Of a DNA stretch of 64,000 bases, positions 1 to 64,000 are shown piece after piece. The notes beneath the pieces were generated by a model. That model ran no database searches. It was not told the DNA's origin and worked only from the letters and a program-made list of their open reading frames with translations. Both the position numbers and the translations under genes were made by a program. Position 1 is the first letter of the stretch. Every line of letters begins with the position of its first letter. Source of the DNA: Phycisphaerae bacterium (GTDB lineage: Bacteria > Planctomycetota > Phycisphaerae > Phycisphaerales > Phycisphaeraceae). The stretch lies in NCBI GenBank assembly GCA_030425705.1, contig JAUHZU010000003.1, positions 186,001 through 250,000 of the forward strand. Reading direction: 5' to 3'.

Positions 1-1
1 G

Positions 2-295
2 TGCATCCGCGCCGCGCTGCCGCTGGTGCTCTCGGTCTGCCGGCGACAGGAGCCCGGGTCGCACGCACAGGCCGGGGCCCGTCTGCTGGCCCGGCTGGTG
101 CAGGCCTATCCCGTGCTGACCGCACTGGTCGAGTCGCACGACGCGACGCGGTCCGCGCGGTTTGAGTCGGTGCTCACCAATCGCCTGCTGCGCACCTTCA
201 CGCAGGCCGTCCCGTCATCGCCTGATAGCGACAAGAACACCTCGCACCTGATGGCCGGGCTTGGCGCGCTCGGGCCGGTCAACGACAACACGTAG
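2..295 (+). CDS. C-terminal part of an unrecognised protein (5' truncated by window edge)
   Basis: An open frame enters from the left edge and ends at a TAG at 293-295, giving the last 97 residues of a protein. The visible part is Leu/Ala/Arg-rich and probably helical (LPLVLSVCRRQEPG, then ARLLARLVQAYPVLTALVES), with a polar tail ending GPVNDNT. I see no catalytic motif and do not recognise the family. The internal GTG at 26 is not needed, because the frame is open upstream. It converges on queD with a 14-bp gap. Codon use matches the neighbours, so it is probably a real gene. Confidence 0.6.
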   Translation, partial: CIRAALPLVLSVCRRQEPGSHAQAGARLLARLVQAYPVLTALVESHDATRSARFESVLTNRLLRTFTQAVPSSPDSDKNTSHLMAGLGALGPVNDNT

Positions 296-309
296 ACACA
301 AAGCAGCGC

Positions 310-678
310 TTACCCGCGGTACTCCGCGGAGCTGGTGCAGGTCTCGTGGACCCGGACGCACGACAGCAGCGGCAGCTTGGGCTTGAGCCGGTCCCAGATC
401 CACTTGCACAGCAGCTCGGCCGTCGGGTTTTCCAGCCCCTCGATGTCGTTGAGCACGCGGTGGTCCAGCGCCTGCTCGATCGGCGCGGTCGCGGCCTTGA
501 CGTCGGCGAAGTCGATGAGGTAGCCCTTGGCCGGGTCGACCTCGCCGGACACGACGACGTCGATCTTAAACGAGTGGCCGTGCATCCGCCGGCACTTGTG
601 CCCCTCGGGGAAGCAGGGCAGGAAGTGCGCGGACTCGAAGGTGAAGGACTTGGTGAGCGACACGTGCATGTCGGGCAT
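310..678 (-). CDS. queD: 6-carboxy-5,6,7,8-tetrahydropterin synthase QueD
   Basis: QueD converts 7,8-dihydroneopterin triphosphate to 6-carboxytetrahydropterin, the second step of queuosine synthesis, in the cytoplasm. The 122-residue length is normal for the family. Zinc-binding and catalytic landmarks are present: FESAHFLP near residue 14, CRRMHGHSF near 29-37, and a C-terminal CVRVHETCTSSAEY with the conserved Glu. It lies 13 bp downstream of queE in a folK-queE-queD operon. The ATG at 678 has a GAGG Shine-Dalgarno. A second in-frame ATG at 669 sits 7 nt after a TAGAAT hexamer and could be a leaderless start (119 aa). Confidence 0.95.
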   Translation of the reverse strand: MPDMHVSLTKSFTFESAHFLPCFPEGHKCRRMHGHSFKIDVVVSGEVDPAKGYLIDFADVKAATAPIEQALDHRVLNDIEGLENPTAELLCKWIWDRLKPKLPLLSCVRVHETCTSSAEYRG

Positions 679-691
679 TCTATCGCCTCGG

Positions 692-1399
692 TCACACCCC
701 TCGTGCCATCGGGTCCCAGATCAGCTTGTGGAGCTGCGTCTGGAACCGTACCGGCAGCCGGTCTTCGAGCAGCCACTCGGCCAGGTCGCGCACCGCCAGC
801 CCCGGCACGCCCGCGATCTCCAGGCCCGGGGTGACTTCATTGACCGCGCTCACCAGCACCGCGCCGACCCGCGCGTGCAGCCTGTGCTCGGCCAACACAT
901 CTTTCATCCAGTCATAGTCCGCCCGGCTGGTCAGCACGAACTTCACCTCGTCACGCGCGTTCAGGTGGTCGAGGTTTGACCACAGGTTCTTGTCCTGCTC
1001 GCCGCTGCCCGGGGTCTTGAGGTCCATGATGCGGATCACGCGCGGGTCGCAGACGCTGATGTCGCACGCCCCGCTGGTCTCGACCAGGACGGTCTTGCCC
1101 AGGTCGCAGAGGCGGGCCATCAGCGGGTGGACGCCGCGCTGCAGCAGCGGCTCACCGCCGGTGACCTCGACGAGGTCGCAGCCGTCCAATCCGCCGCACA
1201 GCGCGAAGGCCTGCTCGATCACCTCGTCGACCGTGCGCTTGTCGCCCTCGTGGAAGGCGTACTCCGTGTCGCAGTACGCGCAGCGCAGGTGGCACCCCCG
1301 CAGCCGGATAAACACGCACGGCAGCCCGGCGTAGGTCGATTCACCTTGCAGCGAGAAGAACAGCTCATTGATGTAGACCGTGTCTGGACGCTCAGCCAC
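692..1399 (-). CDS. queE: 7-carboxy-7-deazaguanine synthase QueE (radical SAM)
   Basis: QueE is a radical S-adenosylmethionine enzyme that contracts 6-carboxytetrahydropterin to 7-carboxy-7-deazaguanine, the step after QueD. The 235-residue protein has the N-terminal substrate motif FFSLQGEST and the [4Fe-4S] cluster motif CHLRCAYCD (C-x3-C-x2-C), followed by EVTGGEPLLQ. The GTG at 1399 is chosen as start because VAERPDTVYINELFFSLQG matches the usual N-terminus, and it overlaps the 3' end of folK by 8 nt, which suggests translational coupling. A longer frame back to 1456 would run inside folK and is unlikely. Confidence 0.94.
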   Translation of the reverse strand: MAERPDTVYINELFFSLQGESTYAGLPCVFIRLRGCHLRCAYCDTEYAFHEGDKRTVDEVIEQAFALCGGLDGCDLVEVTGGEPLLQRGVHPLMARLCDLGKTVLVETSGACDISVCDPRVIRIMDLKTPGSGEQDKNLWSNLDHLNARDEVKFVLTSRADYDWMKDVLAEHRLHARVGAVLVSAVNEVTPGLEIAGVPGLAVRDLAEWLLEDRLPVRFQTQLHKLIWDPMARGV

Positions 1400-1895
1400 G
1401 GGCCACCCCCGGCACGGTCGGTGCCATGCGTTGCAGCTCGGCGAGGAGCTGAGCAACGGTCTTGCGGTGGATCGGGTGCACCGCGTCCGGCGCGATGGTC
1501 GCCAGCGGCCGGAGCACGAAGCCGCGCTCGTGCATGCCCGGGTGGGGCACGGTGAGGGCCTCGGTGGCGATGACCCGTTCGCCGAACAGCAGCAGGTCGA
1601 TGTCGATCAGCCGGGGGCCCCAGTGCGTGCGCTCGGCCACCGGTGCCCGGCCAAGGTCCAGCTCGATCTGCTGCAGTGCTGCGTGGAGCGCGTGCGGGTC
1701 CATCGCGGTCTCAAGGGTGGCGGCGGAGTTGAGGAACGGGCCCTGGTCCTGCGGGCCCATCGGCGGGGTCTCGATGGGCTCGGCCAGGGCGGTCAAGGCG
1801 ACGCCCGGGAGCGCGGCGATGGCGTCGGCCGCGCGGGCGAGGTTGCGCGGGCGGTCGCCGAGGTTCGTGCCGAGTCCGAGGCAGGCGGTGGCCAT
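1392..1895 (-). CDS. folK: 2-amino-4-hydroxy-6-hydroxymethyldihydropteridine diphosphokinase
   Basis: FolK transfers pyrophosphate from ATP to 6-hydroxymethyl-dihydropterin in folate synthesis. The 167-residue protein has the typical start ACLGLGTNLGDRPRNL, the EPIETPPMGPQDQGPFLNSA stretch, and the magnesium/ATP segment WGPRLIDIDLLLFGE followed by VPHPGMHERGFVL. The ATG at 1895 is preceded 6 nt upstream by GACAAT (1902-1907) with TTGCCC (1924-1929) 16 bp further, and there is no Shine-Dalgarno, so the mRNA is probably leaderless. It leads the folK-queE-queD operon, joining two pterin-using pathways. Confidence 0.95.
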   Translation of the reverse strand: MATACLGLGTNLGDRPRNLARAADAIAALPGVALTALAEPIETPPMGPQDQGPFLNSAATLETAMDPHALHAALQQIELDLGRAPVAERTHWGPRLIDIDLLLFGERVIATEALTVPHPGMHERGFVLRPLATIAPDAVHPIHRKTVAQLLAELQRMAPTVPGVARG

Positions 1896-1901
1896 CGCGT
1901 C

Positions 1902-1929
1902 ATTGTCGCCGACCACGGGCTTAGGGCAA
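1902..1929 (-). promoter_or_regulatory. Predicted promoter of folK-queE-queD (leaderless)
   Basis: On the minus strand TTGCCC (1924-1929), a 16-bp spacer and GACAAT (1902-1907) are followed after 6 nt by the folK ATG. The predicted transcription start therefore coincides with the start codon. It lies back to back with the cysH promoter. Confidence 0.55.
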
Positions 1930-1938
1930 GCCAGCGCG

Positions 1939-1966
1939 TTGCGGGGGCCGTTGCCGTGCCTATGAT
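1939..1966 (+). promoter_or_regulatory. Predicted promoter of cysH
   Basis: TTGCGG (1939-1944), a 16-bp spacer and TATGAT (1961-1966) precede cysH and would give an untranslated leader of about 33 nt. The core is a good sigma70-type match. I saw no operator-like palindrome. Confidence 0.45.
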
Positions 1967-2005
1967 GGGGGGTTTGGCCCAGCCGGCCGGTCCCTTGGAT
2001 CACCC

Positions 2006-2749
2006 ATGACCGCGAGCGCGACCCTCAACCTGGACGACGCCAACGCGCACCTCGCCGCGCAGGACGCGGCCGCGCGCGTCGCCTGGGCCGCGGAGCGGTT
2101 CGGCGCGGGGCTTGCGATGACCTCCAGCTTCGGGGCCCAGTCGGCCGTGATGCTCCACCTCGTCACGCGGGTCGTCCCGGACGTCCCCGTGGTCTGGATC
2201 GACACCGGCTACCTGTTCCCCGAGACCTACCGCTTCGCCGAGGAGCTGCGCGACCGGCTGGACCTGAACCTCAAGGTCTTCACCGCCGGGATCACCCCCG
2301 CGCGGTTCGAGGCGGTGCACGGCCGGGCGTGGGAAGACACCGACCACGGCGGCGAGGCCGAGTACCTCCGCCGCTTCAAGGTCGAACCCATGCAGCGGGC
2401 GATCCGCGAGCTGGGCATCACCTGCTGGCTGGCCGGGCTCCGTGCCGAGCAGACCGACCACCGCGCGACACTCCGCCCGGTCGAGCGGCAGAACGGGGTC
2501 TACAAGGTCCACCCGATCCTGAACTGGACGCGCAAGCAGGTCGGCGACTACCTGACGCGGCACGGCCTGCCGTACCACCCGCTGGTCGAGCAGGGCTACG
2601 CCTCGATCGGCGACACGCACTCGACCCGCCCGGTGACCGCCGACATGGACGAGCGCGACGGCCGGTTCACCGGCCTCCGCCAGGAGTGCGGCCTGCACCT
2701 GCCCGAGACCCCGGAAGAAAACGAAAGCCGCGGGTCGTCGGGGTTGTAA
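2006..2749 (+). CDS. cysH: Phosphoadenylyl-sulfate reductase CysH
   Basis: CysH reduces activated sulfate (PAPS) to sulfite with thioredoxin during sulfate assimilation. The 247-residue protein has the PP-loop-like start MTSSFGAQSAVMLHLV, VVWIDTGYLFPETYRF, WLAGLRAEQTDHRA, YKVHPILNWTRKQV and the catalytic C-terminal QECGLH. The paired cysteines that hold the [4Fe-4S] cluster of APS reductases are absent: only two cysteines occur, in ITCWLAG and ECGLH. This favours PAPS over APS as substrate. It stands alone with its own promoter and is followed by a strong terminator. Confidence 0.93.
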   Translation: MTASATLNLDDANAHLAAQDAAARVAWAAERFGAGLAMTSSFGAQSAVMLHLVTRVVPDVPVVWIDTGYLFPETYRFAEELRDRLDLNLKVFTAGITPARFEAVHGRAWEDTDHGGEAEYLRRFKVEPMQRAIRELGITCWLAGLRAEQTDHRATLRPVERQNGVYKVHPILNWTRKQVGDYLTRHGLPYHPLVEQGYASIGDTHSTRPVTADMDERDGRFTGLRQECGLHLPETPEENESRGSSGL

Positions 2750-2788
2750 GCCACATCGTCATGCAGTTGTTCTCGATCAAGCGAAGGA

Positions 2789-2817
2789 GAAGCCCACGTT
2801 CGTCGAACGTGGGCTTC
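2789..2817 (+). terminator. Rho-independent terminator after cysH
   Basis: A perfect 14-bp inverted repeat (2789-2802 with 2804-2817, core AAGCCCACGTTCG) is followed by TTCTTGCGTGT. It sits 40 bp past the cysH stop and just before the convergent L,D-transpeptidase gene, so it could act in both directions. Confidence 0.75.
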
Positions 2818-2845
2818 TTGCGTGTGACAAATGTAGTCGGTGCGG

Positions 2846-4009
2846 CTACGGCAGGATCTCCACCCGGCTGTCGCCGCTGCTGAGCATGTAGAAGACGTCT
2901 TCGACGTGCTGGGCCTGCATGCGGATGCAGCCCATGGATTCCTGTCGGCCGATCGAACGTTCGTCGTTCGTGCCGTGGATGCCGTAGCCCTGGGCGTCGC
3001 GGGTGTTGTCGTCGAGGCCCTCGAGCGCCATCCAGTACTCACCGATGGGGATGTTCGGGTCGTCGCGCTCGTAGTACTCGCCGGTGCGGGGGTTGCGCCA
3101 ATCGGGGTTGACGACCTTGCTGCGGGGCTTGATGCGCCAGAGGCCGGCGGGGGTCGAGTCGAACTCGCCGAGCCCGACGGGGTAGGAGCAGAGGTAGATC
3201 CGCAGCCCGTCGGGGTCCTGGACGAACAGGTCCATGCGGTATTCGCTCTTGACGACGCGGGCGTGGATGGGCCCGCGGATACACTTGATGGGTCGGCCGG
3301 CGGGGACGCGGGCGGCGTCCTCGATGCCGTTGATGCGCATGATGAACTCGTAGGGCGTTTTGAACGCCGGGCCGATGTCGCGGCTGAGGTACTCGCCGCG
3401 CTGGACGGTGTGGCGGACGGCGATGGGGTCGCCTTCCACCACGGTGTCGGAGAAGACCAGCGTCTGGTTGAGGTGGGTCAGGCGGTCGCGGATCGCCTGG
3501 GCCTCGTGCCGGGGCAGCGAGCCGGGGGCGCGGAAGAGCAGCTCGCTGAGGATGGCCCGGCCTTCGATGGCCCGGCCGTCCTCGAGGAGCTGCATGCCCT
3601 GCTCGTACTGTCCGCGGGCCTCGCCGGTGAGCTGCGGCGCGGGGTCGTCTTCATCGGGCAGGTCGAAGCGTGTCGGCTGGGGGTCGGGATTGCGGGCCGG
3701 GTTGCGGACGACCTCGCGTCGGCCGGTGTTCTCGGCGCGGCGGGTGTCCTGGCCCTGGCGTTCCTGGGTGTTGTTGGCCGACGCCGCGGCGGGGCCCGGC
3801 TGGCCGTCGGGCGCACCGTTACCGGGGGCTTGGTCGGCGGAGTCGCTGCCGGTGGCGGGGTCGGTCCCGCCGTAGAACATGATGTACCCGCCGACCACGG
3901 CGACGGCGAGGACGAACAGGGCGACCCACGGCCCCTTCTTCGCCTTCCGACGCGAGACCATGTACCGACGTGATTGCCCGGCCCGCGTCATCTGTGACTG
4001 TAGTCCCAT
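2846..4009 (-). CDS. Membrane-anchored LysM / YkuD L,D-transpeptidase
   Basis: A predicted periplasmic L,D-transpeptidase (387 aa) with a short basic cytoplasmic tail, one membrane segment (ALFVLAVAVVGGYIMFY, about residues 30-46), a Pro/Gly/Asp-rich linker, a short helical region, a LysM-like segment (HTVQRGEYLSRDIGPAF) and a C-terminal YkuD domain. The catalytic signature is HGTNDERSIG then SMGCIRM, where families normally have SHGC, so the second His is replaced by Met while the nucleophilic Cys is kept. The ATG at 4009 is chosen because the frame upstream overlaps rarA. Internal ATGs at 3991 and 3961 are possible. A GATAAT-like -10 lies near 4092. Confidence 0.85.
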   Translation of the reverse strand: MGLQSQMTRAGQSRRYMVSRRKAKKGPWVALFVLAVAVVGGYIMFYGGTDPATGSDSADQAPGNGAPDGQPGPAAASANNTQERQGQDTRRAENTGRREVVRNPARNPDPQPTRFDLPDEDDPAPQLTGEARGQYEQGMQLLEDGRAIEGRAILSELLFRAPGSLPRHEAQAIRDRLTHLNQTLVFSDTVVEGDPIAVRHTVQRGEYLSRDIGPAFKTPYEFIMRINGIEDAARVPAGRPIKCIRGPIHARVVKSEYRMDLFVQDPDGLRIYLCSYPVGLGEFDSTPAGLWRIKPRSKVVNPDWRNPRTGEYYERDDPNIPIGEYWMALEGLDDNTRDAQGYGIHGTNDERSIGRQESMGCIRMQAQHVEDVFYMLSSGDSRVEILP

Positions 4010-4187
4010 CCCTGGTTGCTCCGTTTCCCGTTCCCTGGGGAGTGGCGGGGTGCCACCCTCTCGATTCGGCCATCGCGTCGCCAGGCCGACAGCATTATCG
4101 CACCCAGACGCCGGGTTGGCCACCACGGGCCCTGAGCGGCGTCTGGGGTGTATAGCCCGAGGAGAACCCGTCGCCGACGAGCGCGGC

Positions 4188-5531
4188 TCAGGCCTCCCCG
4201 GCCGACCCGTCGCCCGCGCCGCGCAGCGTGTCGAGGTAGGCGAGGTACTCGCGGATGCGTTTCTCGTAGCCGCGGTCGGTGGGCTGGTAGTAGGACTTGT
4301 CGACGCCGAGGTAGTCCTGGTCGACGAAGCCGGACTCGCCGCTGTGGGCGTACTGATAGCCCGTGCCGTGGCCCAGGTGCTTGGCCCCGGCGTAGGCCCC
4401 GCTGCGGAGGTGCTTGGGGACGGGCATGGTCCGCTGGTGCTTGACATCCTCCATCGCGGCGTTGATGGCCATGTAGCTAGCGTTGCTCTTGGGCGCGGTG
4501 GCGAGGTAGGTGGTGGCCTGGGCGAGGGTGATGCGGGCCTCGGGCATGCCCACGCGGTGGACGATCTCGTAGCACGCCGCGGCGACGGCGATGCCGCGCG
4601 GGTCGGCGTTGCCGATGTCCTCGCTGGCGAGGATCGCGATCCGCCGGGCGATGAACATCGGGTCCTCCCCGGCGTGCAGCATCCGGGCCAGCCAGTAGAC
4701 CGCGGCGTCCGGGTCCGACCCGCGCACCGACTTGATAAACGCGCTGATCGCGTCGTGGTGCGCGTCCCCGTCCCGGTCGTAGGCGATGGCCTTCTGCTGG
4801 ATGGATTGCTCCGCGACTTCGAGCGTGATGCGAATCGGTTTGCTTTCGCGGGACTCGGAGAGCACCGCGATCTCCAGCGCGGCGAGGGCACGCCGCGCAT
4901 CGCCGTCGGACACCGTGGCCCAGTGGGCGAGCGCGTCGTCGTCGATTGTCACGTCGAGTTTGCCGTAGCCGCGTTCGTCGTCCGCGATCGCGCGGCGGAC
5001 GAGCGTGGCGATGTCGTCTTCGTTCAACGGCTCAAACTGGAAGATCTGGCTCCGGCTGACTAACGCGTTGTTCACGGCGAAGTAGGGGTTCTCCGTCGTC
5101 GCGCCGATGAGCGTGACGATGCCGCGCTCGACGTCGCCGAGCAGCACGTCCTGCTGCGCGCGGTTGAAGCGGTGGATCTCATCGAGGAAGAAGATCGTGC
5201 GTCGGCCGTCGTACTCGAGGCGTTTGCGGGCCTGGTCGAGGACGTGGCGGACGTCCTTGACGCCGACGGCCGCGGCGTTACCCCGGTCGAAGTGCCGCTG
5301 CGTGTAGCCGGCGATGAGCTCGGCGAGGGTGGTCTTGCCCGTGCCCGGCGGGCCGTAGAACAGGACGGACGTGAGCTGGTCGGCCTCGAGCATCCGCCGG
5401 AGCAGCTTCCCCTCGCCGAGGAAGTGCCGCTGGCCCGCGAACTCGTCGAGTGTGCGCGGGCGCATGCGCGAAGCGAGCGGTTCGGCGGCGAGCCGCTTGG
5501 TCTCCCGGTCGGTTTGCCAGAGGTCGGGCAT
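4188..5531 (-). CDS. rarA: Replication-associated recombination protein RarA (MgsA-type AAA+ ATPase)
   Basis: RarA is a clamp-loader-like AAA+ ATPase acting at stalled replication forks. The 447-residue protein has the conserved N-terminus (LASRMRPRTLDEFAGQRHFL), Walker A GPPGTGKTT, Walker B FFLDEIHRF, sensor 1 IGATTENP, sensor 2 region GDARRAL, and the C-terminal MgsA domain with SAFIKSVRGSDPDAAVYWLA and HLGHGTGYQYAH. The ATG at 5531 gives the usual N-terminus MPDLWQTD. An upstream in-frame ATG at 5582 would add 17 residues coded by a degenerate GGGGTCTAGG-like repeat and is less likely. Confidence 0.94.
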   Translation of the reverse strand: MPDLWQTDRETKRLAAEPLASRMRPRTLDEFAGQRHFLGEGKLLRRMLEADQLTSVLFYGPPGTGKTTLAELIAGYTQRHFDRGNAAAVGVKDVRHVLDQARKRLEYDGRRTIFFLDEIHRFNRAQQDVLLGDVERGIVTLIGATTENPYFAVNNALVSRSQIFQFEPLNEDDIATLVRRAIADDERGYGKLDVTIDDDALAHWATVSDGDARRALAALEIAVLSESRESKPIRITLEVAEQSIQQKAIAYDRDGDAHHDAISAFIKSVRGSDPDAAVYWLARMLHAGEDPMFIARRIAILASEDIGNADPRGIAVAAACYEIVHRVGMPEARITLAQATTYLATAPKSNASYMAINAAMEDVKHQRTMPVPKHLRSGAYAGAKHLGHGTGYQYAHSGESGFVDQDYLGVDKSYYQPTDRGYEKRIREYLAYLDTLRGAGDGSAGEA

Positions 5532-5534
5532 GGC

Positions 5535-5570
5535 GTAGGGGCTAGGGGTTAGGGCCTGGGGTCTAGGCCG
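5535..5570. repeat. Degenerate TAGGGG-type tandem repeat upstream of rarA
   Basis: Immediately upstream of the rarA start the plus strand reads as imperfect 7-9 nt units of the type TAGGGGC / TAGGGGT / TAGGGCC / TGGGGTC / TAGGCC. It is short (about 36 bp) and could be a slippage-generated tract or part of the rarA leader. No function can be assigned. Confidence 0.4.
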
Positions 5571-5691
5571 CGCGGATTCCATTGGTGAGGTGAGTTGTCG
5601 GTCGGGTTTCAGCAGGGGGATTGTAGGGCAGCCGCAGGCGTGAGCGCGGATGTAGAAGAGGGGGGTTCAATCGTGATTAAACCGAGCGCAA

Positions 5692-5724
5692 CAAGCCGGG
5701 CCAGAGCGTAGCGCCGGCCCGGGT
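5692..5724 (-). repeat. REP-like palindromic unit, copy A
   Basis: On the minus strand this reads ACCCGGGCCGGCGCT, one base, CGCTCT, GGCCCGGCTTG. It is an imperfect hairpin with outer CGGGCC/GGCCCGG arms and a small GCG/CGC inner stem. It matches copies B (5756-5791) and C (34425-34460), with only one or two changes in the core. It lies opposite copy B in the gap between the divergent rarA and siroheme genes. Confidence 0.65.
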
Positions 5725-5755
5725 CGGGGCGGGTACAACGGTCATGCCAGCGCGG

Positions 5756-5791
5756 TACCCGGGCCGGCGCTTCGCTTTGGCCCGGCTTGGG
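5756..5791 (+). repeat. REP-like palindromic unit, copy B
   Basis: Same unit as copy A in inverted orientation, 31 bp away (TACCCGGGCCGGCGCT, TCGCTTT, GGCCCGGCTTGGG). Copies A and B could pair as one 33-bp stem. The right end abuts the -10 element of the siroheme dehydrogenase gene at 5797. Confidence 0.65.
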
Positions 5792-5808
5792 TAGGGTAGA
5801 CTGGGGTG

Positions 5809-6459
5809 ATGGCGGAAATGAAGCGACAAGGCATCCCGGTCATGCTGGACGTGTCGGGCTGGCGTGTGCTGATCGTCGGCGGCGGCGCGGTCGCGGCGCG
5901 GCGGGCCCGGGCGTTGGTCGATGCGGGGACGGTCGTGACTGTCATCGCGCCGGACATGGACGATCGCTTGGACGCGATGGATATCCAACGCGTGGTCGCC
6001 CGGTTCGACCCGTCGGCCCACGCCCTCGACACCTACCGCCTGGTCATCATCGCCACCGACGACGCCGCGGCCAACGCGTCGGTCTCGGCCGCGGTGGCCG
6101 GGCTGCCCCACCCGCCGCTGTGCAACCGCGCGGACGACGGCGATGCCGGGGACCTCTCGTTCATGGCCGGCCACCGCGACGGGCCGCTGACCCTCGCGGT
6201 CCACACCGGCGGGGCGTCCGCCTCGGCGGCGGCGGCGATCCGCGATGAACTGGCGGAGCGGGTTGATCCCGCCTGGCCGGACGTGCTGACGGTCGCTCGT
6301 GAAACGCGACAAGCGATCCAGCAACAGGTCACCGACCCCGCGAAACGCTCGGCCATGCTCCGGCGTCTCACCGACAGCGACGCCCTGGCCCGCTTTCGCG
6401 CCGGCGGGACCGACGCGCTGCGATCCCATTACCGGGATATCATGCGTGGCTCGGCCTAG
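5809..6459 (+). CDS. Precorrin-2 dehydrogenase / sirohydrochlorin ferrochelatase (siroheme synthase N-domain)
   Basis: A Met8/CysG-N type enzyme (216 aa) that oxidises precorrin-2 with NAD and inserts iron to form siroheme. Seen: an N-terminal Rossmann fold starting GIPVMLDVSGWRVLIVGGGAVAARRARAL, then LVIIATDDAAANASV, CNRADDGDAGDLSFMA and LAVHTGGASASAAAAIRDEL. No methyltransferase domain is attached. The ATG at 5809 is 6 nt after TAGACT (5797-5802) with no Shine-Dalgarno, so a leaderless mRNA is likely. ATG 5818 is the alternative start. The hemX-like and hemA genes follow closely, forming a tetrapyrrole operon. Confidence 0.9.
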   Translation: MAEMKRQGIPVMLDVSGWRVLIVGGGAVAARRARALVDAGTVVTVIAPDMDDRLDAMDIQRVVARFDPSAHALDTYRLVIIATDDAAANASVSAAVAGLPHPPLCNRADDGDAGDLSFMAGHRDGPLTLAVHTGGASASAAAAIRDELAERVDPAWPDVLTVARETRQAIQQQVTDPAKRSAMLRRLTDSDALARFRAGGTDALRSHYRDIMRGSA

Positions 6460-6480
6460 CCCGCCCGAACCGACCCCGCG

Positions 6481-7389
6481 ATGACCGACACCGCTACCAG
6501 CATCCCGCTGATCCTCATGACCGCGCTCAGCGCCGCCGCCGCGACCCTCGCGGTCCGACGCCTCCGCGCGGCCCGGCCGCAAGAGCAGCGCCCCAACACC
6601 TCGCCCACGCAGCACCTGCTGGTCGGCCTCATCGCCGTGGGCTGTATCACGCTCCTCCTGCTGCGCTGGCTGCTGCTCTGGGAGTCATGGGAACCGCTGC
6701 ACGCGCACGTCGACGGGCTGTTGCTGATGTGCGCCTCGTTCGCGGGCGCGGTGCTCTACATCCAGACCCGCCCGAAGCTGCGCGGGCTGGCCGCGTTTGC
6801 GCTGCCGCTGCTGACGCTGATGCTCGCCTGGGCGATCTGCGCCTCGTTGTGGACGTACCGGCCGTTCCGGCTCGACACCCTCGAGCCCGCCTGGCTGGTG
6901 TTCCACACCACCAGCACGTACCTCGGCCTGCTGTGTTGTGCGCTCGGCGCGATCGGCGGGGCGATGTACCTCTACGTCCAGGGCCGGCTCAAGTCCAAGC
7001 ACGCCGTGCCCGGCCGGCTGGCGAGTCTGGAGACGCTGGAAACCCTGATCATCCGCGCCGCGACGCTCGGCTTCGTCCTGCTCACGCTCTCGCTGGTCTC
7101 GGGCGTCGTCCTGGTCACACGCGGGGAAGGCACCGCCCTGGGCATCGAGTGGTGGGTCTCGCCGAAGGTCATCCTCGCGACCCTTGCGTGGGCGGTGTAC
7201 GCGCTCTTGATGAACATCCGGCACGCCTCGGCGTTCCGCGGAAGGCGGGCGGCCTGGCTGGCGATCTTCGGCCTCGTCCTGCTGCTGGCGACCTACGGCA
7301 TCGTCGGGGCGATGGACAAGCAGACCGGCACGATCGACACGGCGTCATCGCTGAAGCGTGCGTCGGACACCGACCGGGGGGGTGACTGA
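6481..7389 (+). CDS. HemX/CcsA-like cytochrome c assembly membrane protein
   Basis: A 302-residue integral membrane protein with about eight hydrophobic segments, among them LLVGLIAVGCITLLLL, LLTLMLAWAICASLW, TYLGLLCCALGAIGGAMYLY and LAIFGLVLLLATYGIVGAM. The pattern fits the CcsA/CcmC/HemX family, including a late WWVSPKV segment and several histidines near membrane edges that could touch heme. It lies between the siroheme dehydrogenase gene and hemA and overlaps the hemA start (TGATG), as HemX does in other bacteria where it tunes HemA level. Whether it acts in heme control or in cytochrome c maturation cannot be read from sequence. Confidence 0.8.
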   Translation: MTDTATSIPLILMTALSAAAATLAVRRLRAARPQEQRPNTSPTQHLLVGLIAVGCITLLLLRWLLLWESWEPLHAHVDGLLLMCASFAGAVLYIQTRPKLRGLAAFALPLLTLMLAWAICASLWTYRPFRLDTLEPAWLVFHTTSTYLGLLCCALGAIGGAMYLYVQGRLKSKHAVPGRLASLETLETLIIRAATLGFVLLTLSLVSGVVLVTRGEGTALGIEWWVSPKVILATLAWAVYALLMNIRHASAFRGRRAAWLAIFGLVLLLATYGIVGAMDKQTGTIDTASSLKRASDTDRGGD

Positions 7390-8747
7390 TGCGCATCCTC
7401 ATGGTCGGCCTGAACCACCGGACCGCCGACGTCGCGGCGCGCGAGGCATTGGCGTTTGATGATGCCGGCGTCGCGGGGCTGCTGAGCCAACTGCGGGAGC
7501 GCTTCCCGATGTCCGAGGGGGTGGTGCTGTCGACCTGTAACCGTACCGAGCTCTACATCGCCCGGCCCGTCCACGCCGCGCCCTCGGCCGAAGAGGTACG
7601 CTCGCTCCTGGCCGAGCGCGGGGGGCTCGCGCCCGAAGTGCTGGCCTCGACGACGCTGCTGCGCGAGCAGGAGCAGGCGGCGCTGCACCTGTTCCACGTC
7701 TGTGCCGGGCTCGACTCGATGGTGCTCGGCGAGCCGCAGGTGCAGGGCCAGGTCCGCAAGGCCTACGAGCTCGCGCAGTCCCACGGGCTGGTCGGCCCGG
7801 TGCTGCACCGCCTGTTCCGCGGCGCACTCGCGGCCGGCAAAGAGGCGCGTAACCGCACGGGCATCGACGCCGGCCGGACATCGGTCAGCTCGGTGGCCGT
7901 GGCGTTTGCGCGCAACATCTTCGACCACTTCACCGACAAGAAGGTCGCGGTCATCGGTGCGGGCGAAATGATCAAGGGCGCGGCGCACGCGCTACTCCGC
8001 GAGGACCCGCAGGCGCTTTGGATCGTCAACCGCTCGCCGGGCCGGGCCCGGCAGCTCGCGCAGTCGGTATCCCCGGACGGTGCCCGGCCGGTCGCGATGC
8101 GCTCGTGGGACGACCTGGACACCGTGCTGGTCGAGGCGGATATCGTCGTGAGCTGTACCGGCGCGAACGAGCCGGTGGTGTCGGCCGACCGGTTCAGGCC
8201 GCTGCTCAAGCGCCGCCGCAACCGCCCGCTGTTCCTGGTGGACATGGCGGTGCCGCGCGACATCGACCCCGCGATCGGCGGTTTGAGCAACGTGTACCTC
8301 TACAACCTGGATGACCTTCAACAGGCCGTGGGCGTAACGACCGATGAGCGCCACGCCCAGCGCGAGCAGTGCGAGGCGATCCTGCACGAGCGATGCGCCC
8401 GCTGCATGGGCGAGATCCGCCACCGCGATCTGGGCAAGCTCGTCCAGCAGCTCCGCGCCCGGCTCAACGACATCGCCGACCAGGAGCAGCAGCGCACCCA
8501 GCGCAAGCTCGCTGCCCAGGGCGTGGTCAACGAGCGCCACGACGCGGTGATCCGCGAGCACAACCACCGGCTGATCAACAAGATCCTGCACCTGCCCCTG
8601 TCACAGCTCGACCGCAACGACCCGAACGCCCCGGTCGGGTTCTACGCCGCCGCGCTCCGTCGGCTGTTCGACCTGGACGACGAGCCGACGGTGCCTGGTG
8701 AAGGCGAGGGGTCTGAAGCGGGATCGGACCGCCAGGACGCGTCGTGA
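7389..8747 (+). CDS. hemA: Glutamyl-tRNA reductase HemA
   Basis: HemA reduces glutamyl-tRNA(Glu) with NADPH to glutamate-1-semialdehyde, the first committed step of C5 tetrapyrrole synthesis. The 452-residue protein shows MVGLNHRTADVAARE, the catalytic cysteine in STCNRTELY, GLDSMVLGEPQVQGQV, an NADP-binding fold (KKVAVIGAGEMIKG) and a C-terminal dimerisation helix with a charged, likely disordered tail. The ATG overlaps the stop of the HemX-like gene, so the two are translationally coupled. Confidence 0.96.
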   Translation: MRILMVGLNHRTADVAAREALAFDDAGVAGLLSQLRERFPMSEGVVLSTCNRTELYIARPVHAAPSAEEVRSLLAERGGLAPEVLASTTLLREQEQAALHLFHVCAGLDSMVLGEPQVQGQVRKAYELAQSHGLVGPVLHRLFRGALAAGKEARNRTGIDAGRTSVSSVAVAFARNIFDHFTDKKVAVIGAGEMIKGAAHALLREDPQALWIVNRSPGRARQLAQSVSPDGARPVAMRSWDDLDTVLVEADIVVSCTGANEPVVSADRFRPLLKRRRNRPLFLVDMAVPRDIDPAIGGLSNVYLYNLDDLQQAVGVTTDERHAQREQCEAILHERCARCMGEIRHRDLGKLVQQLRARLNDIADQEQQRTQRKLAAQGVVNERHDAVIREHNHRLINKILHLPLSQLDRNDPNAPVGFYAAALRRLFDLDDEPTVPGEGEGSEAGSDRQDAS

Positions 8748-8904
8748 CCTTGCTTCGCCGAGTTACCCATCTTGTCACGGTTGCGGTTTGGAACTGCTTT
8801 GATCTAGGAATCGATGGAGCCGAGGCAGAAAATCCTTGCAGCCATCGAGGTTGTCGCTGATGATGGCAGCCCTGCTGTGTTGTTCCGGTTTGTAAGGATG
8901 CAAG

Positions 8905-10293
8905 ATGTTTAATCCCGCCCCCCGGCCCCTATTCGCCACGCTGCTAAGTGTGTTGGCATTTGTTGCAGCCCCGCTTACGTATGCGGGCCCGCCCGAAGAC
9001 GAGCTCGGTGATCTGGCCGAGGGGCTGGACACCCGCATTACGACCGAGTTCCTGGACACGCCGATGGACCGGGTAGTCGAGTACCTGCAGCGCGAGTCTG
9101 GGGTGACATTTGTCATCGACCCCGGGTTCGCGGGGGCCCAGATCGAGGACATCCCCGTCTCGCTGAAACTCTCGGGCCACCGCGTGTATGACGTGCTCGA
9201 ACTGATCGCCCTGGCGACCGACGCCGACTGGCTGATCCGGGGGCAGGTCGTGATGCTGTCCAGCGACACCCGCGTCATCGAGCAGCGGGTCGTCAGCGGT
9301 TCGTACAACCTGCGTGGGCTGATGGTCCACATCCCCCAGTTTACGAACAGCCCGGAGATGGACTTGGACGAGACGCTCTCCAACACCAACTCGGGCGGGA
9401 GCTCCGGCGGCGGGGGTGGTGGAGGAGGGGGTGGTGGTAGCGCTGGTGCATTGTTCGGCGACGGGTCGGACCTGCGCAACACCGGGACGGAAGGCGAGTT
9501 CATGGACATGATCGTCGATCTCATCCAGAGCTCGATGGGTGGTAACCCCGACCTTTGGCTGGATGAGGTCTTTACCGCTCGGACGGTTCAGGGCATGCTG
9601 ATCGTCCGCGCCACGCCCGAGGTCCACGCGGAGATCGAGGCGATGTTGGCCGAACTGGATCGGTCGCTGTCCCAGATGCTCGCGGTCGAGGCGCACTACC
9701 TCGTCGTACCCCGGTCGGTTGTCGATGGCCTGGACGGCGGGTTCATCCTGGACCGGGAACAGTGCGACGCGTTCCTGGAACGGCTGGACAACGGCAACAC
9801 CCGGCGGATCGGCGCGGTCCGCACGGTCTGCCACAACGGGCAGCGGATCTACACGACCACCGGCGAAAACCGCGGGTTCATCAGCGATGCCGAGCCTATC
9901 CCCGACACGACCAGCGTCGACCCGACCATCAGCGTCGCACGGAGCGGCAACGTCACAGACCTGACGCCGACCGTCGCCTACGACCGCAAGTCCATTGAGG
10001 TGGCGGTCCGCTCCGAGATCGTCCACGCCATGTCGATGGAGACCACGCCGGTCCCGGTGGCAGTGCGTTTGGAGGCGGGGGGAGAGGCCGGGCACGCCGG
10101 TGTCGGCGAGGTACAAATCGGGCTGGTCAGCCAGCAGCTCACGCGCTTTCGCACCAACGCGCGCATCCCCGACGGCGGGGCGGTGGTCCTGACTGCGTCG
10201 ACGAACGTGTTCGAGGGCATCGATGCCGACCAGTTCGAGGTCATCCTCGTGGTGCGGGCCCGCGTCCTTGAAGAAACAGAGGAAGAGGAGTAA
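8905..10293 (+). CDS. Secreted secretin-like protein with STN/N0 domain and glycine run
   Basis: A 462-residue exported protein with a signal peptide (LFATLLSVLAFVAAPLTYAG). Residues about 45-125 look like a secretin N0/STN domain (ITTEFLDTPMDRVVEYLQRE, then VSLKLSGHRVYDVLELI). A glycine run of about 11 residues follows at 155-175, then a second N1-like fold (TARTVQGMLIVRATPEVHAEIEAMLAELD) and a C-terminal region ending RIPDGGAVVLTAS, which resembles the edge of secretin barrels. It is shorter than GspD/PilQ and no GspE or pilus gene is nearby. It may be a periplasmic or partial secretin. Leading and trailing genes are unrelated. Confidence 0.6.
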   Translation: MFNPAPRPLFATLLSVLAFVAAPLTYAGPPEDELGDLAEGLDTRITTEFLDTPMDRVVEYLQRESGVTFVIDPGFAGAQIEDIPVSLKLSGHRVYDVLELIALATDADWLIRGQVVMLSSDTRVIEQRVVSGSYNLRGLMVHIPQFTNSPEMDLDETLSNTNSGGSSGGGGGGGGGGGSAGALFGDGSDLRNTGTEGEFMDMIVDLIQSSMGGNPDLWLDEVFTARTVQGMLIVRATPEVHAEIEAMLAELDRSLSQMLAVEAHYLVVPRSVVDGLDGGFILDREQCDAFLERLDNGNTRRIGAVRTVCHNGQRIYTTTGENRGFISDAEPIPDTTSVDPTISVARSGNVTDLTPTVAYDRKSIEVAVRSEIVHAMSMETTPVPVAVRLEAGGEAGHAGVGEVQIGLVSQQLTRFRTNARIPDGGAVVLTASTNVFEGIDADQFEVILVVRARVLEETEEEE

Positions 10294-10305
10294 ACCCGCG
10301 CCGCA

Positions 10306-10797
10306 TCAACGCGTGGCCGACCCGCGGTCGAACAGCAGCTTCGCCTCGGGGCGGCAGAGCACGATGATCGTGAAGATGCCCAGCACGATGCCCGGGAAGC
10401 CCAGGCAGTGCAGCGCGGCGATCACGATGCAGAACACCCGTCGGCGGTGACGCGACAGGTCGCGGGCGGTCATCATCGTCAGCACCAACATGGTGGTCGA
10501 TAGCAGAACGACCACCAGCCCTACTCCAAAGATCATCCACCCGAAGAACTCCGGCGGCGGCCCGCCCTGCGCGGAGGCGGGCGGGCCGGGCGGGTTGTTG
10601 ACGAACACCAGCCCGAGCCCGACGTAGAGCAGCCCGAAGAGCACCCCGAAGCCCTGCAGCCCGGCCGTGATCCAGGTGCAGATGCTCAGTACCCGGAGGT
10701 GGTCGGTCGTCCGCTGCAGCGAGGCGGGCGTCACGGCACCTGGATAGGCGACAGGCGGGGCGGACGCGGTGGGGCGCGGGGGCGGTATCTGGGCCAT
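10306..10797 (-). CDS. Small multi-spanning membrane protein, unknown function
   Basis: A 163-residue protein with a Pro/Ala-rich N-terminus and three or four membrane segments (GLQGFGVLFGLLYVGLGLVFV, FGVGLVVVLLSTTMLVLTMM, IAALHCLGFPGIVLGIFTII). The final turn IVLCRPEAKLLFD resembles small membrane proteins common in planctomycetes that carry a Pro-rich cytoplasmic head. The ATG at 10797 has GGAGG 2-6 nt upstream. TAAGCT also lies exactly 6 nt upstream, so its mode of translation initiation is ambiguous. It converges on the secretin-like gene with a 12-bp gap. Confidence 0.7.
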   Translation of the reverse strand: MAQIPPPRPTASAPPVAYPGAVTPASLQRTTDHLRVLSICTWITAGLQGFGVLFGLLYVGLGLVFVNNPPGPPASAQGGPPPEFFGWMIFGVGLVVVLLSTTMLVLTMMTARDLSRHRRRVFCIVIAALHCLGFPGIVLGIFTIIVLCRPEAKLLFDRGSATR

Positions 10798-10850
10798 GCC
10801 TCCAGCTTACCGACGGGCGGTTCCCGCGTGTGGGAGCCCGGCGGCAGGCA

Positions 10851-10879
10851 TTGTCGGGGCAGGCGATCCCGGCTACACT
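10851..10879 (+). promoter_or_regulatory. Predicted promoter of rpsF-ssb-rplI
   Basis: TTGTCG (10851-10856), a 17-bp spacer and TACACT (10874-10879) give an expected start near 10886. This leaves a leader of about 136 nt before rpsF, long enough for a regulatory structure. Confidence 0.55.
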
Positions 10880-10901
10880 ACTCGGCTCGCAACCGCCGCC
10901 C

Positions 10902-10933
10902 GGCCGGGGCTCCAGCGTGGAGCCGACCGGACC
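10902..10933 (+). promoter_or_regulatory. Bulged hairpin in the rpsF leader, possible S6:S18 autoregulatory site
   Basis: GGCTCC (10908-10913), loop AGCGT and GGAGCC (10919-10924) form an inner stem. It is extended by CCGG (10904-10907) pairing with CCGG (10927-10930) across a GA bulge, and by a further GG/CC pair. CCG trinucleotides flank the bulge on the 3' side, as in known S6:S18 leader motifs. Assignment as that motif is inference. Confidence 0.35.
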
Positions 10934-11021
10934 CAGGCCCCCGCCGATCCGCGAGTCGGCCGGGGATACCGGGCGGACGCACCCCCACGCCGCGCCGCCA
11001 GGCGGGCAGGAGACCCTCGCG

Positions 11022-11420
11022 ATGGCCGACACCGACACCACCCACCTCTACGAAGGCCTGTTCCTCATCAGCCAGGGCGCGATCGCCGGCGACCCCGCCG
11101 CCGCGACCCAGCACGTGCAGGACATGCTCGACCGCGCCGAGGCGACCACCCGCGTCATCCACAAGTGGGACGAGCGCAAGCTCGCCTACCCGATCGAGGG
11201 CCAGAAGCGCGGCACGTTCTTCCTGGCGTACTTCGACGCCCGCCCGACACAGATCGCGAACATCGAGCGCGACTGCAACCTCTCCGAGACCGTCCTGCGC
11301 GTCATGATGACCCGCTGCGACCACATGGGCGAGGTCGAGATCGAGCGTGCCCTTGCCGGCGAGCCGCTGTACCAGGAGGAGCCCGCCGCCGAAGCTAATG
11401 CCGAGGCCGCGTCCGCCTGA
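11022..11420 (+). CDS. rpsF: 30S ribosomal protein S6
   Basis: S6 binds the central domain of 16S rRNA together with S18. The 132-residue protein starts MADTDTTHLYEGLFLISQGA and keeps RVIHKWDERKLAYPIEGQKRG, TFFLAYFDA and ETVLRVMMTRCD. A Glu/Ala-rich acidic tail follows, as in many S6 proteins. The ATG at 11022 is preceded by GGCAGGAGA, a good Shine-Dalgarno. Upstream in-frame codons from 10830 are leader sequence. It heads the rpsF-ssb-rplI operon. Confidence 0.95.
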   Translation: MADTDTTHLYEGLFLISQGAIAGDPAAATQHVQDMLDRAEATTRVIHKWDERKLAYPIEGQKRGTFFLAYFDARPTQIANIERDCNLSETVLRVMMTRCDHMGEVEIERALAGEPLYQEEPAAEANAEAASA

Positions 11421-11503
11421 CCCCCCGGGCGAGCACCCACCGTCTGCTGTGCGACACACCTGTCGCGAGACCCCCACCCCTACCCCGAAAGGCACAGCAC
11501 ACC

Positions 11504-11971
11504 ATGGCCGCGAACTTCAACAAAGTCATCCTGATGGGCAACCTCACGCGCGACCCGGAGATGCGCGTCCTGCCCAGCAACATGCCCGTCGCGTCGTTCG
11601 GCCTGGCCGTCAACGACCGCTTCAAGAACAAGCAGACCGACCAGTGGGAGGAGCGGCCGAACTTCATCGACTGCGAGGCCTTCGGCCGGACCGCCGAGAA
11701 CATCGGCAAGTTCTTCAGCAAGGGCAAGCCGATCTTCATCGAAGGCAAGCTCCGCCTGGACCAGTGGGAAGACCGCCAGTCCGGGCAGAAACGGTCGAAG
11801 CTGAAGGTCGTGGTCGATACCTTCCAGTTTGTCGGCGGCCGTGACAGCGGCGGTGGCGGCGGGGGCTACCAGCAGAGTGGCGGCAGCCAGGGCGGCGGCT
11901 GGGACGCGAGCCCCGCGGCCACCAGTGGCGGCCACCACGAGCCGGTCGACGAAGACGATATCCCGTTCTAA
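11504..11971 (+). CDS. ssb: Single-stranded DNA-binding protein
   Basis: SSB coats single-stranded DNA in replication and repair. The 155-residue protein has an OB fold starting NKVILMGNLTRDPEMRVLP, WEERPNFIDCEAFGRTAENI, KGKPIFIEGKLRLDQWED and VVDTFQFVGGRD. A Gly/Gln/Ser-rich linker leads to the acidic tip DEDDIPF that recruits partner proteins. Its place between rpsF and rplI is typical. A weak GAAAGG sequence lies upstream of the ATG. Confidence 0.96.
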   Translation: MAANFNKVILMGNLTRDPEMRVLPSNMPVASFGLAVNDRFKNKQTDQWEERPNFIDCEAFGRTAENIGKFFSKGKPIFIEGKLRLDQWEDRQSGQKRSKLKVVVDTFQFVGGRDSGGGGGGYQQSGGSQGGGWDASPAATSGGHHEPVDEDDIPF

Positions 11972-12116
11972 ATCATCAGGCCTGCGTCTTGAGGCCTTGT
12001 GAGTGTCCCAAACACATGCCTCGCCCCTCAAGACTCAAGCCGACCCTAAACGCTGGTGTACCGCCGGCCGCATGTGCAGCCGGGCCGACGCCTAACTTTC
12101 CCCAAAGGACAGCACC

Positions 12117-12692
12117 ATGAAAACGATCGAACTGCTCCTGCTCGACACCATCGAGAACCTCGGCATCATCGGCGATGTCGTCAAGGTCAAGCCCGGCTAC
12201 GCCCGCAACTACCTCCTGCCCCACGGCCTGGCCGAGGCGCCGACGCAGGAGAAGATCGATGAACTCGCCGCCCGCCGCAAGGAGGTCGAGGCCGAGCTCA
12301 AGCAGCTCCGCACCGAGCAGGAGAAGCTGATCGAGACGCTCACCGACCACGAGATCACGCTCGAGCGCGCCGCGAACGAGCAGGGCGCGTTGTTCGGCGG
12401 GGTGACGCAGCACGACATCGCCGAGGCCCTGCGGGCCGAGGGCCACGCCGTGGAAGACCGCCACATCCGTATCGGCGAGCGCATCAACCGGCTGGACACC
12501 TACATGATCCCCGTCCAGCTCGCGAAGGACCTGAAGACCGAGATCAAGCTCTGGGTCGTCAGCGACAAGCCGCTTGAGGTCGAGGAGGAGGCCGCCGAGG
12601 GTGAAGGTGTCGGCGAAGCCGAGGCCGAAGCAAAGCCCGCCAAGCGCGAGTTCTACAGCCCGGTCAACGCGATCGACGGCGTGGACGAGTAA
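12117..12692 (+). CDS. rplI: 50S ribosomal protein L9
   Basis: L9 binds 23S rRNA near the L1 stalk. The 191-residue protein has the canonical N-domain (MKTIELLLLDTIENLGIIGD, then VKVKPGYARNYLLPHGLA), a long charged connecting helix (ARRKEVEAELKQLRTEQEKL) and a C-domain with GALFGGVTQHDIAEAL. The C-terminus is extended by about 40 residues, rich in Glu/Ala. AAAGGA is placed well before the ATG. It follows ssb after 145 bp without rpsR between them. Confidence 0.95.
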   Translation: MKTIELLLLDTIENLGIIGDVVKVKPGYARNYLLPHGLAEAPTQEKIDELAARRKEVEAELKQLRTEQEKLIETLTDHEITLERAANEQGALFGGVTQHDIAEALRAEGHAVEDRHIRIGERINRLDTYMIPVQLAKDLKTEIKLWVVSDKPLEVEEEAAEGEGVGEAEAEAKPAKREFYSPVNAIDGVDE

Positions 12693-12724
12693 GCACAGCC
12701 ACGCTACATCTCAAGACCCCTCGC

Positions 12725-12744
12725 AGGGCGGCCTCAGCCGCCCT
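12725..12744 (+). terminator. Hairpin between rplI and the convergent methyltransferase gene
   Basis: AGGGCGGC, loop CTCA and GCCGCCCT form an 8-bp GC-rich stem followed by GTTCCTT. The stop codon of the opposite gene lies in the loop. It can end rplI transcription and perhaps the opposite transcript as well. Confidence 0.55.
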
Positions 12745-13378
12745 GTTCCTTGCGCGCACAGACGACCTCGTACAACGCCGGCGTGTGTGGCGCGACGGTA
12801 AACCCGGTGCGCGATTCCACCGCGAACCCCAACGCCTCCAGCGGCGGGGCGTAGTCGTAGATCGGGTGCAGCGCGCACATCCCCAGCCCCCACCCCGCGA
12901 GGTTGACCGGCCGGTAGTACGCCGCGCGCAACAGGCGGGACGTGGCCTTGCCACTGCCCGGCGCGAAATCCGCCGTGATCAGCCGGCCGCCGGGCCGGAC
13001 GTGTGACGCCGCCATCGTGAGCACGCCCGGCATCGCGTCGTCGGCGAAGACGTTGAAGAAAAAATGCCCGCAGACCCAGTCAAACGTGCCTGCACCGTCC
13101 GCCGCTCGCAACGGCTGCTCGATGACCCGGCAGCGGTCGGGCCACGGCGAAAGCCGACGCCGCAGCCGGCGCGCCATCGCGTTGCATGGCTCGACACAGA
13201 CCGCCTCGGCCCCGGCGTCACATGCCGGCGCGACCTCCCGCCCGGTGCCCGCACCGATGTAGAGCACCCGGTCGCCCGGCCGGACATGCGCAACGTGCCA
13301 ACGCTTCGCCCGGCCGATCGCGCCCAGCGAATAGGCCTGCGCTACCGCGTCATAGCACCAGGCGACATGTGCGTACAT
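12734..13378 (-). CDS. SAM-dependent methyltransferase (class I), substrate unknown
   Basis: A 214-residue Rossmann-fold methyltransferase. Motif I is RVLYIGAGTGREV, an acidic residue follows in AVCVEPCNAM, and later strands are FDWVCGHFFFNVF and HVRPGGRLITADFAPGSG. The start ATG at 13378 overlaps the TGA of the upstream SRPBCC gene by one base, which argues for coupling and a joint function. The N-terminus AHVAWCYDAVAQAYSLG resembles quinone- or lipid-type methyltransferases, but the substrate cannot be named. Confidence 0.8.
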   Translation of the reverse strand: MYAHVAWCYDAVAQAYSLGAIGRAKRWHVAHVRPGDRVLYIGAGTGREVAPACDAGAEAVCVEPCNAMARRLRRRLSPWPDRCRVIEQPLRAADGAGTFDWVCGHFFFNVFADDAMPGVLTMAASHVRPGGRLITADFAPGSGKATSRLLRAAYYRPVNLAGWGLGMCALHPIYDYAPPLEALGFAVESRTGFTVAPHTPALYEVVCARKEQGG

Positions 13379-13866
13379 CAGGCCCCCGTCCCGCCAACCA
13401 GGTAGCGCGTCCACCCGTTGGACTCGGCGGCCGCCTTGAGGACGCGGTTCCGCTCGATCAGGAACGACCGCATGTAGCGGGTCAGCAGCAGCCGTTCCGC
13501 TACCCTGCCCAGCGGGCCGAACGGGGCGCTAAAGCGGAAGGTGTCTGTCATGGTGGTGACGCCGCCTTCTTCTGCGAAGCGGTGTGTGTGACGCATGGCC
13601 TTGAACGCGCCTCCTACCATCACGTCCTCAAACATCCTGGGGCGGTCCATCGTGGTGATCTCGACGGTCAGCCGCTGGCGCACACCGAAGTGTTTTGCCT
13701 CCCAGGTGACCTGCTCGCCAAGTTCGATCAGCCCGGAGGTGCGTCCTGCGACGGCCTGTTCACCGGTCTTGCCCGTGCTGTCCATGTGTGCGTCGATCGA
13801 CCGCGCCAAGTCGAACACCCGCTCGATCGGGGCGTGGATCCGGGTCTCGAGTTCGATCGTCGGCAT
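13378..13866 (-). CDS. SRPBCC (START-like) ligand-binding protein
   Basis: A 162-residue protein of the polyketide cyclase/dehydrase (SRPBCC) fold. It starts MPTIELETRIHAPIERVFDL, the usual first strand and helix, continues with LGEQVTWEAKHFGVRQRLTV and MRHTHRFAEEGGVTTMTDTF, and ends in the long C-terminal helix (LLLTRYMRSFLIERNRVLKA). It lies 9 bp after the HD phosphodiesterase gene and overlaps the methyltransferase gene. It probably binds a hydrophobic ligand, with the identity unknown. Confidence 0.8.
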   Translation of the reverse strand: MPTIELETRIHAPIERVFDLARSIDAHMDSTGKTGEQAVAGRTSGLIELGEQVTWEAKHFGVRQRLTVEITTMDRPRMFEDVMVGGAFKAMRHTHRFAEEGGVTTMTDTFRFSAPFGPLGRVAERLLLTRYMRSFLIERNRVLKAAAESNGWTRYLVGGTGA

Positions 13867-13875
13867 ACCCCTGGC

Positions 13876-16200
13876 TTACCCCGCGGTAGACCGGCCCTTG
13901 TGGACGGCGTCCATGTCGATGACCTGGGTCTTCTCGTTGTCGGGGTACTTGATCCGGCTGTGGTACATCGCGCACAGCGACTTGGTGACCGCCTGCTCGA
14001 TGCGGGAGAGGTCCTGGAGTGTGAGGTCGCAGTCGTCGAACTGGCCGTCCATGAGCCGCTTGTTGGCCATGTTGCGGACGAGGGTCTCCAGCCGGTTGGC
14101 GTTGGGCTCGTCCATGGCGCGGGCGGCACCCTCGACGGCGTCGCAGATCATGAGGATCGCGGCCTCGCGGGTGCGCGGCTTCGGTCCGGGGTAGCGGTAC
14201 TCGAACTCGCTGGGGCAGGGCTTGTCCTCGGCGAGGGTGTTCTTTTTGGCCTGCGCGAAGAAGTACTCGACGAGCGTCGTGCCGTGGTGGCTCTCGATGA
14301 AGTGCCGGATGACGGGCGGGAGCCCGAACTCGCGGGCCATCTCGACGCCGTCCTTCACGTGGCCGACGATGATGAGCAGGGACATCGCCGGCGGCAGCTT
14401 GGCGTGCTTGTTGGGCCCGCCGCCCTGGTTCTCGATGAAGTACATCGGCTTGTGGGTCTTGCCGACGTCGTGGTACATCGCGCCGACGCGGCAGAGCAGG
14501 CCGTCGGCGTCGATCGCCTCGGCGGCGGCCTCGGCCATGTCGGCGATGCGGAGCGAGTGCTGGTAGGTGCCCGGTGCCTCGTGCGCGAGCTTCTGCAGCA
14601 GCGGGTGGCTCGCGTCGTTGAGCTCCTTCAGCGTCATCGCGGTCGTCACGTTGAAGGCCCGCTCGACGACGGGCAGGATGCCCTGCACCAGGAGCCCGGC
14701 GAGGAAGCCGGAGAAGAACGCGAGCCCGGCATCCATGAAGATCAGCCAGGGGACGCCCTCGACATGCACCGGGCGGTCGGCCAGGCCGACGATCGTCGAG
14801 GCCGTCGCCATCGCGAGCCCGGCGTAGACACCGACGATGACCAGCTTGGACCGGCTGCGGATCTCGCGGAGCTGCATAACCGCGACGCCCATGCCCGCGA
14901 GGATCACCAGCGTCTGGGCCAGCGGCACCCGCAGCGCGATCCCGACCAGGACCGCGAGTACCACGCCCATCGCCAGGGCGAAACGCTGGTCGTAGGCGAT
15001 CGCCAGCACCATCGAGGCAAACAGCGCGGGGAAGGTCAGGGCGAAGATGATGAACTCGGGCTTGATCGTCGCGGTCGTGACGGAGGCCGAGAGGCACAGC
15101 AGCAGCAGCCCGGTGATCGCCATGCCGCGCATCGGGTTGCGGACGATGCGCGGGGCGTAGACGAAGAAGTAGGCCCACATGCCCACGGCGATCATCAGGA
15201 CCAGCCCGAACAGCCCGGCGCGCGGCAGCCAGCGCTGTGTCGGCGACCGGCTGCCGAGGTACTGTTCGTGCTCGGCCTGGAGCAGCGCGAGCTGCTCGGT
15301 CGTGAGCGTGTCACCAACGGCGACGATGACCTGGTTCGCGGCGAAATCGATACGGTGCGTCTCCACCTGGTCCGTCGCCGCGCGCTTCGCGGCGGCCGTC
15401 GCCGACTCGCTGAAGTGATACGTCGGGCCGATGCGGTGCATGATGAAATCGACCAGCACCGGCCGGAGCGAGACCTCGTAGCGGAGCACCAGCTCGGTGA
15501 ACTCGGCGCGGAGGCGTTCGGGGTCTTCAATACTCAGCACCGCCCAGTCCTGCTTGAGGCGCTGGGCCTGCCCGCGGACCTCGGGGTCGGGGTGGGTGAT
15601 CACGAGGCGCACGGGCCGGCCGCTGAGCTGCTCGGCGGTCTGCATGTCGTCGGGCGTGATGATCGCGGTGGAGAACAGGTCGCGCACGAGCTTGCGCATG
15701 TCGCTCTGCCACTGCGCGTTTGCCACGCCGGTGTCCGGGTCCACGTAACGGGCAAGGTCGGTGAACGCGTCGGGGGTCAGGCCCAGGTCCTCGCGGGTCT
15801 GCGGGTCCAGGTCGGCGACCGTCGCGGCGTCACGCGTTACCTCGGGCAATGCTTTGAGCGCGGACTCGATCTCGAAACGCAGCTGACGGTTCGCCTCGAA
15901 CTGCGGGGGGATCTGGTTGGCCCGCTCCCGACGATCGAGTTCCGTCGCGTCTAGGTCCGTGATGCTGAACGCCACGCGGCTCACGATCGGCCGGGTCACG
16001 ACCTGGCCGGCCTCGAGCGGCGTCTCGCTGTCCAGCGTCGGCCAGGCGATCAGTGTGCCGACGACCGCGAACACCAGGGCGAAGGTGCTTGCCCAGGCCA
16101 TCTCGCGCGTACGTAGCAGCTCGCGCCACGCCGCCGTGGGCTTCTGCAGGGTCCGCCGGACCTCGCGTCGACGTGCTTTGGAAGACTTGGTGTTTGCCAT
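13876..16200 (-). CDS. 7TM-HD family phosphodiesterase (PgpH-like)
   Basis: A 774-residue membrane protein of the 7TMR-HD family, whose PgpH members hydrolyse c-di-AMP. Seen: an N-terminal membrane anchor (TFALVFAVVGTLIAWPTL), a large extracytoplasmic 7TMR-HDED domain (about 60-330), a block of about seven membrane helices (335-530) and a C-terminal HD domain with HPLLQKLAHEAPGTYQHS, metal ligands YHDVGKTHKPMYF, IVGHVKDGVEMA, FIESHHGTTLVEYF and ICDAVEGAAR. It follows phoH as in Firmicutes, although ybeY is not present behind it. Product identity is secure, the exact nucleotide substrate is inferred. Confidence 0.9.
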   Translation of the reverse strand: MANTKSSKARRREVRRTLQKPTAAWRELLRTREMAWASTFALVFAVVGTLIAWPTLDSETPLEAGQVVTRPIVSRVAFSITDLDATELDRRERANQIPPQFEANRQLRFEIESALKALPEVTRDAATVADLDPQTREDLGLTPDAFTDLARYVDPDTGVANAQWQSDMRKLVRDLFSTAIITPDDMQTAEQLSGRPVRLVITHPDPEVRGQAQRLKQDWAVLSIEDPERLRAEFTELVLRYEVSLRPVLVDFIMHRIGPTYHFSESATAAAKRAATDQVETHRIDFAANQVIVAVGDTLTTEQLALLQAEHEQYLGSRSPTQRWLPRAGLFGLVLMIAVGMWAYFFVYAPRIVRNPMRGMAITGLLLLCLSASVTTATIKPEFIIFALTFPALFASMVLAIAYDQRFALAMGVVLAVLVGIALRVPLAQTLVILAGMGVAVMQLREIRSRSKLVIVGVYAGLAMATASTIVGLADRPVHVEGVPWLIFMDAGLAFFSGFLAGLLVQGILPVVERAFNVTTAMTLKELNDASHPLLQKLAHEAPGTYQHSLRIADMAEAAAEAIDADGLLCRVGAMYHDVGKTHKPMYFIENQGGGPNKHAKLPPAMSLLIIVGHVKDGVEMAREFGLPPVIRHFIESHHGTTLVEYFFAQAKKNTLAEDKPCPSEFEYRYPGPKPRTREAAILMICDAVEGAARAMDEPNANRLETLVRNMANKRLMDGQFDDCDLTLQDLSRIEQAVTKSLCAMYHSRIKYPDNEKTQVIDMDAVHKGRSTAG

Positions 16201-16379
16201 GCGCCGTTCTGCGGGGCTGCGGCCCGGAGGCCCGCGTGGTTCACCCCCTGTTTATCGACTACATCCCGAGGCGATACCAGCCCAACATTGTACCACTCTG
16301 ACCCGATCGATCCGGGCCATCCCCCCGATAACCAGCCGGTGATTCGAGGTGTAAATATATGAAAACAAAGAAATTGTGG

Positions 16380-17369
16380 CTATCTTGGCGTATCTTCATA
16401 GGCCTCGACGACCCGCTGGACCAGCGAATGGCGGACGATATCCGCCGCACCCAGGGCACACATCGCTACACCCTTGACCCGGCCCAGCCGGCGGATCGCA
16501 TCGACCAGCCCCGAGTCGCGCGGCTCGTCCAGGTCGATCTGGCTGGTATCCCCGGTCACAACCATCTTCGAGCCGTGCCCCATGCGGGTCAGGAACATCA
16601 GCATCTGGCTCTTGGTCGTGTTCTGGGCCTCATCACAGATGATGCACGCGTCGTTGAGCGTTCGGCCGCGCATAAACGCCAACGGCACGATCTCGATCAG
16701 GTCGACCGCCATGAACCGTTCGATCTGCTCGAAGGGCATCATGTCGTGCAGCGCGTCCAGCAGCGGGCGGAGGTACGGGTTCACCTTGTCCTGCATCGTG
16801 CCGGGCAGGAAGCCCAGCTTCTCCCCGGCCTCGACCGCGGGGCGGACCAGCACGAGCTTGCGCACGTCGCCGCGTTTGAGCATCGAGACCGCCGCCGCCA
16901 CCGCGAGGTAGGTCTTGCCCGTGCCCGCGGGCCCAACGCAGAACGTCAGGTCGTGGGTCCACAAGCTGTCGACGTAGTGCCGCTGCCCGGCCGTAATCGG
17001 CTTGACCCGTCGGCCGTTGAGGTAGACATCCAGCAGCGGGCCGGGCTGGCGTGTGTCGTGTGCGGTATCGCCGTTGGTGTGCGACGCGCCGGGCCGGAGT
17101 TCGGCCGCGCCCAGCGAGCCCGCGGTTGCAATCAGGTCGAGCAGCTGCTCGTGGGAGATCGGCCGGTCGTGCCGCGCCGCCTCGCCCAGCCGGTCGAGCA
17201 CCTGCGCGGCCCGGCCGACGGCCTCGGATTTGCCCGTGAGGCGCAACGCATCGCCGCGCGCACTGATCGCCACGCCCAGCGACTCGCGGATGATCTTCAG
17301 GTTCCGCTCGCCGGGCCCGGTGACCGAGACACGGTCGGGGCCTTCCGGGAGTTTGATCGTCAGTTCCAA
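16380..17369 (-). CDS. PhoH family ATPase
   Basis: A 329-residue PhoH-type P-loop protein, linked in other bacteria to RNA metabolism and stress. An N-terminal KH-like region is followed by the PhoH domain: KPITAGQRHYVDSLWTHDLT, Walker A VGPAGTGKTYLAVA, LVRPAVEAGEKLGFLPG, Walker B CIICDEAQNTT and VVTGDTSQIDLD. The frame begins with TTG at 17369 (TTG GAA CTG ACG), which fits the family N-terminus. No ATG alternative gives a full domain. It precedes the HD phosphodiesterase gene, with a 179-bp AT-richer gap that may hold a second promoter (TATATT on the minus strand near 16350). Confidence 0.9.
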   Translation of the reverse strand: MELTIKLPEGPDRVSVTGPGERNLKIIRESLGVAISARGDALRLTGKSEAVGRAAQVLDRLGEAARHDRPISHEQLLDLIATAGSLGAAELRPGASHTNGDTAHDTRQPGPLLDVYLNGRRVKPITAGQRHYVDSLWTHDLTFCVGPAGTGKTYLAVAAAVSMLKRGDVRKLVLVRPAVEAGEKLGFLPGTMQDKVNPYLRPLLDALHDMMPFEQIERFMAVDLIEIVPLAFMRGRTLNDACIICDEAQNTTKSQMLMFLTRMGHGSKMVVTGDTSQIDLDEPRDSGLVDAIRRLGRVKGVAMCALGAADIVRHSLVQRVVEAYEDTPR

Positions 17370-17413
17370 CTACGGGCTCCGGGTGGGTGACACAGGCGGG
17401 CAAGGCCGGTCCG

Positions 17414-19087
17414 CTAGTCGTGCGGCAGGCGGACGCGCCAGATGCGCGCGAGCTCCTCGCGTGTCGTGCGGACCATCGATCGGCCGTCGGGGAAGAACCA
17501 GCTCACCAGCTCGCCCTGCGCGTTGTAGACCATGGCCTGCTCGGCCATGTCGATGGTGGGGCGGATGAACACGACCTTACCGCCATCCGGCTGCGGCTCG
17601 ACACGCATCAGCCGGATCGCCAGGCTCGACGACTCGGCGTGGTACACGAAGAAGCCGTAGGTCTGTGTCTCGTCCGCGGGCAGCAACGCCGGGACCAGCA
17701 TCGCATCGACCTGCGAGAGGTACGCCCGCTCGGGGGTCTGCCACTGCAGCGCGTCGAGGTTGCCGGCAGGCGCGGCGTCGGGGCGCGCGGAGGGAAAACG
17801 CAGCCGGCGCTCGGGGTCGCGTTCCCGAGCGAGCACGTAATCGGTGATCTGGCGGGGCGGCGTGCCCTCGCGGATGACCTCGATGCGGTTGATCGTTGTC
17901 GCCTCGCTCAGGTGGATGTCGTCGCGGATGCCGGTCTCGACCCAGAGCCCTTCGTCCCGACCGAACCGCTGGTCGCCGGGCTGGCGCAGTTCGGTCTTCA
18001 GGTTCCAGACCTCGCTGATGCCGCCGCCCTCGACCGACTCGACGGTTTCCTGCAGGCGGCTGATCTCCGAGCCCTGGGCGCGCAGAAAGGTCTGCATCAC
18101 CAGCGCATTGCCGTGCACACGGAAGCTGTCGACACCTTCGAGCTTGGCCTCGGCGTTGTCTTCCCTGAGCTGCGCGAGCGTCCGGCGGTAGTAGTCGTTG
18201 TCCTGATACCGCTGCCAGATGCGTGTGTAGCCGATGTCGATCTCGTCGATCCGGCCGCCGTCGCCCGGGACCATCTCCCGGACCCGGAACAGCTGGTCGG
18301 GCAGCATCGCCGACAGCCGGTCGTCCTGGGTCGTGGCGTTGAGGAAGTTCTCGCCGTTGTGCATCCAGCCGCGCAGCCGGTCGAGTACCTCGTGAGCCGG
18401 CTCAAGCTCGATGCTGTGCAGCATGGTCTCGAAGGTGTTGATCCCCAACTCGGTGGCTTGGGGCTGGCACTCCAGCCGCATAACGATGACATTGAGGTCG
18501 TCGATCTTCAGCAAAGCGATGCCGTGCAGCCACGGCCGGGTGTCTTCACCACGCGGGTGGATCACGAAGTAATTGATGTATCCGATGTAGTCGCCGATCT
18601 CGACCCAGTCGTGGAGCCCGGTGTTGACCACCTCACGGGCCCCGGCCGTCTCGATCGCGGCGGTGAGGTCGCGGACTAACGCATCCAGGCGGAGCGGCTG
18701 CAGCGCCTCCTGTGCGCCGCCGCCCGCGGCGCCGGCGACGCCATCGCCGTGCTCGACCTTGTGGGTCATCGTGCGGTCGGCCATCAGCCCCTGGTGGACC
18801 TCGAGACTCACGCTGATCTCGCCCGGCACGATCCAACGCACCAGCGAGCCGTCGCGCGGCTGCAGCAGCCGCAGCGAATCGATCGGCTCGCGGACCGTCA
18901 GGCCGTAACGCACCTCGCCCCAGCGCTTGGGCAGCAGCCAGTCGTCCGCGTCCGCCACAGGGTCGAGCGGCCGGCCATCGACCTGTCCAATCGCCGGCGA
19001 CGCCAGCAACGCGCCGGCTAAGACCAGCAGCCACAGGCTGATCCGACCGGCCCGCGATGGCATCCCAAAGACTTCACATATCGTCAT
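17414..19087 (-). CDS. Large secreted protein, unknown function
   Basis: A 557-residue exported protein with a signal peptide (LWLLVLAGALLASPAIGQ). It has no recognised domain and a mixed alpha/beta look, with repeated phrases such as YINYFVIHPRGED, NVIVMRLECQPQ and SLAIRLMRVEPQPDGGKVVF. The tail YNAQGELVSWFFPDGRSMVR resembles a solute- or lipid-handling surface domain only loosely. A TATAAT -10 (minus strand, 19120-19125) lies about 32 bp upstream. Starts at 19087 and 19063 are both possible. The latter gives the more compact signal peptide MPSRAGRISLWLLVLAG. Confidence 0.65.
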   Translation of the reverse strand: MTICEVFGMPSRAGRISLWLLVLAGALLASPAIGQVDGRPLDPVADADDWLLPKRWGEVRYGLTVREPIDSLRLLQPRDGSLVRWIVPGEISVSLEVHQGLMADRTMTHKVEHGDGVAGAAGGGAQEALQPLRLDALVRDLTAAIETAGAREVVNTGLHDWVEIGDYIGYINYFVIHPRGEDTRPWLHGIALLKIDDLNVIVMRLECQPQATELGINTFETMLHSIELEPAHEVLDRLRGWMHNGENFLNATTQDDRLSAMLPDQLFRVREMVPGDGGRIDEIDIGYTRIWQRYQDNDYYRRTLAQLREDNAEAKLEGVDSFRVHGNALVMQTFLRAQGSEISRLQETVESVEGGGISEVWNLKTELRQPGDQRFGRDEGLWVETGIRDDIHLSEATTINRIEVIREGTPPRQITDYVLARERDPERRLRFPSARPDAAPAGNLDALQWQTPERAYLSQVDAMLVPALLPADETQTYGFFVYHAESSSLAIRLMRVEPQPDGGKVVFIRPTIDMAEQAMVYNAQGELVSWFFPDGRSMVRTTREELARIWRVRLPHD

Positions 19088-19199
19088 GACGCATTTCCCG
19101 GCTGGGGTAGGGGAGACAAATTATACCCCGCCCGGCAGTCGGTCCGCCGGGTCGTTTGGCGATACGGGTTGTGGGGATTTTCCGTCGTGAGGACACGGC

Positions 19200-19325
19200 T
19201 CAGTACAGCGCCGCCCCGCTGATCACCCACGCCAGGAGCAGGCAGCCCGCCAACGCGACCGCCAGGATCACAGCGATCACCGTTTCGCGTCGGCGCGGGT
19301 CCTGGATCAGCGGCGGTTTGGGCAT
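19200..19325 (-). CDS. 41-residue single-span membrane peptide (short ORF)
   Basis: A short frame encodes a peptide that begins MPKPPLIQDPRRRETVIAVI, continues with a hydrophobic helix (LAVALAGCLLLAWVISGAAL) and ends in Tyr. The basic PRRR before the helix predicts N-in topology. TATCGT (19332-19337, minus strand) lies exactly 6 nt before the ATG, the same arrangement as at other likely leaderless genes here. That supports a real gene. Function unknown. Confidence 0.55.
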   Translation of the reverse strand: MPKPPLIQDPRRRETVIAVILAVALAGCLLLAWVISGAALY

Positions 19326-19413
19326 ACCCACACGATAAGCCGGGGGTCAGGGCGGGGCAATACGGCTGGTCGCGTGCGTGTTCTCGGCCTTGGTGGGGTA
19401 CAATCCCGGCGTA

Positions 19414-19487
<74 letters not shown>

Positions 19488-19496
19488 TGCATGTCT

Positions 19497-19526
19497 CAAC
19501 GCCCCAAACGCGGGGCGTTGTTTTTT
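19497..19526 (+). terminator. Rho-independent terminator after tRNA-Arg(UCG)
   Basis: CAACGCCCC (19497-19505), a 6-nt loop and GGGGCGTTG (19512-19520) form a 9-bp stem followed by TTTTTTC. This is a textbook intrinsic terminator 10 bp after the tRNA, and it abuts the 3' end of the convergent pabB gene. Confidence 0.85.
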
Positions 19527-20908
19527 CAGGATGGGCTTGTGGTGGCGATCCCCGCGCTGAGAGCGGTGACGAGCGCTTCTGCTTTGGCCAGCGTTTCTTC
19601 GTATTCCGAGGCGGGGGTGGAGTCCGCGACGATGCCGCCGCCGACGGAGAAATCCACGCGGCCGGGAGCCGGGGTGCCGCCTGCGCCGGGGATCGGCTGC
19701 TCGACCAGCAGTGTGCGGATGGCAATGTTCAGGCGCATCGTGTTGCCGTGGATCATGCCGATCGCGCCGCAGTACGGGCCCCGGCGGACGGGCTCCAGCT
19801 CGTCGATGATCTGCATCGCACGCACCTTCGGGGCGCCTGTGATCGACCCGCCGGGCATCGTGGCGCGTAGGAGGTCGAATAGGTCTTTACCCGCGTGCAG
19901 CCGGCCCGCGACGGTCGCGACGCCGTGGTGCACGGTGGGGTGCGACTCGATCGTCCGGGGCTGCTCCACACGGACCGTGCCGTAGCTGCAGACGCGCCCC
20001 AGGTCGTTGCGCATCAGGTCGATGATCATGTTCAGCTCGGCCGCGTCTTTCGCGCTGTGCTCCAGCTCCGATGCAGCCGTCGACGCGGGCCGGGTCCCCT
20101 TGATCGGCCGGGTGATGACACGTTCGTCCTCGTCCACCTGAAGAAACAGTTCGGGGGAGGTCGATGCGATCGCGCGACGCGGTTCGGCCGTGTCGAAGCG
20201 CGTGAGCTCGCCGTAGCAGCCGTACCACGCGGGGGACGCGGCGCTGAGCGCGGCAAACAGGGCGCGTGGGTCGCCCTCGAACGTGCTGGTCATCCGCTGG
20301 GTCAGGTTGACCTGGAACACGTCGCCGGCCGCGATGTAGTCCAGGACGCGCTGCACGCTGCGCTCGTAGGCGTCGCGTGGGTGGTAGGGCTGTGGCGGGC
20401 CGGCCTCGAAGGCGCTCGGTGCGGGCGTATCGTTGAGCCGGGGCGGGCCATCGGTCGCGTACCGGCCGTGCGCGGTCCAGGTTCGAGTCAGCGCATCAAA
20501 CACCAGCCAGCCCGGGCAGCGCTCGAACTGCATGACCGGCCAGCCGCGGTCGTCGTCGGGCGCATCGGGCAGGTCCTCGATCCAGCGCGCGGTGTCGTAG
20601 CCGAGATACCCCAGCCACAGCGATCGGTCGGCGTCAGCGCGGAGCGTCTGGCGCAGGCCGGCGATCGGGTGGTGGGTGATCGATGATGCGCGCGGATTGA
20701 GACCGTCTAACCCGTGGTGGTGGATGTGTGGGCCATCAAATCGGACCGCGCCCTGGGGCTCGGCCAGCACGCTGTACCTTGACCAGCGCGGGTCGAGCCG
20801 GCCCGAGTGCAGCATGAACACGGGCCGGTCCGCCGGCCAGTGGGCGAGGGCCTGGGCCGGGGTCTTATGCCAGTCGAGTTGGAGGCCGTCGCGGAACAAC
20901 GCCGGCAT
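19526..20908 (-). CDS. pabB: Aminodeoxychorismate synthase component I
   Basis: PabB aminates chorismate to 4-amino-4-deoxychorismate for folate. The 460-residue protein has the chorismate-enzyme domain: AYERSVQRVLDYIAAGDVFQ VNLTQ, ELFLQVDEDERVITRPIKGT, LIDLMRNDLGRVCSYG, HHGVATVAGRL, MPGGSITGAPKVRAMQIID and FSVGGGIVADS. The PIKGT lysine is the hallmark of PabB, since anthranilate synthase has Ala there. The ATG at 20908 is chosen because upstream in-frame sequence to 21157 is Pro/Arg-rich and unlike the family. No pabA is seen nearby. Confidence 0.9.
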   Translation of the reverse strand: MPALFRDGLQLDWHKTPAQALAHWPADRPVFMLHSGRLDPRWSRYSVLAEPQGAVRFDGPHIHHHGLDGLNPRASSITHHPIAGLRQTLRADADRSLWLGYLGYDTARWIEDLPDAPDDDRGWPVMQFERCPGWLVFDALTRTWTAHGRYATDGPPRLNDTPAPSAFEAGPPQPYHPRDAYERSVQRVLDYIAAGDVFQVNLTQRMTSTFEGDPRALFAALSAASPAWYGCYGELTRFDTAEPRRAIASTSPELFLQVDEDERVITRPIKGTRPASTAASELEHSAKDAAELNMIIDLMRNDLGRVCSYGTVRVEQPRTIESHPTVHHGVATVAGRLHAGKDLFDLLRATMPGGSITGAPKVRAMQIIDELEPVRRGPYCGAIGMIHGNTMRLNIAIRTLLVEQPIPGAGGTPAPGRVDFSVGGGIVADSTPASEYEETLAKAEALVTALSAGIATTSPS

Positions 20909-21249
20909 CTTAGGAGAGGGGGGTGGGTGGTGTGGGCCCTTGGCGCCTGGGCGGGCATCACGGGGCACGTCCGGGAGTCGACGCGCTATAAAAGGAACGA
21001 TTAGGCCTTTCTCCGTATCCGCCCCGCGTTGTGGTCCGGGTCGGCCGGCGTGATGCTGTGGCCCAGGTTGCCAAGGAACGCACACCCCCCGGGCGTGCCC
21101 AGAAGCCGGTCGCCTCTGGGGCCCGGGATGGACTGGCTGCCGGGTCGGCTCACGCACGATGCCGACGCGGCAGGGGGGCGGTTAGTCCATATGGTTTATA
21201 TTAGGAAAATTGATGCTGTGCGCCAAGTTTTTTTCCCGGCACAGTCACA
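20909..21249. other. 341-bp gap between pabB and the ABC ATPase gene
   Basis: Both flanking genes are on the minus strand. The left part is GC-rich and the right part (about 21180-21250) is AT-rich with a run of seven T. A weak 6-bp hairpin (CTGTGC with GCACAG around 21216-21244) might end the ctaA operon. A minus-strand frame from GTG 21153 to TAA 21001 would encode 50 residues (including GGCAFLGNLGHSITPADPDH), but I do not recognise it and treat it as unproven. I see no RNA family with confidence. Confidence 0.4.
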
Positions 21250-22335
21250 TCAGGCCGTTGCGTCGTAGAGCGGCTTACCGGTCAGCGACAGGTAGGCGTC
21301 CTCCAGCGTTGGCTGGGCGACACGGATGCTCGCCGCCCGGTCGCCCGCCAGTTCCGCGACCTTGGGCACGGCCCCGGCCGCGTCGACCATCTCGACCCGC
21401 AGTGTCTGGTCGGTGGACGTGACGCCGGGCGACCCGGGCGACAAGCCCAACGCTGAAAGTATCCGGCCTGGCAGGCCGTCGGCCCCACCTTGAACCTCGT
21501 TGTCCCAACGCACCTCCAGCACCTGCCCGCCGACACGCGCGATCAGGCCTGTAGGCGTATCGACGGCGATCACCCGGCCCTGGGACAGCACGGCCAAACG
21601 ATCGCACAACGCCGCCTCGTGCATGAGGTGTGTCGTCAGCAACACGGTCAGCCCGTCGTCACGGACGCGCTCGCGCAGCGTCGCCCACAGGTCGCGTTGC
21701 GCTGCGGGGTCCAGCCCGGTCGAGGCCTCGTCCATCAGCAGAAGCCGGGGCGACGGCAGCAGGGCCTTGGCGATCTCGACCCGGCGGCGCATCCCGCCGC
21801 TGAACGCCTCAACGCGCTCGCCGGCCCGGCCATCCAGCCCGACCGAAGCGAGCATCGCGCTGGAGCGTTCCGCCAGCGTGCTGCCGGTGATCCCGTGGAG
21901 CATGCCGTGGTAGCGGAGGTTCTCGGCGGCGGTGAGCTTGTCGTCCAGGGACGGGTGCTGGAAGACTACGCCGATCTTGGCGCGGACGCCGGCGGGGTTG
22001 GCGTGGATGTCGGTGCCGAACACCGCGACGCTGCCGGGCTTCGCACCGGCGGGCGGGTTTGCCTGCTGGACGGTGGCGAGGATGCGGAAGAGGGTGGACT
22101 TGCCGCTGCCGTTAGGCCCGAGCAGACCGAAGACCTCGCCGGGGCGGACCTCCAGGGAGACGCCCTCGAGTGCGGCGCGGTCGGCCGCGGCTGCTGCCGG
22201 GGTGTTGCGTCTGCCACGAGTTCGTCGGGGCTTGAGGGCGGGGTAGACGTGCGAGAGGTCGTGGACCACGACGGCCGGGGCGGGGTCTGCGCTGGCGATG
22301 CTGTGCGGTGTGGCTTGTGGGGCGGTGGTGGTCAT
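21250..22335 (-). CDS. ABC transporter ATP-binding protein (CcmA/DrrA type) in the ctaA-ctaB operon
   Basis: A 361-residue ABC ATPase. It has Walker A LLGPNGSGKSTLFRIL, a Q-loop in GVVFQHPSLDDKLTAAENLR, signature EAFSGGMRRRVEIAKAL, Walker B RLLLMDEASTGLD and an H-loop in LLTTHLMHEA. A C-terminal DUF4162-like extension follows (GQVLEVRWDNE, then QPTLEDAYLSLTGKPL), as in DrrA-type exporters. The start overlaps the ctaB stop (ATGA), so it is translated as part of ctaA-ctaB. The expected permease gene is not adjacent: pabB follows after 341 bp. Its partner must be elsewhere. Confidence 0.9.
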   Translation of the reverse strand: MTTTAPQATPHSIASADPAPAVVVHDLSHVYPALKPRRTRGRRNTPAAAAADRAALEGVSLEVRPGEVFGLLGPNGSGKSTLFRILATVQQANPPAGAKPGSVAVFGTDIHANPAGVRAKIGVVFQHPSLDDKLTAAENLRYHGMLHGITGSTLAERSSAMLASVGLDGRAGERVEAFSGGMRRRVEIAKALLPSPRLLLMDEASTGLDPAAQRDLWATLRERVRDDGLTVLLTTHLMHEAALCDRLAVLSQGRVIAVDTPTGLIARVGGQVLEVRWDNEVQGGADGLPGRILSALGLSPGSPGVTSTDQTLRVEMVDAAGAVPKVAELAGDRAASIRVAQPTLEDAYLSLTGKPLYDATA

Positions 22336-23378
22336 ACGCGGTCGATCAGCATCGCGGCCATCACCACCGGGAGGTAGACCAGGGAGGCGAAGAACAGTCG
22401 TCGGGCGTTCGCGCGGGTCGGCCGAGCCACCAGCGCGACCGCGAAGGCGAGGAAGCCCAGCCCGCACAGCAGCGCCACGACGTAGTAGCCGCGTCCGCTG
22501 ACACCCAGCGCGGTGGGCAGCAGGCCGATGGGCAGCATGAGCAGGCAGCCGATCAGTGTCTGGCGGAACGTGCGGGTGCCGGTCGGGTCGATGACCGGGA
22601 GCATCGCGAGCTTCGCCCTGGCGTATTCGTCGCGGTAGAGCCACGCGATCGCGAGGAAGTGGGGCACCTGCCAGACGAACATGATGGCAAACAATAGCCA
22701 GGCCGCGGGGCCGAGCGTGCCCATGGCGTCGAGCCCGGCGGTGCCGAACAACGAGGGCGTCGCGGTCGCGGCGGCGTAGCCGATCATCGGCGGCATCGCG
22801 CCGGGCACCGCGCCGACCAGCAGGGCGACGCTGCTGGTCCGCTTCATGGGTGTGTAGACCCACGCGTAGCTGACGATCGTGAACGCGCTCAGCACCGCCG
22901 CCAGCACCAGCCCGGAGCCCGCGAGCAGCCCGACGCCGGCGACCGCGAGGACGAGCCCGACGGCGTTCGCCGATGCGGGGGTGACCCGGCCGGCGGCGAC
23001 GGGGCGGTTGCGGGTCCGCTTCATCAGCGCGTCGGTGTCGCGTTCGTAGGCCTGGTTGAACGCGCTCGCGGCCATGCACGACAGCGCCGTGCCGACCATC
23101 GCGACCAGGAAGACCGCCCAGGGCGTGTCGCGCCACCCGCCGGGCAGGGCCATGTAAAACCCGATCGCCGCGGTGATGACGACCATGCGTGTGATGCGGG
23201 GCTTGATGAGCTGCTTGAAGTCCGCGAAACGCGTCGGCACCGCGGCCGAGCCCGGCGCGTCCTCGGCCAGCGGCGACCGCTCGGCGGGCGGGTCCACCGG
23301 GTCGTAGGGCGAGGGGACGTGCGCCGCCTGGTCGGCGGGGCTGGCCAGCACCCGGATTGTGTCGGTGGCTTGGCTCAT
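22332..23378 (-). CDS. ctaB: Protoheme IX farnesyltransferase (heme O synthase) CtaB
   Basis: CtaB attaches farnesyl to heme b to make heme O for cytochrome oxidase. The 348-residue protein has a long polar N-terminus (about 55 residues) and then a UbiA-type core with FADFKQLIKPRITRMVVIT, NQAYERDTDALMKRTRNRPV (substrate-binding Asn/Asp motif), YTPMKRTSSVALLVGAVPGA and WQVPHFLAIAWLYRDEYA. About nine membrane helices are predicted. It overlaps ctaA upstream and the ABC gene downstream by ATGA. Confidence 0.95.
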   Translation of the reverse strand: MSQATDTIRVLASPADQAAHVPSPYDPVDPPAERSPLAEDAPGSAAVPTRFADFKQLIKPRITRMVVITAAIGFYMALPGGWRDTPWAVFLVAMVGTALSCMAASAFNQAYERDTDALMKRTRNRPVAAGRVTPASANAVGLVLAVAGVGLLAGSGLVLAAVLSAFTIVSYAWVYTPMKRTSSVALLVGAVPGAMPPMIGYAAATATPSLFGTAGLDAMGTLGPAAWLLFAIMFVWQVPHFLAIAWLYRDEYARAKLAMLPVIDPTGTRTFRQTLIGCLLMLPIGLLPTALGVSGRGYYVVALLCGLGFLAFAVALVARPTRANARRLFFASLVYLPVVMAAMLIDRV

Positions 23379-24583
23379 GCGGGCGTGGGGGTGGTGCGCG
23401 GCGGCGGGGCGTCGGCCGGTGTGTAAGCCGGCTGGGGCCGGCTGGCCTCGGCCGACTCGGGTCCGTGGGTCGGCCGGTACCCCGCCAAGTGTACCCGGAC
23501 GGCGAGCCAGGTGGCGGTCGCGATCAGCAGGGCGCCGGTCGCCTGGTGCATCGTCGCGGCGAAGACATCCGTCTCGGTCATCACCGTGATCGCGCCCAGC
23601 GAGACCTGCAGCACGAACAGCGACAGCAGCAGCAGGGCCGGTGTCAGCAGCAGCCGCTGGTCGAGCCTGCTCCGCAGCGTCATCACCACCAGCGTGATGC
23701 CCGCGATAAGCAGGGTGTACGCCCAAACGCGGTGGGCGAACTGCAGGTGTACCTTCCAGACCGGCACGACGACCGTGTTGTTGCGCGGCGAGCGGTTGCT
23801 CCACCCCGCGGCGGTGGCCTCCTCGATCGTCAGGCCGAACCGCTCGGCGTGGTAGGCGAGGTAGGCCTCGTCCAGCGCGTCCTGGCTCATCGGCGGGAGG
23901 ACCTGGCTGTAGTGCAAGGGAAAATCGGGCAGGGACTTGTCGGCCTTGTAGTGACGCACCGCCGCGCCGAGCGTGAGCTGCACGAATAGCGCCGCGAGCA
24001 TCGCCAGCGTGAACCAACGCAGCCGACGCGGGGCCTGGCCGGGCCGGTCCCGACGCAGCGCTGCGACACGCTCGACCCACGGCCGGCTCAACGCCGCGGC
24101 AACCAGCACCCAGAGGCAGAGGATGATCTGCCCATTGATCCCGTGGATGAACGCGATCGCGATCTCGTTGAAGTCAACTCGGAACGCGCCGAGCGCGCCC
24201 TGGATACAGACGAGGACCAGCATCAATACGCCCGACCATCGGAGGACAGGGCGGGCCTTCTGCGTCCGCCAGAGCCATACCGCCATGGCGATCGTGAGCA
24301 TGCCGACGACATTGCCCTGCAGCCGGTGGGTGTGTTCCCAGAACGTGCCGAACTCGTGCCACCACTCCGACGGCGGGGCGAACAGTGACCACCAGCCGAA
24401 GGTGAACCACCCATCGGGTACGGCCATGCCGGATTCGGTGCTGGTGACGTGCCCGCCGATGGCGACCAGCGCGAACGTCGCGGTGAGGACGACGAAGCTG
24501 AACCGGTGCAGCCACCGACGGTAGACCGGGGCGTCGGCAAGGGGTTCGGGGTCGGTCGTGGGGGGGGCAGCTTTGCTGGGCAT
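23375..24583 (-). CDS. ctaA: Heme A synthase CtaA
   Basis: CtaA oxidises heme O to heme A. The 402-residue protein has eight predicted membrane helices and the conserved histidine motifs: GGHVTSTESGMAVPDGW, the EHTHRLQGN helix, AFIHGINGQIILC, and later LQFAHRVWAYTLL and TMHQATGALLIATATW. The Pro/Thr-rich C-terminus is unconserved. The ATG at 24583 gives MPSKAAPPTTDPEP. TATAAT on the minus strand (24617-24622) lies about 33 bp upstream. First gene of the ctaA-ctaB-ABC operon, divergent from cimA. Confidence 0.94.
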   Translation of the reverse strand: MPSKAAPPTTDPEPLADAPVYRRWLHRFSFVVLTATFALVAIGGHVTSTESGMAVPDGWFTFGWWSLFAPPSEWWHEFGTFWEHTHRLQGNVVGMLTIAMAVWLWRTQKARPVLRWSGVLMLVLVCIQGALGAFRVDFNEIAIAFIHGINGQIILCLWVLVAAALSRPWVERVAALRRDRPGQAPRRLRWFTLAMLAALFVQLTLGAAVRHYKADKSLPDFPLHYSQVLPPMSQDALDEAYLAYHAERFGLTIEEATAAGWSNRSPRNNTVVVPVWKVHLQFAHRVWAYTLLIAGITLVVMTLRSRLDQRLLLTPALLLLSLFVLQVSLGAITVMTETDVFAATMHQATGALLIATATWLAVRVHLAGYRPTHGPESAEASRPQPAYTPADAPPPRTTPTPA

Positions 24584-24616
24584 GGCGTCGGGCCGGGGTC
24601 GTTGGCCGAGCCGGGC

Positions 24617-24622
24617 ATTATA
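24617..24622 (-). promoter_or_regulatory. -10 element of the ctaA operon
   Basis: Consensus TATAAT on the minus strand. No clear -35 element is visible. It lies back to back with the cimA leader promoter. Confidence 0.45.
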
Positions 24623-24640
24623 ACCCCGGGAATCCCCCCG

Positions 24641-24669
24641 TTGGCGTTTTCGGCCCGGGCGGGTATCCT
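24641..24669 (+). promoter_or_regulatory. Promoter of the cimA leader
   Basis: TTGGCG (24641-24646), a 17-bp spacer and TATCCT (24664-24669) predict transcription start at about 24676, the first base of the leader-peptide ATG. Confidence 0.6.
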
Positions 24670-24675
24670 TTGGGC

Positions 24676-24732
24676 ATGCTTCAGGCCAACGCACAGATCG
24701 CCGCGATTCTGGCTATGACCCCTCCGCGATAG
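24676..24732 (+). CDS. Predicted cimA leader peptide (18 aa)
   Basis: A short frame ATG...TAG encodes MLQANAQIAAILAMTPPR. It holds two Ile codons (ATC, codon 8; ATT, codon 11) and Leu codons (CTT, codon 2; CTG, codon 12), set among Ala codons. Isoleucine is the end product of the cimA pathway. The frame ends just before the first alternative RNA arm and 32 nt before an intrinsic terminator. The ATG is at the predicted transcription start, so the peptide would be translated from a leaderless mRNA. No homologue is claimed. Confidence 0.6.
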   Translation: MLQANAQIAAILAMTPPR

Positions 24733-24794
24733 GGCCGGCGATCTTCTACCCCGATGGATCCCCCAGCCCTGCCCACCGGCGGGGCTTGTTTTTT
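24695..24794 (+). promoter_or_regulatory. Predicted transcription attenuator of cimA
   Basis: AGATCGCCG (24695-24703, over the first Ile codon) is perfectly complementary to CGGCGATCT (24736-24744). GCCGG (24734-24738) can instead pair with CCGGC (24776-24780), which is part of the terminator. The terminator is AGCCCTGCC (24765-24773), loop CACC, GGCGGGGCT (24778-24786) and a T-tract. A ribosome stalled at the Ile codons would free the 24734-24744 segment to compete with the terminator. The pieces are seen directly, the mechanism is inferred. Confidence 0.6.
24765..24794 (+). terminator. Intrinsic terminator inside the cimA leader
   Basis: A 9-bp stem (one G-U pair) with a 4-nt loop, followed by TGTTTTTTG. 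It ends 11 bp before the cimA ATG, so it must be read through for cimA expression. Confidence 0.8.
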
Positions 24795-24805
24795 GAGACC
24801 TCCCC

Positions 24806-26482
24806 ATGAACGCAATCACCGATCCCTCCACCTCGGCCGACCGCGTCGAGCTCTACGACACCACCCTCCGTGACGGCACGCAGGGGCTGGGCGTCTCGCT
24901 CACTGTCGTGGACAAGATCAACATCGCCCGCCTGCTCGACGATCTGGGCTTCGACTACATCGAGGGCGGCTACCCCCTGAGCAACCCCAAGGACGTCGCG
25001 TTCTTCGAGGAGGCCCGGCGCGTGAAGTGGAAACATGCCCGCGTCTGCGCGTTCGGCATGACCCGGCGCAAGGGCGTCTCCGCGGCCGACGACCCCGGGA
25101 TGCAGGCCCTGGTCGCGGCGGGGGCCCCGGTCGTGACCATCGTCGGCAAGACCTGGGACCTGCACGTGGACGAGGTGCTCGCGGTCAGCCGGGAGGAGAA
25201 CCTCGCGATGATCCGCGAGTCGGTGGCGTTCTGCGACGGGGTGGACGCGGTGGAGGAGGTCTTCTACGACGCCGAGCACTTCTTCGACGGCTACAAGGCC
25301 AACCCGGAGTACGCGCTGCAGACGCTCGCCGCCGCCGTCGAGGGCGGAGCGACCCGGCTGGTGCTGTGTGATACGAACGGGGGCTCGCTGCCCGCGGAGA
25401 TCGTCGAGGCCATCCAGGCCGTCAACACCCTGCTCAGGTCCGACATCCCAAGCTCGAAGGCCGAGATGCCCCTGCTCGCGATCCACCCGCACAACGACGC
25501 GGGGCTCGCCGTGGCCAATGCGCTCGCCGCGGTCGAGGCGGGCTGCGTGCAGGTGCAGGGCACGATCAACGGGATCGGCGAGCGCTGCGGCAACGTGGAC
25601 CTCGTGACCGTTGCGGCCAACCTGTCGCTGAAGCTCGGCCGGGACGTGCTCCGGCCCGGCGCGGTCAAGCGCCTGCACGAGCTGTCGCGTTACGTCTACG
25701 ACGCCGCGGGCCTCGAGCCGCAGGCGGGCCAGCCCTACGTCGGCGACGGGGCGTTTGCGCACAAGGGCGGTATGCACGTCCACGCGGTGCAGAAGCTCGC
25801 CCCCAGCTACGAGCACGTCGAGCCGGGCAGCGTCGGCAACCAGCGGCAGATCCTGGTCAGCGAGCTGTCGGGTGCGTCGAACATCGCCGCGGCGGTCGGC
25901 GCGAAGTTCGGCATCGCCGACGACAAGCAGGTCCAGCGCCGTGTGCTTGAACGTGTGCAGGACCTCGAGCACGAGGGCTACCAGTTCGAGCACGCCCAGG
26001 CGAGCTACGAGCTGCTGGTCTACGATGCGCTCGGACGCAGGCCGGCGTTCTGGGAACTGGACCACTACCGCTGCATCATCTCACGTACCAGCCCCGACCT
26101 GACCCAGCCGGTCAGCACCGAGGCGACGGTCAAGCTCATCGTTGATGGCCAGTTCGTCCACCACGTCGCCGAGGGCGACGGCCCGGTCAACGCGCTGGAC
26201 GCCGCGCTCCGCGCGGGGCTGGTCGGCCACTACCCCGGCGTCGCCGAGGTCCACCTGGCCGACTACCAGGTGCGGGTCGTGAACCCCACCGCCGAGTCCG
26301 CCGCGCGCGTGCGCGTCACCGTACAGTTCGCGGTCGGCCTGGACGACCCGCACCGCGAGACGCGCTACTTCTCCACCGTCGGTGTTGATACGAACATCAT
26401 CGACGCGAGCTGGCACGCCATCGCCGACGCGCTGAGCTACCACCTGATCGAGTCGGGTTGTGGGGTGGCCGCCGGCGCCTAG
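24806..26482 (+). CDS. cimA: (R)-citramalate synthase CimA
   Basis: CimA condenses pyruvate and acetyl-CoA to citramalate, starting threonine-independent isoleucine synthesis. The 558-residue protein has the HMGL-like TIM barrel (VELYDTTLRDGTQGLGVSLT, DYIEGGYPLSNPKD, LVLCDTNGGSLP, AIHPHNDAGLAVANALAAVE, GTINGIGERCGNVDL) and a C-terminal LeuA regulatory domain (about 420-540). The SNPKD segment and 558-residue length point to CimA rather than 2-isopropylmalate synthase. The Shine-Dalgarno is weak (GAG). It sits behind an attenuator-like leader. Its stop shares CTAG with the convergent PilZ gene. Confidence 0.93.
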   Translation: MNAITDPSTSADRVELYDTTLRDGTQGLGVSLTVVDKINIARLLDDLGFDYIEGGYPLSNPKDVAFFEEARRVKWKHARVCAFGMTRRKGVSAADDPGMQALVAAGAPVVTIVGKTWDLHVDEVLAVSREENLAMIRESVAFCDGVDAVEEVFYDAEHFFDGYKANPEYALQTLAAAVEGGATRLVLCDTNGGSLPAEIVEAIQAVNTLLRSDIPSSKAEMPLLAIHPHNDAGLAVANALAAVEAGCVQVQGTINGIGERCGNVDLVTVAANLSLKLGRDVLRPGAVKRLHELSRYVYDAAGLEPQAGQPYVGDGAFAHKGGMHVHAVQKLAPSYEHVEPGSVGNQRQILVSELSGASNIAAAVGAKFGIADDKQVQRRVLERVQDLEHEGYQFEHAQASYELLVYDALGRRPAFWELDHYRCIISRTSPDLTQPVSTEATVKLIVDGQFVHHVAEGDGPVNALDAALRAGLVGHYPGVAEVHLADYQVRVVNPTAESAARVRVTVQFAVGLDDPHRETRYFSTVGVDTNIIDASWHAIADALSYHLIESGCGVAAGA

Positions 26483-26814
26483 GCCGCGAGGTGGCACGCC
26501 GGGCCGATACATTCGGCCTGTGAAGACGCGATCAGCCGGCGGATGCCCGCGAGCGCTTCGAAGTCCTCCGCCCCGATCGCCAGCCCGACCTCGTGGCGGA
26601 ACAGCCCGAGCCGGTCGATCCGCACGACCTCGGCGTTGAGCAGCACCCGCTCGTGGCCGTGCTCGACCGCCAGCCGAAGGGTCTGCCCGACCGTCAGGTC
26701 CATTTTCCCCTTGCGGAACAGGCACAGCCCCGTCTCGGAGATGTTGGTCACCTGGCCGAAGGGCGTGTTCATCCCGCGGGTCTGGAGGCGGGGCTGTTTG
26801 CGGCGTTCGGCCAT
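26479..26814 (-). CDS. PilZ-domain protein
   Basis: A 111-residue single PilZ domain, a c-di-GMP receptor fold. It starts MAERRKQPRLQTRG with the RxxxR-type element (RRKQPRLQTR) and has the second motif NISETGLCLF (close to D/NxSxxG), followed by RLAVEHGHERVLLNAEVV and FRHEVGLAIGAED. The ATG at 26814 has AAGAGGT upstream. It converges on cimA with a 4-bp overlap. Single-domain PilZ proteins often signal to motility or polysaccharide machinery, and the partner is unknown. Confidence 0.85.
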   Translation of the reverse strand: MAERRKQPRLQTRGMNTPFGQVTNISETGLCLFRKGKMDLTVGQTLRLAVEHGHERVLLNAEVVRIDRLGLFRHEVGLAIGAEDFEALAGIRRLIASSQAECIGPACHLAA

Positions 26815-26926
26815 GAGGCACCTCTTGGGGTCGGTCACAGGGCGTTGGCGAGGCGGCGCGGGACCACCGGTCGCTACAGGCGTTATCGACCCCACAGGCG
26901 GGGGGCTTGACCCCACAGAGCGCATG

Positions 26927-26960
26927 AAAAAACCCGCCGTGGGGATGTCCCAGGGCGGGT
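26927..26960 (-). terminator. Rho-independent terminator after tRNA-Arg(ACG)
   Basis: On the minus strand ACCCGCC (26954-26960) and GGCGGGT (26932-26938) form a 7-bp stem around a 15-nt loop, followed by a T-tract of six (26927-26932). It starts 6 bp past the tRNA 3' end. Confidence 0.75.
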
Positions 26961-26966
26961 CGTCGA

Positions 26967-27040
<74 letters not shown>

Positions 27041-27053
27041 CGGTGAGCCCCGG

Positions 27054-27082
27054 ATGATAGTCACGGCCGGGGGGGCTTGCAA
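27054..27082 (-). promoter_or_regulatory. Promoter of tRNA-Arg(ACG)
   Basis: On the minus strand TTGCAA (27077-27082), an exact 17-bp spacer and TATCAT (27054-27059). It is back to back with the larE promoter region. Confidence 0.6.
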
Positions 27083-27123
27083 GCCGTTAGGGATCGGCCG
27101 ATACAAGGGCTAAGATACGTGGT

Positions 27124-27984
27124 ATGGCGAGTGAACCCGCGCAACCAAGCAACGCGACCGACCCGGCGGGGCTGCTGGCCCGGCTGGAGCGGGCGGTCGC
27201 GCCGCGCGAGCGGGTGATGACCGCGTACAGCGGCGGGGTGGACTCGACACTGGTCGCCGCCGTCGCCCGCCGGGTGCTGGGCAAGCAGGCCGCGCCCGCG
27301 GTGATCGGTGACTCGCCCTCGCTGCCGCGGTCAGAACTCGCGCAGGCCGTCGCGCTGGCGGAAGCGTTGGACCTGGACCTGTATGTCGTCTCACCCGCCG
27401 AGCAGGATGACGCGGGCTACGTCCGCAACGCCGGCGACCGCTGCTACTTCTGCAAGACACACTTGTACGACACGCTGCAGCGTGCCGCGGCCGACCTCGG
27501 CGTCCGGTGGATCGCGAACGGCACGAACGCCGATGATCTGGGCGACCACCGCCCGGGGCTTCGCGCGGCCGAGGAGGCGCGGGTTATCAGCCCGCTGCTC
27601 GAGGCCGGGCTCGGCAAGGCCGACGTGCGCTCCGTCGCGACACACCTCAGCCTGCCCAACGCCGGCAAGCCCGCCGCCGCCTGCCTCGCCAGCCGGATCC
27701 CCTACGGCACGGAAGTGACGCCTGAGCGGCTCGCGCAGGTCGAGCGGGCCGAGGACGCTCTGCGTGCGCTGGGCTTCACCGGGTTCCGTGTCCGGCACCA
27801 CGGCCAGGTCGCCCGCATCGAGCTGCCCGAAGACCAGCTCCATCAGGCCCTCGAGCCCGGCGTCCGGCAGGCGGTCGTGTCCGCGGTGGAGGACGCCGGC
27901 TTCCTCTTCGCCGCGATCGACCTCGCCGGCTTCCGCAGCGGCAGCGGCAACATCGCGCTGACCGTTGGCCAATCGCAACCCTGA
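27124..27984 (+). CDS. larE: ATP-dependent sacrificial sulfur transferase LarE
   Basis: LarE adenylates a carboxyl of the pyridinium cofactor precursor and donates sulfur, a step in making the nickel-pincer cofactor of lactate racemase and relatives. The 286-residue protein has the PP-loop AYSGGVDSTLVAAVARR, RCYFCKTHLYD, ANGTNADDLGDHRPGL and the late signature KPAAACLASRIPYGTEV with a cysteine at the position used as sulfur donor in characterised LarE. TAAGAT lies 7 nt before the ATG and no Shine-Dalgarno is seen, so it is likely leaderless. larB, larC and larA are not in the window. Confidence 0.9.
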   Translation: MASEPAQPSNATDPAGLLARLERAVAPRERVMTAYSGGVDSTLVAAVARRVLGKQAAPAVIGDSPSLPRSELAQAVALAEALDLDLYVVSPAEQDDAGYVRNAGDRCYFCKTHLYDTLQRAAADLGVRWIANGTNADDLGDHRPGLRAAEEARVISPLLEAGLGKADVRSVATHLSLPNAGKPAAACLASRIPYGTEVTPERLAQVERAEDALRALGFTGFRVRHHGQVARIELPEDQLHQALEPGVRQAVVSAVEDAGFLFAAIDLAGFRSGSGNIALTVGQSQP

Positions 27985-27997
27985 CCGGAACAACGCT

Positions 27998-29020
27998 ATG
28001 CCCCGAACGTCGTTACGCATCGCCCGCCTGCTGTTCGCTGCCTGCGCGGTCGTGGCGTTGCCGGTGCTCGCCGACCCGCCGCCCAACACCGAGCTCAACG
28101 GCGACGCCGTCGAGCCCGCGGTCTACCGCGCCTGGGCGAGCAACTACCGCGTCTACGCACGCTACTGCGGCGAGATCGACGGCGGCTTCCTGGTCGTGCC
28201 CGGCTACGACCGGCGCATCCCCAGCTCGCGCGGCCTCACCCTCGCCCGCGCCACCGATGAACTCACCGAGACCTGGCGCGAATCGACTGGCGGATTCAGT
28301 GAAAACCGTATGCGACGCCCCGAGCCCGAAGAGGTCAAGGCCTACGCCAACATCCTCCCCGATACCACGTCGGGCACCTACGGCTACCTCGACTCGGTCG
28401 AGGTCGTGAAGGTCCTCGGGCCCGAAGAGATGCTCGTGACCAACCTCTGGCTGCTCGACACCGAGGCCGTCGGTGCCGAGTACGACCGCGACCGACAGCG
28501 GGCCCGCGCGAGCGGCGCACGGGATGCCGACGACCAGCTCGACGCGATGTACCGCTATCGCTTGGAGCTGAAAGAGAGACAGGACGACGAAGACGCCTTC
28601 GAGCAGACCCACCGCCTGGTCGGCTACGACACACGCGGGCTGGCCGAGGGCCACCGCTGGGACGGGCCCGAGGGCGAAGGCATCCAGGTCGCGGTCGCGT
28701 GCTGGGAGTTGCCCGAGCCCGAGGCCGAGTCGGCGGAGGCCGAGGAAGACGATTCGCGCAGCCGCCGTCGCCGCGGCCGGAGCAGCCGACAGGACGACGA
28801 CCCGCGGATGCTGCTGGTCAACCCCCAGCCGGTGTTGCGTGGCCCGCTGGAGGAACAAGCGATGGTCCGGTTGCTGGACGCGCGGGGCTACACAATCGCG
28901 TCGTTTGTCGAGCTGATGCGGGACGTCCGCGACCGCCTGCGTGACCGGGACGAGGCCGACCTCCGCATCATCCAGGCGTTGCTTCCACCGATGCCGGGCG
29001 AGGAAGATGACGATGATTAG
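27998..29020 (+). CDS. Secreted protein with acidic low-complexity tail, unknown function
   Basis: A 340-residue protein with a signal peptide (RIARLLFAACAVVALPVLA). The core contains VYRAWASNYRVYARYCGEID, FLVVPGYDRRIPSS and a helical, highly charged region. A Glu-rich/Arg-rich segment (EEDDSRSRRRRGRSSRQDDD) follows, then a C-terminal tail ending GEEDDDD. No catalytic motif is seen. The ATG at 27998 gives a clean signal peptide, while an upstream in-frame ATG at 27965 overlaps larE. It probably shares the larE transcript, but no functional link is evident. Confidence 0.6.
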   Translation: MPRTSLRIARLLFAACAVVALPVLADPPPNTELNGDAVEPAVYRAWASNYRVYARYCGEIDGGFLVVPGYDRRIPSSRGLTLARATDELTETWRESTGGFSENRMRRPEPEEVKAYANILPDTTSGTYGYLDSVEVVKVLGPEEMLVTNLWLLDTEAVGAEYDRDRQRARASGARDADDQLDAMYRYRLELKERQDDEDAFEQTHRLVGYDTRGLAEGHRWDGPEGEGIQVAVACWELPEPEAESAEAEEDDSRSRRRRGRSSRQDDDPRMLLVNPQPVLRGPLEEQAMVRLLDARGYTIASFVELMRDVRDRLRDRDEADLRIIQALLPPMPGEEDDDD

Positions 29021-29061
29021 AGCGTAAGCACGGGGTTTGCCCGGCTTTCTACGGCGTTGCA

Positions 29062-29090
29062 TTGAACCGTTGGCCCGGGCCCCCTAGAAT
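29062..29090 (+). promoter_or_regulatory. Promoter of mcsA-mcsB
   Basis: TTGAAC (29062-29067), a 17-bp spacer and TAGAAT (29085-29090) give a start near 29097 and a leader of about 45 nt ending in GGGAGGA, a strong Shine-Dalgarno for mcsA. No CtsR-like direct repeat was seen. Confidence 0.6.
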
Positions 29091-29141
29091 CGATCAGCCG
29101 GCGTGGGTGCCCGGCACACCGTTCACACCGTGGGAGGACGC

Positions 29142-29723
29142 ATGAAATACAAGTGTGATAAATGCGACCGTCCCGCCACCCACCACGCGGTGGTCCGCGT
29201 CAAGGGGCAGAACATCCAGAAGCGGCTGTGCGAGCAGCACGCCGCCGAAGAAGGCCTGCCGATCAAGTCTGCGCACGCCCCGATCAACGAGCTGCTCACC
29301 AACTTCATCAAGATGGCCGACGGGCAGTCCCAGCCCTCGGACAAGATCAAGCCCGCCGCCGCGACGCGTCGCGACCGGGCCTGCCCCGACTGCGGGCTTA
29401 AGTTCAGCGACTTCCGCGACAAGTCCCTGCTCGGCTGCTCGGGCTGCTACAAGGCCTTCGAGAAGGCGCTCATCCCGCTGCTCGAGCGGGCCCACGAGGG
29501 CGGCGCGCAGCACGTCGGCAAGGTGCCCCGGCGCAGCGGCGGCGGTGAGCAGCGACAGCTCCAGATCGCTCGCATCCGCAAACGCCTGGACGAGGCCGTC
29601 ACCGCCGAGAACTACGAGCTCGCCGCACAGCTCCGCGACGACCTGACCGGCATGGAGTCGGGCAACGCCCCGGCCGCGCCGCGCCAGCTCGACCCCGGCA
29701 CCCCCGAGGACGACCGGCCGTGA
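29142..29723 (+). CDS. mcsA: McsA-like activator of protein arginine kinase
   Basis: McsA binds and activates McsB, which marks proteins with phospho-arginine for ClpCP. The 193-residue protein has an N-terminal zinc site (KYKCDKCDRPATHHAVV, then RLCEQHA), a second zinc site (CPDCGLKFSDFRDKSLLGCSGCY) and a C-terminal UVR motif (RIRKRLDEAVTAENYELAAQ LRDDL). The ATG at 29142 follows GGGAGGA. It overlaps mcsB by GTGA. This two-gene order is that of Firmicutes and planctomycetes, here without ctsR or clpC next to it. Confidence 0.92.
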   Translation: MKYKCDKCDRPATHHAVVRVKGQNIQKRLCEQHAAEEGLPIKSAHAPINELLTNFIKMADGQSQPSDKIKPAAATRRDRACPDCGLKFSDFRDKSLLGCSGCYKAFEKALIPLLERAHEGGAQHVGKVPRRSGGGEQRQLQIARIRKRLDEAVTAENYELAAQLRDDLTGMESGNAPAAPRQLDPGTPEDDRP

Positions 29724-30781
29724 CACTACGCGACATCAGCCGCGGCGCCGGCGAGTGGCTGCGCGGGTCCGGCCCGCACAGCGACGTCGTCATCTCCTCG
29801 CGCGTCCGGTTCGCCCGCAACCTCGCCGGCTTCCCCTTTGTCAACCGCGCGAACCGTCGGCAGCGCTACGAGGTCCTCGAGTCCTGCCGCAGCCAGATCA
29901 TGACCAACCGGCTGGCGGACAACACCCTCTGGGTCCAGCTCGCCGACAGCCCCGCGATCGACCGCCAGCTCCTGGTCGAGCGGCACCTGATCTCCCGCGA
30001 CCTCGCGCGGCGTACCGCCGACATCCCCCGCGCCGTCGCCATCGCCGCCGACGAGACCTTCGCCATCATGGTCAACGAGGAGGACCACCTGCGCATCCAG
30101 GTCCTCCGCAGCGGCATGCAGCTCGGCGACGCCTACTCACAGATCAACCGCATCGACGACATCCTCGAAGAAAAGCTCGACTTCGCCTTCTCCAAACGCT
30201 TCGGCTACCTCACCGCTTGCCCGACCAACGTCGGCACGGGTGTCCGCGTCAGCGTGATGATGCACCTGCCCGCGCTGAAGCTCACCGGCGAGATCGACAA
30301 GGTCAAGCGCGCTGCCCGCGACATGCACCTGGCCGTCCGCGGGCTCTTCGGCGAGGGGTCCGAGGCGCTGGGCGACCTCTACCAGATCTCCAACCAGACC
30401 ACGCTGGGCAAGACCGAGAAAGAAACGCTCGCCGATTTCGAGGCCGCCGTCATCCCGCAGATCATCGCCTACGAGCACCAGGCCCGGCAGGCGCTGCTCC
30501 GCCAGCGCGAGAAGCAACTCGACGACCGCGTCTGGCGTGCATGGGCCCTGCTCAACAACGCCCGCGTGCTCGGCACCGACGAGGCCCTGCAGCTACTCAG
30601 CCACGTCCGCCTGGGCATCCACACCTCCCGCCTGGACCGCGTGGATATCCGCACCCTCAACGAACTGCTCCTGCTCTGCCAGCCCGCGCACCTGCAGAAG
30701 GTCACCGGCCAGGAGATGACCCCCGCCGCCAGACGCATCGCCCGCGCCGACCTGATGCGCCAGCGTCTGGGCGGGCGGTAG
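29720..30781 (+). CDS. mcsB: Protein arginine kinase McsB
   Basis: McsB phosphorylates arginine residues of damaged or regulatory proteins. The 353-residue protein has a phosphagen-kinase domain: DVVISSRVRFARNLAGFPF, FAIMVNEEDHLRIQVL, GYLTACPTNVGTGVRVSVMM and QISNQTTLGKTEKETL. A C-terminal helical domain of McsB type includes LLSHVRLGIHTSRLDRVD, TLNELLLLCQPAHLQK and ARADLMRQRL. The GTG at 29720 overlaps the mcsA stop (GTGA), so the pair is translationally coupled. Confidence 0.95.
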   Translation: MTLRDISRGAGEWLRGSGPHSDVVISSRVRFARNLAGFPFVNRANRRQRYEVLESCRSQIMTNRLADNTLWVQLADSPAIDRQLLVERHLISRDLARRTADIPRAVAIAADETFAIMVNEEDHLRIQVLRSGMQLGDAYSQINRIDDILEEKLDFAFSKRFGYLTACPTNVGTGVRVSVMMHLPALKLTGEIDKVKRAARDMHLAVRGLFGEGSEALGDLYQISNQTTLGKTEKETLADFEAAVIPQIIAYEHQARQALLRQREKQLDDRVWRAWALLNNARVLGTDEALQLLSHVRLGIHTSRLDRVDIRTLNELLLLCQPAHLQKVTGQEMTPAARRIARADLMRQRLGGR

Positions 30782-30783
30782 TA

Positions 30784-31434
30784 GTGGATCACCAGCAAAT
30801 CGGTCAAGCAGAGTTCGGCCCATTTGAGTCCGCGTTTGCGAAGCTCACCGGCAGTTCTGTCCCGGGTTACTTGGCTCTTTTGTGGTTGGAGAATGATGAA
30901 GAAGTAAGAGAAATACGCTGTCGTGTTGCCGAAGCATTAGAGCGGTCTGGCGATTGTGTTAAGGATATCTCGCTGCTATTCGCAGACATCAACTGGCGGC
31001 CACATCTTGTCGGCTGCATTGCTCTGCTAGAGGCGGAGTCAGTCGAGAGAAAAGCAACTGCTGCATGTTGGGCAGCGGCCGACGCTGGTAGCTGGGTGAC
31101 ACCACAGTTACTCGCAACACTCCGACTAACCGATCCTGATTTCATGCGTCAAGCACAACATCGGATAGATTGCGGGTTTATTGTAACGGCACCAGATCAT
31201 TTAGATCCCATTGAGCGGCACAGCGCGACCGGTCCAGCCGGGAACCGTGACAGGATGTCAAAGTATGCTTCTGCTTGCATCGCGATGCTTGAGCCGGGCC
31301 AGAGCATCGAATCTACTGTTGCCGGAATGGCACTACCTCATCAAATGATTTCCATGATCGTAGAAGATGCAGATAACTCAGTATCAGTTGCATTGAACTG
31401 GTATGCACGTGCCAAACGTCAGTTTGAGCTGTAA
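30784..31434 (+). CDS. Unrecognised protein of atypical composition
   Basis: A 216-residue frame begins GTG only 2 bp after the mcsB stop, with G+C clearly below its neighbours (many AAG/GAA/AGA codons, TTG and TTA). The protein looks helical, repeat-like and possibly HEAT-like (YLALLWLENDEEVREIRCRV, LVGCIALLEAESVERKATAA CWAA, LLATLRLTDPDFMRQAQHRI). I do not recognise the family. The composition suggests recent acquisition, and a palindromic repeat lies 4 bp downstream. The GTG start is uncertain. An alternative is ATG 31144 or other internal codons. Confidence 0.55.
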   Translation: MDHQQIGQAEFGPFESAFAKLTGSSVPGYLALLWLENDEEVREIRCRVAEALERSGDCVKDISLLFADINWRPHLVGCIALLEAESVERKATAACWAAADAGSWVTPQLLATLRLTDPDFMRQAQHRIDCGFIVTAPDHLDPIERHSATGPAGNRDRMSKYASACIAMLEPGQSIESTVAGMALPHQMISMIVEDADNSVSVALNWYARAKRQFEL

Positions 31435-31438
31435 GCAA

Positions 31439-31542
31439 GTAGGGTGAGTGGAGCGAGTCCCTGAGCGAAAACCAAAACGGTGAAACGAGCGGCCGGAGGA
31501 CGTAGGTGGGTATCGGCCGCGGGCGGCCTCCACCCACCCTAC
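31439..31542. repeat. Inverted-repeat element with GTAGGGTG ends
   Basis: GTAGGGTGAGTGGAG (31439-31453) and CTCCACCCACCCTAC (31528-31542) match as an inverted repeat at 14 of 15 positions. An inner GTAGGTGGGT (31503-31512) can also pair with the right arm. The right arm supplies the TAG stop of mutY. GTAGGGTG also starts the repeat at 46661-46725. The structure resembles dispersed REP/MITE-like units. No transposase is present. Confidence 0.6.
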
Positions 31543-32687
31543 GGGAGGTGGTTGACCGCGGTGCGCTGGGGGTTGGGCAGGGGGAACTCGTCGAGTTGAT
31601 CGAGCTTGAGCCACCGGCCGGTGTTCGGGCGGAGCCGGCCATTGTTTGCGTTGGCGGTGAGGACGACGAAGCGTATCGTGCGGTGGGTGGTCTGGTGCGT
31701 GAAGTCGTGGGCAGGCGTGAGTTTGCCCGGCGTGATACCGAAGCGCTCAGCAAGCCACGCGCCAACCACCAAATCGTCAACAACAGCCGCCGCATCACAC
31801 GCGGGATGGGTCGCGTCGTCGCCTTCCCACGTCGGCAACTGCCACATGTTCGACCACAGCCCTGTCGCGGGGCGTTGTTCGAAGAGGTACCTGCCGTTCC
31901 GACGGACCGCGACGACGAGGTGGGTGACCGCTTTGGGCTTCTTCTTCGGACGCTTGACCGGCAGCCGCTCCGGGTCGCCCTGCGCGAGGCCCGCACACCG
32001 GTAGCGAAGCGGGCACGTCAGGCATGTCGGCGACTTGGGTGTACACACCAGCGCCCCGAGTTCCATCAGCGCCTGGTTGAAGTCGCCCGGCGAACGCGCG
32101 GGCACCAAGGCTTCGGCGATGGCCCAGAGCTGTTTCTGCACGTCCGGCCGATCGACCGGGTCCTGGAGGTTGAACAGCCGGGCGAAGACGCGGGCGACGT
32201 TGCCATCAACGATCGGCGCGGGCCTGCCGTGCGCGATGGAGGCGATCGCCCCGGCCGTGTACCGCCCGACCCCCGGGAGCTTGAGCAGGGCGGGCACCTC
32301 GGCGGGGACCTCGCCGTCGAACTCGGAGACGACCCTCTGCGCCGCGGCGTGCAGGTTCCGGGCCCGCCGGTAGTAGCCCAGCCCCTGCCACATCCGGAGC
32401 ACCCGCTGCTCGTCGGCGTCGGCGAGGGCGCGCACGGTCGGGAACGCCTCGATGAACCGCTGGAAGTAGGGGAGCACCGTCGCGACCTGGGTCTGTTGCA
32501 GCATCGCCTCGCTGACCAGGGAGTGGTAGGGGTCGACCTGTGCCGCGTTCCCCACACCTGGCGCGGGCCGCCAGGGCAGCTTGCGGTGGTGCCGGCGGTA
32601 CCACGCGAGCAGCGCCCGCCGGAGTGCCGTGGCGTTCACGGCGGGGATCGACAGCGCGTGCGGGCCCTCAGCGGTCGTCTCCGGCAT
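31539..32687 (-). CDS. mutY: A/G-specific adenine glycosylase MutY
   Basis: MutY removes adenine mispaired with 8-oxoguanine. The 382-residue protein has LPWRPAPGVGNAAQVDPYHS, the catalytic Glu motif VSEAMLQQTQVATVLPYF, the helix-hairpin-helix LPGVGRYTAGAIASIAHG, the Asp loop PIVDGNVARVFARLF, the iron-sulfur cluster CTPKSPTCLTCPLRYRC (C-x6-C-x2-C-x5-C) and a C-terminal NUDIX-like recognition domain (about 240-370). TATGAT (minus strand, 32694-32699) lies 6 nt before the ATG at 32687, so it is probably leaderless. The stop codon is inside the flanking repeat. Confidence 0.95.
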   Translation of the reverse strand: MPETTAEGPHALSIPAVNATALRRALLAWYRRHHRKLPWRPAPGVGNAAQVDPYHSLVSEAMLQQTQVATVLPYFQRFIEAFPTVRALADADEQRVLRMWQGLGYYRRARNLHAAAQRVVSEFDGEVPAEVPALLKLPGVGRYTAGAIASIAHGRPAPIVDGNVARVFARLFNLQDPVDRPDVQKQLWAIAEALVPARSPGDFNQALMELGALVCTPKSPTCLTCPLRYRCAGLAQGDPERLPVKRPKKKPKAVTHLVVAVRRNGRYLFEQRPATGLWSNMWQLPTWEGDDATHPACDAAAVVDDLVVGAWLAERFGITPGKLTPAHDFTHQTTHRTIRFVVLTANANNGRLRPNTGRWLKLDQLDEFPLPNPQRTAVNHLP

Positions 32688-32886
32688 CGCGGGATCATAG
32701 CAACCCACACGGCCTGCCCGGGTGTGGCGTCGATGTATACGGCGCATCGCGGCGAGCAAAATCGCGGCCCGATCGACCCGACCCGGCCGGCGTTCTCACG
32801 CTAAACTAATGGTGGCGTCGTCCCCGACATCCTTCCCGACCCGTACCGACGCCCGGCCACCGCCGAGGCCACCGGAGACTCCCCTG

Positions 32887-34410
32887 ATGTGTGGTATCGT
32901 CGGCATGGTCGCCCAGGAACGCGTGAACCAGCGCCTGTACGACGCGCTGATCGTCCTCCAGCACCGGGGGCAGGACGCGGCGGGCATCATGACCTGCGAC
33001 CGCGGGCGGTTCCACCTGCGCAAGTCCAACGGCCTGGTCCGGGACGTCTTCGACCAGCAGCACATGGACCGGCTGACCGGGAACATGGGCATCGGCCACG
33101 TGCGCTACCCCACCGCGGGCTGCGCGTCGACCGCCGAGGCCCAGCCGTTCTTCGTCAACTCCCCGTACGGCATCGCGCTGGCGCACAACGGCAACCTGAC
33201 CAACGCTGCCCAGCTCACCAAGGACCTGTTCCGCACGGACCTGCGACACATCAACACCACCTCCGACAGCGAGGTGCTGCTCAACGTCTTTGCGCACGAG
33301 CTGGCGGAGGTCGGCAAGCTGCGGCCCGAACCGGGGGACATCTTCGAGGCCGTCCGCCGGGTGTACGGCCGGTGCCGCGGCGCGTTCGCCGTGGTCTCGA
33401 TGATCTCGGGCTACGGCGTGGTGGCGTTCCGCGACCCGTACGGCATCCGCCCGCTGATCCTGGGGCGGCGCAACTCCGACCTGTGGGGCACCGAGTACAT
33501 GGTCGCCAGCGAGTCGGTCGCGCTGGTGACCCAGGGCTTCGAGGTGATGCGCGACGTCGCCCCGGGCGAGGCGGTCTACATCACCACACAGGGCAAGCTG
33601 CACACACAGGTCTGCGCCCCCGAGCCGCGCTGCACGCCGTGCATCTTTGAGCACGTCTACCTCGCGCGTCCCGACTCGGTGGTGGACGGGATCTACGTCT
33701 ACAAGGCCCGGCTGCGGCAGGGCGAGCGGCTGGCGGAGAAGGTGAAGCGGCTGCGGCCCGACCACGACATCGACGTGGTGATGCCGATCCCCGACAGCGG
33801 GTTCACTGCCGCTCGGGCGATGGCGGAGACGCTGGGCCGGCCGTTCCGCGAGGGGTTCGTGAAGAACCGCTACATCGGCCGGACGTTCATCATGCCCGGC
33901 CAGGCGGTGCGCAAGAAGAGCGTCCGCCAGAAGCTCAACCCGATCGACCTCGAGTTCAAGGACAAAGTGGTCTGCCTCGTGGACGACTCGATCGTCCGGG
34001 GCACGACGTGTCAGCAGATCATCCAGATGGCCCGCGAGTCGGGCGCGAAGAAGGTCTACTTCTGCTCGGCCGCGCCGGCGGTGCGCTACCCGAACGTCTA
34101 CGGCATCGACATGCCCGCGGCCAGCGAGCTGGTCGCGCACGGCCGGACCGACGAGGAGGTCGCCCGCATCATCGGCGCCGACTGGCTGGTCTACCAGGAC
34201 CTCGACGACCTGATCGCGTGCTCCACGGCCGGGAACCCCGCGCTCACCGACTTCGACTGCTCGGTCTTCAACGGGCACTACGTCACGGGCGATGTGGACG
34301 ACGCCTACTTCGAGCGGCTGTCGGTCGAGCGCAACGACGCCGCGAAGCAGCAGCGCGACCACGGCGGTGGCCGGCCTGGCGTGCCGATCGATATGCACAA
34401 CGACGTGTGA
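32887..34410 (+). CDS. purF: Amidophosphoribosyltransferase PurF
   Basis: PurF makes phosphoribosylamine from PRPP and glutamine, the first step of purine synthesis. The 507-residue protein starts with the catalytic Cys ([20 protein letters not shown]) and has the Ntn glutaminase domain ([35 protein letters not shown]) followed by the PRTase domain with the PRPP loop [19 protein letters not shown] and [17 protein letters not shown]. The ATG at 32887 is fixed by Cys2. TAAACT (32802-32807) may be the -10, giving a leader of about 70 nt. Confidence 0.97.
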
Positions 34411-34424
34411 GCCGGGGAGCACCC

Positions 34425-34460
34425 TACCCGGGCCGGCGCTGCGCTCTGGCCCGGCTTGGG
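34425..34460 (+). repeat. REP-like palindromic unit, copy C
   Basis: TACCCGGGCCGGCGCT, GCGCTCT, GGCCCGGCTTGGG, almost identical to copies A and B near 5.7 kb. It fills the 55-bp gap between convergent purF and the DUF4340 gene, where its hairpin may act as a bidirectional transcription end. Confidence 0.65.
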
Positions 34461-34465
34461 AAGTG

Positions 34466-35857
34466 CTAGTCGATGCGCTCGAGCGGGATGTCCATGAGCT
34501 CCAGATCGCTGAGCCCCTGCAGGACCTCGATCGAAATGAGAAGGCCTACCGACTCGCCCTCGCGCACCGCGAGGTAGTCGCGTCGATCGGGGTCGGGTGC
34601 CTCGGTGGTGTAGGCGTGCGGGGGAAACAGGCGGACCCGCTGCGTCTCGCCGCCGCCGATCGGATCGAGCGTGATCGAGAAGATGCCGTTGGTGAACGCC
34701 TGCGGGTTGACGGTGCCGTACCCCTTGGCCGTTGCCTCGGCGAGCATCGTGACACGGTCCCGCAGCCCGGTCATCGTGCGGTCCAGCGGCCGGCCGGGGC
34801 CGATGATGCTGCCCCGCTCATCGGTGAGGTCCAGCGTCCAGTCGCCCTCGACCACGATGCGTGCGATCTGCTCGGGCGCGAGGGTGAACAGCCGCGGGTC
34901 GCGGAAGCGGTCGGTGGGCTGCGCCATCACGACGGAGAACTCCGCCGGCAGTACGAACACGACCGGGCTGTCGTCCCCCGCGTGGGCGTAGGTGGCGTAG
35001 TAGAGCGTGCCCTCGGTGTCGGCGGGCCCGCCGACGCGCAGCGTGCTGCGGAAGGGGGCACCGGTGGTGTCGGCGGCTTCGTAGTCGATGCGGACGCGCG
35101 GCCGGTCCAGGCCGTAGGCCGAGGGGGGCGCGTTGGGCAGGGGCTCGAAGCGTTCGATCGAGGTCGCGTTGGGGATGTTGAGGTAGCCGTCGATGTCGAT
35201 GTAGCCGGGCACGGGTTCGCCGAGTGCGGGCTGGGCCGGGTCGCCATCGATGAGCCACCGTCCGTCGGCCAACTCGAGCCGGGTGCTGCCATCGAGCGTC
35301 GTGACGGTGAACGCGTCGGTCGTGTAGCCGGTCGGGGCTTCGAGTTTCTTGGAGAGCAGGTCGGTCGGGTCGAAGCGTTCGAGGAAGTCGTGGATGCGCC
35401 CTTCGACGAGCCGAGCGGGGCGGTCGCCGACCGCGAGCCGGGCCATCCCGCCGCCGACGCGTTCGCCGAAGCGGAGGACCAACGTTTGGTCGGCCATTGT
35501 GACCGTGACCTCGGCCTGGGGTGCGTTGCTATTGGCTTCGGTCGCGCCGAGGTCGGCGTAGCCGGCGATCGTCTGAAGGAACTGGCCGACCGTGCGGTCG
35601 TCGGCGGCGAACGCAACGGGGCTTGTCATCCTCCATCGGCCGCGCTGTTTCTCCAGCCGCACCGGCTCGCGTCCGGGCCAGTTGATGGTGATCGAAGTGA
35701 CTAGCGGGTGCTCGAACTCTCCGGCCTCGAACAGCGCGACCGGGCCCTGGGGTGTGGTCTCGGGCGGCGGGGCGTCGGCCTGGCCCCGTGTGAGCCACCA
35801 GGCCGCGCCGATCGCGGCAAGCAGGACGACGAGGATGAGGGTCGTGCGCGGGTTCAT
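34466..35857 (-). CDS. DUF4340-domain membrane-anchored protein
   Basis: A 463-residue protein with an N-terminal membrane anchor (TTLILVVLLAAIGAAWWL) and an extracytoplasmic DUF4340 region. Repeated features include VTSITINWPGREPVRLEKQR GRW, FLERFDPTDLLSKKL and VTTLDGSTRLELADGRWLID, a pattern of duplicated small beta domains. Last gene of a four-gene operon with a GldA-like ATPase, GldF-like permease and GldG-like protein. In planctomycetes and Bacteroidetes such proteins accompany this ABC system. Transported substrate unknown. Confidence 0.8.
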   Translation of the reverse strand: MNPRTTLILVVLLAAIGAAWWLTRGQADAPPPETTPQGPVALFEAGEFEHPLVTSITINWPGREPVRLEKQRGRWRMTSPVAFAADDRTVGQFLQTIAGYADLGATEANSNAPQAEVTVTMADQTLVLRFGERVGGGMARLAVGDRPARLVEGRIHDFLERFDPTDLLSKKLEAPTGYTTDAFTVTTLDGSTRLELADGRWLIDGDPAQPALGEPVPGYIDIDGYLNIPNATSIERFEPLPNAPPSAYGLDRPRVRIDYEAADTTGAPFRSTLRVGGPADTEGTLYYATYAHAGDDSPVVFVLPAEFSVVMAQPTDRFRDPRLFTLAPEQIARIVVEGDWTLDLTDERGSIIGPGRPLDRTMTGLRDRVTMLAEATAKGYGTVNPQAFTNGIFSITLDPIGGGETQRVRLFPPHAYTTEAPDPDRRDYLAVREGESVGLLISIEVLQGLSDLELMDIPLERID

Positions 35858-35860
35858 CGG

Positions 35861-38188
35861 TCAGGCCTTGCGGCGGATCAGCCAGACCCCGCCGCCGATG
35901 AGGAAGATCACGGCCGGGAGCCCGGCGCTGAGCAGCATGCGGTAGGTGCGGAGCTGCCCGGGTTCGAGCGCGGGGATGCGACGGATGTCCTGGGTGCGGG
36001 GGCTGGCGGCGATGAGTTCTTCGTGGCCGGTCAGCCAGTAGACGCTGTTGATGAACAGCTCGCTGTTGCCGGGGTAGAGGATGTACGCGCCCGGCTGGTC
36101 GGCGAGACGGGGCAGGGTCCGGCCGTCGGGCATGATGCCCTGGGTGGTCACGCCGTCGGTTGCCCACAGCGGGTCGCCGACGGTGATGAGGCGTGCCGAC
36201 CCGCGCTCCGCGGCGACGCCGAGCAGGACACGCGAACGCTTCCGGTCCTCTTCGATGTCCAGCGGCTGTCCCATGACCGCCTGCGGGCCCGGCGGCTCCT
36301 GCAGCCACATCGTCGGGTCGGTCAGTTCGACCAGCGGGGTGTGCGTTACGCCCGGTGTGTCGGTGAGTTCGAGGGGGTACGCCTGGCCGAAGAACGTCGC
36401 GATGCCGTCGAGCGACTGCCCCAGCGCGCCGCCCTCGGGCCAACCCGAGACGGTGAAGGAGAACGCGGCGGGCGCGATCGGTCGGCCCTCGGCGTCTTCC
36501 TGCGCGACGCGGTAGGCGTTTGTGTAGACCTGCGCGTCGATCCCCCAGCCCTTGAGCAGGTCCAGCAGCGGGTCGTCGGCGAGGCCGGCGTCGCTGATCC
36601 CCGGCAGCGCGAGCAGGTCGTCGCGTCGCTGTGGGTCGGCGAAGGTGTTGGGGCCGAGCATCAGCATCGCGCTGTCGCCGGCCTCCAGCCGCTCACGGAT
36701 GTACGCGGCGACGCTGGCCTTGAGCGTCTGGTCCATCGTCTGCGGCTGGCCGGGGATCGGCTTGAGGAACGGCAGCACGATCCAGACGACGCGCTGCCCG
36801 GCGCGGCGCTCGGGGGCTTTGGACGGGTGCGGGTCGTAGGCCCACTCGGCGACCTCGATGCCGACGGCCCGCAGCCGCTGGGCGACGTGGCTGTAGTCGC
36901 CGAGCGTGCGCGTCTCGCCGGTGCCGATGCTCAGCGCGGGCCGGCCCGTGTTGCTGCGGACGAAGATGACCCGTGGCGGCGGCGCGAGCGACATGCTGAC
37001 CAGCGCGCCGGTGAGCTGTTCCTCTCCGAGGAACTGTTCCTGTGCTTCGCTGTCGGCGCTCTCGATCCCCTGCACCCCGCGGTAGAACAGGGCCGAGGGG
37101 ATGACGCGGGCCCGGTCGCCGCTCAGCACCAGGACGCACGGCCGGTCGCTGAGCACCGCGCGGGCGTCGTCGTAGTGCTGGGGCATCTGGTCGGTGCGGA
37201 GCAGTAGCCGACGCAGCGCGTTGGCGGACTGTTCGAGCAGGGGCGGCTGGCTGGCGTGGGGCTGGCGGATGGACTGCTGGATCTGCGCGAGCGTGTTGCG
37301 CGCTTCGAGCACCCGGTTGCGCTGGTCCGGCGAGGCGACCTGCGGCGAGCGGACTCGGCCGCCGACCTGCTGCACGGTTGTGTCGGTCAGGGGCAGGAGC
37401 TGCTGCCGCACAGCGATGTGCCACTGCTGCAGGTGCGCGAGGAGGAGCACGTAGTCCGGCAGCGGCTCGCCCGACGCGTCGCCGATCAGGCCGTCGTCGC
37501 CGAGCCGGCCGAGCGGGGACTCGCCGAGCTGCTCGTCGCGGTGTCGGGCGAAGGTGTTGTAGGTGTCCTGCAGGCGGAGGTACTGGCTGTTGAGGTCGTA
37601 GAGCGCCTGCTGGTCGCGCTGGTTGGTGACGACGCCGGCGTCGAGCACGGACTGGAGCTGGGCCTGGATCGTGCCCAGCGACTCGGCCAGCGCCGCGGAC
37701 TCGGGCAGCGAGTCGGCGAGCACCGCGCGCACCGCGCGGGTGTCGTCGGCGTAGAGCGACGCCATCTCCGCGAGCAGCTCGCCGCGCCGCTCCACATCGC
37801 GGGCCAGGTCCAAGTGCTCGGACTCGATCAGCCCGCTGGCCCGGGCGTACTCATCAACCAGGTCGCGGACCGCCTGGACCCGTGTGTCGTCCGCGTCCGG
37901 CCCGCCGAGCATCGTGACCACGCGGTGCCGGTCATCCATCGACGCCAGCACGCCGCGCGTCTGTGGCGAGAGGCTGTACCGGCGGGTCGAGGTCAGGTCG
38001 TAGCGGACCCACTGCCGCGCATCCGGTGAGAGCCCGCGGTACTGACGGTACACCAGCCAGTTCAGCAGCACGCAGATGCCCACGGCCGCAACGACCGCGA
38101 CGGTGACGTTCAGCCCGTAGCGCAGCCGGCGCTGCACCGCCGAGGGCGTCTTGCCGGGAGTCGTGCTCGTCGGTTTGCGCTGGCCCAT
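35861..38188 (-). CDS. GldG-like ABC transporter auxiliary protein
   Basis: A 775-residue protein with an N-terminal membrane helix (NVTVAVVAAVGICVLLNWLV), a large extracytoplasmic part and a C-terminal helix (LLSAGLPAVIFLIGGGVWLI). It resembles the GldG/DUF7088 family: RYDLTSTRRYSLSPQTRGVL near the start, a long coiled segment (about 130-330) and a GldG-type domain with VVWIVLPFLKPIPGQPQTMD and AMLMLGPNTF. The start overlaps the upstream permease stop by one base (TGATG). Confidence 0.83.
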   Translation of the reverse strand: MGQRKPTSTTPGKTPSAVQRRLRYGLNVTVAVVAAVGICVLLNWLVYRQYRGLSPDARQWVRYDLTSTRRYSLSPQTRGVLASMDDRHRVVTMLGGPDADDTRVQAVRDLVDEYARASGLIESEHLDLARDVERRGELLAEMASLYADDTRAVRAVLADSLPESAALAESLGTIQAQLQSVLDAGVVTNQRDQQALYDLNSQYLRLQDTYNTFARHRDEQLGESPLGRLGDDGLIGDASGEPLPDYVLLLAHLQQWHIAVRQQLLPLTDTTVQQVGGRVRSPQVASPDQRNRVLEARNTLAQIQQSIRQPHASQPPLLEQSANALRRLLLRTDQMPQHYDDARAVLSDRPCVLVLSGDRARVIPSALFYRGVQGIESADSEAQEQFLGEEQLTGALVSMSLAPPPRVIFVRSNTGRPALSIGTGETRTLGDYSHVAQRLRAVGIEVAEWAYDPHPSKAPERRAGQRVVWIVLPFLKPIPGQPQTMDQTLKASVAAYIRERLEAGDSAMLMLGPNTFADPQRRDDLLALPGISDAGLADDPLLDLLKGWGIDAQVYTNAYRVAQEDAEGRPIAPAAFSFTVSGWPEGGALGQSLDGIATFFGQAYPLELTDTPGVTHTPLVELTDPTMWLQEPPGPQAVMGQPLDIEEDRKRSRVLLGVAAERGSARLITVGDPLWATDGVTTQGIMPDGRTLPRLADQPGAYILYPGNSELFINSVYWLTGHEELIAASPRTQDIRRIPALEPGQLRTYRMLLSAGLPAVIFLIGGGVWLIRRKA

Positions 38189-38901
38189 CACCGCCACCGC
38201 CTGCTCTCGACGAGCTTGACCGCGAGGAAGAGGAACAGGGCGGTGCCCGATAGGAAGTAAACGAAGTTGCGGATGTCGATCAGCCCCTTGGCGAAGTCCT
38301 GGTACTGGTTGTTGACGCTGATGTACAGGACCAGGTGCCGAAGCGCGGGCTTGAGCGCGGCTTCCTCGGCCAGGAAGAACGCCGCGAACGTCGGGATCGC
38401 AATGATGAACACCGTGAGCAGGAACGCGATGATCTGGTTCTGCGTCCACGCCGACGCGAACACACCGATCGCCAAGTACAGCGCGCCGACCAGGATGAGC
38501 CCGAGCAGGCCGGTGACGATCGGCCCCAGCTCCGGCTCAGCGACGACCTCAAGCACGGCCACCTGCACCAGCAGCGGCGACAGCAGGATGCAGAAGAACA
38601 CCAGCGCGCCCATCCACTTGCCGAGCACCACCTGCAGGTCGTTGACCGGGCTGGTCATCAGCCGCTCGTACGTTCCGCTGCGCAGCTCCTCGCTGACCAA
38701 CCGCATGCTGATCGCCGGGGCGAGGAAGATCAGCAGCCAGACAACCATGTCCAGCGTCCCACGCATCGTCGCGGGCCGACCGGGCTGGAACCCCTGGATG
38801 AAGAATACCGACGAGCCGATCGCGAAACCCCCGAGGACGACGTAGGCGATCGGCGAGTAGAACAGGCTCTGCAACTCGCGCTTGGCGATGGTGAAGGTCA
38901 C
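38188..38901 (-). CDS. GldF-like ABC transporter permease
   Basis: A 237-residue permease with six membrane helices. It has FTIAKRELQSLFYSPIAYVV, LLIFLAPAISMRLVSEELRS GTYERLMTSPVND (the ABC-2 coupling region), LVFFCILLSPLLVQVAVL, GLLGLILVGALYLAIGVF and IIAFLLTVFIIAIPTFAAFF. The GTG at 38901 overlaps the ATPase stop (GTGA) and replaces the longer frame from 39054, which would run through the ATPase gene. It is the membrane partner of the ATPase below. Confidence 0.88.
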   Translation of the reverse strand: MTFTIAKRELQSLFYSPIAYVVLGGFAIGSSVFFIQGFQPGRPATMRGTLDMVVWLLIFLAPAISMRLVSEELRSGTYERLMTSPVNDLQVVLGKWMGALVFFCILLSPLLVQVAVLEVVAEPELGPIVTGLLGLILVGALYLAIGVFASAWTQNQIIAFLLTVFIIAIPTFAAFFLAEEAALKPALRHLVLYISVNNQYQDFAKGLIDIRNFVYFLSGTALFLFLAVKLVESRRWR

Positions 38902-39833
38902 GCGCCCCTCCTGACCACGGCCTCGACGAAGTACCGCTCCAGCGTCGGCGCTTCTAGGTGCATCTCGCGGATCGTGAACCCCTTGGCCGACAACGCCTGG
39001 GCCACCGGCTCGCGCAAGTCGCTCTGGTCCTTGCTGTGGATGACGGCACGGCACCAGTCGCCGTGCTTCTCGGTCCGAACGGCCTTGACCTGCCGGATCG
39101 CCTGCAGCGTGTGCGTCATCTGCTCGGGGCTGGCCTTCGCCTCGACCAGGACGGCCCCGCCCTGCGAAGCACGCTCACGCAGCTCGGCGGGGGTGCCCTG
39201 CGCCGCGATCCGGCCGTTGGCGATGATGATCACGCGGTCGGCGCTGCGCTCGATCTCCGGCAGGATGTGGCTGGACAGCATGATTGTGTGCTTGCCCCGC
39301 AGCTCCTGCACCAGCTCGCGGAACGCCAGCGTCTGCTGCGGGTCCAGCCCGCTGGTCGGCTCGTCGAGGATCAGTACCGGCGGGTCGTGCAGCAACGCCT
39401 GCGCGATGCCGACACGCTGGCGGTTGCCCTTGGAGAGCTGGCCGATCACCCGGCGCTTGTTGTGCGACAGCCCGCACTTGTCCGTCACCTCGTCGATGCG
39501 TTTGACCCGGTCGGCCCGGTTCATGCCGAACAGCTTGCCGCAGAAGTGCAGGTACTCGCTGACGCGCATCTCGGTGTAGAGCGGGGTCGACTCGGGCAGG
39601 TAGCCGATCTTCCGCCGCGCGGCGCGCGAGTCGGTGAGCATGTTGTGCCCGGCGATCGTCGCGGTGCCCGACGTCGGCGGGAGGTAGCCGGTGAGCATGC
39701 GGATGGTGGTGGACTTGCCCGCGCCGTTGGGCCCGAGGAAGCCGACGACCTCGCCGGCGGGCACCTCGAAGCTCAGCCCGTCGATCGCCTGGACCGGGCC
39801 GTACCATTTCACCAGGTGTTGGGCTTCGATCAT
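38898..39833 (-). CDS. GldA-like ABC transporter ATP-binding protein
   Basis: A 311-residue ABC ATPase. It has Walker A FLGPNGAGKSTTIRML, a Q-loop region RKIGYLPESTPLYTEMRVSE, signature IGQLSKGNRQRVGIAQALL, Walker B VLILDEPTSGLD and H-loop MLSSHILPEIE. A C-terminal extension of about 90 residues (QMTHTLQAIRQVKAVRTEKH) is typical of this exporter subfamily. First gene of the GldA-GldF-GldG-DUF4340 operon. Its promoter is not clear. Confidence 0.92.
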   Translation of the reverse strand: MIEAQHLVKWYGPVQAIDGLSFEVPAGEVVGFLGPNGAGKSTTIRMLTGYLPPTSGTATIAGHNMLTDSRAARRKIGYLPESTPLYTEMRVSEYLHFCGKLFGMNRADRVKRIDEVTDKCGLSHNKRRVIGQLSKGNRQRVGIAQALLHDPPVLILDEPTSGLDPQQTLAFRELVQELRGKHTIMLSSHILPEIERSADRVIIIANGRIAAQGTPAELRERASQGGAVLVEAKASPEQMTHTLQAIRQVKAVRTEKHGDWCRAVIHSKDQSDLREPVAQALSAKGFTIREMHLEAPTLERYFVEAVVRRGA

Positions 39834-39921
39834 AAGCGGGGGCGGCGTGGGGGGATACGGAGCGGGGGGCCGGTTATTGTCGCCGATGGGGCGGCGGGGT
39901 CAAGGCGGCGCACCGCGGGGC

Positions 39922-39950
39922 TTGGGGCCGTGGGCCGGGTCCGGTAGACT
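39922..39950 (+). promoter_or_regulatory. Promoter of the MoaD-like gene (leaderless)
   Basis: TTGGGG (39922-39927), a 17-bp spacer and TAGACT (39945-39950), then 6 nt to the ATG at 39957. Confidence 0.55.
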
Positions 39951-39956
39951 CCGTGC

Positions 39957-40226
39957 ATGCCGACCGTCGCGTTCACGCACACGCTGCAGCGCCATATCCA
40001 GGCCCCGCCCCAGCGGGTCGAGGCCGAGACGGTCGCCGCGGCGCTGCGATCGGTCTTCGACACCAACCCAGGCCTGCGCGGCTACATCCTTGAAGACGAC
40101 GGCTCGGTCCGCAAGCACATCGCCGTGTGGGTCGCCGGTCTCCCGCTGCGCGACCGCGACACGCTCAGCGACCCGGTCGGGCCCGACGACGAGGTGTACG
40201 TCATGCAGGCGTTGTCGGGGGGGTAG
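39957..40226 (+). CDS. MoaD/ThiS-like ubiquitin-fold sulfur carrier
   Basis: An 89-residue protein ending in ALSGG, the C-terminal Gly-Gly of MoaD/ThiS/CysO carriers that are activated as thiocarboxylates. The fold fits: first strand VAFTHTLQRHIQAPPQRV, helix AETVAAALRSVFDTNPGLRG, YILEDDGSVRKHIAVWVAGL and the final strand DEVYVMQALSGG. It is leaderless by prediction and lies 49 bp before a BNR-propeller gene with which it likely forms one transcript. No MoaE, MoeB/ThiF or cysteine synthase is nearby, so its sulfur acceptor is unknown. Confidence 0.82.
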   Translation: MPTVAFTHTLQRHIQAPPQRVEAETVAAALRSVFDTNPGLRGYILEDDGSVRKHIAVWVAGLPLRDRDTLSDPVGPDDEVYVMQALSGG

Positions 40227-40275
40227 CCAACGACGTTCCGGGATGTCTCAACCATTCTCTAGCCAAGGGGATCAC

Positions 40276-41385
40276 ATGTCTGACACGCTGCACATCGCCA
40301 CCCGCAAGGGGCTGTTCACCTACACACGCAACGGATCGGGCTGGGCGCACACCCGCACCGCGTTCCTCGGCGACCCGGTGGTCAACGTGGTCACCGACCC
40401 TCGGGACGGCACGATGGTCGCCGCGCTCAAGCACGGGCACTTCGGCCCGAAGATGCACCGCAGCACCGACGCCGGCCGGACCTGGCACGAGATCGCCACG
40501 CCCGAGTACCCACCGATCCCCGAGGGGCAGGAGCCCTACCTCAACCCGATGTCCAACAAGCCCATCCCGTGGAAGCTCGTGATGGTCTGGGTACTGGCGA
40601 TCGACCCGAAACACAAGGGCGGGCTCTGGGCCGGCACGCTACCCGGCGGGCTGTTCCACTCCAAAGACCACGGCGAGACGTGGGAGCTCAACCGCCCGTT
40701 GTGGGACCGGCCCGAGCGCGCGAAGTGGTTCGGCGGGGGCTACGACGAGGCCGGCATCCACTCGGTCCTCACCGACCCGGACCGGCCGGACTACGTCGCG
40801 GTCGGTATCTCCTGCGGCGGGATGTGGGTCAGCCACGACCACGGCGCGACCTGGGCCCGCAAGACCGCCGGCATGATCGCCAACTACATGCCCCCCGACC
40901 AGCAGGAGGACGGCGACATCCAGGACCCCCACATCCTCACCGCCTGCCGGTCCGACCCCGACACGATCTGGACCCAGCACCACGCGGGCATCTTCGTCAC
41001 CCGCAACGCCGGCGAGCGGTGGGACCAGGTCCACGAGGCCGGCCCCTCGACCTTCGGCTTCGCGTGTGCGGTGCACCCGCAGGACGCGGACACCGCCTGG
41101 TTCGTCCCCGCGATGAGCGACGAGAAACGCGTCCCCGTTGACGGCAAGGTCGTCGTCACCCGCACCCGCGACGGCGGGAAGAGCTTCGACGTCCTGACCG
41201 ACGGCCTGCCGCAGGACAACGCGCACGACCTGGTCTTCCGCCACGCCCTCGCGCTCGGCGGGGACGGCAACACGCTGGCGATGGGCAGCACGACCGGCAG
41301 CGTCTGGACCAGCGCCGACCAGGGCGACTCCTGGCAGCACCTCAGCGCCCACCTCCCGCCGGTCTACGCCGTACGGTTCGGCTAG
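40276..41385 (+). CDS. BNR-repeat beta-propeller protein (sialidase-like fold)
   Basis: A 369-residue cytoplasmic propeller (no signal peptide) with repeats of Asp-box type: HRSTDAGRTWHEIA, HSKDHGETWELNRPL, VSHDHGATWARKTAG, RTRDGGKSFDVL, TSADQGDSWQHL. It starts DTLHIATRKGLFTYTRNGSG. The fold resembles exo-alpha-sialidase and Vps10-like propellers, but catalytic sialidase residues (Arg triad, Tyr/Glu pair) are not evident and the lack of export speaks against a glycosidase. It pairs with the MoaD-like gene, a combination I know from planctomycete and actinobacterial genomes without an assigned role. AAGGGG precedes the ATG. Confidence 0.85.
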   Translation: MSDTLHIATRKGLFTYTRNGSGWAHTRTAFLGDPVVNVVTDPRDGTMVAALKHGHFGPKMHRSTDAGRTWHEIATPEYPPIPEGQEPYLNPMSNKPIPWKLVMVWVLAIDPKHKGGLWAGTLPGGLFHSKDHGETWELNRPLWDRPERAKWFGGGYDEAGIHSVLTDPDRPDYVAVGISCGGMWVSHDHGATWARKTAGMIANYMPPDQQEDGDIQDPHILTACRSDPDTIWTQHHAGIFVTRNAGERWDQVHEAGPSTFGFACAVHPQDADTAWFVPAMSDEKRVPVDGKVVVTRTRDGGKSFDVLTDGLPQDNAHDLVFRHALALGGDGNTLAMGSTTGSVWTSADQGDSWQHLSAHLPPVYAVRFG

Positions 41386-41406
41386 CCGAGCCGCTACAAT
41401 CCCCGT

Positions 41407-41886
41407 GTGATCACCACGAAAGACAACGATACGAAAGAGCCCTGGTACGGCGACGGGCTCAGCTTCTCCTGCACGCAGTGCGGCAACTGCTGCACCGGGC
41501 CGTCGGGCTACGTCTGGTTTGACGAGGACGAGGCCCGGGCGATGGCGGACTACCTGAAGATCGATATCGCCGAGTTCTACAGCCGGTACACGGCCAAGGC
41601 GCTCGGCCGGCGGACGCTCGGCGAGGTCCGGCGGGACAAGAAGCACTACGACTGTGTGTTCCTGGTCGAGACGGGCGCGGGCAAGCGGGTGTGCGGGGTG
41701 TACCCGGTGCGGCCGACGCAGTGCCGGACCTGGCCCTTCTGGCCGAGCAACCTCAAGTCGCGCCGGGCGTGGGAGGCCGCGGCCGTGTCGTGCCCGGGGA
41801 TGCGCGACCCCGAGGCACGCGGGTCGGGCTTCGTGCCGATCGAAGAGGTCCGCGTCCGCCTCGAAGAGAACCCCGACCACCTGTAA
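41407..41886 (+). CDS. YkgJ-family cysteine-cluster protein
   Basis: A 159-residue YkgJ/CxxCxxCC protein, thought to bind zinc or an iron-sulfur cluster. Seen: FSCTQCGNCCTGPSGYVWF (CxxCxxCC), ARAMADYLKIDIAEFYSRYT, a conserved YDCVFL, and CGVYPVRPTQCRTWPFWP. TACAAT (41395-41400) lies 6 nt before the GTG at 41407 and there is no Shine-Dalgarno, so it is probably leaderless. A second related gene follows directly. Function not established in the family. Confidence 0.85.
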   Translation: MITTKDNDTKEPWYGDGLSFSCTQCGNCCTGPSGYVWFDEDEARAMADYLKIDIAEFYSRYTAKALGRRTLGEVRRDKKHYDCVFLVETGAGKRVCGVYPVRPTQCRTWPFWPSNLKSRRAWEAAAVSCPGMRDPEARGSGFVPIEEVRVRLEENPDHL

Positions 41887-41950
41887 GCGGTCGGATGTGT
41901 TGGGCCACCCCTTTGGACCCGCCGCCGCGTCGCACGCGGCGGAACACCTC

Positions 41951-42562
41951 ATGGCCGACCCCAGCCCCGCCGATCTCTGGACCACCTGGCACGACGCGGC
42001 GCAGGCCGGCGCGATCGACCGGTCCATCCGCGCGCTTTACGCCGACCTCGACCGGGCCGTGCGCGACGCGCCCAACGGGCCCCACGGCCCGCCGGTCTGC
42101 AACGCCAGTGGCCGGTGCTGCCGGTTCGACACCTACGGCCACCGGCTTTACGTCACCGGCCTGGAGATCGCGTGGTTCTTGTCTCGGCTCTCGGGACCCG
42201 GGTCTCGGGTCTCGGTCGAGTCACACACGATGCCGGACGCGTCACCGAATCTTCCCTTGACGGTGATCGCATCCAGTCCCGGTATGCAGGATGCGTCCTC
42301 CAAGCCCCGAGGCCCGGTCCCCGCAACCCGCCTCCCCGACGCCTGCCGATACCAGGTCGATGGCCTATGTTCGACGCACACGGTCCGCCCGATGGGCTGC
42401 CGGGTCTTCTTCTGCACGCCGGGCACGGACGACTGGCAGCACGCGGTGTATGAGCGCTTTCTGGACCGTCTGCGCGCGTTGCACGCCGAGCACGACCTGC
42501 CGTACCGCTATATGGAGTGGCGGGCCGGGCTGGTCGAGGCCGATGGCTGTCTGCGTGGTTAG
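41951..42562 (+). CDS. Second YkgJ-like cysteine-cluster protein with an internal insertion
   Basis: A 203-residue relative of the preceding gene: PPVCNASGRCCRFDTYGHRL near 52-71, then RLPDACRYQVDGLCSTHTVR and MGCRVFFCTPGTD. The first motif is CNASGRCC, looser than CxxCxxCC. Between FLSRL and RLPDACRY about 45 residues rich in Ser/Pro are inserted, coded by sequence with GGGTCTCGGGTCTCGG-like repeats, absent from usual family members. The ATG at 41951 is chosen because upstream in-frame sequence overlaps the first gene. A 65-bp gap separates the two. Confidence 0.8.
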   Translation: MADPSPADLWTTWHDAAQAGAIDRSIRALYADLDRAVRDAPNGPHGPPVCNASGRCCRFDTYGHRLYVTGLEIAWFLSRLSGPGSRVSVESHTMPDASPNLPLTVIASSPGMQDASSKPRGPVPATRLPDACRYQVDGLCSTHTVRPMGCRVFFCTPGTDDWQHAVYERFLDRLRALHAEHDLPYRYMEWRAGLVEADGCLRG

Positions 42563-43245
42563 CGGTCCAGCAGTTCGAGGAGTTCGGCGGGCTCGTGAAT
42601 AAGCGCTTCCGCGCCGCTTGCCCAAAGTTCTTCCACCGAGCGGAAGCCCCACGTGACGCCGACGGTAAACATGCCAGCGCCTTGGCCGGTCTGCATGTCG
42701 ACGGACGTGTCGCCGACGTACAGCCACCGCTCGGGCGGGATGCCCAGCGCCTGGGTGGCTTCGATGGCGGCGTGCGGGTCGGGCTTGGGGGCCGTGCCCG
42801 CCCGGTGCCCGCGGACGTAGGCCCAGGGGGTGTCGGGGAAGTAGCGTGCGATGACGTCCTGGGTCGCGTCGTCGGGCTTATTGCTCAGTACCCCGAGCCG
42901 GACCCCGCGTTGGGCCAGGGCTTTGAGCAGGGCCTCGATGCCGGGGTAAGGCCGGGTCGTGTCGAAGCGGTGGGCCTCGTAATAGGCGAGGTGCGCGGCG
43001 ATCGCATCGTCGACCAGGTGTGTGTGGTCGGGGCCGAGCCCATCGATGAAGAGCTGGCGGACCCCCTGGCCGACGAGCGTGCGGTACGCGTCGCGCGGGT
43101 GGGTGGGCCGGCCGACCGAGGCGAGTGCATGGTTTGCGGCGTCGGCCAGGTCCGTCAGCGTGTCCAGCAGCGTGCCGTCCAGATCGAAGAGGGCGGCGGT
43201 GAAGAGCGGGGGCATGTGTCGGCTCGTTGCGGGGGCGGGATCCAC
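42559..43245 (-). CDS. gph: HAD phosphatase, phosphoglycolate phosphatase-like
   Basis: A 228-residue HAD-superfamily hydrolase of the Gph subfamily, which removes phosphate from 2-phosphoglycolate. It has AALFDLDGTLLDTLTDL (motif I), VLSNKPDD (motif II Ser/Asn), GTAPKPDPHAA (Lys) and WLYVGDTSVDMQTGQGAGM (acidic motif). The GTG at 43245 is chosen because TAGAGT on the minus strand (43252-43257) lies exactly 6 nt before it, as at other leaderless genes here. An ATG at 43215 would give a shorter 218-residue form. It overlaps the YkgJ-like gene by 4 bp, convergent. Confidence 0.85.
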   Translation of the reverse strand: MDPAPATSRHMPPLFTAALFDLDGTLLDTLTDLADAANHALASVGRPTHPRDAYRTLVGQGVRQLFIDGLGPDHTHLVDDAIAAHLAYYEAHRFDTTRPYPGIEALLKALAQRGVRLGVLSNKPDDATQDVIARYFPDTPWAYVRGHRAGTAPKPDPHAAIEATQALGIPPERWLYVGDTSVDMQTGQGAGMFTVGVTWGFRSVEELWASGAEALIHEPAELLELLDR

Positions 43246-43361
43246 GCACGGACTCTACCCCGCCCGGCCGCGGGCTGCCGCGGCGGCGCGAGGCCGGCCG
43301 CGCCGATTGCAAAGCCGCTGCCGCCGGTTTATCGTGTCCCCGGCTCAAGGAACGCTTGCCC

Positions 43362-43874
43362 ATGAGTGCGAATCACGGCCCGCCGATGGATGAATCGCTG
43401 CGACACGCGGTGGGCTCGGCCTTGGGCGCGATCCCCTCGGGCCTGTTCATCCTCACCGCCGCGCACGAAGACCGCCGACTGGGCCTGCTCGTCGCGTGGG
43501 TGCAGCAGGCCTGCTTCGAGCCGCCTATGGTCAGCGTCGCGATCCAGAAGGGCATGCCCATCATGCCCCTGGTCAGCGAGTCCCGCCACTTCGCGCTCTG
43601 CCAGCTCGGGGCCGAGGACCGCACCCTCACCCGCAAGTTCGCCAACGCCACCGACCCGGGCGACGACCCGTTCCTCGGCGTCAACCTGGTCAAGCCCGTG
43701 CTCCCCAAGCTGCCGATCCTCGCCGGGGCCCGCGCGTACCTGGAGTGCGAACTGAACTGCCACATGGATGTCGAGGGCGACCACGACTTGTTCGTCGGCA
43801 CGGTCCGGCACGCGGCCTTCAAGCCGCCGTTCACCCCCGCGGTCCACACCCGCGAGGACGGCTTCCGCTACTAA
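43362..43874 (+). CDS. Flavin reductase-like FMN-binding protein
   Basis: A 170-residue flavin reductase-like split-barrel protein. Seen: GAIPSGLFILTAAHEDRRLG, LVAWVQQACFEPPMVSVAIQ KGMP, HFALCQLGAEDRTL, AYLECELNCHMDVEGDHDLF VGTV. It would reduce or bind FMN. The partner oxygenase is not visible here. AAGGA lies upstream of the ATG at 43362 and TATCGT near 43331 may be the -10. Convergent with nothing, it is followed by the siroheme-decarboxylase-like gene. Confidence 0.85.
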   Translation: MSANHGPPMDESLRHAVGSALGAIPSGLFILTAAHEDRRLGLLVAWVQQACFEPPMVSVAIQKGMPIMPLVSESRHFALCQLGAEDRTLTRKFANATDPGDDPFLGVNLVKPVLPKLPILAGARAYLECELNCHMDVEGDHDLFVGTVRHAAFKPPFTPAVHTREDGFRY

Positions 43875-43927
43875 ACCGGCCCAGGGTCGGCAGGCCCCGC
43901 CGCGCCGCGAGCGCGTACAATCGGGGG

Positions 43928-45067
43928 ATGCCTACCTCGACCGCCCCCGACGTCCCCTACAGCATCGACGACCCGGTCAACCGCAGGATCCTCGCGGTCT
44001 CCGAGGACCGGATCGCCGGCTTCACACGCACCCCGCTGGAAGACATCGCCAAGCAGTCCGGCGTCGACCTCGACACCGTCATCGCCCGCATCGGCTCGAT
44101 GCTCCAACACGGCACGATCCGTCGGGTCCGCCAGACCCTGCTCACCACCTCGCTCGCGCCAGGCGCGCTCATCGCCTGGCAGGTCCCCCCCAAGCACCTG
44201 CTCGACGCGTTCGAGTACATGTCCAAGGAAGACCCGTTCTCCGGCCACGTCGTCCTGCGCACCACCGACAAGGAGACCCCGGGCAGCGCCTACAAGCTCT
44301 GGACCACCCTCAAGGTCCCCGTTGGTTTTTCGATGGACCAGCATTGCCGGCTGCTCATGGATAAGACCGGCGCGACGACGTACAAGCTCCTGCCCGCAAA
44401 GAAGCTCTTCGCGCTCGGGGTCGGGCACGTCCGACGCAAGACCATCGAGCCGGGCGCACGGACCGACGAGCCCGGGCGGGTGCTGGACACGACGGTCGTC
44501 GAGCTGGACGACGCCGAGTGGAACGTCTTGATGTCGCTCAAGCGCGAGTTCGCGCCCGAGGAGCTTGGGCCCAACCTTTGGGCCGGACGCGCCCGAGAGG
44601 CCGGCGTCCCGCTGGAGACGTTCTGCACGATCGCTGAATCGCTCGCCGAGCGCAAGCTCATCGGTCGGTTCTCGACGTTCCTCGAGCATGTGAAGAAGCA
44701 CAAGGACGGCAGCCGGGTCACGCGGTTCAACGCGTTGTTCCACTGGCGTGTGCCCAAGAGCAGGGAACTCGAAGCCGGCATCGAGGTCGGCCGGCACCAC
44801 TGCATGACCCACGCCTACTGGCGCGAGGGCGGCGAAGAGTTCAGCAACGTCAACATCATGGGCGTCTCGCACGGCACGGACAAGGACCGCGTCCTCGAAC
44901 ACAAGCAGGCCATCGACGACCACCTCGAAGAAGCCGGGATCAAGGTCGAATATACCAACGTGTTCTGGGGCGGCAAGAGCGAGATCAAGCCGAGCGAAAT
45001 CGCCCCGCAGGCGTACATGGACTGGTGTAAGTCGGTGGGCGTCGACCCGGAGGCGATGCGGGGGTGA
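43928..45067 (+). CDS. Siroheme decarboxylase-like protein (two AhbA/AhbB-type domains)
   Basis: A 379-residue protein made of two Lrp/AsnC-like halves. The first (about 15-110) has an HTH (ILAVSEDRIAGFTRTPLEDI AKQSG) and a beta domain. The second begins near 195 with LDDAEWNVLMSLKREF and has KLIGRFSTFLEHV, TRFNALFHWRVPKSRELEAG, EVGRHHCMTHAYWREGG and SNVNIMGVSHG, which matches the HCY...W-Y-N...M-HG pattern of AhbB/NirH siroheme decarboxylases. These remove two carboxyl groups of siroheme in alternative heme synthesis. TACAAT lies 6 nt before the ATG, so it is likely leaderless. A transcription regulator of Lrp type is the alternative reading. Confidence 0.7.
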   Translation: MPTSTAPDVPYSIDDPVNRRILAVSEDRIAGFTRTPLEDIAKQSGVDLDTVIARIGSMLQHGTIRRVRQTLLTTSLAPGALIAWQVPPKHLLDAFEYMSKEDPFSGHVVLRTTDKETPGSAYKLWTTLKVPVGFSMDQHCRLLMDKTGATTYKLLPAKKLFALGVGHVRRKTIEPGARTDEPGRVLDTTVVELDDAEWNVLMSLKREFAPEELGPNLWAGRAREAGVPLETFCTIAESLAERKLIGRFSTFLEHVKKHKDGSRVTRFNALFHWRVPKSRELEAGIEVGRHHCMTHAYWREGGEEFSNVNIMGVSHGTDKDRVLEHKQAIDDHLEEAGIKVEYTNVFWGGKSEIKPSEIAPQAYMDWCKSVGVDPEAMRG

Positions 45068-45124
45068 GGCGTCCAAGATGTTGCCTCTGTTCGTTAGCCA
45101 TCGACGGTACTGCGGGGCGTCGTC

Positions 45125-45844
45125 ATGGCTGATCCTGAAACAAGGCACGTCCCCTGGCGTTGCCTGAACTGCAGCGAGCGCGTCGACCCGACGATGGGCC
45201 TGTGTTGGAACTGCGGTCACGACCGTGAGGGGGTTGCGCAGCCGGCGATGTTTATCGACGCCGTGGATACGGATACATCGCGTTGCTCAAGGTGCGCGTA
45301 CGAGTTGAAAGGCAACCCCGATGCGTTGGCCTGCCCGGAGTGCGGCGAGCCCGTGCCTTGGGTGGATTGCGATGCCTGCGGGGTCAGGACATGCCGGGCT
45401 GCGATGGCGGACGGATGCCCGGTGTGCCGGGCGAAGGCTGACGGGTTGGCGTTTGTCCCGGAGGTAGTGAGGAAGGCCCTCTCGCACTGTCCGCAATGCC
45501 GGTATGACCTTCGCGGTCTTGACGAAGTAAGAGACTGCCCGGAATGCGGTCGAAAGATCGGCCAAGGGGTCTACGACACGGTGGTAACGGCGGTTCAATC
45601 ATCAGACCGTCGCATCTCCAGTTTCGTGATGAGTTTTGTCCTGATGCTTGTGTTCTGTGTTTTGTTCCCACTCGGGTTACTCATCGTGTTTGGGTTGAGC
45701 TTGTTGGCGGTGAACGGCGGCGCAGTTTTGTTCCTGTTGGTACTGCTTGTAGCCGGCCTCATCGGCGTGGGCGTTATGATGATGCTCCGTTTGATTAGAT
45801 CCAATTCATCAGTACGAAAGGGACCCGATCAAAGACGCAACTGA
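45125..45844 (+). CDS. Multi-zinc-ribbon membrane protein
   Basis: A 239-residue protein with four zinc-ribbon pairs (CLNC with CWNC, CSRC with CPEC, CDAC with CPVC, CPQC with CPEC) in residues 1-145, followed by two membrane helices (FVMSFVLMLVFCVLFPLGLL, then GGAVLFLLVLLVAGLIGVGV). The third pair is the least regular. The coding sequence is less GC-rich than usual here, mainly toward the 3' end. The zinc domain is predicted cytoplasmic. Role unknown. It ends 7 bp before truA. Confidence 0.75.
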   Translation: MADPETRHVPWRCLNCSERVDPTMGLCWNCGHDREGVAQPAMFIDAVDTDTSRCSRCAYELKGNPDALACPECGEPVPWVDCDACGVRTCRAAMADGCPVCRAKADGLAFVPEVVRKALSHCPQCRYDLRGLDEVRDCPECGRKIGQGVYDTVVTAVQSSDRRISSFVMSFVLMLVFCVLFPLGLLIVFGLSLLAVNGGAVLFLLVLLVAGLIGVGVMMMLRLIRSNSSVRKGPDQRRN

Positions 45845-45851
45845 CAGCCCG

Positions 45852-46664
45852 GTGACTCAAGAAACGCATCGGCCATCCCCCGATCCGCCCACGCGCTACA
45901 AGCTCACTCTCGCCTACGACGGCAGCGCGTTTCACGGCTGGCAGAAACAGCATCCCCCCGGCCAGGAGCCGCTCCGCACCGTGCAGGGAGAGCTCGAAGC
46001 CGTCCTCGTCCGGCTGCTCAACACGCCGACGTACATGCTCGGGCTGCTGGGCGCGTCACGCACCGACAGCGGCGTCCATGCGCTCGGGCAGGTCGCGCAG
46101 TTCGACGCCCACTGCCCGATCCCGATCGAGCGCCTCGCCCGCGCGATCAATGCCCGCCTGCCCAATGATATGGAGGTGCGCTCGGCAGAGGTCGCGCCGC
46201 CCGGCTTCGACTGCATCGGCCACGTCACCAACAAGCAGTACCGCTACCGCGTCTACAACGCCGAGCACAAGCCGCTCTGGCGGCGCAACGCCGTGTTCCA
46301 CTGCTTCGGGCACACGCTCGACGTCGGCCGGATGAACGACGCGGCCCGTCGGCTCGTCGGCACGCACAACGTCGAGGGCTTCGCCGCCGCCGGCCACGGT
46401 CGGGCCGACACGGTGCGCACGATCTACGGCTGCGAGGTGCTGACCGACCCGGCCTACCCGCACGAGGTCCACGTCACGATCCGGGGCAGCGGCTTCCTCT
46501 ACCACATGGTCCGTATCATCGCGGGCACGCTGATCGAGGTCGGCCGGGGACGCTTCGAGCCGACACAGATCGACCGCATCCTGGAATCCGCCGACCGCAC
46601 ACTCGCCGGCCCGACCCTTCCGCCGCAGGGGCTCTGCCTGGAGTGGATTGCATACGGGGCGTAG
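45852..46664 (+). CDS. truA: tRNA pseudouridine(38-40) synthase TruA
   Basis: TruA makes pseudouridine in the anticodon arm of many tRNAs. The 270-residue protein has YKLTLAYDGSAFHGWQKQHP, the catalytic Asp in LGASRTDSGVHALGQVAQF, IGHVTNKQYRYRVYNAEHKP and IRGSGFLYHMVRIIAGTLIE. The GTG at 45852 is the likely start, 7 bp after the previous stop. Its own stop TAG is the TAG of a GTAGGGTG repeat, as for mutY. Confidence 0.96.
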   Translation: MTQETHRPSPDPPTRYKLTLAYDGSAFHGWQKQHPPGQEPLRTVQGELEAVLVRLLNTPTYMLGLLGASRTDSGVHALGQVAQFDAHCPIPIERLARAINARLPNDMEVRSAEVAPPGFDCIGHVTNKQYRYRVYNAEHKPLWRRNAVFHCFGHTLDVGRMNDAARRLVGTHNVEGFAAAGHGRADTVRTIYGCEVLTDPAYPHEVHVTIRGSGFLYHMVRIIAGTLIEVGRGRFEPTQIDRILESADRTLAGPTLPPQGLCLEWIAYGA

Positions 46665-46725
46665 GGTGCATGCCGGGGTATGATTCGCGTCGAAGCGGAT
46701 GGCGCTCCCGCACCATGCAACCTAC
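46661..46725. repeat. Inverted-repeat element with GTAGGGTG ends, second copy
   Basis: GTAGGGTGCATG (46661-46672) and CACCATGCAACCTAC (46711-46725) pair with small mismatches around a 40-nt interior. The left end provides the truA stop. The interior holds TATGAT (46679-46684), a possible -10 for the downstream glycosyltransferase gene. The outer GTAGGGTG is shared with the 31.4-kb element, the interiors differ. Confidence 0.55.
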
Positions 46726-46749
46726 GCCTGATTTTCGGCTCCCGTCCCC

Positions 46750-47961
46750 ATGACCATCCTCCACCTCATCACGCGCCTGATCTTCGGCGGGGCGCAGCAC
46801 AACACGGTGATGACGTGTGCGGCGCAGGCGGCTGCGGGGCACGAGGTTCACCTGGCGATCGGACCCACCTACGGGCCGGAGGGCTCTCTGGTCGCCGAAG
46901 CGGAGCAGGCCGGGGCGGTCATGCACCACATCCCGTCGCTGGTGCGTGAGGCGAGCCCGTTGATGGACTGGCGCTGCTACCGCGCGCTGCGTCGGCTGAT
47001 CCGCGAGGTGGAGCCGGATGTGGTGCACACGCATTCGAGCAAGGCGGGGATCGTCGGCCGTGCCGCGGCGTGGAAAGAGGGGGGCAAACGTGGCAGGCGG
47101 GCGGTGGTGCACACGGTCCACGGGCTGGGCTTCAACGACCGGCAGCGTCCGATCGTTCGCCGTCTGTACATCGGCCTGGAGCGCTACGCGGCGAAGCGGT
47201 GCCACCGGCTGATCGCGATCACACCGCAGATGATCGATGCGTTCGAGCAGCACCGTATCGCACCCCGCGACCGGTTCACCGTCGTGCCCAGCGGCGTGCA
47301 GCTCGACCGCTTCGGCCCCAGCCCGGCAGGGACACGGGAGCAGGTGCGCGAACGTTACGCGATCCCACAGGATGCTTTCGTCGTCGGCCTGCTCGGCCGG
47401 CTGGATGCGCTCAAAGGCCAGCGCGACCTGATCGACATCTACCCACGCCTTGCCGAGCGGCTGCAGAAGAAGCACCCCTCTCGGCCGGTCCACCTGCTCT
47501 TCATCGGCGACGGGTTCGACCGGGCGAACGTCGAGCACGCCATCGCGGAGGCCGGGCTCGCCGGGCGTGCCACCATCACGGGGCTGGTGCCGTACGACCA
47601 GATCGCCCGGGTCCTGTCGACGGTGGATGTGAGCGTGCTGCCGTCGTACCAGGAGGGCCAGAGCCGCACGCTGGTGGAGTCACTGTTGTGTGGGGTGCCG
47701 GTGGTCGGGTACGCGGCGGGCGGGATCCCGTCGATCATCCGCGAGGGGGTGACGGGCCGGCTGGTGCCGGTCGGCGACAAGCCGGCGTTGGTGGACGCGG
47801 TAGTCGGTGTCCTGACTGAGCCCGACCAGGCGCGCTGGATGACCGAAGCGGGTGCGGCGCATGTGCGCAAGCGGTTCGATGTGGCGACGATGGCCGAGTC
47901 GATCCGGGGCGTCTACGATCTCGCGTGTGCCGACGCGGCGAAACGACTCCACGGCAGGTAG
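46750..47961 (+). CDS. GT4-family glycosyltransferase
   Basis: A 403-residue GT-B glycosyltransferase. It has LITRLIFGGAQHNTVMTCAA, VVHTHSSKAGIVGRAAAWKE, FTVVPSGVQLDRFGP, VVGLLGRLDALKGQRDLIDI, LLFIGDGFDRANVEHAI and the GT4 motif SVLPSYQEGQSRTLVESLLC GVPVVGYAAGGIP. The donor and acceptor cannot be told. It resembles capsule/exopolysaccharide enzymes more than BshA. A 10-bp gap separates it from a BshB1-like deacetylase gene, so the two are probably co-transcribed. Confidence 0.88.
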   Translation: MTILHLITRLIFGGAQHNTVMTCAAQAAAGHEVHLAIGPTYGPEGSLVAEAEQAGAVMHHIPSLVREASPLMDWRCYRALRRLIREVEPDVVHTHSSKAGIVGRAAAWKEGGKRGRRAVVHTVHGLGFNDRQRPIVRRLYIGLERYAAKRCHRLIAITPQMIDAFEQHRIAPRDRFTVVPSGVQLDRFGPSPAGTREQVRERYAIPQDAFVVGLLGRLDALKGQRDLIDIYPRLAERLQKKHPSRPVHLLFIGDGFDRANVEHAIAEAGLAGRATITGLVPYDQIARVLSTVDVSVLPSYQEGQSRTLVESLLCGVPVVGYAAGGIPSIIREGVTGRLVPVGDKPALVDAVVGVLTEPDQARWMTEAGAAHVRKRFDVATMAESIRGVYDLACADAAKRLHGR

Positions 47962-47971
47962 AGCAGACACC

Positions 47972-48655
47972 ATGGCGAATATCCTCGTAGCAGGCCCGCA
48001 CCCCGACGATCAGGAACTGGGTATGGGCGGGACCATCATCCGCCTCGCGCAGCAGGGGCACAACGTGTTGCTGCTGGACATGACCAATGGCGAGCCGACG
48101 CCGCTGGGGTCACCCGAGCAGCGCGAGCGCGAGTGGACCGCCGCGGCGGAGATCATGGGTGTGAAGCGGAAGCTGCTCGGCCTGAAAAACCGCGAGGTGC
48201 AGCACACGCTCGAGGCGCGCCATGCCACGGCCGGGGTGATCCGCGAGCACCAGGCGGACATCCTCTTTGTTCCCTACGAACAGGACGCCCACCCCGACCA
48301 CCGCGCCGTTACGCGCATCGTCGAAGACGCGCGTTTCGACGCGAAGCTCACCAAGACCGACCTGCCCGGCGAGCCGTGCTACCCCAAGTGGCTGTTCTAC
48401 TACTACGCGACGCATCTGCGCTGGGTCGCCGACCCGTCGTTCCTGATCGACATCACCGGGCAGATGGACGACAAGGAGCGTGCGATCAAGGCCTACGAGA
48501 CGCAGTTCGTGCTGCCCGAGAAGAACCGCCGGGTCGTGGAATGGGTCCGCGAGTTCAACGGCTACATGGGCAGCCGGATCGGCGTGCGCTACGCCGAGCC
48601 GTTCTACACGAAGGAGCCGGTCGGTCTGGGCTCATTCGATGGGCTGGTGTTGTAG
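47972..48655 (+). CDS. PIG-L family deacetylase, BshB1-like
   Basis: A 227-residue zinc-dependent LmbE/PIG-L deacetylase. Metal and catalytic motifs are GPHPDDQELGMGGTIIRLAQ near the start and YEQDAHPDHRAVTRIVED in the middle, with AAEIMGVKRKLLGLKNREVQ between. The phrases GMGGTI, AAEIMGV and RIGVRYAEPF are close to BshB1, which deacetylates GlcNAc-malate in bacillithiol synthesis. The upstream GT4 is not clearly BshA and no bshC is seen, so a cell-envelope role is possible. Confidence 0.85.
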   Translation: MANILVAGPHPDDQELGMGGTIIRLAQQGHNVLLLDMTNGEPTPLGSPEQREREWTAAAEIMGVKRKLLGLKNREVQHTLEARHATAGVIREHQADILFVPYEQDAHPDHRAVTRIVEDARFDAKLTKTDLPGEPCYPKWLFYYYATHLRWVADPSFLIDITGQMDDKERAIKAYETQFVLPEKNRRVVEWVREFNGYMGSRIGVRYAEPFYTKEPVGLGSFDGLVL

Positions 48656-48669
48656 CGAGTGGCCGCGAT

Positions 48670-49983
48670 TCAGCGGTACTGGATGTCCTGGACGAGGTTG
48701 CCGTCCTCGTCCCGGTGCCAGATCAGCGTGGGCTCGGGCGAGAGCCCGGGGGCAACGATGCGCGGCGGCAGGTCACCACGGGTCGGCGAGAGCATACGGA
48801 ACTCGGCCTCGTAGGGCCGGCCGTTGTCGGTGCCGCGGACAAAGGTGAACAGGTGGTCGTCGCGGGCGTCCAGGTCGTGGGCAACGCCGTGGTCGTGGCG
48901 GCGCATCCGGAAGCTGTAGGCCTGCAGCCGGTCGCGGAGCTGCTCGATCGACTCGGGGATGGTGTCGCCGTGCTCATCGAGGAGGCGCATGCCGGTGCCG
49001 AGGAACTCGAGCCGCTCGGTCGCGGCGGTGAGGTCGTCGGGCTCCTGCACCAGGGCGAAGTCGATCCAGTCCTGCTGCACCGCACCCACGCCGTGTCGGC
49101 CGAACGCCAGCAGCATCGCCTCGTCGCTGCCGTTGCCCTGGCTGAGCAGCTTGAGGTACTCGACGAGTTGGGGCTGGTGCGCGCCGCCGTCGCCGTGGAT
49201 CAGGTAGTAGACCACCGACCAGGACTGGGCGTAGAGCAGCGCGGCGTCGTTGGGACGCTCCCGCAGCGCGCGGTTCCAGGCGTCGCCGCTGACCGCGTGC
49301 AGGGCGCGGAGCTGTCGGGCCTCGCCCGCGCGGATCGCGTCGCGCATCCGGGTGATCCGCCCCCGGCTGGCGAGCCCGGTGGACATCCGTCCGTCGACCA
49401 TCACCGCGTCCTCGAAGTACTGCGCGAGCCCCTCGTTCAGCCAGACCGGCAGGTTCGGGCCGATGAACTTCCAGGCGAACTGGTGGAACCCTTCGTGCTG
49501 GAGCACGCGGAACGTCTGCGCCCGGTTGTCCGACTCCGCCCAGGTGGCCAGCCCACGCAGGTCGTGCGTCACGAAGTACAGCCCGCCGGAGTTCGTCGCG
49601 TCGATGTCGTGCTCGGCCATGAACCGGATGTAGTCCTCGCGGGTCCTCAGGAGGTACAGCGGCATGGCCTCGAGGTCGTGCGGCAGGAAACCCGTGAAAC
49701 GCCGCTGATACTGCTCGAACACCGCGTCCATGTGCCGACCGAACGGCACGGTCTCTTCGCGCGACAGGTTGGTGTGGATCAGGTAGTGGTGGCTGCGGTA
49801 GACCGTGAGCTGGAACGCGGAGGGCTCGCGCGATTCGCTATGCGTAGGCGGCTGTGCCGCGGCCGGGTCCGGTTGTAGGAATCCGACGAAGAGCATGCAC
49901 AGCACCGGGAGGATGCTGTATCTGCACCCGCGGCACCGCAGCCTGCGGGCAGTGCTCGGAGTGTCGAGGGGGGTCGGCGTCAT
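48670..49983 (-). CDS. Secreted DUF1570 peptidase-like protein (HEGFH)
   Basis: A 437-residue exported protein with a signal peptide (YSILPVLCMLFVGFLQPDPA AAQ). It carries the DUF1570/peptidase-MA-like core: FRVLQHEGFHQFAWKFIGP (HExxH zinc site with Phe-His) and LPVWLNEGLAQYFEDAVMVD, the downstream Glu being the third ligand. The N-terminal part (YRSHHYLIHTNLSREETVP) and C-terminus are typical of planctomycete DUF1570 proteins. The ATG at 49983 is preferred over an upstream in-frame ATG at 50082 that would overlap the phosphatase gene. Natural substrate unknown. Confidence 0.82.
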   Translation of the reverse strand: MTPTPLDTPSTARRLRCRGCRYSILPVLCMLFVGFLQPDPAAAQPPTHSESREPSAFQLTVYRSHHYLIHTNLSREETVPFGRHMDAVFEQYQRRFTGFLPHDLEAMPLYLLRTREDYIRFMAEHDIDATNSGGLYFVTHDLRGLATWAESDNRAQTFRVLQHEGFHQFAWKFIGPNLPVWLNEGLAQYFEDAVMVDGRMSTGLASRGRITRMRDAIRAGEARQLRALHAVSGDAWNRALRERPNDAALLYAQSWSVVYYLIHGDGGAHQPQLVEYLKLLSQGNGSDEAMLLAFGRHGVGAVQQDWIDFALVQEPDDLTAATERLEFLGTGMRLLDEHGDTIPESIEQLRDRLQAYSFRMRRHDHGVAHDLDARDDHLFTFVRGTDNGRPYEAEFRMLSPTRGDLPPRIVAPGLSPEPTLIWHRDEDGNLVQDIQYR

Positions 49984-50032
49984 GCGTGAGTCACCGCGGC
50001 GGAGGTTCGGGGAGGCGTTCCGTTTGTTGTGC

Positions 50033-51334
50033 TTACGCCGCGTTCGGCTTGGGCAGGCGTTCGGTGCGCTGGGCCGGCTCATCCTGTGTCAGGTCCGCGG
50101 CGTTGTGTCCGATCGAGAGGCAGACGATGGTGAGGTCGTCCTTCTGGTTCAGGGAGCCAGCCTGGGTATCGAGCCGGTCCTCCAGCCGCTGGATCGCGAC
50201 GGATGGGTCGCCGCTGCCCAGCGCGAGGAACTCCTCGGCGTAGTTCTCGTTGGCGACTCGGCGTTTGCCGTTGCGTCCCACCTCCTCATCCGGGAACGCG
50301 CACTCGAACCCGTCGCTGTAGATCAGCAGGCGGTCGCCGGCCTTGAGCTGCACGGTGGTTTCCTCGAACACTTCGTCGGGGAACACACCCAGGAGCCCGC
50401 CCTCGGGTTCGAGGGTCTGGACTTCCTCGTTGTCGCGGAGCAGCATCGGGAAGGGGTGCCCGGCCCGCGCGATGGTCATGGTGTTGTCGCGTGTGTCGAG
50501 CACGCCGTAGCACGCGGTAGCGAAGCGGACCTTGCCGGACTGGTGCGAGATCATGTCGGCGTTGAGCCGGGCGAGCGCCTCGCCGGGCGGGATGATGGTG
50601 TAGCCCGAGGCGGTCTCGGGCGTGATGCGTTTGCTTCGTAGGGAGCGCTTGATGTAGATGGTCATCAGCGCCGCGGGTACGCCGTGGCCGACGGCGTCGG
50701 CGACGAAGAAGCCCAGGTGGTGCTCGTCCAGGCGCATCGCATCGTAGATGTCGCCGCTGACATAGCCGGCCGGGCGGTAGAGCACATGGAACGAGGCGTC
50801 GCCGAGGTCGGGCAGCTTTTGTGGCAGGAACTCGCGCTGGAGCTGCGCGGCCATGCGCAGCTCCTCGTCCAGCTTACCGATCTGCTCGCACAGCCCGGTG
50901 TTCTGGGCGCGGAGCATCCGGCGTTCCCGGCGGAGCATCGCGATGGCGGGGGCCTGACTCATCAGGGTCTGCAGCACGGCGCATGCGCGTTCCGGGTCGG
51001 TCCCCGGGGGGCAGGCGACGATGCCTTCCTGGTAGCTCTGGCCCAGCAGTTCGTTGCCGTTGGGGCGCGAGATCAGCGCCGGGATCTGCCGGTCCTGCAA
51101 CTCGCCGACGATCTCAAACAGGTCGCCCGCCGCGGGCCGGTCCAGCAGCAGCCACGCCGCCTCCACCGCGGACAGGTGCGACGCCGGGTCCTGGAGCACG
51201 TTCTGGAGGCACGCCGTCTCCACGCGCGGCCGATCGCTGCCGCGCCAATGCGACAGCACCTTGTCGATGCCCGCGGGCGTTGGCGGCGCTCCATTCGCCG
51301 GGTCGGTGTCTCGAATCAGCAGCAACTGGCCCAT
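50033..51334 (-). CDS. SpoIIE/RsbU-type PP2C phosphatase
   Basis: A 433-residue protein serine phosphatase of the PPM/SpoIIE class. The N-terminus (about 1-130) looks like a degenerate receiver-type domain (VEAAWLLLDRPAAGDLFEIV, QIPALISRPN), then a coiled coil (MLRRERRMLRAQNTGLCEQI GKLDEELRMAAQLQREFLP), then the catalytic domain with VSGDIYDAMR, FFVADAVGHGVPAALMTIYI, IARAGHPFPMLLRDN, LIYSDGFECAFP and KDDLTIVCLSIG. The usual VGGDFYD is VSGDIYDA here. Such enzymes dephosphorylate anti-sigma antagonists. No partner is adjacent. GGAGGCGGAG precedes the ATG. Confidence 0.88.
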   Translation of the reverse strand: MGQLLLIRDTDPANGAPPTPAGIDKVLSHWRGSDRPRVETACLQNVLQDPASHLSAVEAAWLLLDRPAAGDLFEIVGELQDRQIPALISRPNGNELLGQSYQEGIVACPPGTDPERACAVLQTLMSQAPAIAMLRRERRMLRAQNTGLCEQIGKLDEELRMAAQLQREFLPQKLPDLGDASFHVLYRPAGYVSGDIYDAMRLDEHHLGFFVADAVGHGVPAALMTIYIKRSLRSKRITPETASGYTIIPPGEALARLNADMISHQSGKVRFATACYGVLDTRDNTMTIARAGHPFPMLLRDNEEVQTLEPEGGLLGVFPDEVFEETTVQLKAGDRLLIYSDGFECAFPDEEVGRNGKRRVANENYAEEFLALGSGDPSVAIQRLEDRLDTQAGSLNQKDDLTIVCLSIGHNAADLTQDEPAQRTERLPKPNAA

Positions 51335-51382
51335 CTCCGCCTCCTCCGCCGACCGGGGCGGTCAGCTAGGAGACGCATCGGA

Positions 51383-51937
51383 CTATCGGGCCCTCGCCTT
51401 GAGGTCTTCCAGCGGCAGGTCGATCACATCGCCGACCGACAGACCGAGCGATGGGAGCGTCCCACCCCTGAGTTCGATCGCGAACATGGCGTACTTGTTG
51501 CTGGAGTACGACCGTGTCGGGCGGTACCACTCGTCGCTGCCGATCGGCTCGATGACCTCCATCGCGTGCATCGCGACGATCTCGCCCCGTTCGTCGAGGT
51601 AGATGATGTCGATCGGCACATAGCAGCGGCGCATCACAAACCGCAGGACCCGCGCAGACGGATGCACGAACAGCATCCCGCCGTCTTCGGGGATCGATCG
51701 GCGGTCCGACAGGCCCTGGAACCTCGCCGCGTCGGTCAGCGCGAGCTCGAGGTTGAAGGTCTGCCCGCTGATGGTGACCCGCTGGTGCGTGTCGGATGCG
51801 GTGTCCTCGCGGGGCGTGTCCTGCTGGACGGGGACCACGGGCGCGACGGGGGCGCAGCTCGGCGCGATCGCGACGTAGAGCCCGGCCGCAACGATCGCCG
51901 CCGCAACGGCACTCAGGGCTAGCTTTGTCGGAGCCAT
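51383..51937 (-). CDS. DUF192-family exported protein
   Basis: A 184-residue DUF192 protein with an N-terminal membrane anchor/signal (LALSAVAAAIVAAGLYVAIA, then Cys). Conserved family elements are FNLELALTDAARFQGLSDRR, PEDGGMLFVHPSARVLRFVM RRCYVPIDIIYLDERG and VIEPIG, and the end VGDVIDLPLEDLK. A role is not established in the family. It overlaps the 3' end of gluQ by 19 bp, so it is co-transcribed with gluQ. Confidence 0.85.
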   Translation of the reverse strand: MAPTKLALSAVAAAIVAAGLYVAIAPSCAPVAPVVPVQQDTPREDTASDTHQRVTISGQTFNLELALTDAARFQGLSDRRSIPEDGGMLFVHPSARVLRFVMRRCYVPIDIIYLDERGEIVAMHAMEVIEPIGSDEWYRPTRSYSSNKYAMFAIELRGGTLPSLGLSVGDVIDLPLEDLKARAR

Positions 51938-52893
51938 CGGTCGTCCTCATCGGTCAGCCGGACCGGCTCACGGTAGAGCCGGCCGGGGTCCAGCCGCTCC
52001 GCAAACGCGTCCGCAGGCATCGGCCGGGGGGTGTCGGTCAGCCCCGCATAATACGCGAGCAGGCCCACGACCCGCTCGGCGGGCATCCCCGCGTCGCGGT
52101 AGGTCGCCAGCCGCGTGTCGCCGTGCCGCTTGGCCAGCCGCAGCCCGTCGGGCCCGTAGACCAGCGGCAGGTGCGTGTAGCTCGGCAGTTCGCCCAGGCC
52201 TAGGAGCCGGTACAGCAACACCTGCCGCGCGGCGGAGTCGAGCAGGTCGTCGCCGCGGACGACCTGCGTCACGCCCTGACGCGCATCATCGACAACGACC
52301 GCCAGCTGATACGCGGGCAGGCCGGCCTTGGTCGCCACGACGAAGTCGCCGACCTGCTGTTGGATGTTGACCGAGTACTGCCCGTGCAGCGCATCCTCGA
52401 ACGCGACCGGCTCGTCGGGGACGATCAGACGCCAACACGTGCCGTCGTCCCCCAGCAGCGGCGGGGCGTCGGCGTCGAAGCGGTACCGGCCACCGGCCGG
52501 TCGATGGAGGCCCGGGTAGCGCAGCTCGTGCTCGCCCGCGTTGGGCGCGGACAGGGCCGCGGCGATCTCCCGCCGGGTCGCCGTGCACGGGTAGATCACG
52601 CCGCGCTCGGCCAACGACTGCAACGCGGCGCGGTAGGGCGCCAGGTCGGCGGACTGGTAGACCGGCCCCTCGTCCCAGTCGATGCCCAGCCACCGCAGCA
52701 GCGCGATCGCCTGCCCGTCCGATCCCTGCTTGATGCGCGGGCCGTCCAGGTCCTCGATCCGCAGCAGGATGCGCCAGCCCAGCCGACGCGCGAGCGCCCA
52801 GTTGGTCATGAACGTCAGCGCGTTGCCCAGGTGCAGCGCCCCGGTCGGCGACGGCGCGAGGCGGGTGACGGGTTGGCGCTCGGGCTCGGGCAT
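51919..52893 (-). CDS. gluQ: Glutamyl-Q tRNA(Asp) synthetase
   Basis: GluQ attaches glutamate to queuosine-34 of tRNA(Asp). The 324-residue protein is a truncated class I glutamyl-tRNA synthetase. It has the N-terminal TRLAPSPTGALHLGNALTFM with HLGN signature, RILLRIEDLDGPRIKQGSDG, a KLSK-like LRLAKRHGDTR and no anticodon-binding domain. The zinc-region Cys of many GluQ is only partly visible (CTATRRE). It completes the queuosine link with queD and queE at the left end. The start at 52893 is 24 bp from the divergent purN start. Confidence 0.92.
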   Translation of the reverse strand: MPEPERQPVTRLAPSPTGALHLGNALTFMTNWALARRLGWRILLRIEDLDGPRIKQGSDGQAIALLRWLGIDWDEGPVYQSADLAPYRAALQSLAERGVIYPCTATRREIAAALSAPNAGEHELRYPGLHRPAGGRYRFDADAPPLLGDDGTCWRLIVPDEPVAFEDALHGQYSVNIQQQVGDFVVATKAGLPAYQLAVVVDDARQGVTQVVRGDDLLDSAARQVLLYRLLGLGELPSYTHLPLVYGPDGLRLAKRHGDTRLATYRDAGMPAERVVGLLAYYAGLTDTPRPMPADAFAERLDPGRLYREPVRLTDEDDRWLRQS

Positions 52894-52917
52894 CGGGCAA
52901 GATGCTATCGTACCGCC

Positions 52918-53556
52918 ATGCCCACGCGAACCGAGCCCGACCCACGCCCCGCACGCCTGGGGGTCCTGCTGTCCGGCGGCGGGACAACGATGGTGAACCT
53001 TGCCGAGCGCATTACCGACGGCACGTTGGACGCGACCATCGCACAGGTCATTGCTTCCAACGACCACTGCAAGGGGATCGACCGTGCCCGCCAGCTCGGG
53101 CTGCCCTGCACGGTGGTGCGTCGGAAGGGCTACAGCGCCCAGGGCGACCGCGCGACCGCCGCGTTTTCTGAAGACATCTTCAAGCTGCTGCGTGAGGCAG
53201 AGGTGGACGTCGTTTGCCTCGCCGGGTTCCTGTCGCTGCTGGTCATCCCCGACGACTTTGTCGGCCGGGTGCTGAACATCCACCCGTCGCTCCTGCCGAA
53301 GTTCGGCGGCAAGGGGATGCACGGCCGGCACGTACACGAGGCCGTACTCGCCGCGGGGGAGACGACGACCGGCTGCACCGTCCACCTCGCGGACAACACC
53401 TACGACACCGGCCCGGTGGTGCTGCAGCGGAGCTGTGATGTCCTGCTTGGCGATACGCCCGAGGCGCTGGCCGCGCGGGTGTTTGAGCTGGAGAAGCAGG
53501 CCTACCCCGAGGCGATCACGCGGGTGGCCCGAGGCCTGCGGCGGTCGTCGCGATAA
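52918..53556 (+). CDS. purN: Phosphoribosylglycinamide formyltransferase PurN
   Basis: PurN formylates GAR with 10-formyl-THF in purine synthesis. The 212-residue protein has LGVLLSGGGTTMVNLAERIT, IASNDHCKGIDRARQLGLP, VVCLAGFLSLLVIPDDFVGR, the catalytic triad region VLNIHPSLLPKFGGKGMHGRHVH (Asn, His) and TVHLADNTYDTGPVVLQRS (Asp). TATCGT lies 6 nt before the ATG and there is no Shine-Dalgarno, so it is probably leaderless. It converges on tsaD with a 41-bp overlap. purF is 20 kb away. Confidence 0.95.
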   Translation: MPTRTEPDPRPARLGVLLSGGGTTMVNLAERITDGTLDATIAQVIASNDHCKGIDRARQLGLPCTVVRRKGYSAQGDRATAAFSEDIFKLLREAEVDVVCLAGFLSLLVIPDDFVGRVLNIHPSLLPKFGGKGMHGRHVHEAVLAAGETTTGCTVHLADNTYDTGPVVLQRSCDVLLGDTPEALAARVFELEKQAYPEAITRVARGLRRSSR

Positions 53557-54634
53557 CCGGGAGCGTCAGGTCGTCGACCCGCCCGGCCTGCAGCTTCGCG
53601 TGGGCGAGCCCGGCGATCATCGCCGCGTTGTCCACGCACAGCGCTAACGGCGGGATATGCACAGGCAGCGACAGCTTGTCGCCCAGCGCGGCGGCCCGCT
53701 GCCGCAGCAGGGAGTTCGCGCTGACCCCGCCGCCGATGATCAGCCCGCGCGGCGGACGCCCGGCATCGGACAGGTGCCGGACGGCACGCTTGAGCTTGGT
53801 CATGACCGTGTCGACCACCGCCTGCTGGAACGACGCGGCGAGGTCCGCCCGCTCGGCGTCGGTGAGGTCGGCGGCGCTGCGCTCGAACCGGGCCTGCCTG
53901 CCCCGGCCGACGGGCGTGCCCCGTGTCGCATACAGCAGCGCCGTCTTGAGCCCGGAGAACGAGAAGTCCAGCGACCCGGGCCCGAGCAGCGGGCGCGGCA
54001 GCTTGTGCGCGGCGGGGTTGCCTTGCTGCGCGAGCTTGTCGAGGTTAGGCCCGCCGGGGTAGCCAGCGTCGAGGATGACCGCCGCCTTGTCGTAGGCCTC
54101 GCCGACCGCGTCGTCGATCGTCTTGCCCAGCAGCGTCATCGACAGCGGCGAGGCCACGTCGTAGAGCGAGGTGTGCCCGCCCGAGACGACCAGCCCGAGC
54201 GCGGGGTAGGTGATGTCGGGTGGTGGGTTTCCAAGACTCGGTGTGCTGGCGGCAGTGTGCGGCGGGTGGAGCGTGGCGGCATAGAGGTGCGCTTCGACGT
54301 GGTCGATCCCGATCAGCGGCACGCCCAGCGACCAGGCCAGCGTCTTCGCCGCGCTCGCCCCGACGATCAGCGAGCCCACCAGCCCCGGCCGGTTGCCCAC
54401 CGCGACGGCGTCGATCTCGCGCAGCGTGACACCGGCACCGTCCAGCGCCGCGCGTACCACCGGCCAGAGGCGTTCGAGGTGCGCCCGGCTGGCGATCTCC
54501 GGCACGACCCCGCCGTACCGCTCGTGCAGGTCGTGCTGCGTGCTCACCACGCTGCTGCGGACCTCCATGCCGTCGGCTACCACCGACGCGGCCGTCTCGT
54601 CGCAGCTTGTTTCCAGGCCGAGGATCACCGGCAT
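53516..54634 (-). CDS. tsaD: tRNA threonylcarbamoyladenosine biosynthesis protein TsaD
   Basis: TsaD transfers the threonylcarbamoyl group to A37 of ANN-decoding tRNAs. The 372-residue protein has VILGLETSCDETAASVVADG, VSTQHDLHERYGGVVPEIAS RAH, the metal site GVPLIGIDHVEAHLYA (HxxxH), LVVSGGHTSLYDV, GEAYDKAA and IIGGGVSANSLLRQR. A short insertion of about 15 residues (HPPHTAASTPSLGNPPP) follows the HVEAH helix. The ATG at 54634 is 2 bp after the S41 protease stop, which suggests a shared transcript. Confidence 0.96.
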   Translation of the reverse strand: MPVILGLETSCDETAASVVADGMEVRSSVVSTQHDLHERYGGVVPEIASRAHLERLWPVVRAALDGAGVTLREIDAVAVGNRPGLVGSLIVGASAAKTLAWSLGVPLIGIDHVEAHLYAATLHPPHTAASTPSLGNPPPDITYPALGLVVSGGHTSLYDVASPLSMTLLGKTIDDAVGEAYDKAAVILDAGYPGGPNLDKLAQQGNPAAHKLPRPLLGPGSLDFSFSGLKTALLYATRGTPVGRGRQARFERSAADLTDAERADLAASFQQAVVDTVMTKLKRAVRHLSDAGRPPRGLIIGGGVSANSLLRQRAAALGDKLSLPVHIPPLALCVDNAAMIAGLAHAKLQAGRVDDLTLPVIATTAAGLGPPA

Positions 54635-54636
54635 GG

Positions 54637-56190
54637 CTACGGCTGCTCCTGCGTGTCGCCGCCGGTGGGCGTGTCGCCCTCGGGGATCGGGTCGCCCGTC
54701 ACGTCGTCGATCACCGGTCCGGGCACCATGTCCGCCAGCCGACGCTCGACCTCGGCCAACGCTTCGGCCAGCTCGGACTGCTGCCGCCGGAGCGACTCCA
54801 CCTCGGCCTGCCGGCGGATCGTGTCCGTGTTGTTCTCGTCCGTCGTGGGCCAGTTCCCATCCACCAGACGCGTCTGCGCCGCGCCCAGCGCCGCCGCGAG
54901 CTGCGGGTCCAGCAGGTGCTCGGTGATCCACGCCGGCGTCACCGGCCCCGACAGGCCCGCGTACGGGTCGTCGGACACCGCCTCGCGCCGCCTGCGGATC
55001 ATCGCGATCTGGTCGTCGATCGACATCGCGATATACGCGCCCGGCGACGGGTCCACGCCCCAGCGCTCCGCGCCCGGTACACGGTGGATCAGCCGGCCCG
55101 AAGGCACGTACCACCGCGCGGTCGTCAGCTTCAACGCGCCGCTGCCGTCCTGCAGGTCCATCACCTGCTGCACGCTCCCCTTGCCGTACGACCGCGTCCC
55201 GACGATGTACGCCCGGTCGTGGTCCTGCAACGCCCCGGCCACGATCTCCGACGCAGAGGCGCTCTGCTCGTTGATGAGCACGACCAGCGGCGTGTCCGGC
55301 AGCAGGGTCTTATCGCTGGTTTCAAGGACCTCCTCGGCGCTGATCCGCCCGCGGATCGTGACCACGGTCTTGCCGCCGGGGAGGAACAGGTCGCTCACCC
55401 CCTGCGCGCCGGTGAGCAGGCCGCCCCCATTGTCGCGCAGGTCGAGGATCAGCCCGCGCAGCCCCTGGGCCTTGAGGTCGGTCAGGACCTGCGTGAGCTC
55501 GTCGAGGGACTTGTCGCCGAACTGGGTGAGCTGGACGTAGGCGATCTGGTGGTCCGGGTCGATCATGTACGTCTGCCCGCCGTCTTCGAGCCGGCGGTAG
55601 CCGCGGACGGTGGCGACGGTGATGGTGTCGCGGGTGATGGTGAGGGTGGCGGTCTGCCCGTCGCGGTGGCGGACAAGGAGGGTGACCTGCGTGCCGGGCT
55701 TGCCCTTGAGGCGGCGCTGCGACTCTTCGATCGAGATGCCCTCGGTATCGAAGCCGTCGATCTCGAGCACGATATCGCCGGGGAGCACGCCCGCCTGCCA
55801 CGCGGGGGAATCCTCGAACGGCTGGACGATGCGCAGGCGGTTGTCCTGCAGGTCGATCTCCGCGCCGATGCCGGTGTACTCGCCCTGCACGTGCTCGTTG
55901 AAGGACGCGAGCTGCTCGGCGTTGAAGTAGGTCGTGTGCGGGTCGCCCAGCGAGTCGACCATCCCGCGGATCGCCGCCTCGGTCAGCGCGTCCTGCTCGG
56001 GGGCGTCGACGTAGCCCTGCATCAGCGCTTCGCGGACGCTGACGACCGATCCGAGGTCGCGGAGGATCCCCGCGGGCCTCGCCCACGCGTAGAAGGCGAT
56101 ATTCAGGATCAGCGCGACCACGACCGCGAGCAGCGCAACCTCGCCGATGATCCGGTGCCACCGGTTGACTTCGTGGCGGTGTTCTTTCAT
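54637..56190 (-). CDS. S41 C-terminal processing peptidase (Ctp family)
   Basis: A 517-residue periplasmic serine protease. It has an N-terminal membrane anchor (IIGEVALLAVVVALILNIAF), then SLGDPHTTYFNAEQLASF, a PDZ domain (TGIGAEIDLQDNRLRIVQPF EDSPAWQAGVLPGDIVLEID), LRGLILDLRDNGGGLLTGAQ, the catalytic Ser in LINEQSASASEIVAGALQDH and the Lys in GTRSYGKGSVQQVMDL. A C-terminal coiled coil (ETLRRQ-like region near 460-500) precedes a Gly/Thr/Pro tail. TATCAT (minus, 56197-56202) lies 6 nt before the ATG, so it is likely leaderless. Confidence 0.94.
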   Translation of the reverse strand: MKEHRHEVNRWHRIIGEVALLAVVVALILNIAFYAWARPAGILRDLGSVVSVREALMQGYVDAPEQDALTEAAIRGMVDSLGDPHTTYFNAEQLASFNEHVQGEYTGIGAEIDLQDNRLRIVQPFEDSPAWQAGVLPGDIVLEIDGFDTEGISIEESQRRLKGKPGTQVTLLVRHRDGQTATLTITRDTITVATVRGYRRLEDGGQTYMIDPDHQIAYVQLTQFGDKSLDELTQVLTDLKAQGLRGLILDLRDNGGGLLTGAQGVSDLFLPGGKTVVTIRGRISAEEVLETSDKTLLPDTPLVVLINEQSASASEIVAGALQDHDRAYIVGTRSYGKGSVQQVMDLQDGSGALKLTTARWYVPSGRLIHRVPGAERWGVDPSPGAYIAMSIDDQIAMIRRRREAVSDDPYAGLSGPVTPAWITEHLLDPQLAAALGAAQTRLVDGNWPTTDENNTDTIRRQAEVESLRRQQSELAEALAEVERRLADMVPGPVIDDVTGDPIPEGDTPTGGDTQEQP

Positions 56191-56267
56191 CCGGGCATGA
56201 TACGGCCCGAAACGCGCGCGGGTTTGCGGATCGCATCATGGCGGGGCCGATCCGCTATCCTTCACGC

Positions 56268-57701
56268 ATGGCCAAGACCCGGGTCCAGTTCGTGTGCAAC
56301 CAGTGCGGCGCGGTGCAGCCCAAGTGGATGGGCAAGTGCCCGGACTGCGGGGCGTGGGACGCCCTGGAGGAGTTCCGCGACGCGGGGAAGCAGGCGAAGC
56401 AGGGCCCGTTTTCAGGGTCGGTCGTGCCGATCGATGGCGACGGGGCGCAGGCGCTGCCGATCGGCGAGATCGACGCCGGCAGCGGACCGGTGACCCGTGT
56501 GCCCAGCGGCGTGTTCGAGTTCGACCGGGTGCTGGGTGGGGCCATCGATACAGAGACGGCATCGGTTGACGGGGCGGCTAAAGGGTCGGGCGCGGGGCTC
56601 GTGCCCGGGTCCGCGGTGCTCATCGGCGGCGACCCGGGGATCGGCAAGTCCACACTCATGCTGCAGGCCGCGGCCGGCCTCGCACGGCGCGGGCAGCGGG
56701 TGCTCTACGTCACCAGCGAGGAGTCCGCCCAGCAGCTCAAGCTCCGCGCCGCCCGATTGCTCGGCGGCGACCTGCCCGACAACCTCTTCGTCCTGGCCGA
56801 CACCAACCTCGCACGTACCCTCGAGCAGGCCCGCCGGGTCGAGCCGGCCGTGCTCGTTGTCGACTCGATCCAGATGCTCTACAAGGGCGATCTTCCTGCT
56901 GCGCCGGGGAGCGTGACCCAGCTCCGGGCCTGCTGCCTCGAACTCGTCTACCACGCCAAGCTGACCGGCACCGCGCTGCTGCTGGTCGGCCACGTCACCA
57001 AGCAGGGCGGCCTCGCCGGGCCCCGCCTGCTCGAACACATGGTCGACACGGTCCTCTACTTCGAGGGCGACCGCTACCACAGCTACCGCGTCGTCCGCGC
57101 GATCAAGAACCGCTTCGGTACGACCCTGGAGGTTGGGCTCTTCGAGATGACCGACCGCGGGCTGACACAGGTCGAGGACGGCCGGGGCCTCCTCGCCGCC
57201 GAGTACCAGAGCCGGCCGGGCAGCGTCGTCTGCCCGGTGTTGCACGGCACGCGCTGCCTGCTGGTCGAGATGCAGGCGCTGACCGCGACCGGTTTCCTGG
57301 GCAGCGCGAAACGCAAGGTCAGCGGGCTGGACGGCTCACGGCTGGCGATGCTCATCGCGGTACTGGAGAAGCACGCCGAACTCCGGCTCGCGGACCAGGA
57401 CATCTTCGCCAGCGCGGTGGGGGGGATGAAGGTTGCCGAGCCGGCGGCGGACCTGGGGCTCGCGCTGGCGATCGCGGGCTCGCTGCTGAACCGCTCGCTC
57501 GAGCCGGGGGTGTGCGCGATCGGCGAGATCGGCCTGGGCGGGGAGGTCCGCCACGTCCAGCAGATGGAGCAGCGACTCCGCGAAGCAGCGCGGATGGGGT
57601 TCACGCGCATCCTCACCCCCAAAACCCCCGCGAAACCGCCCAAGGGCGCCAAGGTCGTCCCCCTCCGGACGCTTGGCCAGGCGCTCGAGCACCTGGGCTG
57701 A
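56268..57701 (+). CDS. radA: DNA repair protein RadA
   Basis: RadA is a RecA-like helicase that drives branch migration. The 477-residue protein has the N-terminal C4 zinc finger (VCNQCGAVQPKWMGKCPDCG), Walker A IGGDPGIGKSTLMLQ, Walker B VLVVDSIQMLY, the RadA-specific KNRFGTTLEVGLFEM and a C-terminal Lon-like domain (GGMKVAEPAADLGLALAIAG, then IGEIGLGGEVRHV) without peptidase function. About 22 residues are inserted before Walker A (around IDTETASVDGAAKGSGAGL). TATCCT lies 6 nt before the ATG at 56268, so leaderless. The upstream in-frame ATG at 56238 is disfavoured. Confidence 0.95.
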   Translation: MAKTRVQFVCNQCGAVQPKWMGKCPDCGAWDALEEFRDAGKQAKQGPFSGSVVPIDGDGAQALPIGEIDAGSGPVTRVPSGVFEFDRVLGGAIDTETASVDGAAKGSGAGLVPGSAVLIGGDPGIGKSTLMLQAAAGLARRGQRVLYVTSEESAQQLKLRAARLLGGDLPDNLFVLADTNLARTLEQARRVEPAVLVVDSIQMLYKGDLPAAPGSVTQLRACCLELVYHAKLTGTALLLVGHVTKQGGLAGPRLLEHMVDTVLYFEGDRYHSYRVVRAIKNRFGTTLEVGLFEMTDRGLTQVEDGRGLLAAEYQSRPGSVVCPVLHGTRCLLVEMQALTATGFLGSAKRKVSGLDGSRLAMLIAVLEKHAELRLADQDIFASAVGGMKVAEPAADLGLALAIAGSLLNRSLEPGVCAIGEIGLGGEVRHVQQMEQRLREAARMGFTRILTPKTPAKPPKGAKVVPLRTLGQALEHLG

Positions 57702-57748
57702 ACCGGTTCCGTCCAGCCCCAACCGAGGGCCAGCCGATAGCACCCTGT

Positions 57749-59008
57749 ATGCAACGACGTTGTTCCCCCTGTTGCCGGTGGCTGTCTACGGTGCTGCTTG
57801 TGATCGCCGGTGTGCTTCATCCTTCCGCGGTTGCGCAGGTCCTGCACGGCGAGTGGGTGGACCGTTCGCAGGAGGCGATCGAGGACCACCGCAGGACGCC
57901 GGTGAAGGTCGTGGTGCTGGATGAGAACGACCGTGCCGTGCGCGGCGCACAGGTGCGGATCGAGCAGACCCGGCACGACTTTGTGCTCGGCTTCGCCGTG
58001 GTCCAGCCCCAGCCGCCCGAGGGCGACGCGGCCGAGCGCCCGGTGTGGTGCTGCTTCAACGCGGTGGCGCTGGACCGGCTGACGGCGTTACGGTTTGCCG
58101 CGGCGTTCGACCCGGCAGAGGCCGACACCGCGGCGCGGCAGTGGGGCGGCTGGCTTTCGCCGATCCAAATCAGTTACGGCCCCGTACTCTCCGCCGACGC
58201 GGCACGCCTCCCCGACGCGGTGGTGCAGATGGACGCCGCATCGTTCGCGGGGTTTGTCGATGAGCGATTGGGTATTGCGCTGCGTAGCGACCGCGCGGTC
58301 GACCGCTTCGACCTCTATGCCGATGCGCTCAGCCACCGCCTGCCCGAGGACCGGCTGGGCGACGGGCTGCTCAACCGGCTGTACGACACCGCTGGCGCAC
58401 GCCGGCCCGGCGCGACACTGGGGCTCCGTGTCAGCGATGTGCTTAGCCAGAACCGCGCCCGCGACCTGCGCCAGCGGCTGCAGGCCCTGGACATCCGGCA
58501 GGTCCCGATCGACGAGGTCACGATCGAGCAGGCCTTCGTCGGCACGGTCAACCCTGTCGGGCTCGAACGCATCCTCCGCGACCAGATCGCGACGCTCGGC
58601 CTCCCCGTGACGATCGCTAACCTCGACGTTGGCGGCGGCTCCAGCGCCGCGGCGGCGATCAACCTCGAGGCCGTGCTCCGGTTGGCCTACGCGACGCCGA
58701 ACATCCGCGGCGTGTACCTCGCCGGGCTGTACGGCCACGAGTTCGAGGAGCCGACCAGCGCCCTGATCGACGACGCAGGCGAGCCCACCGCCTGCGGCGA
58801 CTTGGTTGAGGCGATGTTCCGCGGGCTCTGGTGGACAGACGTGACCCGCACGGCCGACGACTTGGGCAACGTGGTCGAGCGGGTCTACACCGGCTGGTAC
58901 CGCATCACCGCCACCCTTCCCGATGGCCGAACGCTGACGACCGAGGTGTACCTGCCCAAGTCCGACGAGACGCCGTACGTCGTGCTACAGGCGGGGCCGA
59001 GGGAGTAG
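57749..59008 (+). CDS. Secreted degenerate GH10-like protein
   Basis: A 419-residue exported protein (signal peptide STVLLVIAGVLHPSAVAQV). The N-terminal part, KVVVLDENDRAVRGAQVRIE QTRHDFVLGFAV, is the carbohydrate-binding-like prelude found before GH10 xylanase domains in planctomycetes. A TIM-barrel-like region follows (IQISYGPVLSADAARLPDAV, RLTALRFAAAFDPAEADTAA), but the canonical acid/base and nucleophile Glu sequences of GH10 are not apparent. The last part, GWYRITATLPDGRTLTTEVY, looks like a beta domain. Probably non-catalytic or divergent. It follows radA by 47 bp. Confidence 0.6.
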   Translation: MQRRCSPCCRWLSTVLLVIAGVLHPSAVAQVLHGEWVDRSQEAIEDHRRTPVKVVVLDENDRAVRGAQVRIEQTRHDFVLGFAVVQPQPPEGDAAERPVWCCFNAVALDRLTALRFAAAFDPAEADTAARQWGGWLSPIQISYGPVLSADAARLPDAVVQMDAASFAGFVDERLGIALRSDRAVDRFDLYADALSHRLPEDRLGDGLLNRLYDTAGARRPGATLGLRVSDVLSQNRARDLRQRLQALDIRQVPIDEVTIEQAFVGTVNPVGLERILRDQIATLGLPVTIANLDVGGGSSAAAAINLEAVLRLAYATPNIRGVYLAGLYGHEFEEPTSALIDDAGEPTACGDLVEAMFRGLWWTDVTRTADDLGNVVERVYTGWYRITATLPDGRTLTTEVYLPKSDETPYVVLQAGPRE

Positions 59009-62000
59009 ACCCCGGTTTGTCGGATGTTGGCATGTTGCGAGTTGTTTCTCGGCGCGGACACCGCGCACCACTTCGACAAAGTGCTTCGCCTTGACGCCCA
59101 GAAAGTCGTGAACCTGGTGCCGGCAGCTGATGCCGCAGGCGACGAGGGTCTGTCCTTTCTTTTGCGCCTCACGCACGGCGGGGAACAGCCGGTCTTCGCC
59201 GATCTTCTCCGACAGGTCGTAGTGCTCGTAGCCGAACGAACCGGCCATCCCACAGCAGCCCGAGTCGACCTCGTTGCACGTGACGCCGTCGATGCTGCTG
59301 AGAATGGCGTGGAGGGACTTCGTGCCGAAGAGCGCCTTTTGATGGCAGTGGCCGTGCAGGAGGATGTCGTTGCTGACGCCTTCGACCAGCTCGAAGCCGG
59401 CAATGTCCCCGGCCGCGAATTGCTCGGCCAGAAACACGTCGATCATCTTCACGCGTGACGTTACGCGATCGCCGAGCTCCTTGTCGTCGATCAGGTCCGG
59501 CAGGTCGCCGACGAGCGCAGACGCGTCGCTGGGTTCGAGGCAGAGTAGCGGGGTGCTGTTGCCATCGCCGGCCGCATCGAGGTGCTTCAGCACCGTTTCG
59601 CCGTTGCGCTTCGCTTCGTGCACCAGGCCCTTGGAAAGACGTGGCCGCTGGGCGTCCCCGGTGTGGACGAGCCGGACCTTATATCCACAGCTTTCCAGCA
59701 GTTCCACCGCGGCGAGCCCGACGCCCGGTTCGAAGCAGTTCGACCAGGTATCGACGACCAGCCCGACCTCGCCGAGCGTCCCGTGTGTATCGGGTGCGAT
59801 GCGTTTCTTCATCGCGCGCATGAAGGTCTGCCGGGCGAACGCGGGCATCGGCCGTCGGCGGTCGATCCCAGCGACTTTTTCAAAGACCCACTTGTATGGC
59901 CCGAGCGTCTGCACGAAGTTCACCACTGGCGCTATCGGCCCCGCCAGCCAGTGCGCCTTGTCCGGCATCCGCCCGATCAGCTTCGCGCCCAGCGGTGTCC
60001 CCTGCTTGTCGTAGCGCATCTGCGTGACGTCCGCCTTGAGCCGGCTCATATCGACCGCGTTGGGGCACTCGGTCTTGCACGCCTTGCACGACAGGCACAG
60101 CGACAGGACTTCCCTGATCCGGTCGCTGGTCAGGTCGGCGTCGCCGAGTTGGCCCGACATCGCCATGCGCAGGGCGTTGGCCCGGCCGCGGGTCGTGTGT
60201 TCCTCGTCGCGGGTGGCCATGTACGACGGGCACATCGTCCCGCTGCCGACCTTCCGGCAGGCACCGACACCGTTGCATTGCTCGACGGCCAGGCGGAAAC
60301 CGTCCGTCTTGCTGGACCCGGGCAGCGCCTGGTCGCGGTAGTGGAAGCTGGAGGGGACCTCCGCGACGCGGTACGCGTCGCCGTAGCGGAGGTAGGCGGG
60401 GTCGACCATCGACGGCGGGTCGATGACCTTGCCCGGGTTCATGATGCCGGTGGGGTCGAAGAGCCGCTTGAGCTGTTTGAAGGCGTCGTAGAGCTTGGGC
60501 CCGAAGCATTCGGGGATAAACTCGCCCCGGACCATGCCGTCGCCATGTTCCCCGGCCACGACGCCGCCGTAGTGCGTGACCAACTCGAACGAACGCCTGG
60601 CGATGCGGTGCATCTTGGCGCGGTGCTCGGGCTCGTGCAGGTCCACCGCCGGGCGGAAGTGGATCACGCCGACCGAGGCGTGGGCGTACATCGAGGTATC
60701 GATCCCCTCGGCCGAGCACGCGTCGCGGAGCTGCTGGATGTACTCGGCCAGGACCTCGACGGGCACGCAGGCGTCTTCGACAAAGGCCTGGCCCTTTACG
60801 GGGCCGGGCACGTTGGAGATGAGCCCGAGCCCGAGCTTGCGGGTCTCCCAGACGTCGCGCTGGCCGTCCGCGTCGGCGCGGATCACGTGGGCCGAGCCGA
60901 TGCCGGCCGACCGCATGTCCTCGGCAAACCGTTCGCACTTGGCCAGCGCCGCGTCGCCGTCCTCCGCGAAGAACTCGCAGATCAGCACGGCGGCGGGGTC
61001 GCCCTCGATAAACGTCGCCATGTGCCGGGTCGCGGGGTTCACTTTTGCGGCGCGCAGCACCGAGCGGTCGAGCAACTCCACGGCCGAAGGCCCGTGCGCG
61101 TTGATCGCGGGCACGTGCCGCAGCGCATCGATGTCGTCCTCGAAATGCAAGACGCACAGCGCGGTCGCGGCGGGCAGGGGGGTGAGGCGGATCGTCGCCT
61201 CCAGCAGGAACGCGAGGGTCCCCTCGCTGCCCACGATGAGGTTGCTCAGGTTCCACGGCCGGTGCCCGGCGTTAATGGCCGCCCGCGGACCGATCGGGCC
61301 GGTGTATCCCGCGCCGTCGACAAACTCGTCGAGGTTGTAGCCCGAGACGCGACGCATCACCTTGGGGTAGCGTTCCGCGATCTCGCCGCGGTTTGCATCA
61401 ATCAGGTCGCGTACCCCGCGGTAGAGCTCGGCCTCGCGGCCGTCGCCGGCACACTTGGCGTCCCATGCTTCGGCGTCGTGGGCCTTGAGTTCGAGGACCG
61501 TGCCGTCGGTCAGCGCGACCCGGCAGGCGAGGGTGTGGTCGATGGTCTTGCCGTAGACGATGGACCGGGTGCCGGACGTGTTGTTGCCGATCATCCCGCC
61601 GACGGTCGCGCGGTTGCCGGTGGCGGGGTCGGGCGCGAAGTGCAGGCCATGCGGCTTGAGCTGCGCGTTGAGCCGGTCGCGGACGACGCCGGGCTGGACG
61701 CGGGCACACTGCTCGTGCGCGTTGACCTCGATCACCTGGTCCATGTACTTGGACACGTCGATGACCATCCCGGGGCCGAACGTCTGGCCGGAGAGGGACG
61801 TGCCCCCGCCCCGCGCGGTGATCGCCAGGCCGTGCCTGTACGCCAGCCCGATCGCGGCGACGCAGTCCCGCTCGTCCCGCGGGACGACGACGCAAGCGGG
61901 CATCGTCTGGTAGTGGCTGGCGTCGGCGGCGTGGATACCGCGCGTCGTGCGGTCGAACGACACCTCGCCCTGCAGCGTCTGACGCAGTTCTCGTTCCAGA

Positions 62001-62047
62001 GTGGCGGTATCGATGGGGTTGTCTTGTGGCGGCGCGGCGATCGACAT
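58985..62047 (-). CDS. FAD-linked oxidase / Fe-S dehydrogenase (YdiJ-like, D-2-hydroxyacid type)
   Basis: A 1020-residue fusion. The N-terminal FAD-binding domain (ARGGGTSLSGQTFGPGMVID, GNRATVGGMIGNNTSGTRSI VYGKT) and FAD-oxidase C domain span about 1-540. An Fe-S section follows with CNGVGACRKVGSGTMCPSYM and LSLCLSCKACKTECPNAVDM, then two CCG-type cysteine domains (LLESCGYKVRLVH; LHGHCHQKALFG, CCGMAGSFGYEHYDLS). This is the layout of YdiJ/D-2-hydroxyglutarate or D-lactate dehydrogenases that feed electrons to the chain. TAGAAT lies 7 nt before the ATG at 62047. ATG 62056 is the alternative. It overlaps the GH10-like gene by 24 bp, convergent. Confidence 0.88.
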   Translation of the reverse strand: MSIAAPPQDNPIDTATLERELRQTLQGEVSFDRTTRGIHAADASHYQTMPACVVVPRDERDCVAAIGLAYRHGLAITARGGGTSLSGQTFGPGMVIDVSKYMDQVIEVNAHEQCARVQPGVVRDRLNAQLKPHGLHFAPDPATGNRATVGGMIGNNTSGTRSIVYGKTIDHTLACRVALTDGTVLELKAHDAEAWDAKCAGDGREAELYRGVRDLIDANRGEIAERYPKVMRRVSGYNLDEFVDGAGYTGPIGPRAAINAGHRPWNLSNLIVGSEGTLAFLLEATIRLTPLPAATALCVLHFEDDIDALRHVPAINAHGPSAVELLDRSVLRAAKVNPATRHMATFIEGDPAAVLICEFFAEDGDAALAKCERFAEDMRSAGIGSAHVIRADADGQRDVWETRKLGLGLISNVPGPVKGQAFVEDACVPVEVLAEYIQQLRDACSAEGIDTSMYAHASVGVIHFRPAVDLHEPEHRAKMHRIARRSFELVTHYGGVVAGEHGDGMVRGEFIPECFGPKLYDAFKQLKRLFDPTGIMNPGKVIDPPSMVDPAYLRYGDAYRVAEVPSSFHYRDQALPGSSKTDGFRLAVEQCNGVGACRKVGSGTMCPSYMATRDEEHTTRGRANALRMAMSGQLGDADLTSDRIREVLSLCLSCKACKTECPNAVDMSRLKADVTQMRYDKQGTPLGAKLIGRMPDKAHWLAGPIAPVVNFVQTLGPYKWVFEKVAGIDRRRPMPAFARQTFMRAMKKRIAPDTHGTLGEVGLVVDTWSNCFEPGVGLAAVELLESCGYKVRLVHTGDAQRPRLSKGLVHEAKRNGETVLKHLDAAGDGNSTPLLCLEPSDASALVGDLPDLIDDKELGDRVTSRVKMIDVFLAEQFAAGDIAGFELVEGVSNDILLHGHCHQKALFGTKSLHAILSSIDGVTCNEVDSGCCGMAGSFGYEHYDLSEKIGEDRLFPAVREAQKKGQTLVACGISCRHQVHDFLGVKAKHFVEVVRGVRAEKQLATCQHPTNRGLLPRPRL

Positions 62048-62095
62048 CGGCGGCATTCTATCGCCCGTCGCGCAGCCAGCTTCGCAGGCGCGGGG

Positions 62096-62476
62096 TTACC
62101 GCCGGGTCTCAATGACGCGTTCGCGGTAGGTCGACTGGTTGTAGCGGTCGATGATCTCGCCGCGGTAGCTGTCCTGGCCGTCGCGTGTGCGCGAGAAGGA
62201 GATCTCGGAGACCTGGACCCGCTCGCCGTAGATCACGCTCGGCGTCAAGTCGTTGCGGCCGACGTACCACGGGTCGAACCCCTCGGCTCCGCCGGCCATC
62301 GCCAACGCGGCCTGGCGGTCCGCGTCCATCACCAACGACCGCGCCTGGCCGGCCGGCCGGTGTAGCAGCCCGTGGTACGGCTCGTCCCAGGCGTAGCCGG
62401 GCGTCGACTGGCAGCCGACCGACAGCAGGGACAGGACGAGCAGCACGGTCAGCGGGATGTAGCGTGAGATCAGCAT
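62096..62476 (-). CDS. Small outer-membrane-type lipoprotein
   Basis: A 126-residue lipoprotein. It has a signal peptide with lipobox (VLLVLSLLSVGCQS; Cys at about 22), then YAWDEPYHGLLHRPAGQARS, MDADRQAALAMAGGAEGFDP WYVGRNDLTP and a C-terminal charged region (RDGQDSYRGEIIDRYNQST). No known domain. It precedes the YdiJ-like gene on the same strand, with a 48-bp gap. Function unknown. Confidence 0.75.
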   Translation of the reverse strand: MLISRYIPLTVLLVLSLLSVGCQSTPGYAWDEPYHGLLHRPAGQARSLVMDADRQAALAMAGGAEGFDPWYVGRNDLTPSVIYGERVQVSEISFSRTRDGQDSYRGEIIDRYNQSTYRERVIETRR

Positions 62477-62693
62477 GGCAGACCCGGTGCGAGCCGCGTG
62501 CCGCCCGGTTGGCGGACCGGTGCGGAAACGGCTTCAACCCAAGTCTACGCCGGTTTTCGCCGATCACGAACCTTTTTTGCCGGATATCTGCAAGGCCGGG
62601 CACGGCAAGACCGCCACCGGATCGCCCGGGATGTTGCACGCACGCAACACCCCTGAATGATGCCGGCATCACCTAAACCGCCGGGCACCGATG

Positions 62694-63224
62694 CTACGCG
62701 TCGACGCCCATCGCCACGAACAGCCCGTTGACCACGGCCCCGATGCGGATGCTGTCGTGGATGGCCTCGGGCGTGACCCCTTCCTTGAGCAGGGCCTTGA
62801 GGTGGGCATCGACACACATCTCGCAGGCCGCGAGCCCGGCACAAGACATCGACATCAGTTCGAAGGTCGCCTTGTCGCTGGTGGGCTTGCTCGCCCGCAT
62901 CATCCGCAGCCGGGCGGGCATCTTCGCGAAGGGCGAGTCGGCGGGGATGACATGACGGAACCGGTAGTAGCGGGTGTTCATGCCCATGATGACGGCCGCG
63001 GCCCGGGCGTCGTCGATGAGGCCCGCCCCGACGCCGGCCTCCTCGCAGTCCTTCAGCAGGGCCTGCGCCAGGGCGGCCGCCCGCAGGAACCAGGCCGACG
63101 CGAGGGCCGTCCCCATCGCCTGGGCCGGGGTCATGTGCTCGGAGGCGAGGACGGTCTTGATGTTGGTGGCGATGTCGGCGGCGGCTTCAGGCAGGGCCTG
63201 GCACAGGGTGTCGAGGTGCTGCAT
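62694..63224 (-). CDS. AhpD-family alkylhydroperoxidase (carboxymuconolactone decarboxylase fold)
   Basis: A 176-residue all-helical protein with the AhpD-like redox site CEMCVDAH (CxxC followed by Asp-Ala-His) at about 135-142, preceded by FELMSMSCAGLAA and followed by LKALLKEGVTPEAIHDSIRI GAVVNG. The N-terminal part, ASAWFLRAAALAQALL and AAAVIMGMNTRYYRFRHVIP, is also AhpD-like, so two tandem half-domains may be present. Such proteins reduce peroxides with a lipoyl or thioredoxin partner. GGAG lies 10 nt upstream of the ATG. A partner ahpC is not visible. Confidence 0.88.
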   Translation of the reverse strand: MQHLDTLCQALPEAAADIATNIKTVLASEHMTPAQAMGTALASAWFLRAAALAQALLKDCEEAGVGAGLIDDARAAAVIMGMNTRYYRFRHVIPADSPFAKMPARLRMMRASKPTSDKATFELMSMSCAGLAACEMCVDAHLKALLKEGVTPEAIHDSIRIGAVVNGLFVAMGVDA

Positions 63225-63349
63225 CGTGGGGCTCCGGGAGGGGTGGCGGGCATCCGTGGGGGGATCAGCGTACCCGAATCGGACGGGTGGTTGGGCGTGG
63301 GGCGTCGACCTTGCCGCAGGTGTCTGCGGGGCGGTTGGGCCGGCCCGCC

Positions 63350-63378
63350 TTGACGCGGGGGGCCGGGGCGGCGACAAT
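63350..63378 (+). promoter_or_regulatory. Promoter of rpsD
   Basis: TTGACG (63350-63355), an exact 17-bp spacer and GACAAT (63373-63378). The start would be near 63385, giving a leader of about 104 nt that may hold an S4 autoregulatory structure. I could not define one. Confidence 0.6.
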
Positions 63379-63488
63379 GCTTGGCTCGACGCAGGGCCGG
63401 CGTGGCCCTGAACTTCTGGAACCCGCAGAGCCGCAGCCGCGGCCGAGCACACCACGAGGGCCCCGCCCAACCGCGGGGTACACACGAT

Positions 63489-64000
63489 ATGGCCAACTAC
63501 ACCGGCCCGAAGGTCAAGCTCTCCCGCCGCGTCGGCGTCCCCATCGCCGACATCCCCAAGCACACCGGCAAACGCCAGCTCAACCCCCCGGGCATGCACG
63601 GCTTCCGCGGCCGACGCCTCCGCGACTACGGCGTCCGCCTCAACGAGAAGCAGAAGCTCCGCTTCCACTACAACGTTATGGAACGCCAGTTCCGCCGTTA
63701 CGTCGCCGAGGCCGGCCGCAAGCCCGGCAACACCGGCACCGTTATCCTCCGCCTCCTCGAGCAGCGCCTGGACAACGTCATCCGCCGGCTCGGCTGGGCA
63801 CGCACGATCTGGCAGGCACGCCAGATGGTCGCCCACGGCCACATCAAGATCAACGGCAAGAAGGTCGACCGGCCGTCCTATCAGGTCAACATCGGCGACG
63901 AGGTCACCCTCAAGAAGACCAACGGCGAGAAGCTCGTCCGTGAGAACATGGAGTCGCTCCCCGGCCACGAGGTCCCCGGCTGGCTCGAGTACAACCCCTC
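63489..64000 (+). CDS. rpsD: 30S ribosomal protein S4 (3' end beyond window)
   Basis: S4 nucleates 16S rRNA assembly. The visible 170 residues start MANYTGPKVKLSRRVGVPIA and continue with HTGKRQLNPPGMHGFRGRRL RDYGVRL, YNVMERQFRRYVAEAG and the S4 RNA-binding domain LEQRLDNVIRRLGWARTIWQ ARQMVAHGHIKINGKKVDRP. The reading frame is still open at the window edge, so only the very C-terminus is missing. It begins with its own promoter, apart from the S13-S11-S4-RpoA gene order common in bacteria. Confidence 0.95.
   Translation, partial: MANYTGPKVKLSRRVGVPIADIPKHTGKRQLNPPGMHGFRGRRLRDYGVRLNEKQKLRFHYNVMERQFRRYVAEAGRKPGNTGTVILRLLEQRLDNVIRRLGWARTIWQARQMVAHGHIKINGKKVDRPSYQVNIGDEVTLKKTNGEKLVRENMESLPGHEVPGWLEYNP

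Follow-up and report, generated by a model that had tools for sequence, protein, structure and literature searches.

Three heme pathways have been described. The described systems closest to the locus studied here include the siroheme decarboxylases AhbA and AhbB, in which, according to the part of the work of Palmer et al. that we draw on, a HXYXR motif is conserved; AhbA has an iron-ligating histidine and an arginine, and AhbB a catalytic arginine whose replacement by alanine inactivates the enzyme (PMC4145669). For NirDL two essential histidines are reported in the title of a work cited in PMC4835899. An earlier note on this DNA regarded a fused AhbAB as unusual. That view cannot be upheld, as the fusion has been published for most heme-making archaea (PMC3942049; PMC11237513) and NirDL (4ch7, 4czc) is a single chain too. 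A further system is Haloferax volcanii. In PMC5746218 it is described as making heme without uroD, cgoX and cpfC and as relying on PitA/ChdC when grown aerobically and on AhbD when grown anaerobically; the authors do not exclude an as-yet-undescribed route to coproheme.

The window, i.e. the whole stretch of 64,000 nucleotides that was analysed, belongs to a Phycisphaerae genome of 21 contigs and contains a gene for a single-chain protein of this type (the query). The gene and its parts are as follows:

43928 to 45067, plus strand: fused siroheme-decarboxylase-like protein (the query), two AsnC/Lrp-fold halves, 379 aa
43973 to 44422, plus strand: half A, AhbA-like, HTH and ligand-binding domain, residues 16-165 (NCBIfam AhbA match 32-165; secondary structure)
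44246 to 44260, plus strand: motif A, residues 107-111, H-V-V-L-R (a variant of HXYXR in which Val takes the place of Tyr)
44501 to 44998, plus strand: half B, AhbB-like, HTH and ligand-binding domain, residues 192-357 (NCBIfam AhbB match 219-338; VIA-align to 4czd_B 191-360)
44810 to 44824, plus strand: motif B, residues 295-299, H-A-Y-W-R (intact HXYXR)

The ORF starts with an ATG at 43928 and is uninterrupted up to the stop at 45067. The motifs HHCMTHAYW and NIMGVSHG are both present as quoted in the earlier note, and its description of tandem Lrp-like halves resembling AhbA and AhbB agrees with the family models: Pfam AsnC_trans_reg2 matches the protein twice (E 4e-16, over the cut-off), NCBIfam AhbA falls on the first half and AhbB on the second, and the predicted fold is that of NirDL. 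Both NCBIfam matches miss the equivalog cut-off, with 44.5 bits compared to 140 for AhbA and 67.4 bits compared to 125 for AhbB. The HXYXR motif is intact in half B only. Given the missed cut-offs, the H-V-V-L-R in half A and the placement in a clade of its own (see below), the query is, judged by its sequence, not a canonical AhbAB. In the source genome it is the sole match to itself at E ≤ 0.001.

We modelled the query with AlphaFold2 from 41 sequences, comprising the window protein and loci from a scan of genome contigs, and obtained a mean pLDDT of 89. The top Foldseek entries for the predicted model were NirDL 4ch7 and 4czc (E 2e-18 and 1e-17). VIA-align gave Z scores of 25.7 (over 303 aligned residues) and 25.4 for the same two entries, compared to 9.7 for the next one. 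The comparison with AhbA/AhbB that had been proposed as a check thus led to NirDL as the nearest structure, with half B aligning to 4czd_B. Pfam, the model, Foldseek and VIA-align all describe the two halves as AsnC/Lrp-type units forming a barrel, as in siroheme decarboxylases. In the profile alignment with 4ch7, H107 and R111 are matched to HNYER (its His and Arg), and H295, Y297 and R299 to HCYQR (its His, Tyr and Arg). The His and Arg residues of the siroheme site, whose conservation the earlier note had asked about, are therefore kept: all five positions, Y297 included, are the same in each of the 41 relatives. V109, which stands at the place of the half A tyrosine, is likewise Val in all 41, and K354 is Lys in 39 of the 41.

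These observations bear on a different reading of the protein, namely that it is a heme- or siroheme-sensing Lrp/AsnC regulator or a tetrapyrrole carrier, and that heme is taken up or is made with a ferrochelatase that has escaped recognition. The AsnC/Lrp fold and the HTH-like segments present in both halves (Pfam, predicted model) would suit a regulator, as would the regulators among the next structural neighbours and the fact that the gene stands alone; the Pfam match to the NirDL-like HTH is below its cut-off. However, the enzyme fold is nearest by far (Z 25.7 versus at most 9.7 for other families), and residues of the enzyme's catalytic site, beyond those for ligand binding, are kept in 41 of 41 relatives. 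The exclusion of ferrochelatase and the company of SirC reported below are also what one would expect of a pathway enzyme. We consider a regulator or carrier unlikely.

Relatives of the query are widespread. We found at least 542 of them in the scan of genome contigs, and the best 80 of these loci show about 60-80% identity to the query, most of them 60-71%, far beyond chance. By their contig titles the best 80 loci cover at least nine phyla: Planctomycetota, Verrucomicrobiota, Gemmatimonadota, Actinomycetota, Chloroflexota, Acidobacteriota, Abditibacteriota, Armatimonadota and Eremiobacterota/Vulcanimicrobiota. In our sample of the order 46 of 151 genomes match the query at E ≤ 1e-5; 45 of them have a close copy (at least 55% identity, some clipped at contig ends) and one (G073) has a distant paralogue only. 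The query family forms a clade apart from the canonical fused AhbAB in the tree, with a branch length of 5 between them. Copies from Nitriliruptoria are nested inside those of Phycisphaeraceae (98% SH-aLRT). On the sequences, this suggests acquisition by transfer; foreign contigs in the bins are a possible source as well.

The distant paralogue, encountered in about a dozen genomes of the order, is the canonical fused AhbAB, and the genes of these paralogues adjoin AhbC/NirJ1-like and TIGR04053 radical SAM genes. At one Phycisphaeraceae locus (L074:5091-7677) there is a divergent radical SAM pair, one gene of which scores 492 bits for NirJ1 and 490 bits for AhbC, both under the cut-off, and the other passes TIGR04053 with 446 bits. 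With NirDL as the closest structure one might expect a NirDL-type heme d1 enzyme for cytochrome cd1 nitrite reductase. Such a role is extremely improbable and we rejected it, as 18 query carriers of family f1 are without a NirJ/AhbC-like gene and, where relatives have such genes, they go with the canonical AhbAB paralogue and not with the query. The source genome has no NirJ/AhbC-like match.

We then compared the distribution of the query with that of the known late heme enzymes. HemE was searched with TIGR01464 at E ≤ 1e-30 and ferrochelatase with PF00762, and the source genome gave no match to either. The pathway check laid down in the earlier note expected hemE and hemH to be absent and ahbC and ahbD to be present. 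The first half proved right, but ahbC and ahbD are absent from the source genome as well: it shows weak generic radical SAM matches only, and its sole match to the AhbC model (50 bits) is MoaA. A flow of siroheme toward heme, as envisaged there, is plausible in a genome without HemE and ferrochelatase, and the combination named as speaking against it, a full classic pathway together with an unconserved siroheme site, was not found. Across family f1 HemE occurs in 4 of 51 genomes, none of them a tested query carrier, and ferrochelatase in 5 of 51; ferrochelatase occurs in 10 of 151 genomes across the order. No tested genome of the order sample has both the query gene and ferrochelatase. For families f1 and f6 taken together (45 f1 and 9 f6 genomes; the ferrochelatase-positive G155 and G156 were left out) we counted ferrochelatase in 0 of 45 carriers versus 6 of 9 non-carriers (p 3e-6, shared ancestry ignored). 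Among 26 carriers reached via the genome-contig scan, mostly from other phyla, 23 are without ferrochelatase and 3 have it. AhbC/D-like genes of at least 170 bits were found in 8 of these 26, with one weaker match, and 15 have neither ferrochelatase nor AhbC/D-like genes, genome completeness not being given for this set.

Could the ordinary Ahb pathway be at work, with AhbC and AhbD lost in assembly gaps or diverged past the models? The 21 contigs of the source genome leave room for gaps, and an AhbC-like gene is present in 25 of 51 f1 genomes (391-490 bits, all under the 650-bit cut-off). Against this, the genes are absent from all five genomes of the genus, the single-contig G058 among them. 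Furthermore 18 f1 carriers, the source genome included, have no HemE, HemH, AhbC-like or AhbD-like genes, and 13 of the 18 are at least 90% complete. Hidden AhbC and AhbD genes are thus very unlikely.

The argument from absence is weakened by families f2-f5. They are without the query, SirC (0/15) and AhbC/D (0/14), and ferrochelatase is mostly absent too, so that a genome without ferrochelatase need not, for that reason alone, depend on the query. These Phycisphaerales may be heme auxotrophs that rely on uptake, or may use yet another route. For the regulator or carrier reading they count as a point in favour, since relatives without most known routes indicate that auxotrophy or an unrecognised chelatase may exist nearby. 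Near-complete genomes such as G012 and G033 belong to this group, which is without the query, SirC and AhbC/D and for the most part without ferrochelatase. In family f1, G094 (95% complete) is without the query, HemE, ferrochelatase, AhbC/D-like genes and a PF06778 protein and keeps SirC.

The window itself holds the following genes for tetrapyrrole supply and heme use:

5806 to 6459, plus strand: precorrin-2 dehydrogenase (SirC / CysG N-terminal domain), supply of the siroheme branch (TIGR01470, 77 bits, cut-off 62.3)
6481 to 7389, plus strand: CcsB/HemX-like membrane protein, flanked by sirC and hemA (TIGR03144, 69.8 bits, below the cut-off of 187.6)
7389 to 8747, plus strand: glutamyl-tRNA reductase HemA (TIGR01035, 361 bits, over the cut-off)
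22332 to 23330, minus strand: UbiA-family prenyltransferase adjoining ctaA, probably CtaB (heme O synthase), start provisional (PF01040, 169 bits)
23375 to 24694, minus strand: heme A synthase CtaA, a heme consumer (PF02628, 140 bits)

The family models at 5806-6459, 7389-8747 and 23375-24694 bear out that a siroheme-branch enzyme, hemA and ctaA share the window. For ctaB, also named in the earlier note, the UbiA-family gene adjoins ctaA as ctaB would, but its identity is only probable. The window also contains cysH.

In the order 35 carriers and 23 non-carriers were tested for SirC; 33 and 5 of them, respectively, have it (Fisher p 1e-8, with no correction for ancestry). The non-carriers with SirC are 4 of 6 in f1 and 1 of 2 in f6, with 0 of 15 in f2-f5. 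Within f1 and f6 alone the association is weak (33/35 carriers versus 5/8 non-carriers, p 0.04), thus much of the order-wide association follows family lines. Of 22 tested carriers from the genome-contig scan 15 pass the SirC cut-off; the remaining 7, all titled as Verrucomicrobia or their groups, have no canonical SirC (3 without a match, 4 at 31 bits). In all three cases that were fetched the 31-bit match lies inside the hemA ORF. A Verrucomicrobium carrier without SirC (L217) has a CobA-HemD fusion (306 bits) after hemC. An actinobacterial locus (L212) shows an operon with sirC, hemC and hemB, the latter two confirmed by models.

The SirC data are central to a further reading, in which the query family would turn iron-uroporphyrin(ogen) III into coproheme directly by acting on all four acetates, with ChdC finishing and with neither a siroheme intermediate nor an AhbC-like step. 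This would account for the dispensable AhbC and for the Verrucomicrobia carriers without canonical SirC. NirDL has been crystallised with iron-uroporphyrin III (4czc), and the query family stands apart as a clade and has an altered half A motif. On the other hand, SirC goes with the query gene in nearly all tested carriers of the order, and even the Verrucomicrobium without SirC retains its CobA-HemD fusion. The enzymes known from this group work on two of siroheme's acetates, and a chelatase for uroporphyrin would be required. We judge the direct conversion to be quite unlikely.

For the last step to heme b we considered a divergent ChdC-like protein (PF06778) encoded elsewhere in the source genome:

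contig C9, 117492 to 117803: divergent ChdC-like protein (PF06778)

Of 51 f1 genomes 43 encode a PF06778 protein, and so do 17 of the 18 f1 carriers without HemE, HemH, AhbC-like and AhbD-like genes. Its C-terminal half aligns to HemQ/ChdC structures including the His region, and a His and a Tyr are invariant in 7 of 7 sequences; its scores are far below the NCBIfam HemQ cut-offs. The best evidence comes from gene order. A UDPGP-family gene, the only neighbour of the ChdC-like gene that was singled out, adjoins the slot in 12 of 12 fetched loci (L097:5808-7271; L088, L090-L096, L100-L102) and served as a synteny marker. In two genomes, G130 and G118, the slot beside the same UDPGP gene is filled by a HemQ-type protein, and this in-place swap makes the divergent protein a candidate ChdC. 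We treat the protein on C9 as a putative coproheme decarboxylase.

The surroundings of the query gene offered no further partner. ORF clustering around 80 loci of the query family revealed no gene neighbour common across phyla, and a Pfam scan that covered 111 of the 128 closest flanking ORFs (17 were left out) revealed none either. The flavin reductase directly upstream is syntenic in Phycisphaeraceae, yet it is found in 130 of the 151 sampled genomes of the order, irrespective of whether they carry the query, and was rejected. CtaA lies near the query gene in three f6 loci (L044, L064, L068) and in the window, not generally, and was rejected as a standing neighbour. ABC1-kinase genes adjoin the query-family gene in 3 loci. 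In operons of the SirC region we found the familiar hem genes, but no gene that suggested itself for the missing AhbC step. Other features of the window were recorded in passing. Upstream of the query are a CxxCxxCC (putative Zn/Fe-chelating) protein at 41407-41886 and, at 41945-42562, a second cysteine-rich ORF without a Pfam match, both syntenic in Phycisphaeraceae. At 46750-48655 a GT4 glycosyltransferase is followed by a PIG-L deacetylase, adjoining truA; we take this pair to resemble the BshA-BshB (bacillithiol-type) pair. McsA and McsB, a protein-arginine kinase pair, stand in tandem at 29103-30781.

With ctaA present, HemE, HemH and AhbC/D absent and SirC, the query and the ChdC-like protein present, the simplest account is a route from siroheme over didecarboxysiroheme and coproheme to heme. 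We consider it moderately probable that the query is a siroheme decarboxylase in such a route, which would probably be oxygen-tolerant and in which another, yet-to-be-found enzyme would take the AhbC step. We infer the activity of the query and the order of the steps as follows. Uroporphyrinogen III would be converted to siroheme with the SirC of the window, and the query would convert siroheme to didecarboxysiroheme. An enzyme other than AhbC would then produce coproheme; for this step we can see no enzyme in the source genome. The divergent ChdC-like protein would form heme b, and CtaA would make heme A from it. By analogy with the published enzymes, the two ferredoxin-like domains of the query would come together as a barrel with siroheme in its cavity, the iron being bound by H107 and/or H295. 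R299, together with Y297 and H295, would decarboxylate the acetate side chains at C12 and C18.

The query family forms a clade of its own, it and ferrochelatase exclude each other, and in some relatives it coexists with canonical AhbAB/AhbC-like clusters. These features suggest that it is the counterpart, tolerant of oxygen, to the anaerobic Ahb route. The presence of both the query gene and a canonical cluster in some relatives would fit an aerobic/anaerobic pair. A broader proposal is a fourth, oxygen-compatible heme route without HemH-type ferrochelatase, HemE, AhbC and AhbD: the query family would decarboxylate siroheme (or iron-uroporphyrin), another enzyme or the query itself would lead to coproheme and ChdC would end the route, in at least nine phyla and partly through gene transfer. 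We advance it tentatively, as a real possibility short of our preferred expectation. In the titles and abstracts that our searches of open-access literature listed we found no description of such a route or of the query family. The carriers appear to fit none of the described pathways, being without the protoporphyrin- and coproporphyrin-route enzymes searched for and often without both siroheme-route radical SAM enzymes. If the proposal is true, bacteria of many phyla make heme via a step nobody has found, and the lack of a ferrochelatase in a carrier genome should not count as heme auxotrophy. The set to be tested is small: one decarboxylase, one divergent ChdC and one missing enzyme.

NirDL of Hydrogenobacter thermophilus (4ch7, 4czc) is, like the query, a single chain of two AsnC/Lrp-type halves, each with a His in the corresponding position, and with HXYXR in half B. 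The query differs from it in sequence (20% identity), in the H-V-V-x-R of half A and in an insertion after that motif; it also has no partner pathway genes nearby and its genome is without AhbC/NirJ-like genes. With AhbA/AhbB of Desulfovibrio desulfuricans (4czd, 4un1) the query shares the AhbA His and Arg and the AhbB His, Tyr and Arg, as given in the portion of PMC4145669 considered here, whereas those proteins are two subunits and the query is one chain below both equivalog cut-offs. The fused AhbAB of archaea and of the Phycisphaeraceae paralogue (L075) has the same A-B fusion order as the query. The paralogue passes both cut-offs, with 257 and 235 bits for AhbA and AhbB, and keeps its radical SAM neighbours, whereas the query belongs to a separate clade. 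In Haloferax volcanii, according to PMC5746218, HemE, CgoX and a coproporphyrin ferrochelatase are reported absent and ChdC forms the aerobic end; it keeps AhbC and AhbD, whereas the source genome is without both. By this analogy Haloferax volcanii may serve as a partial precedent for the proposed route.
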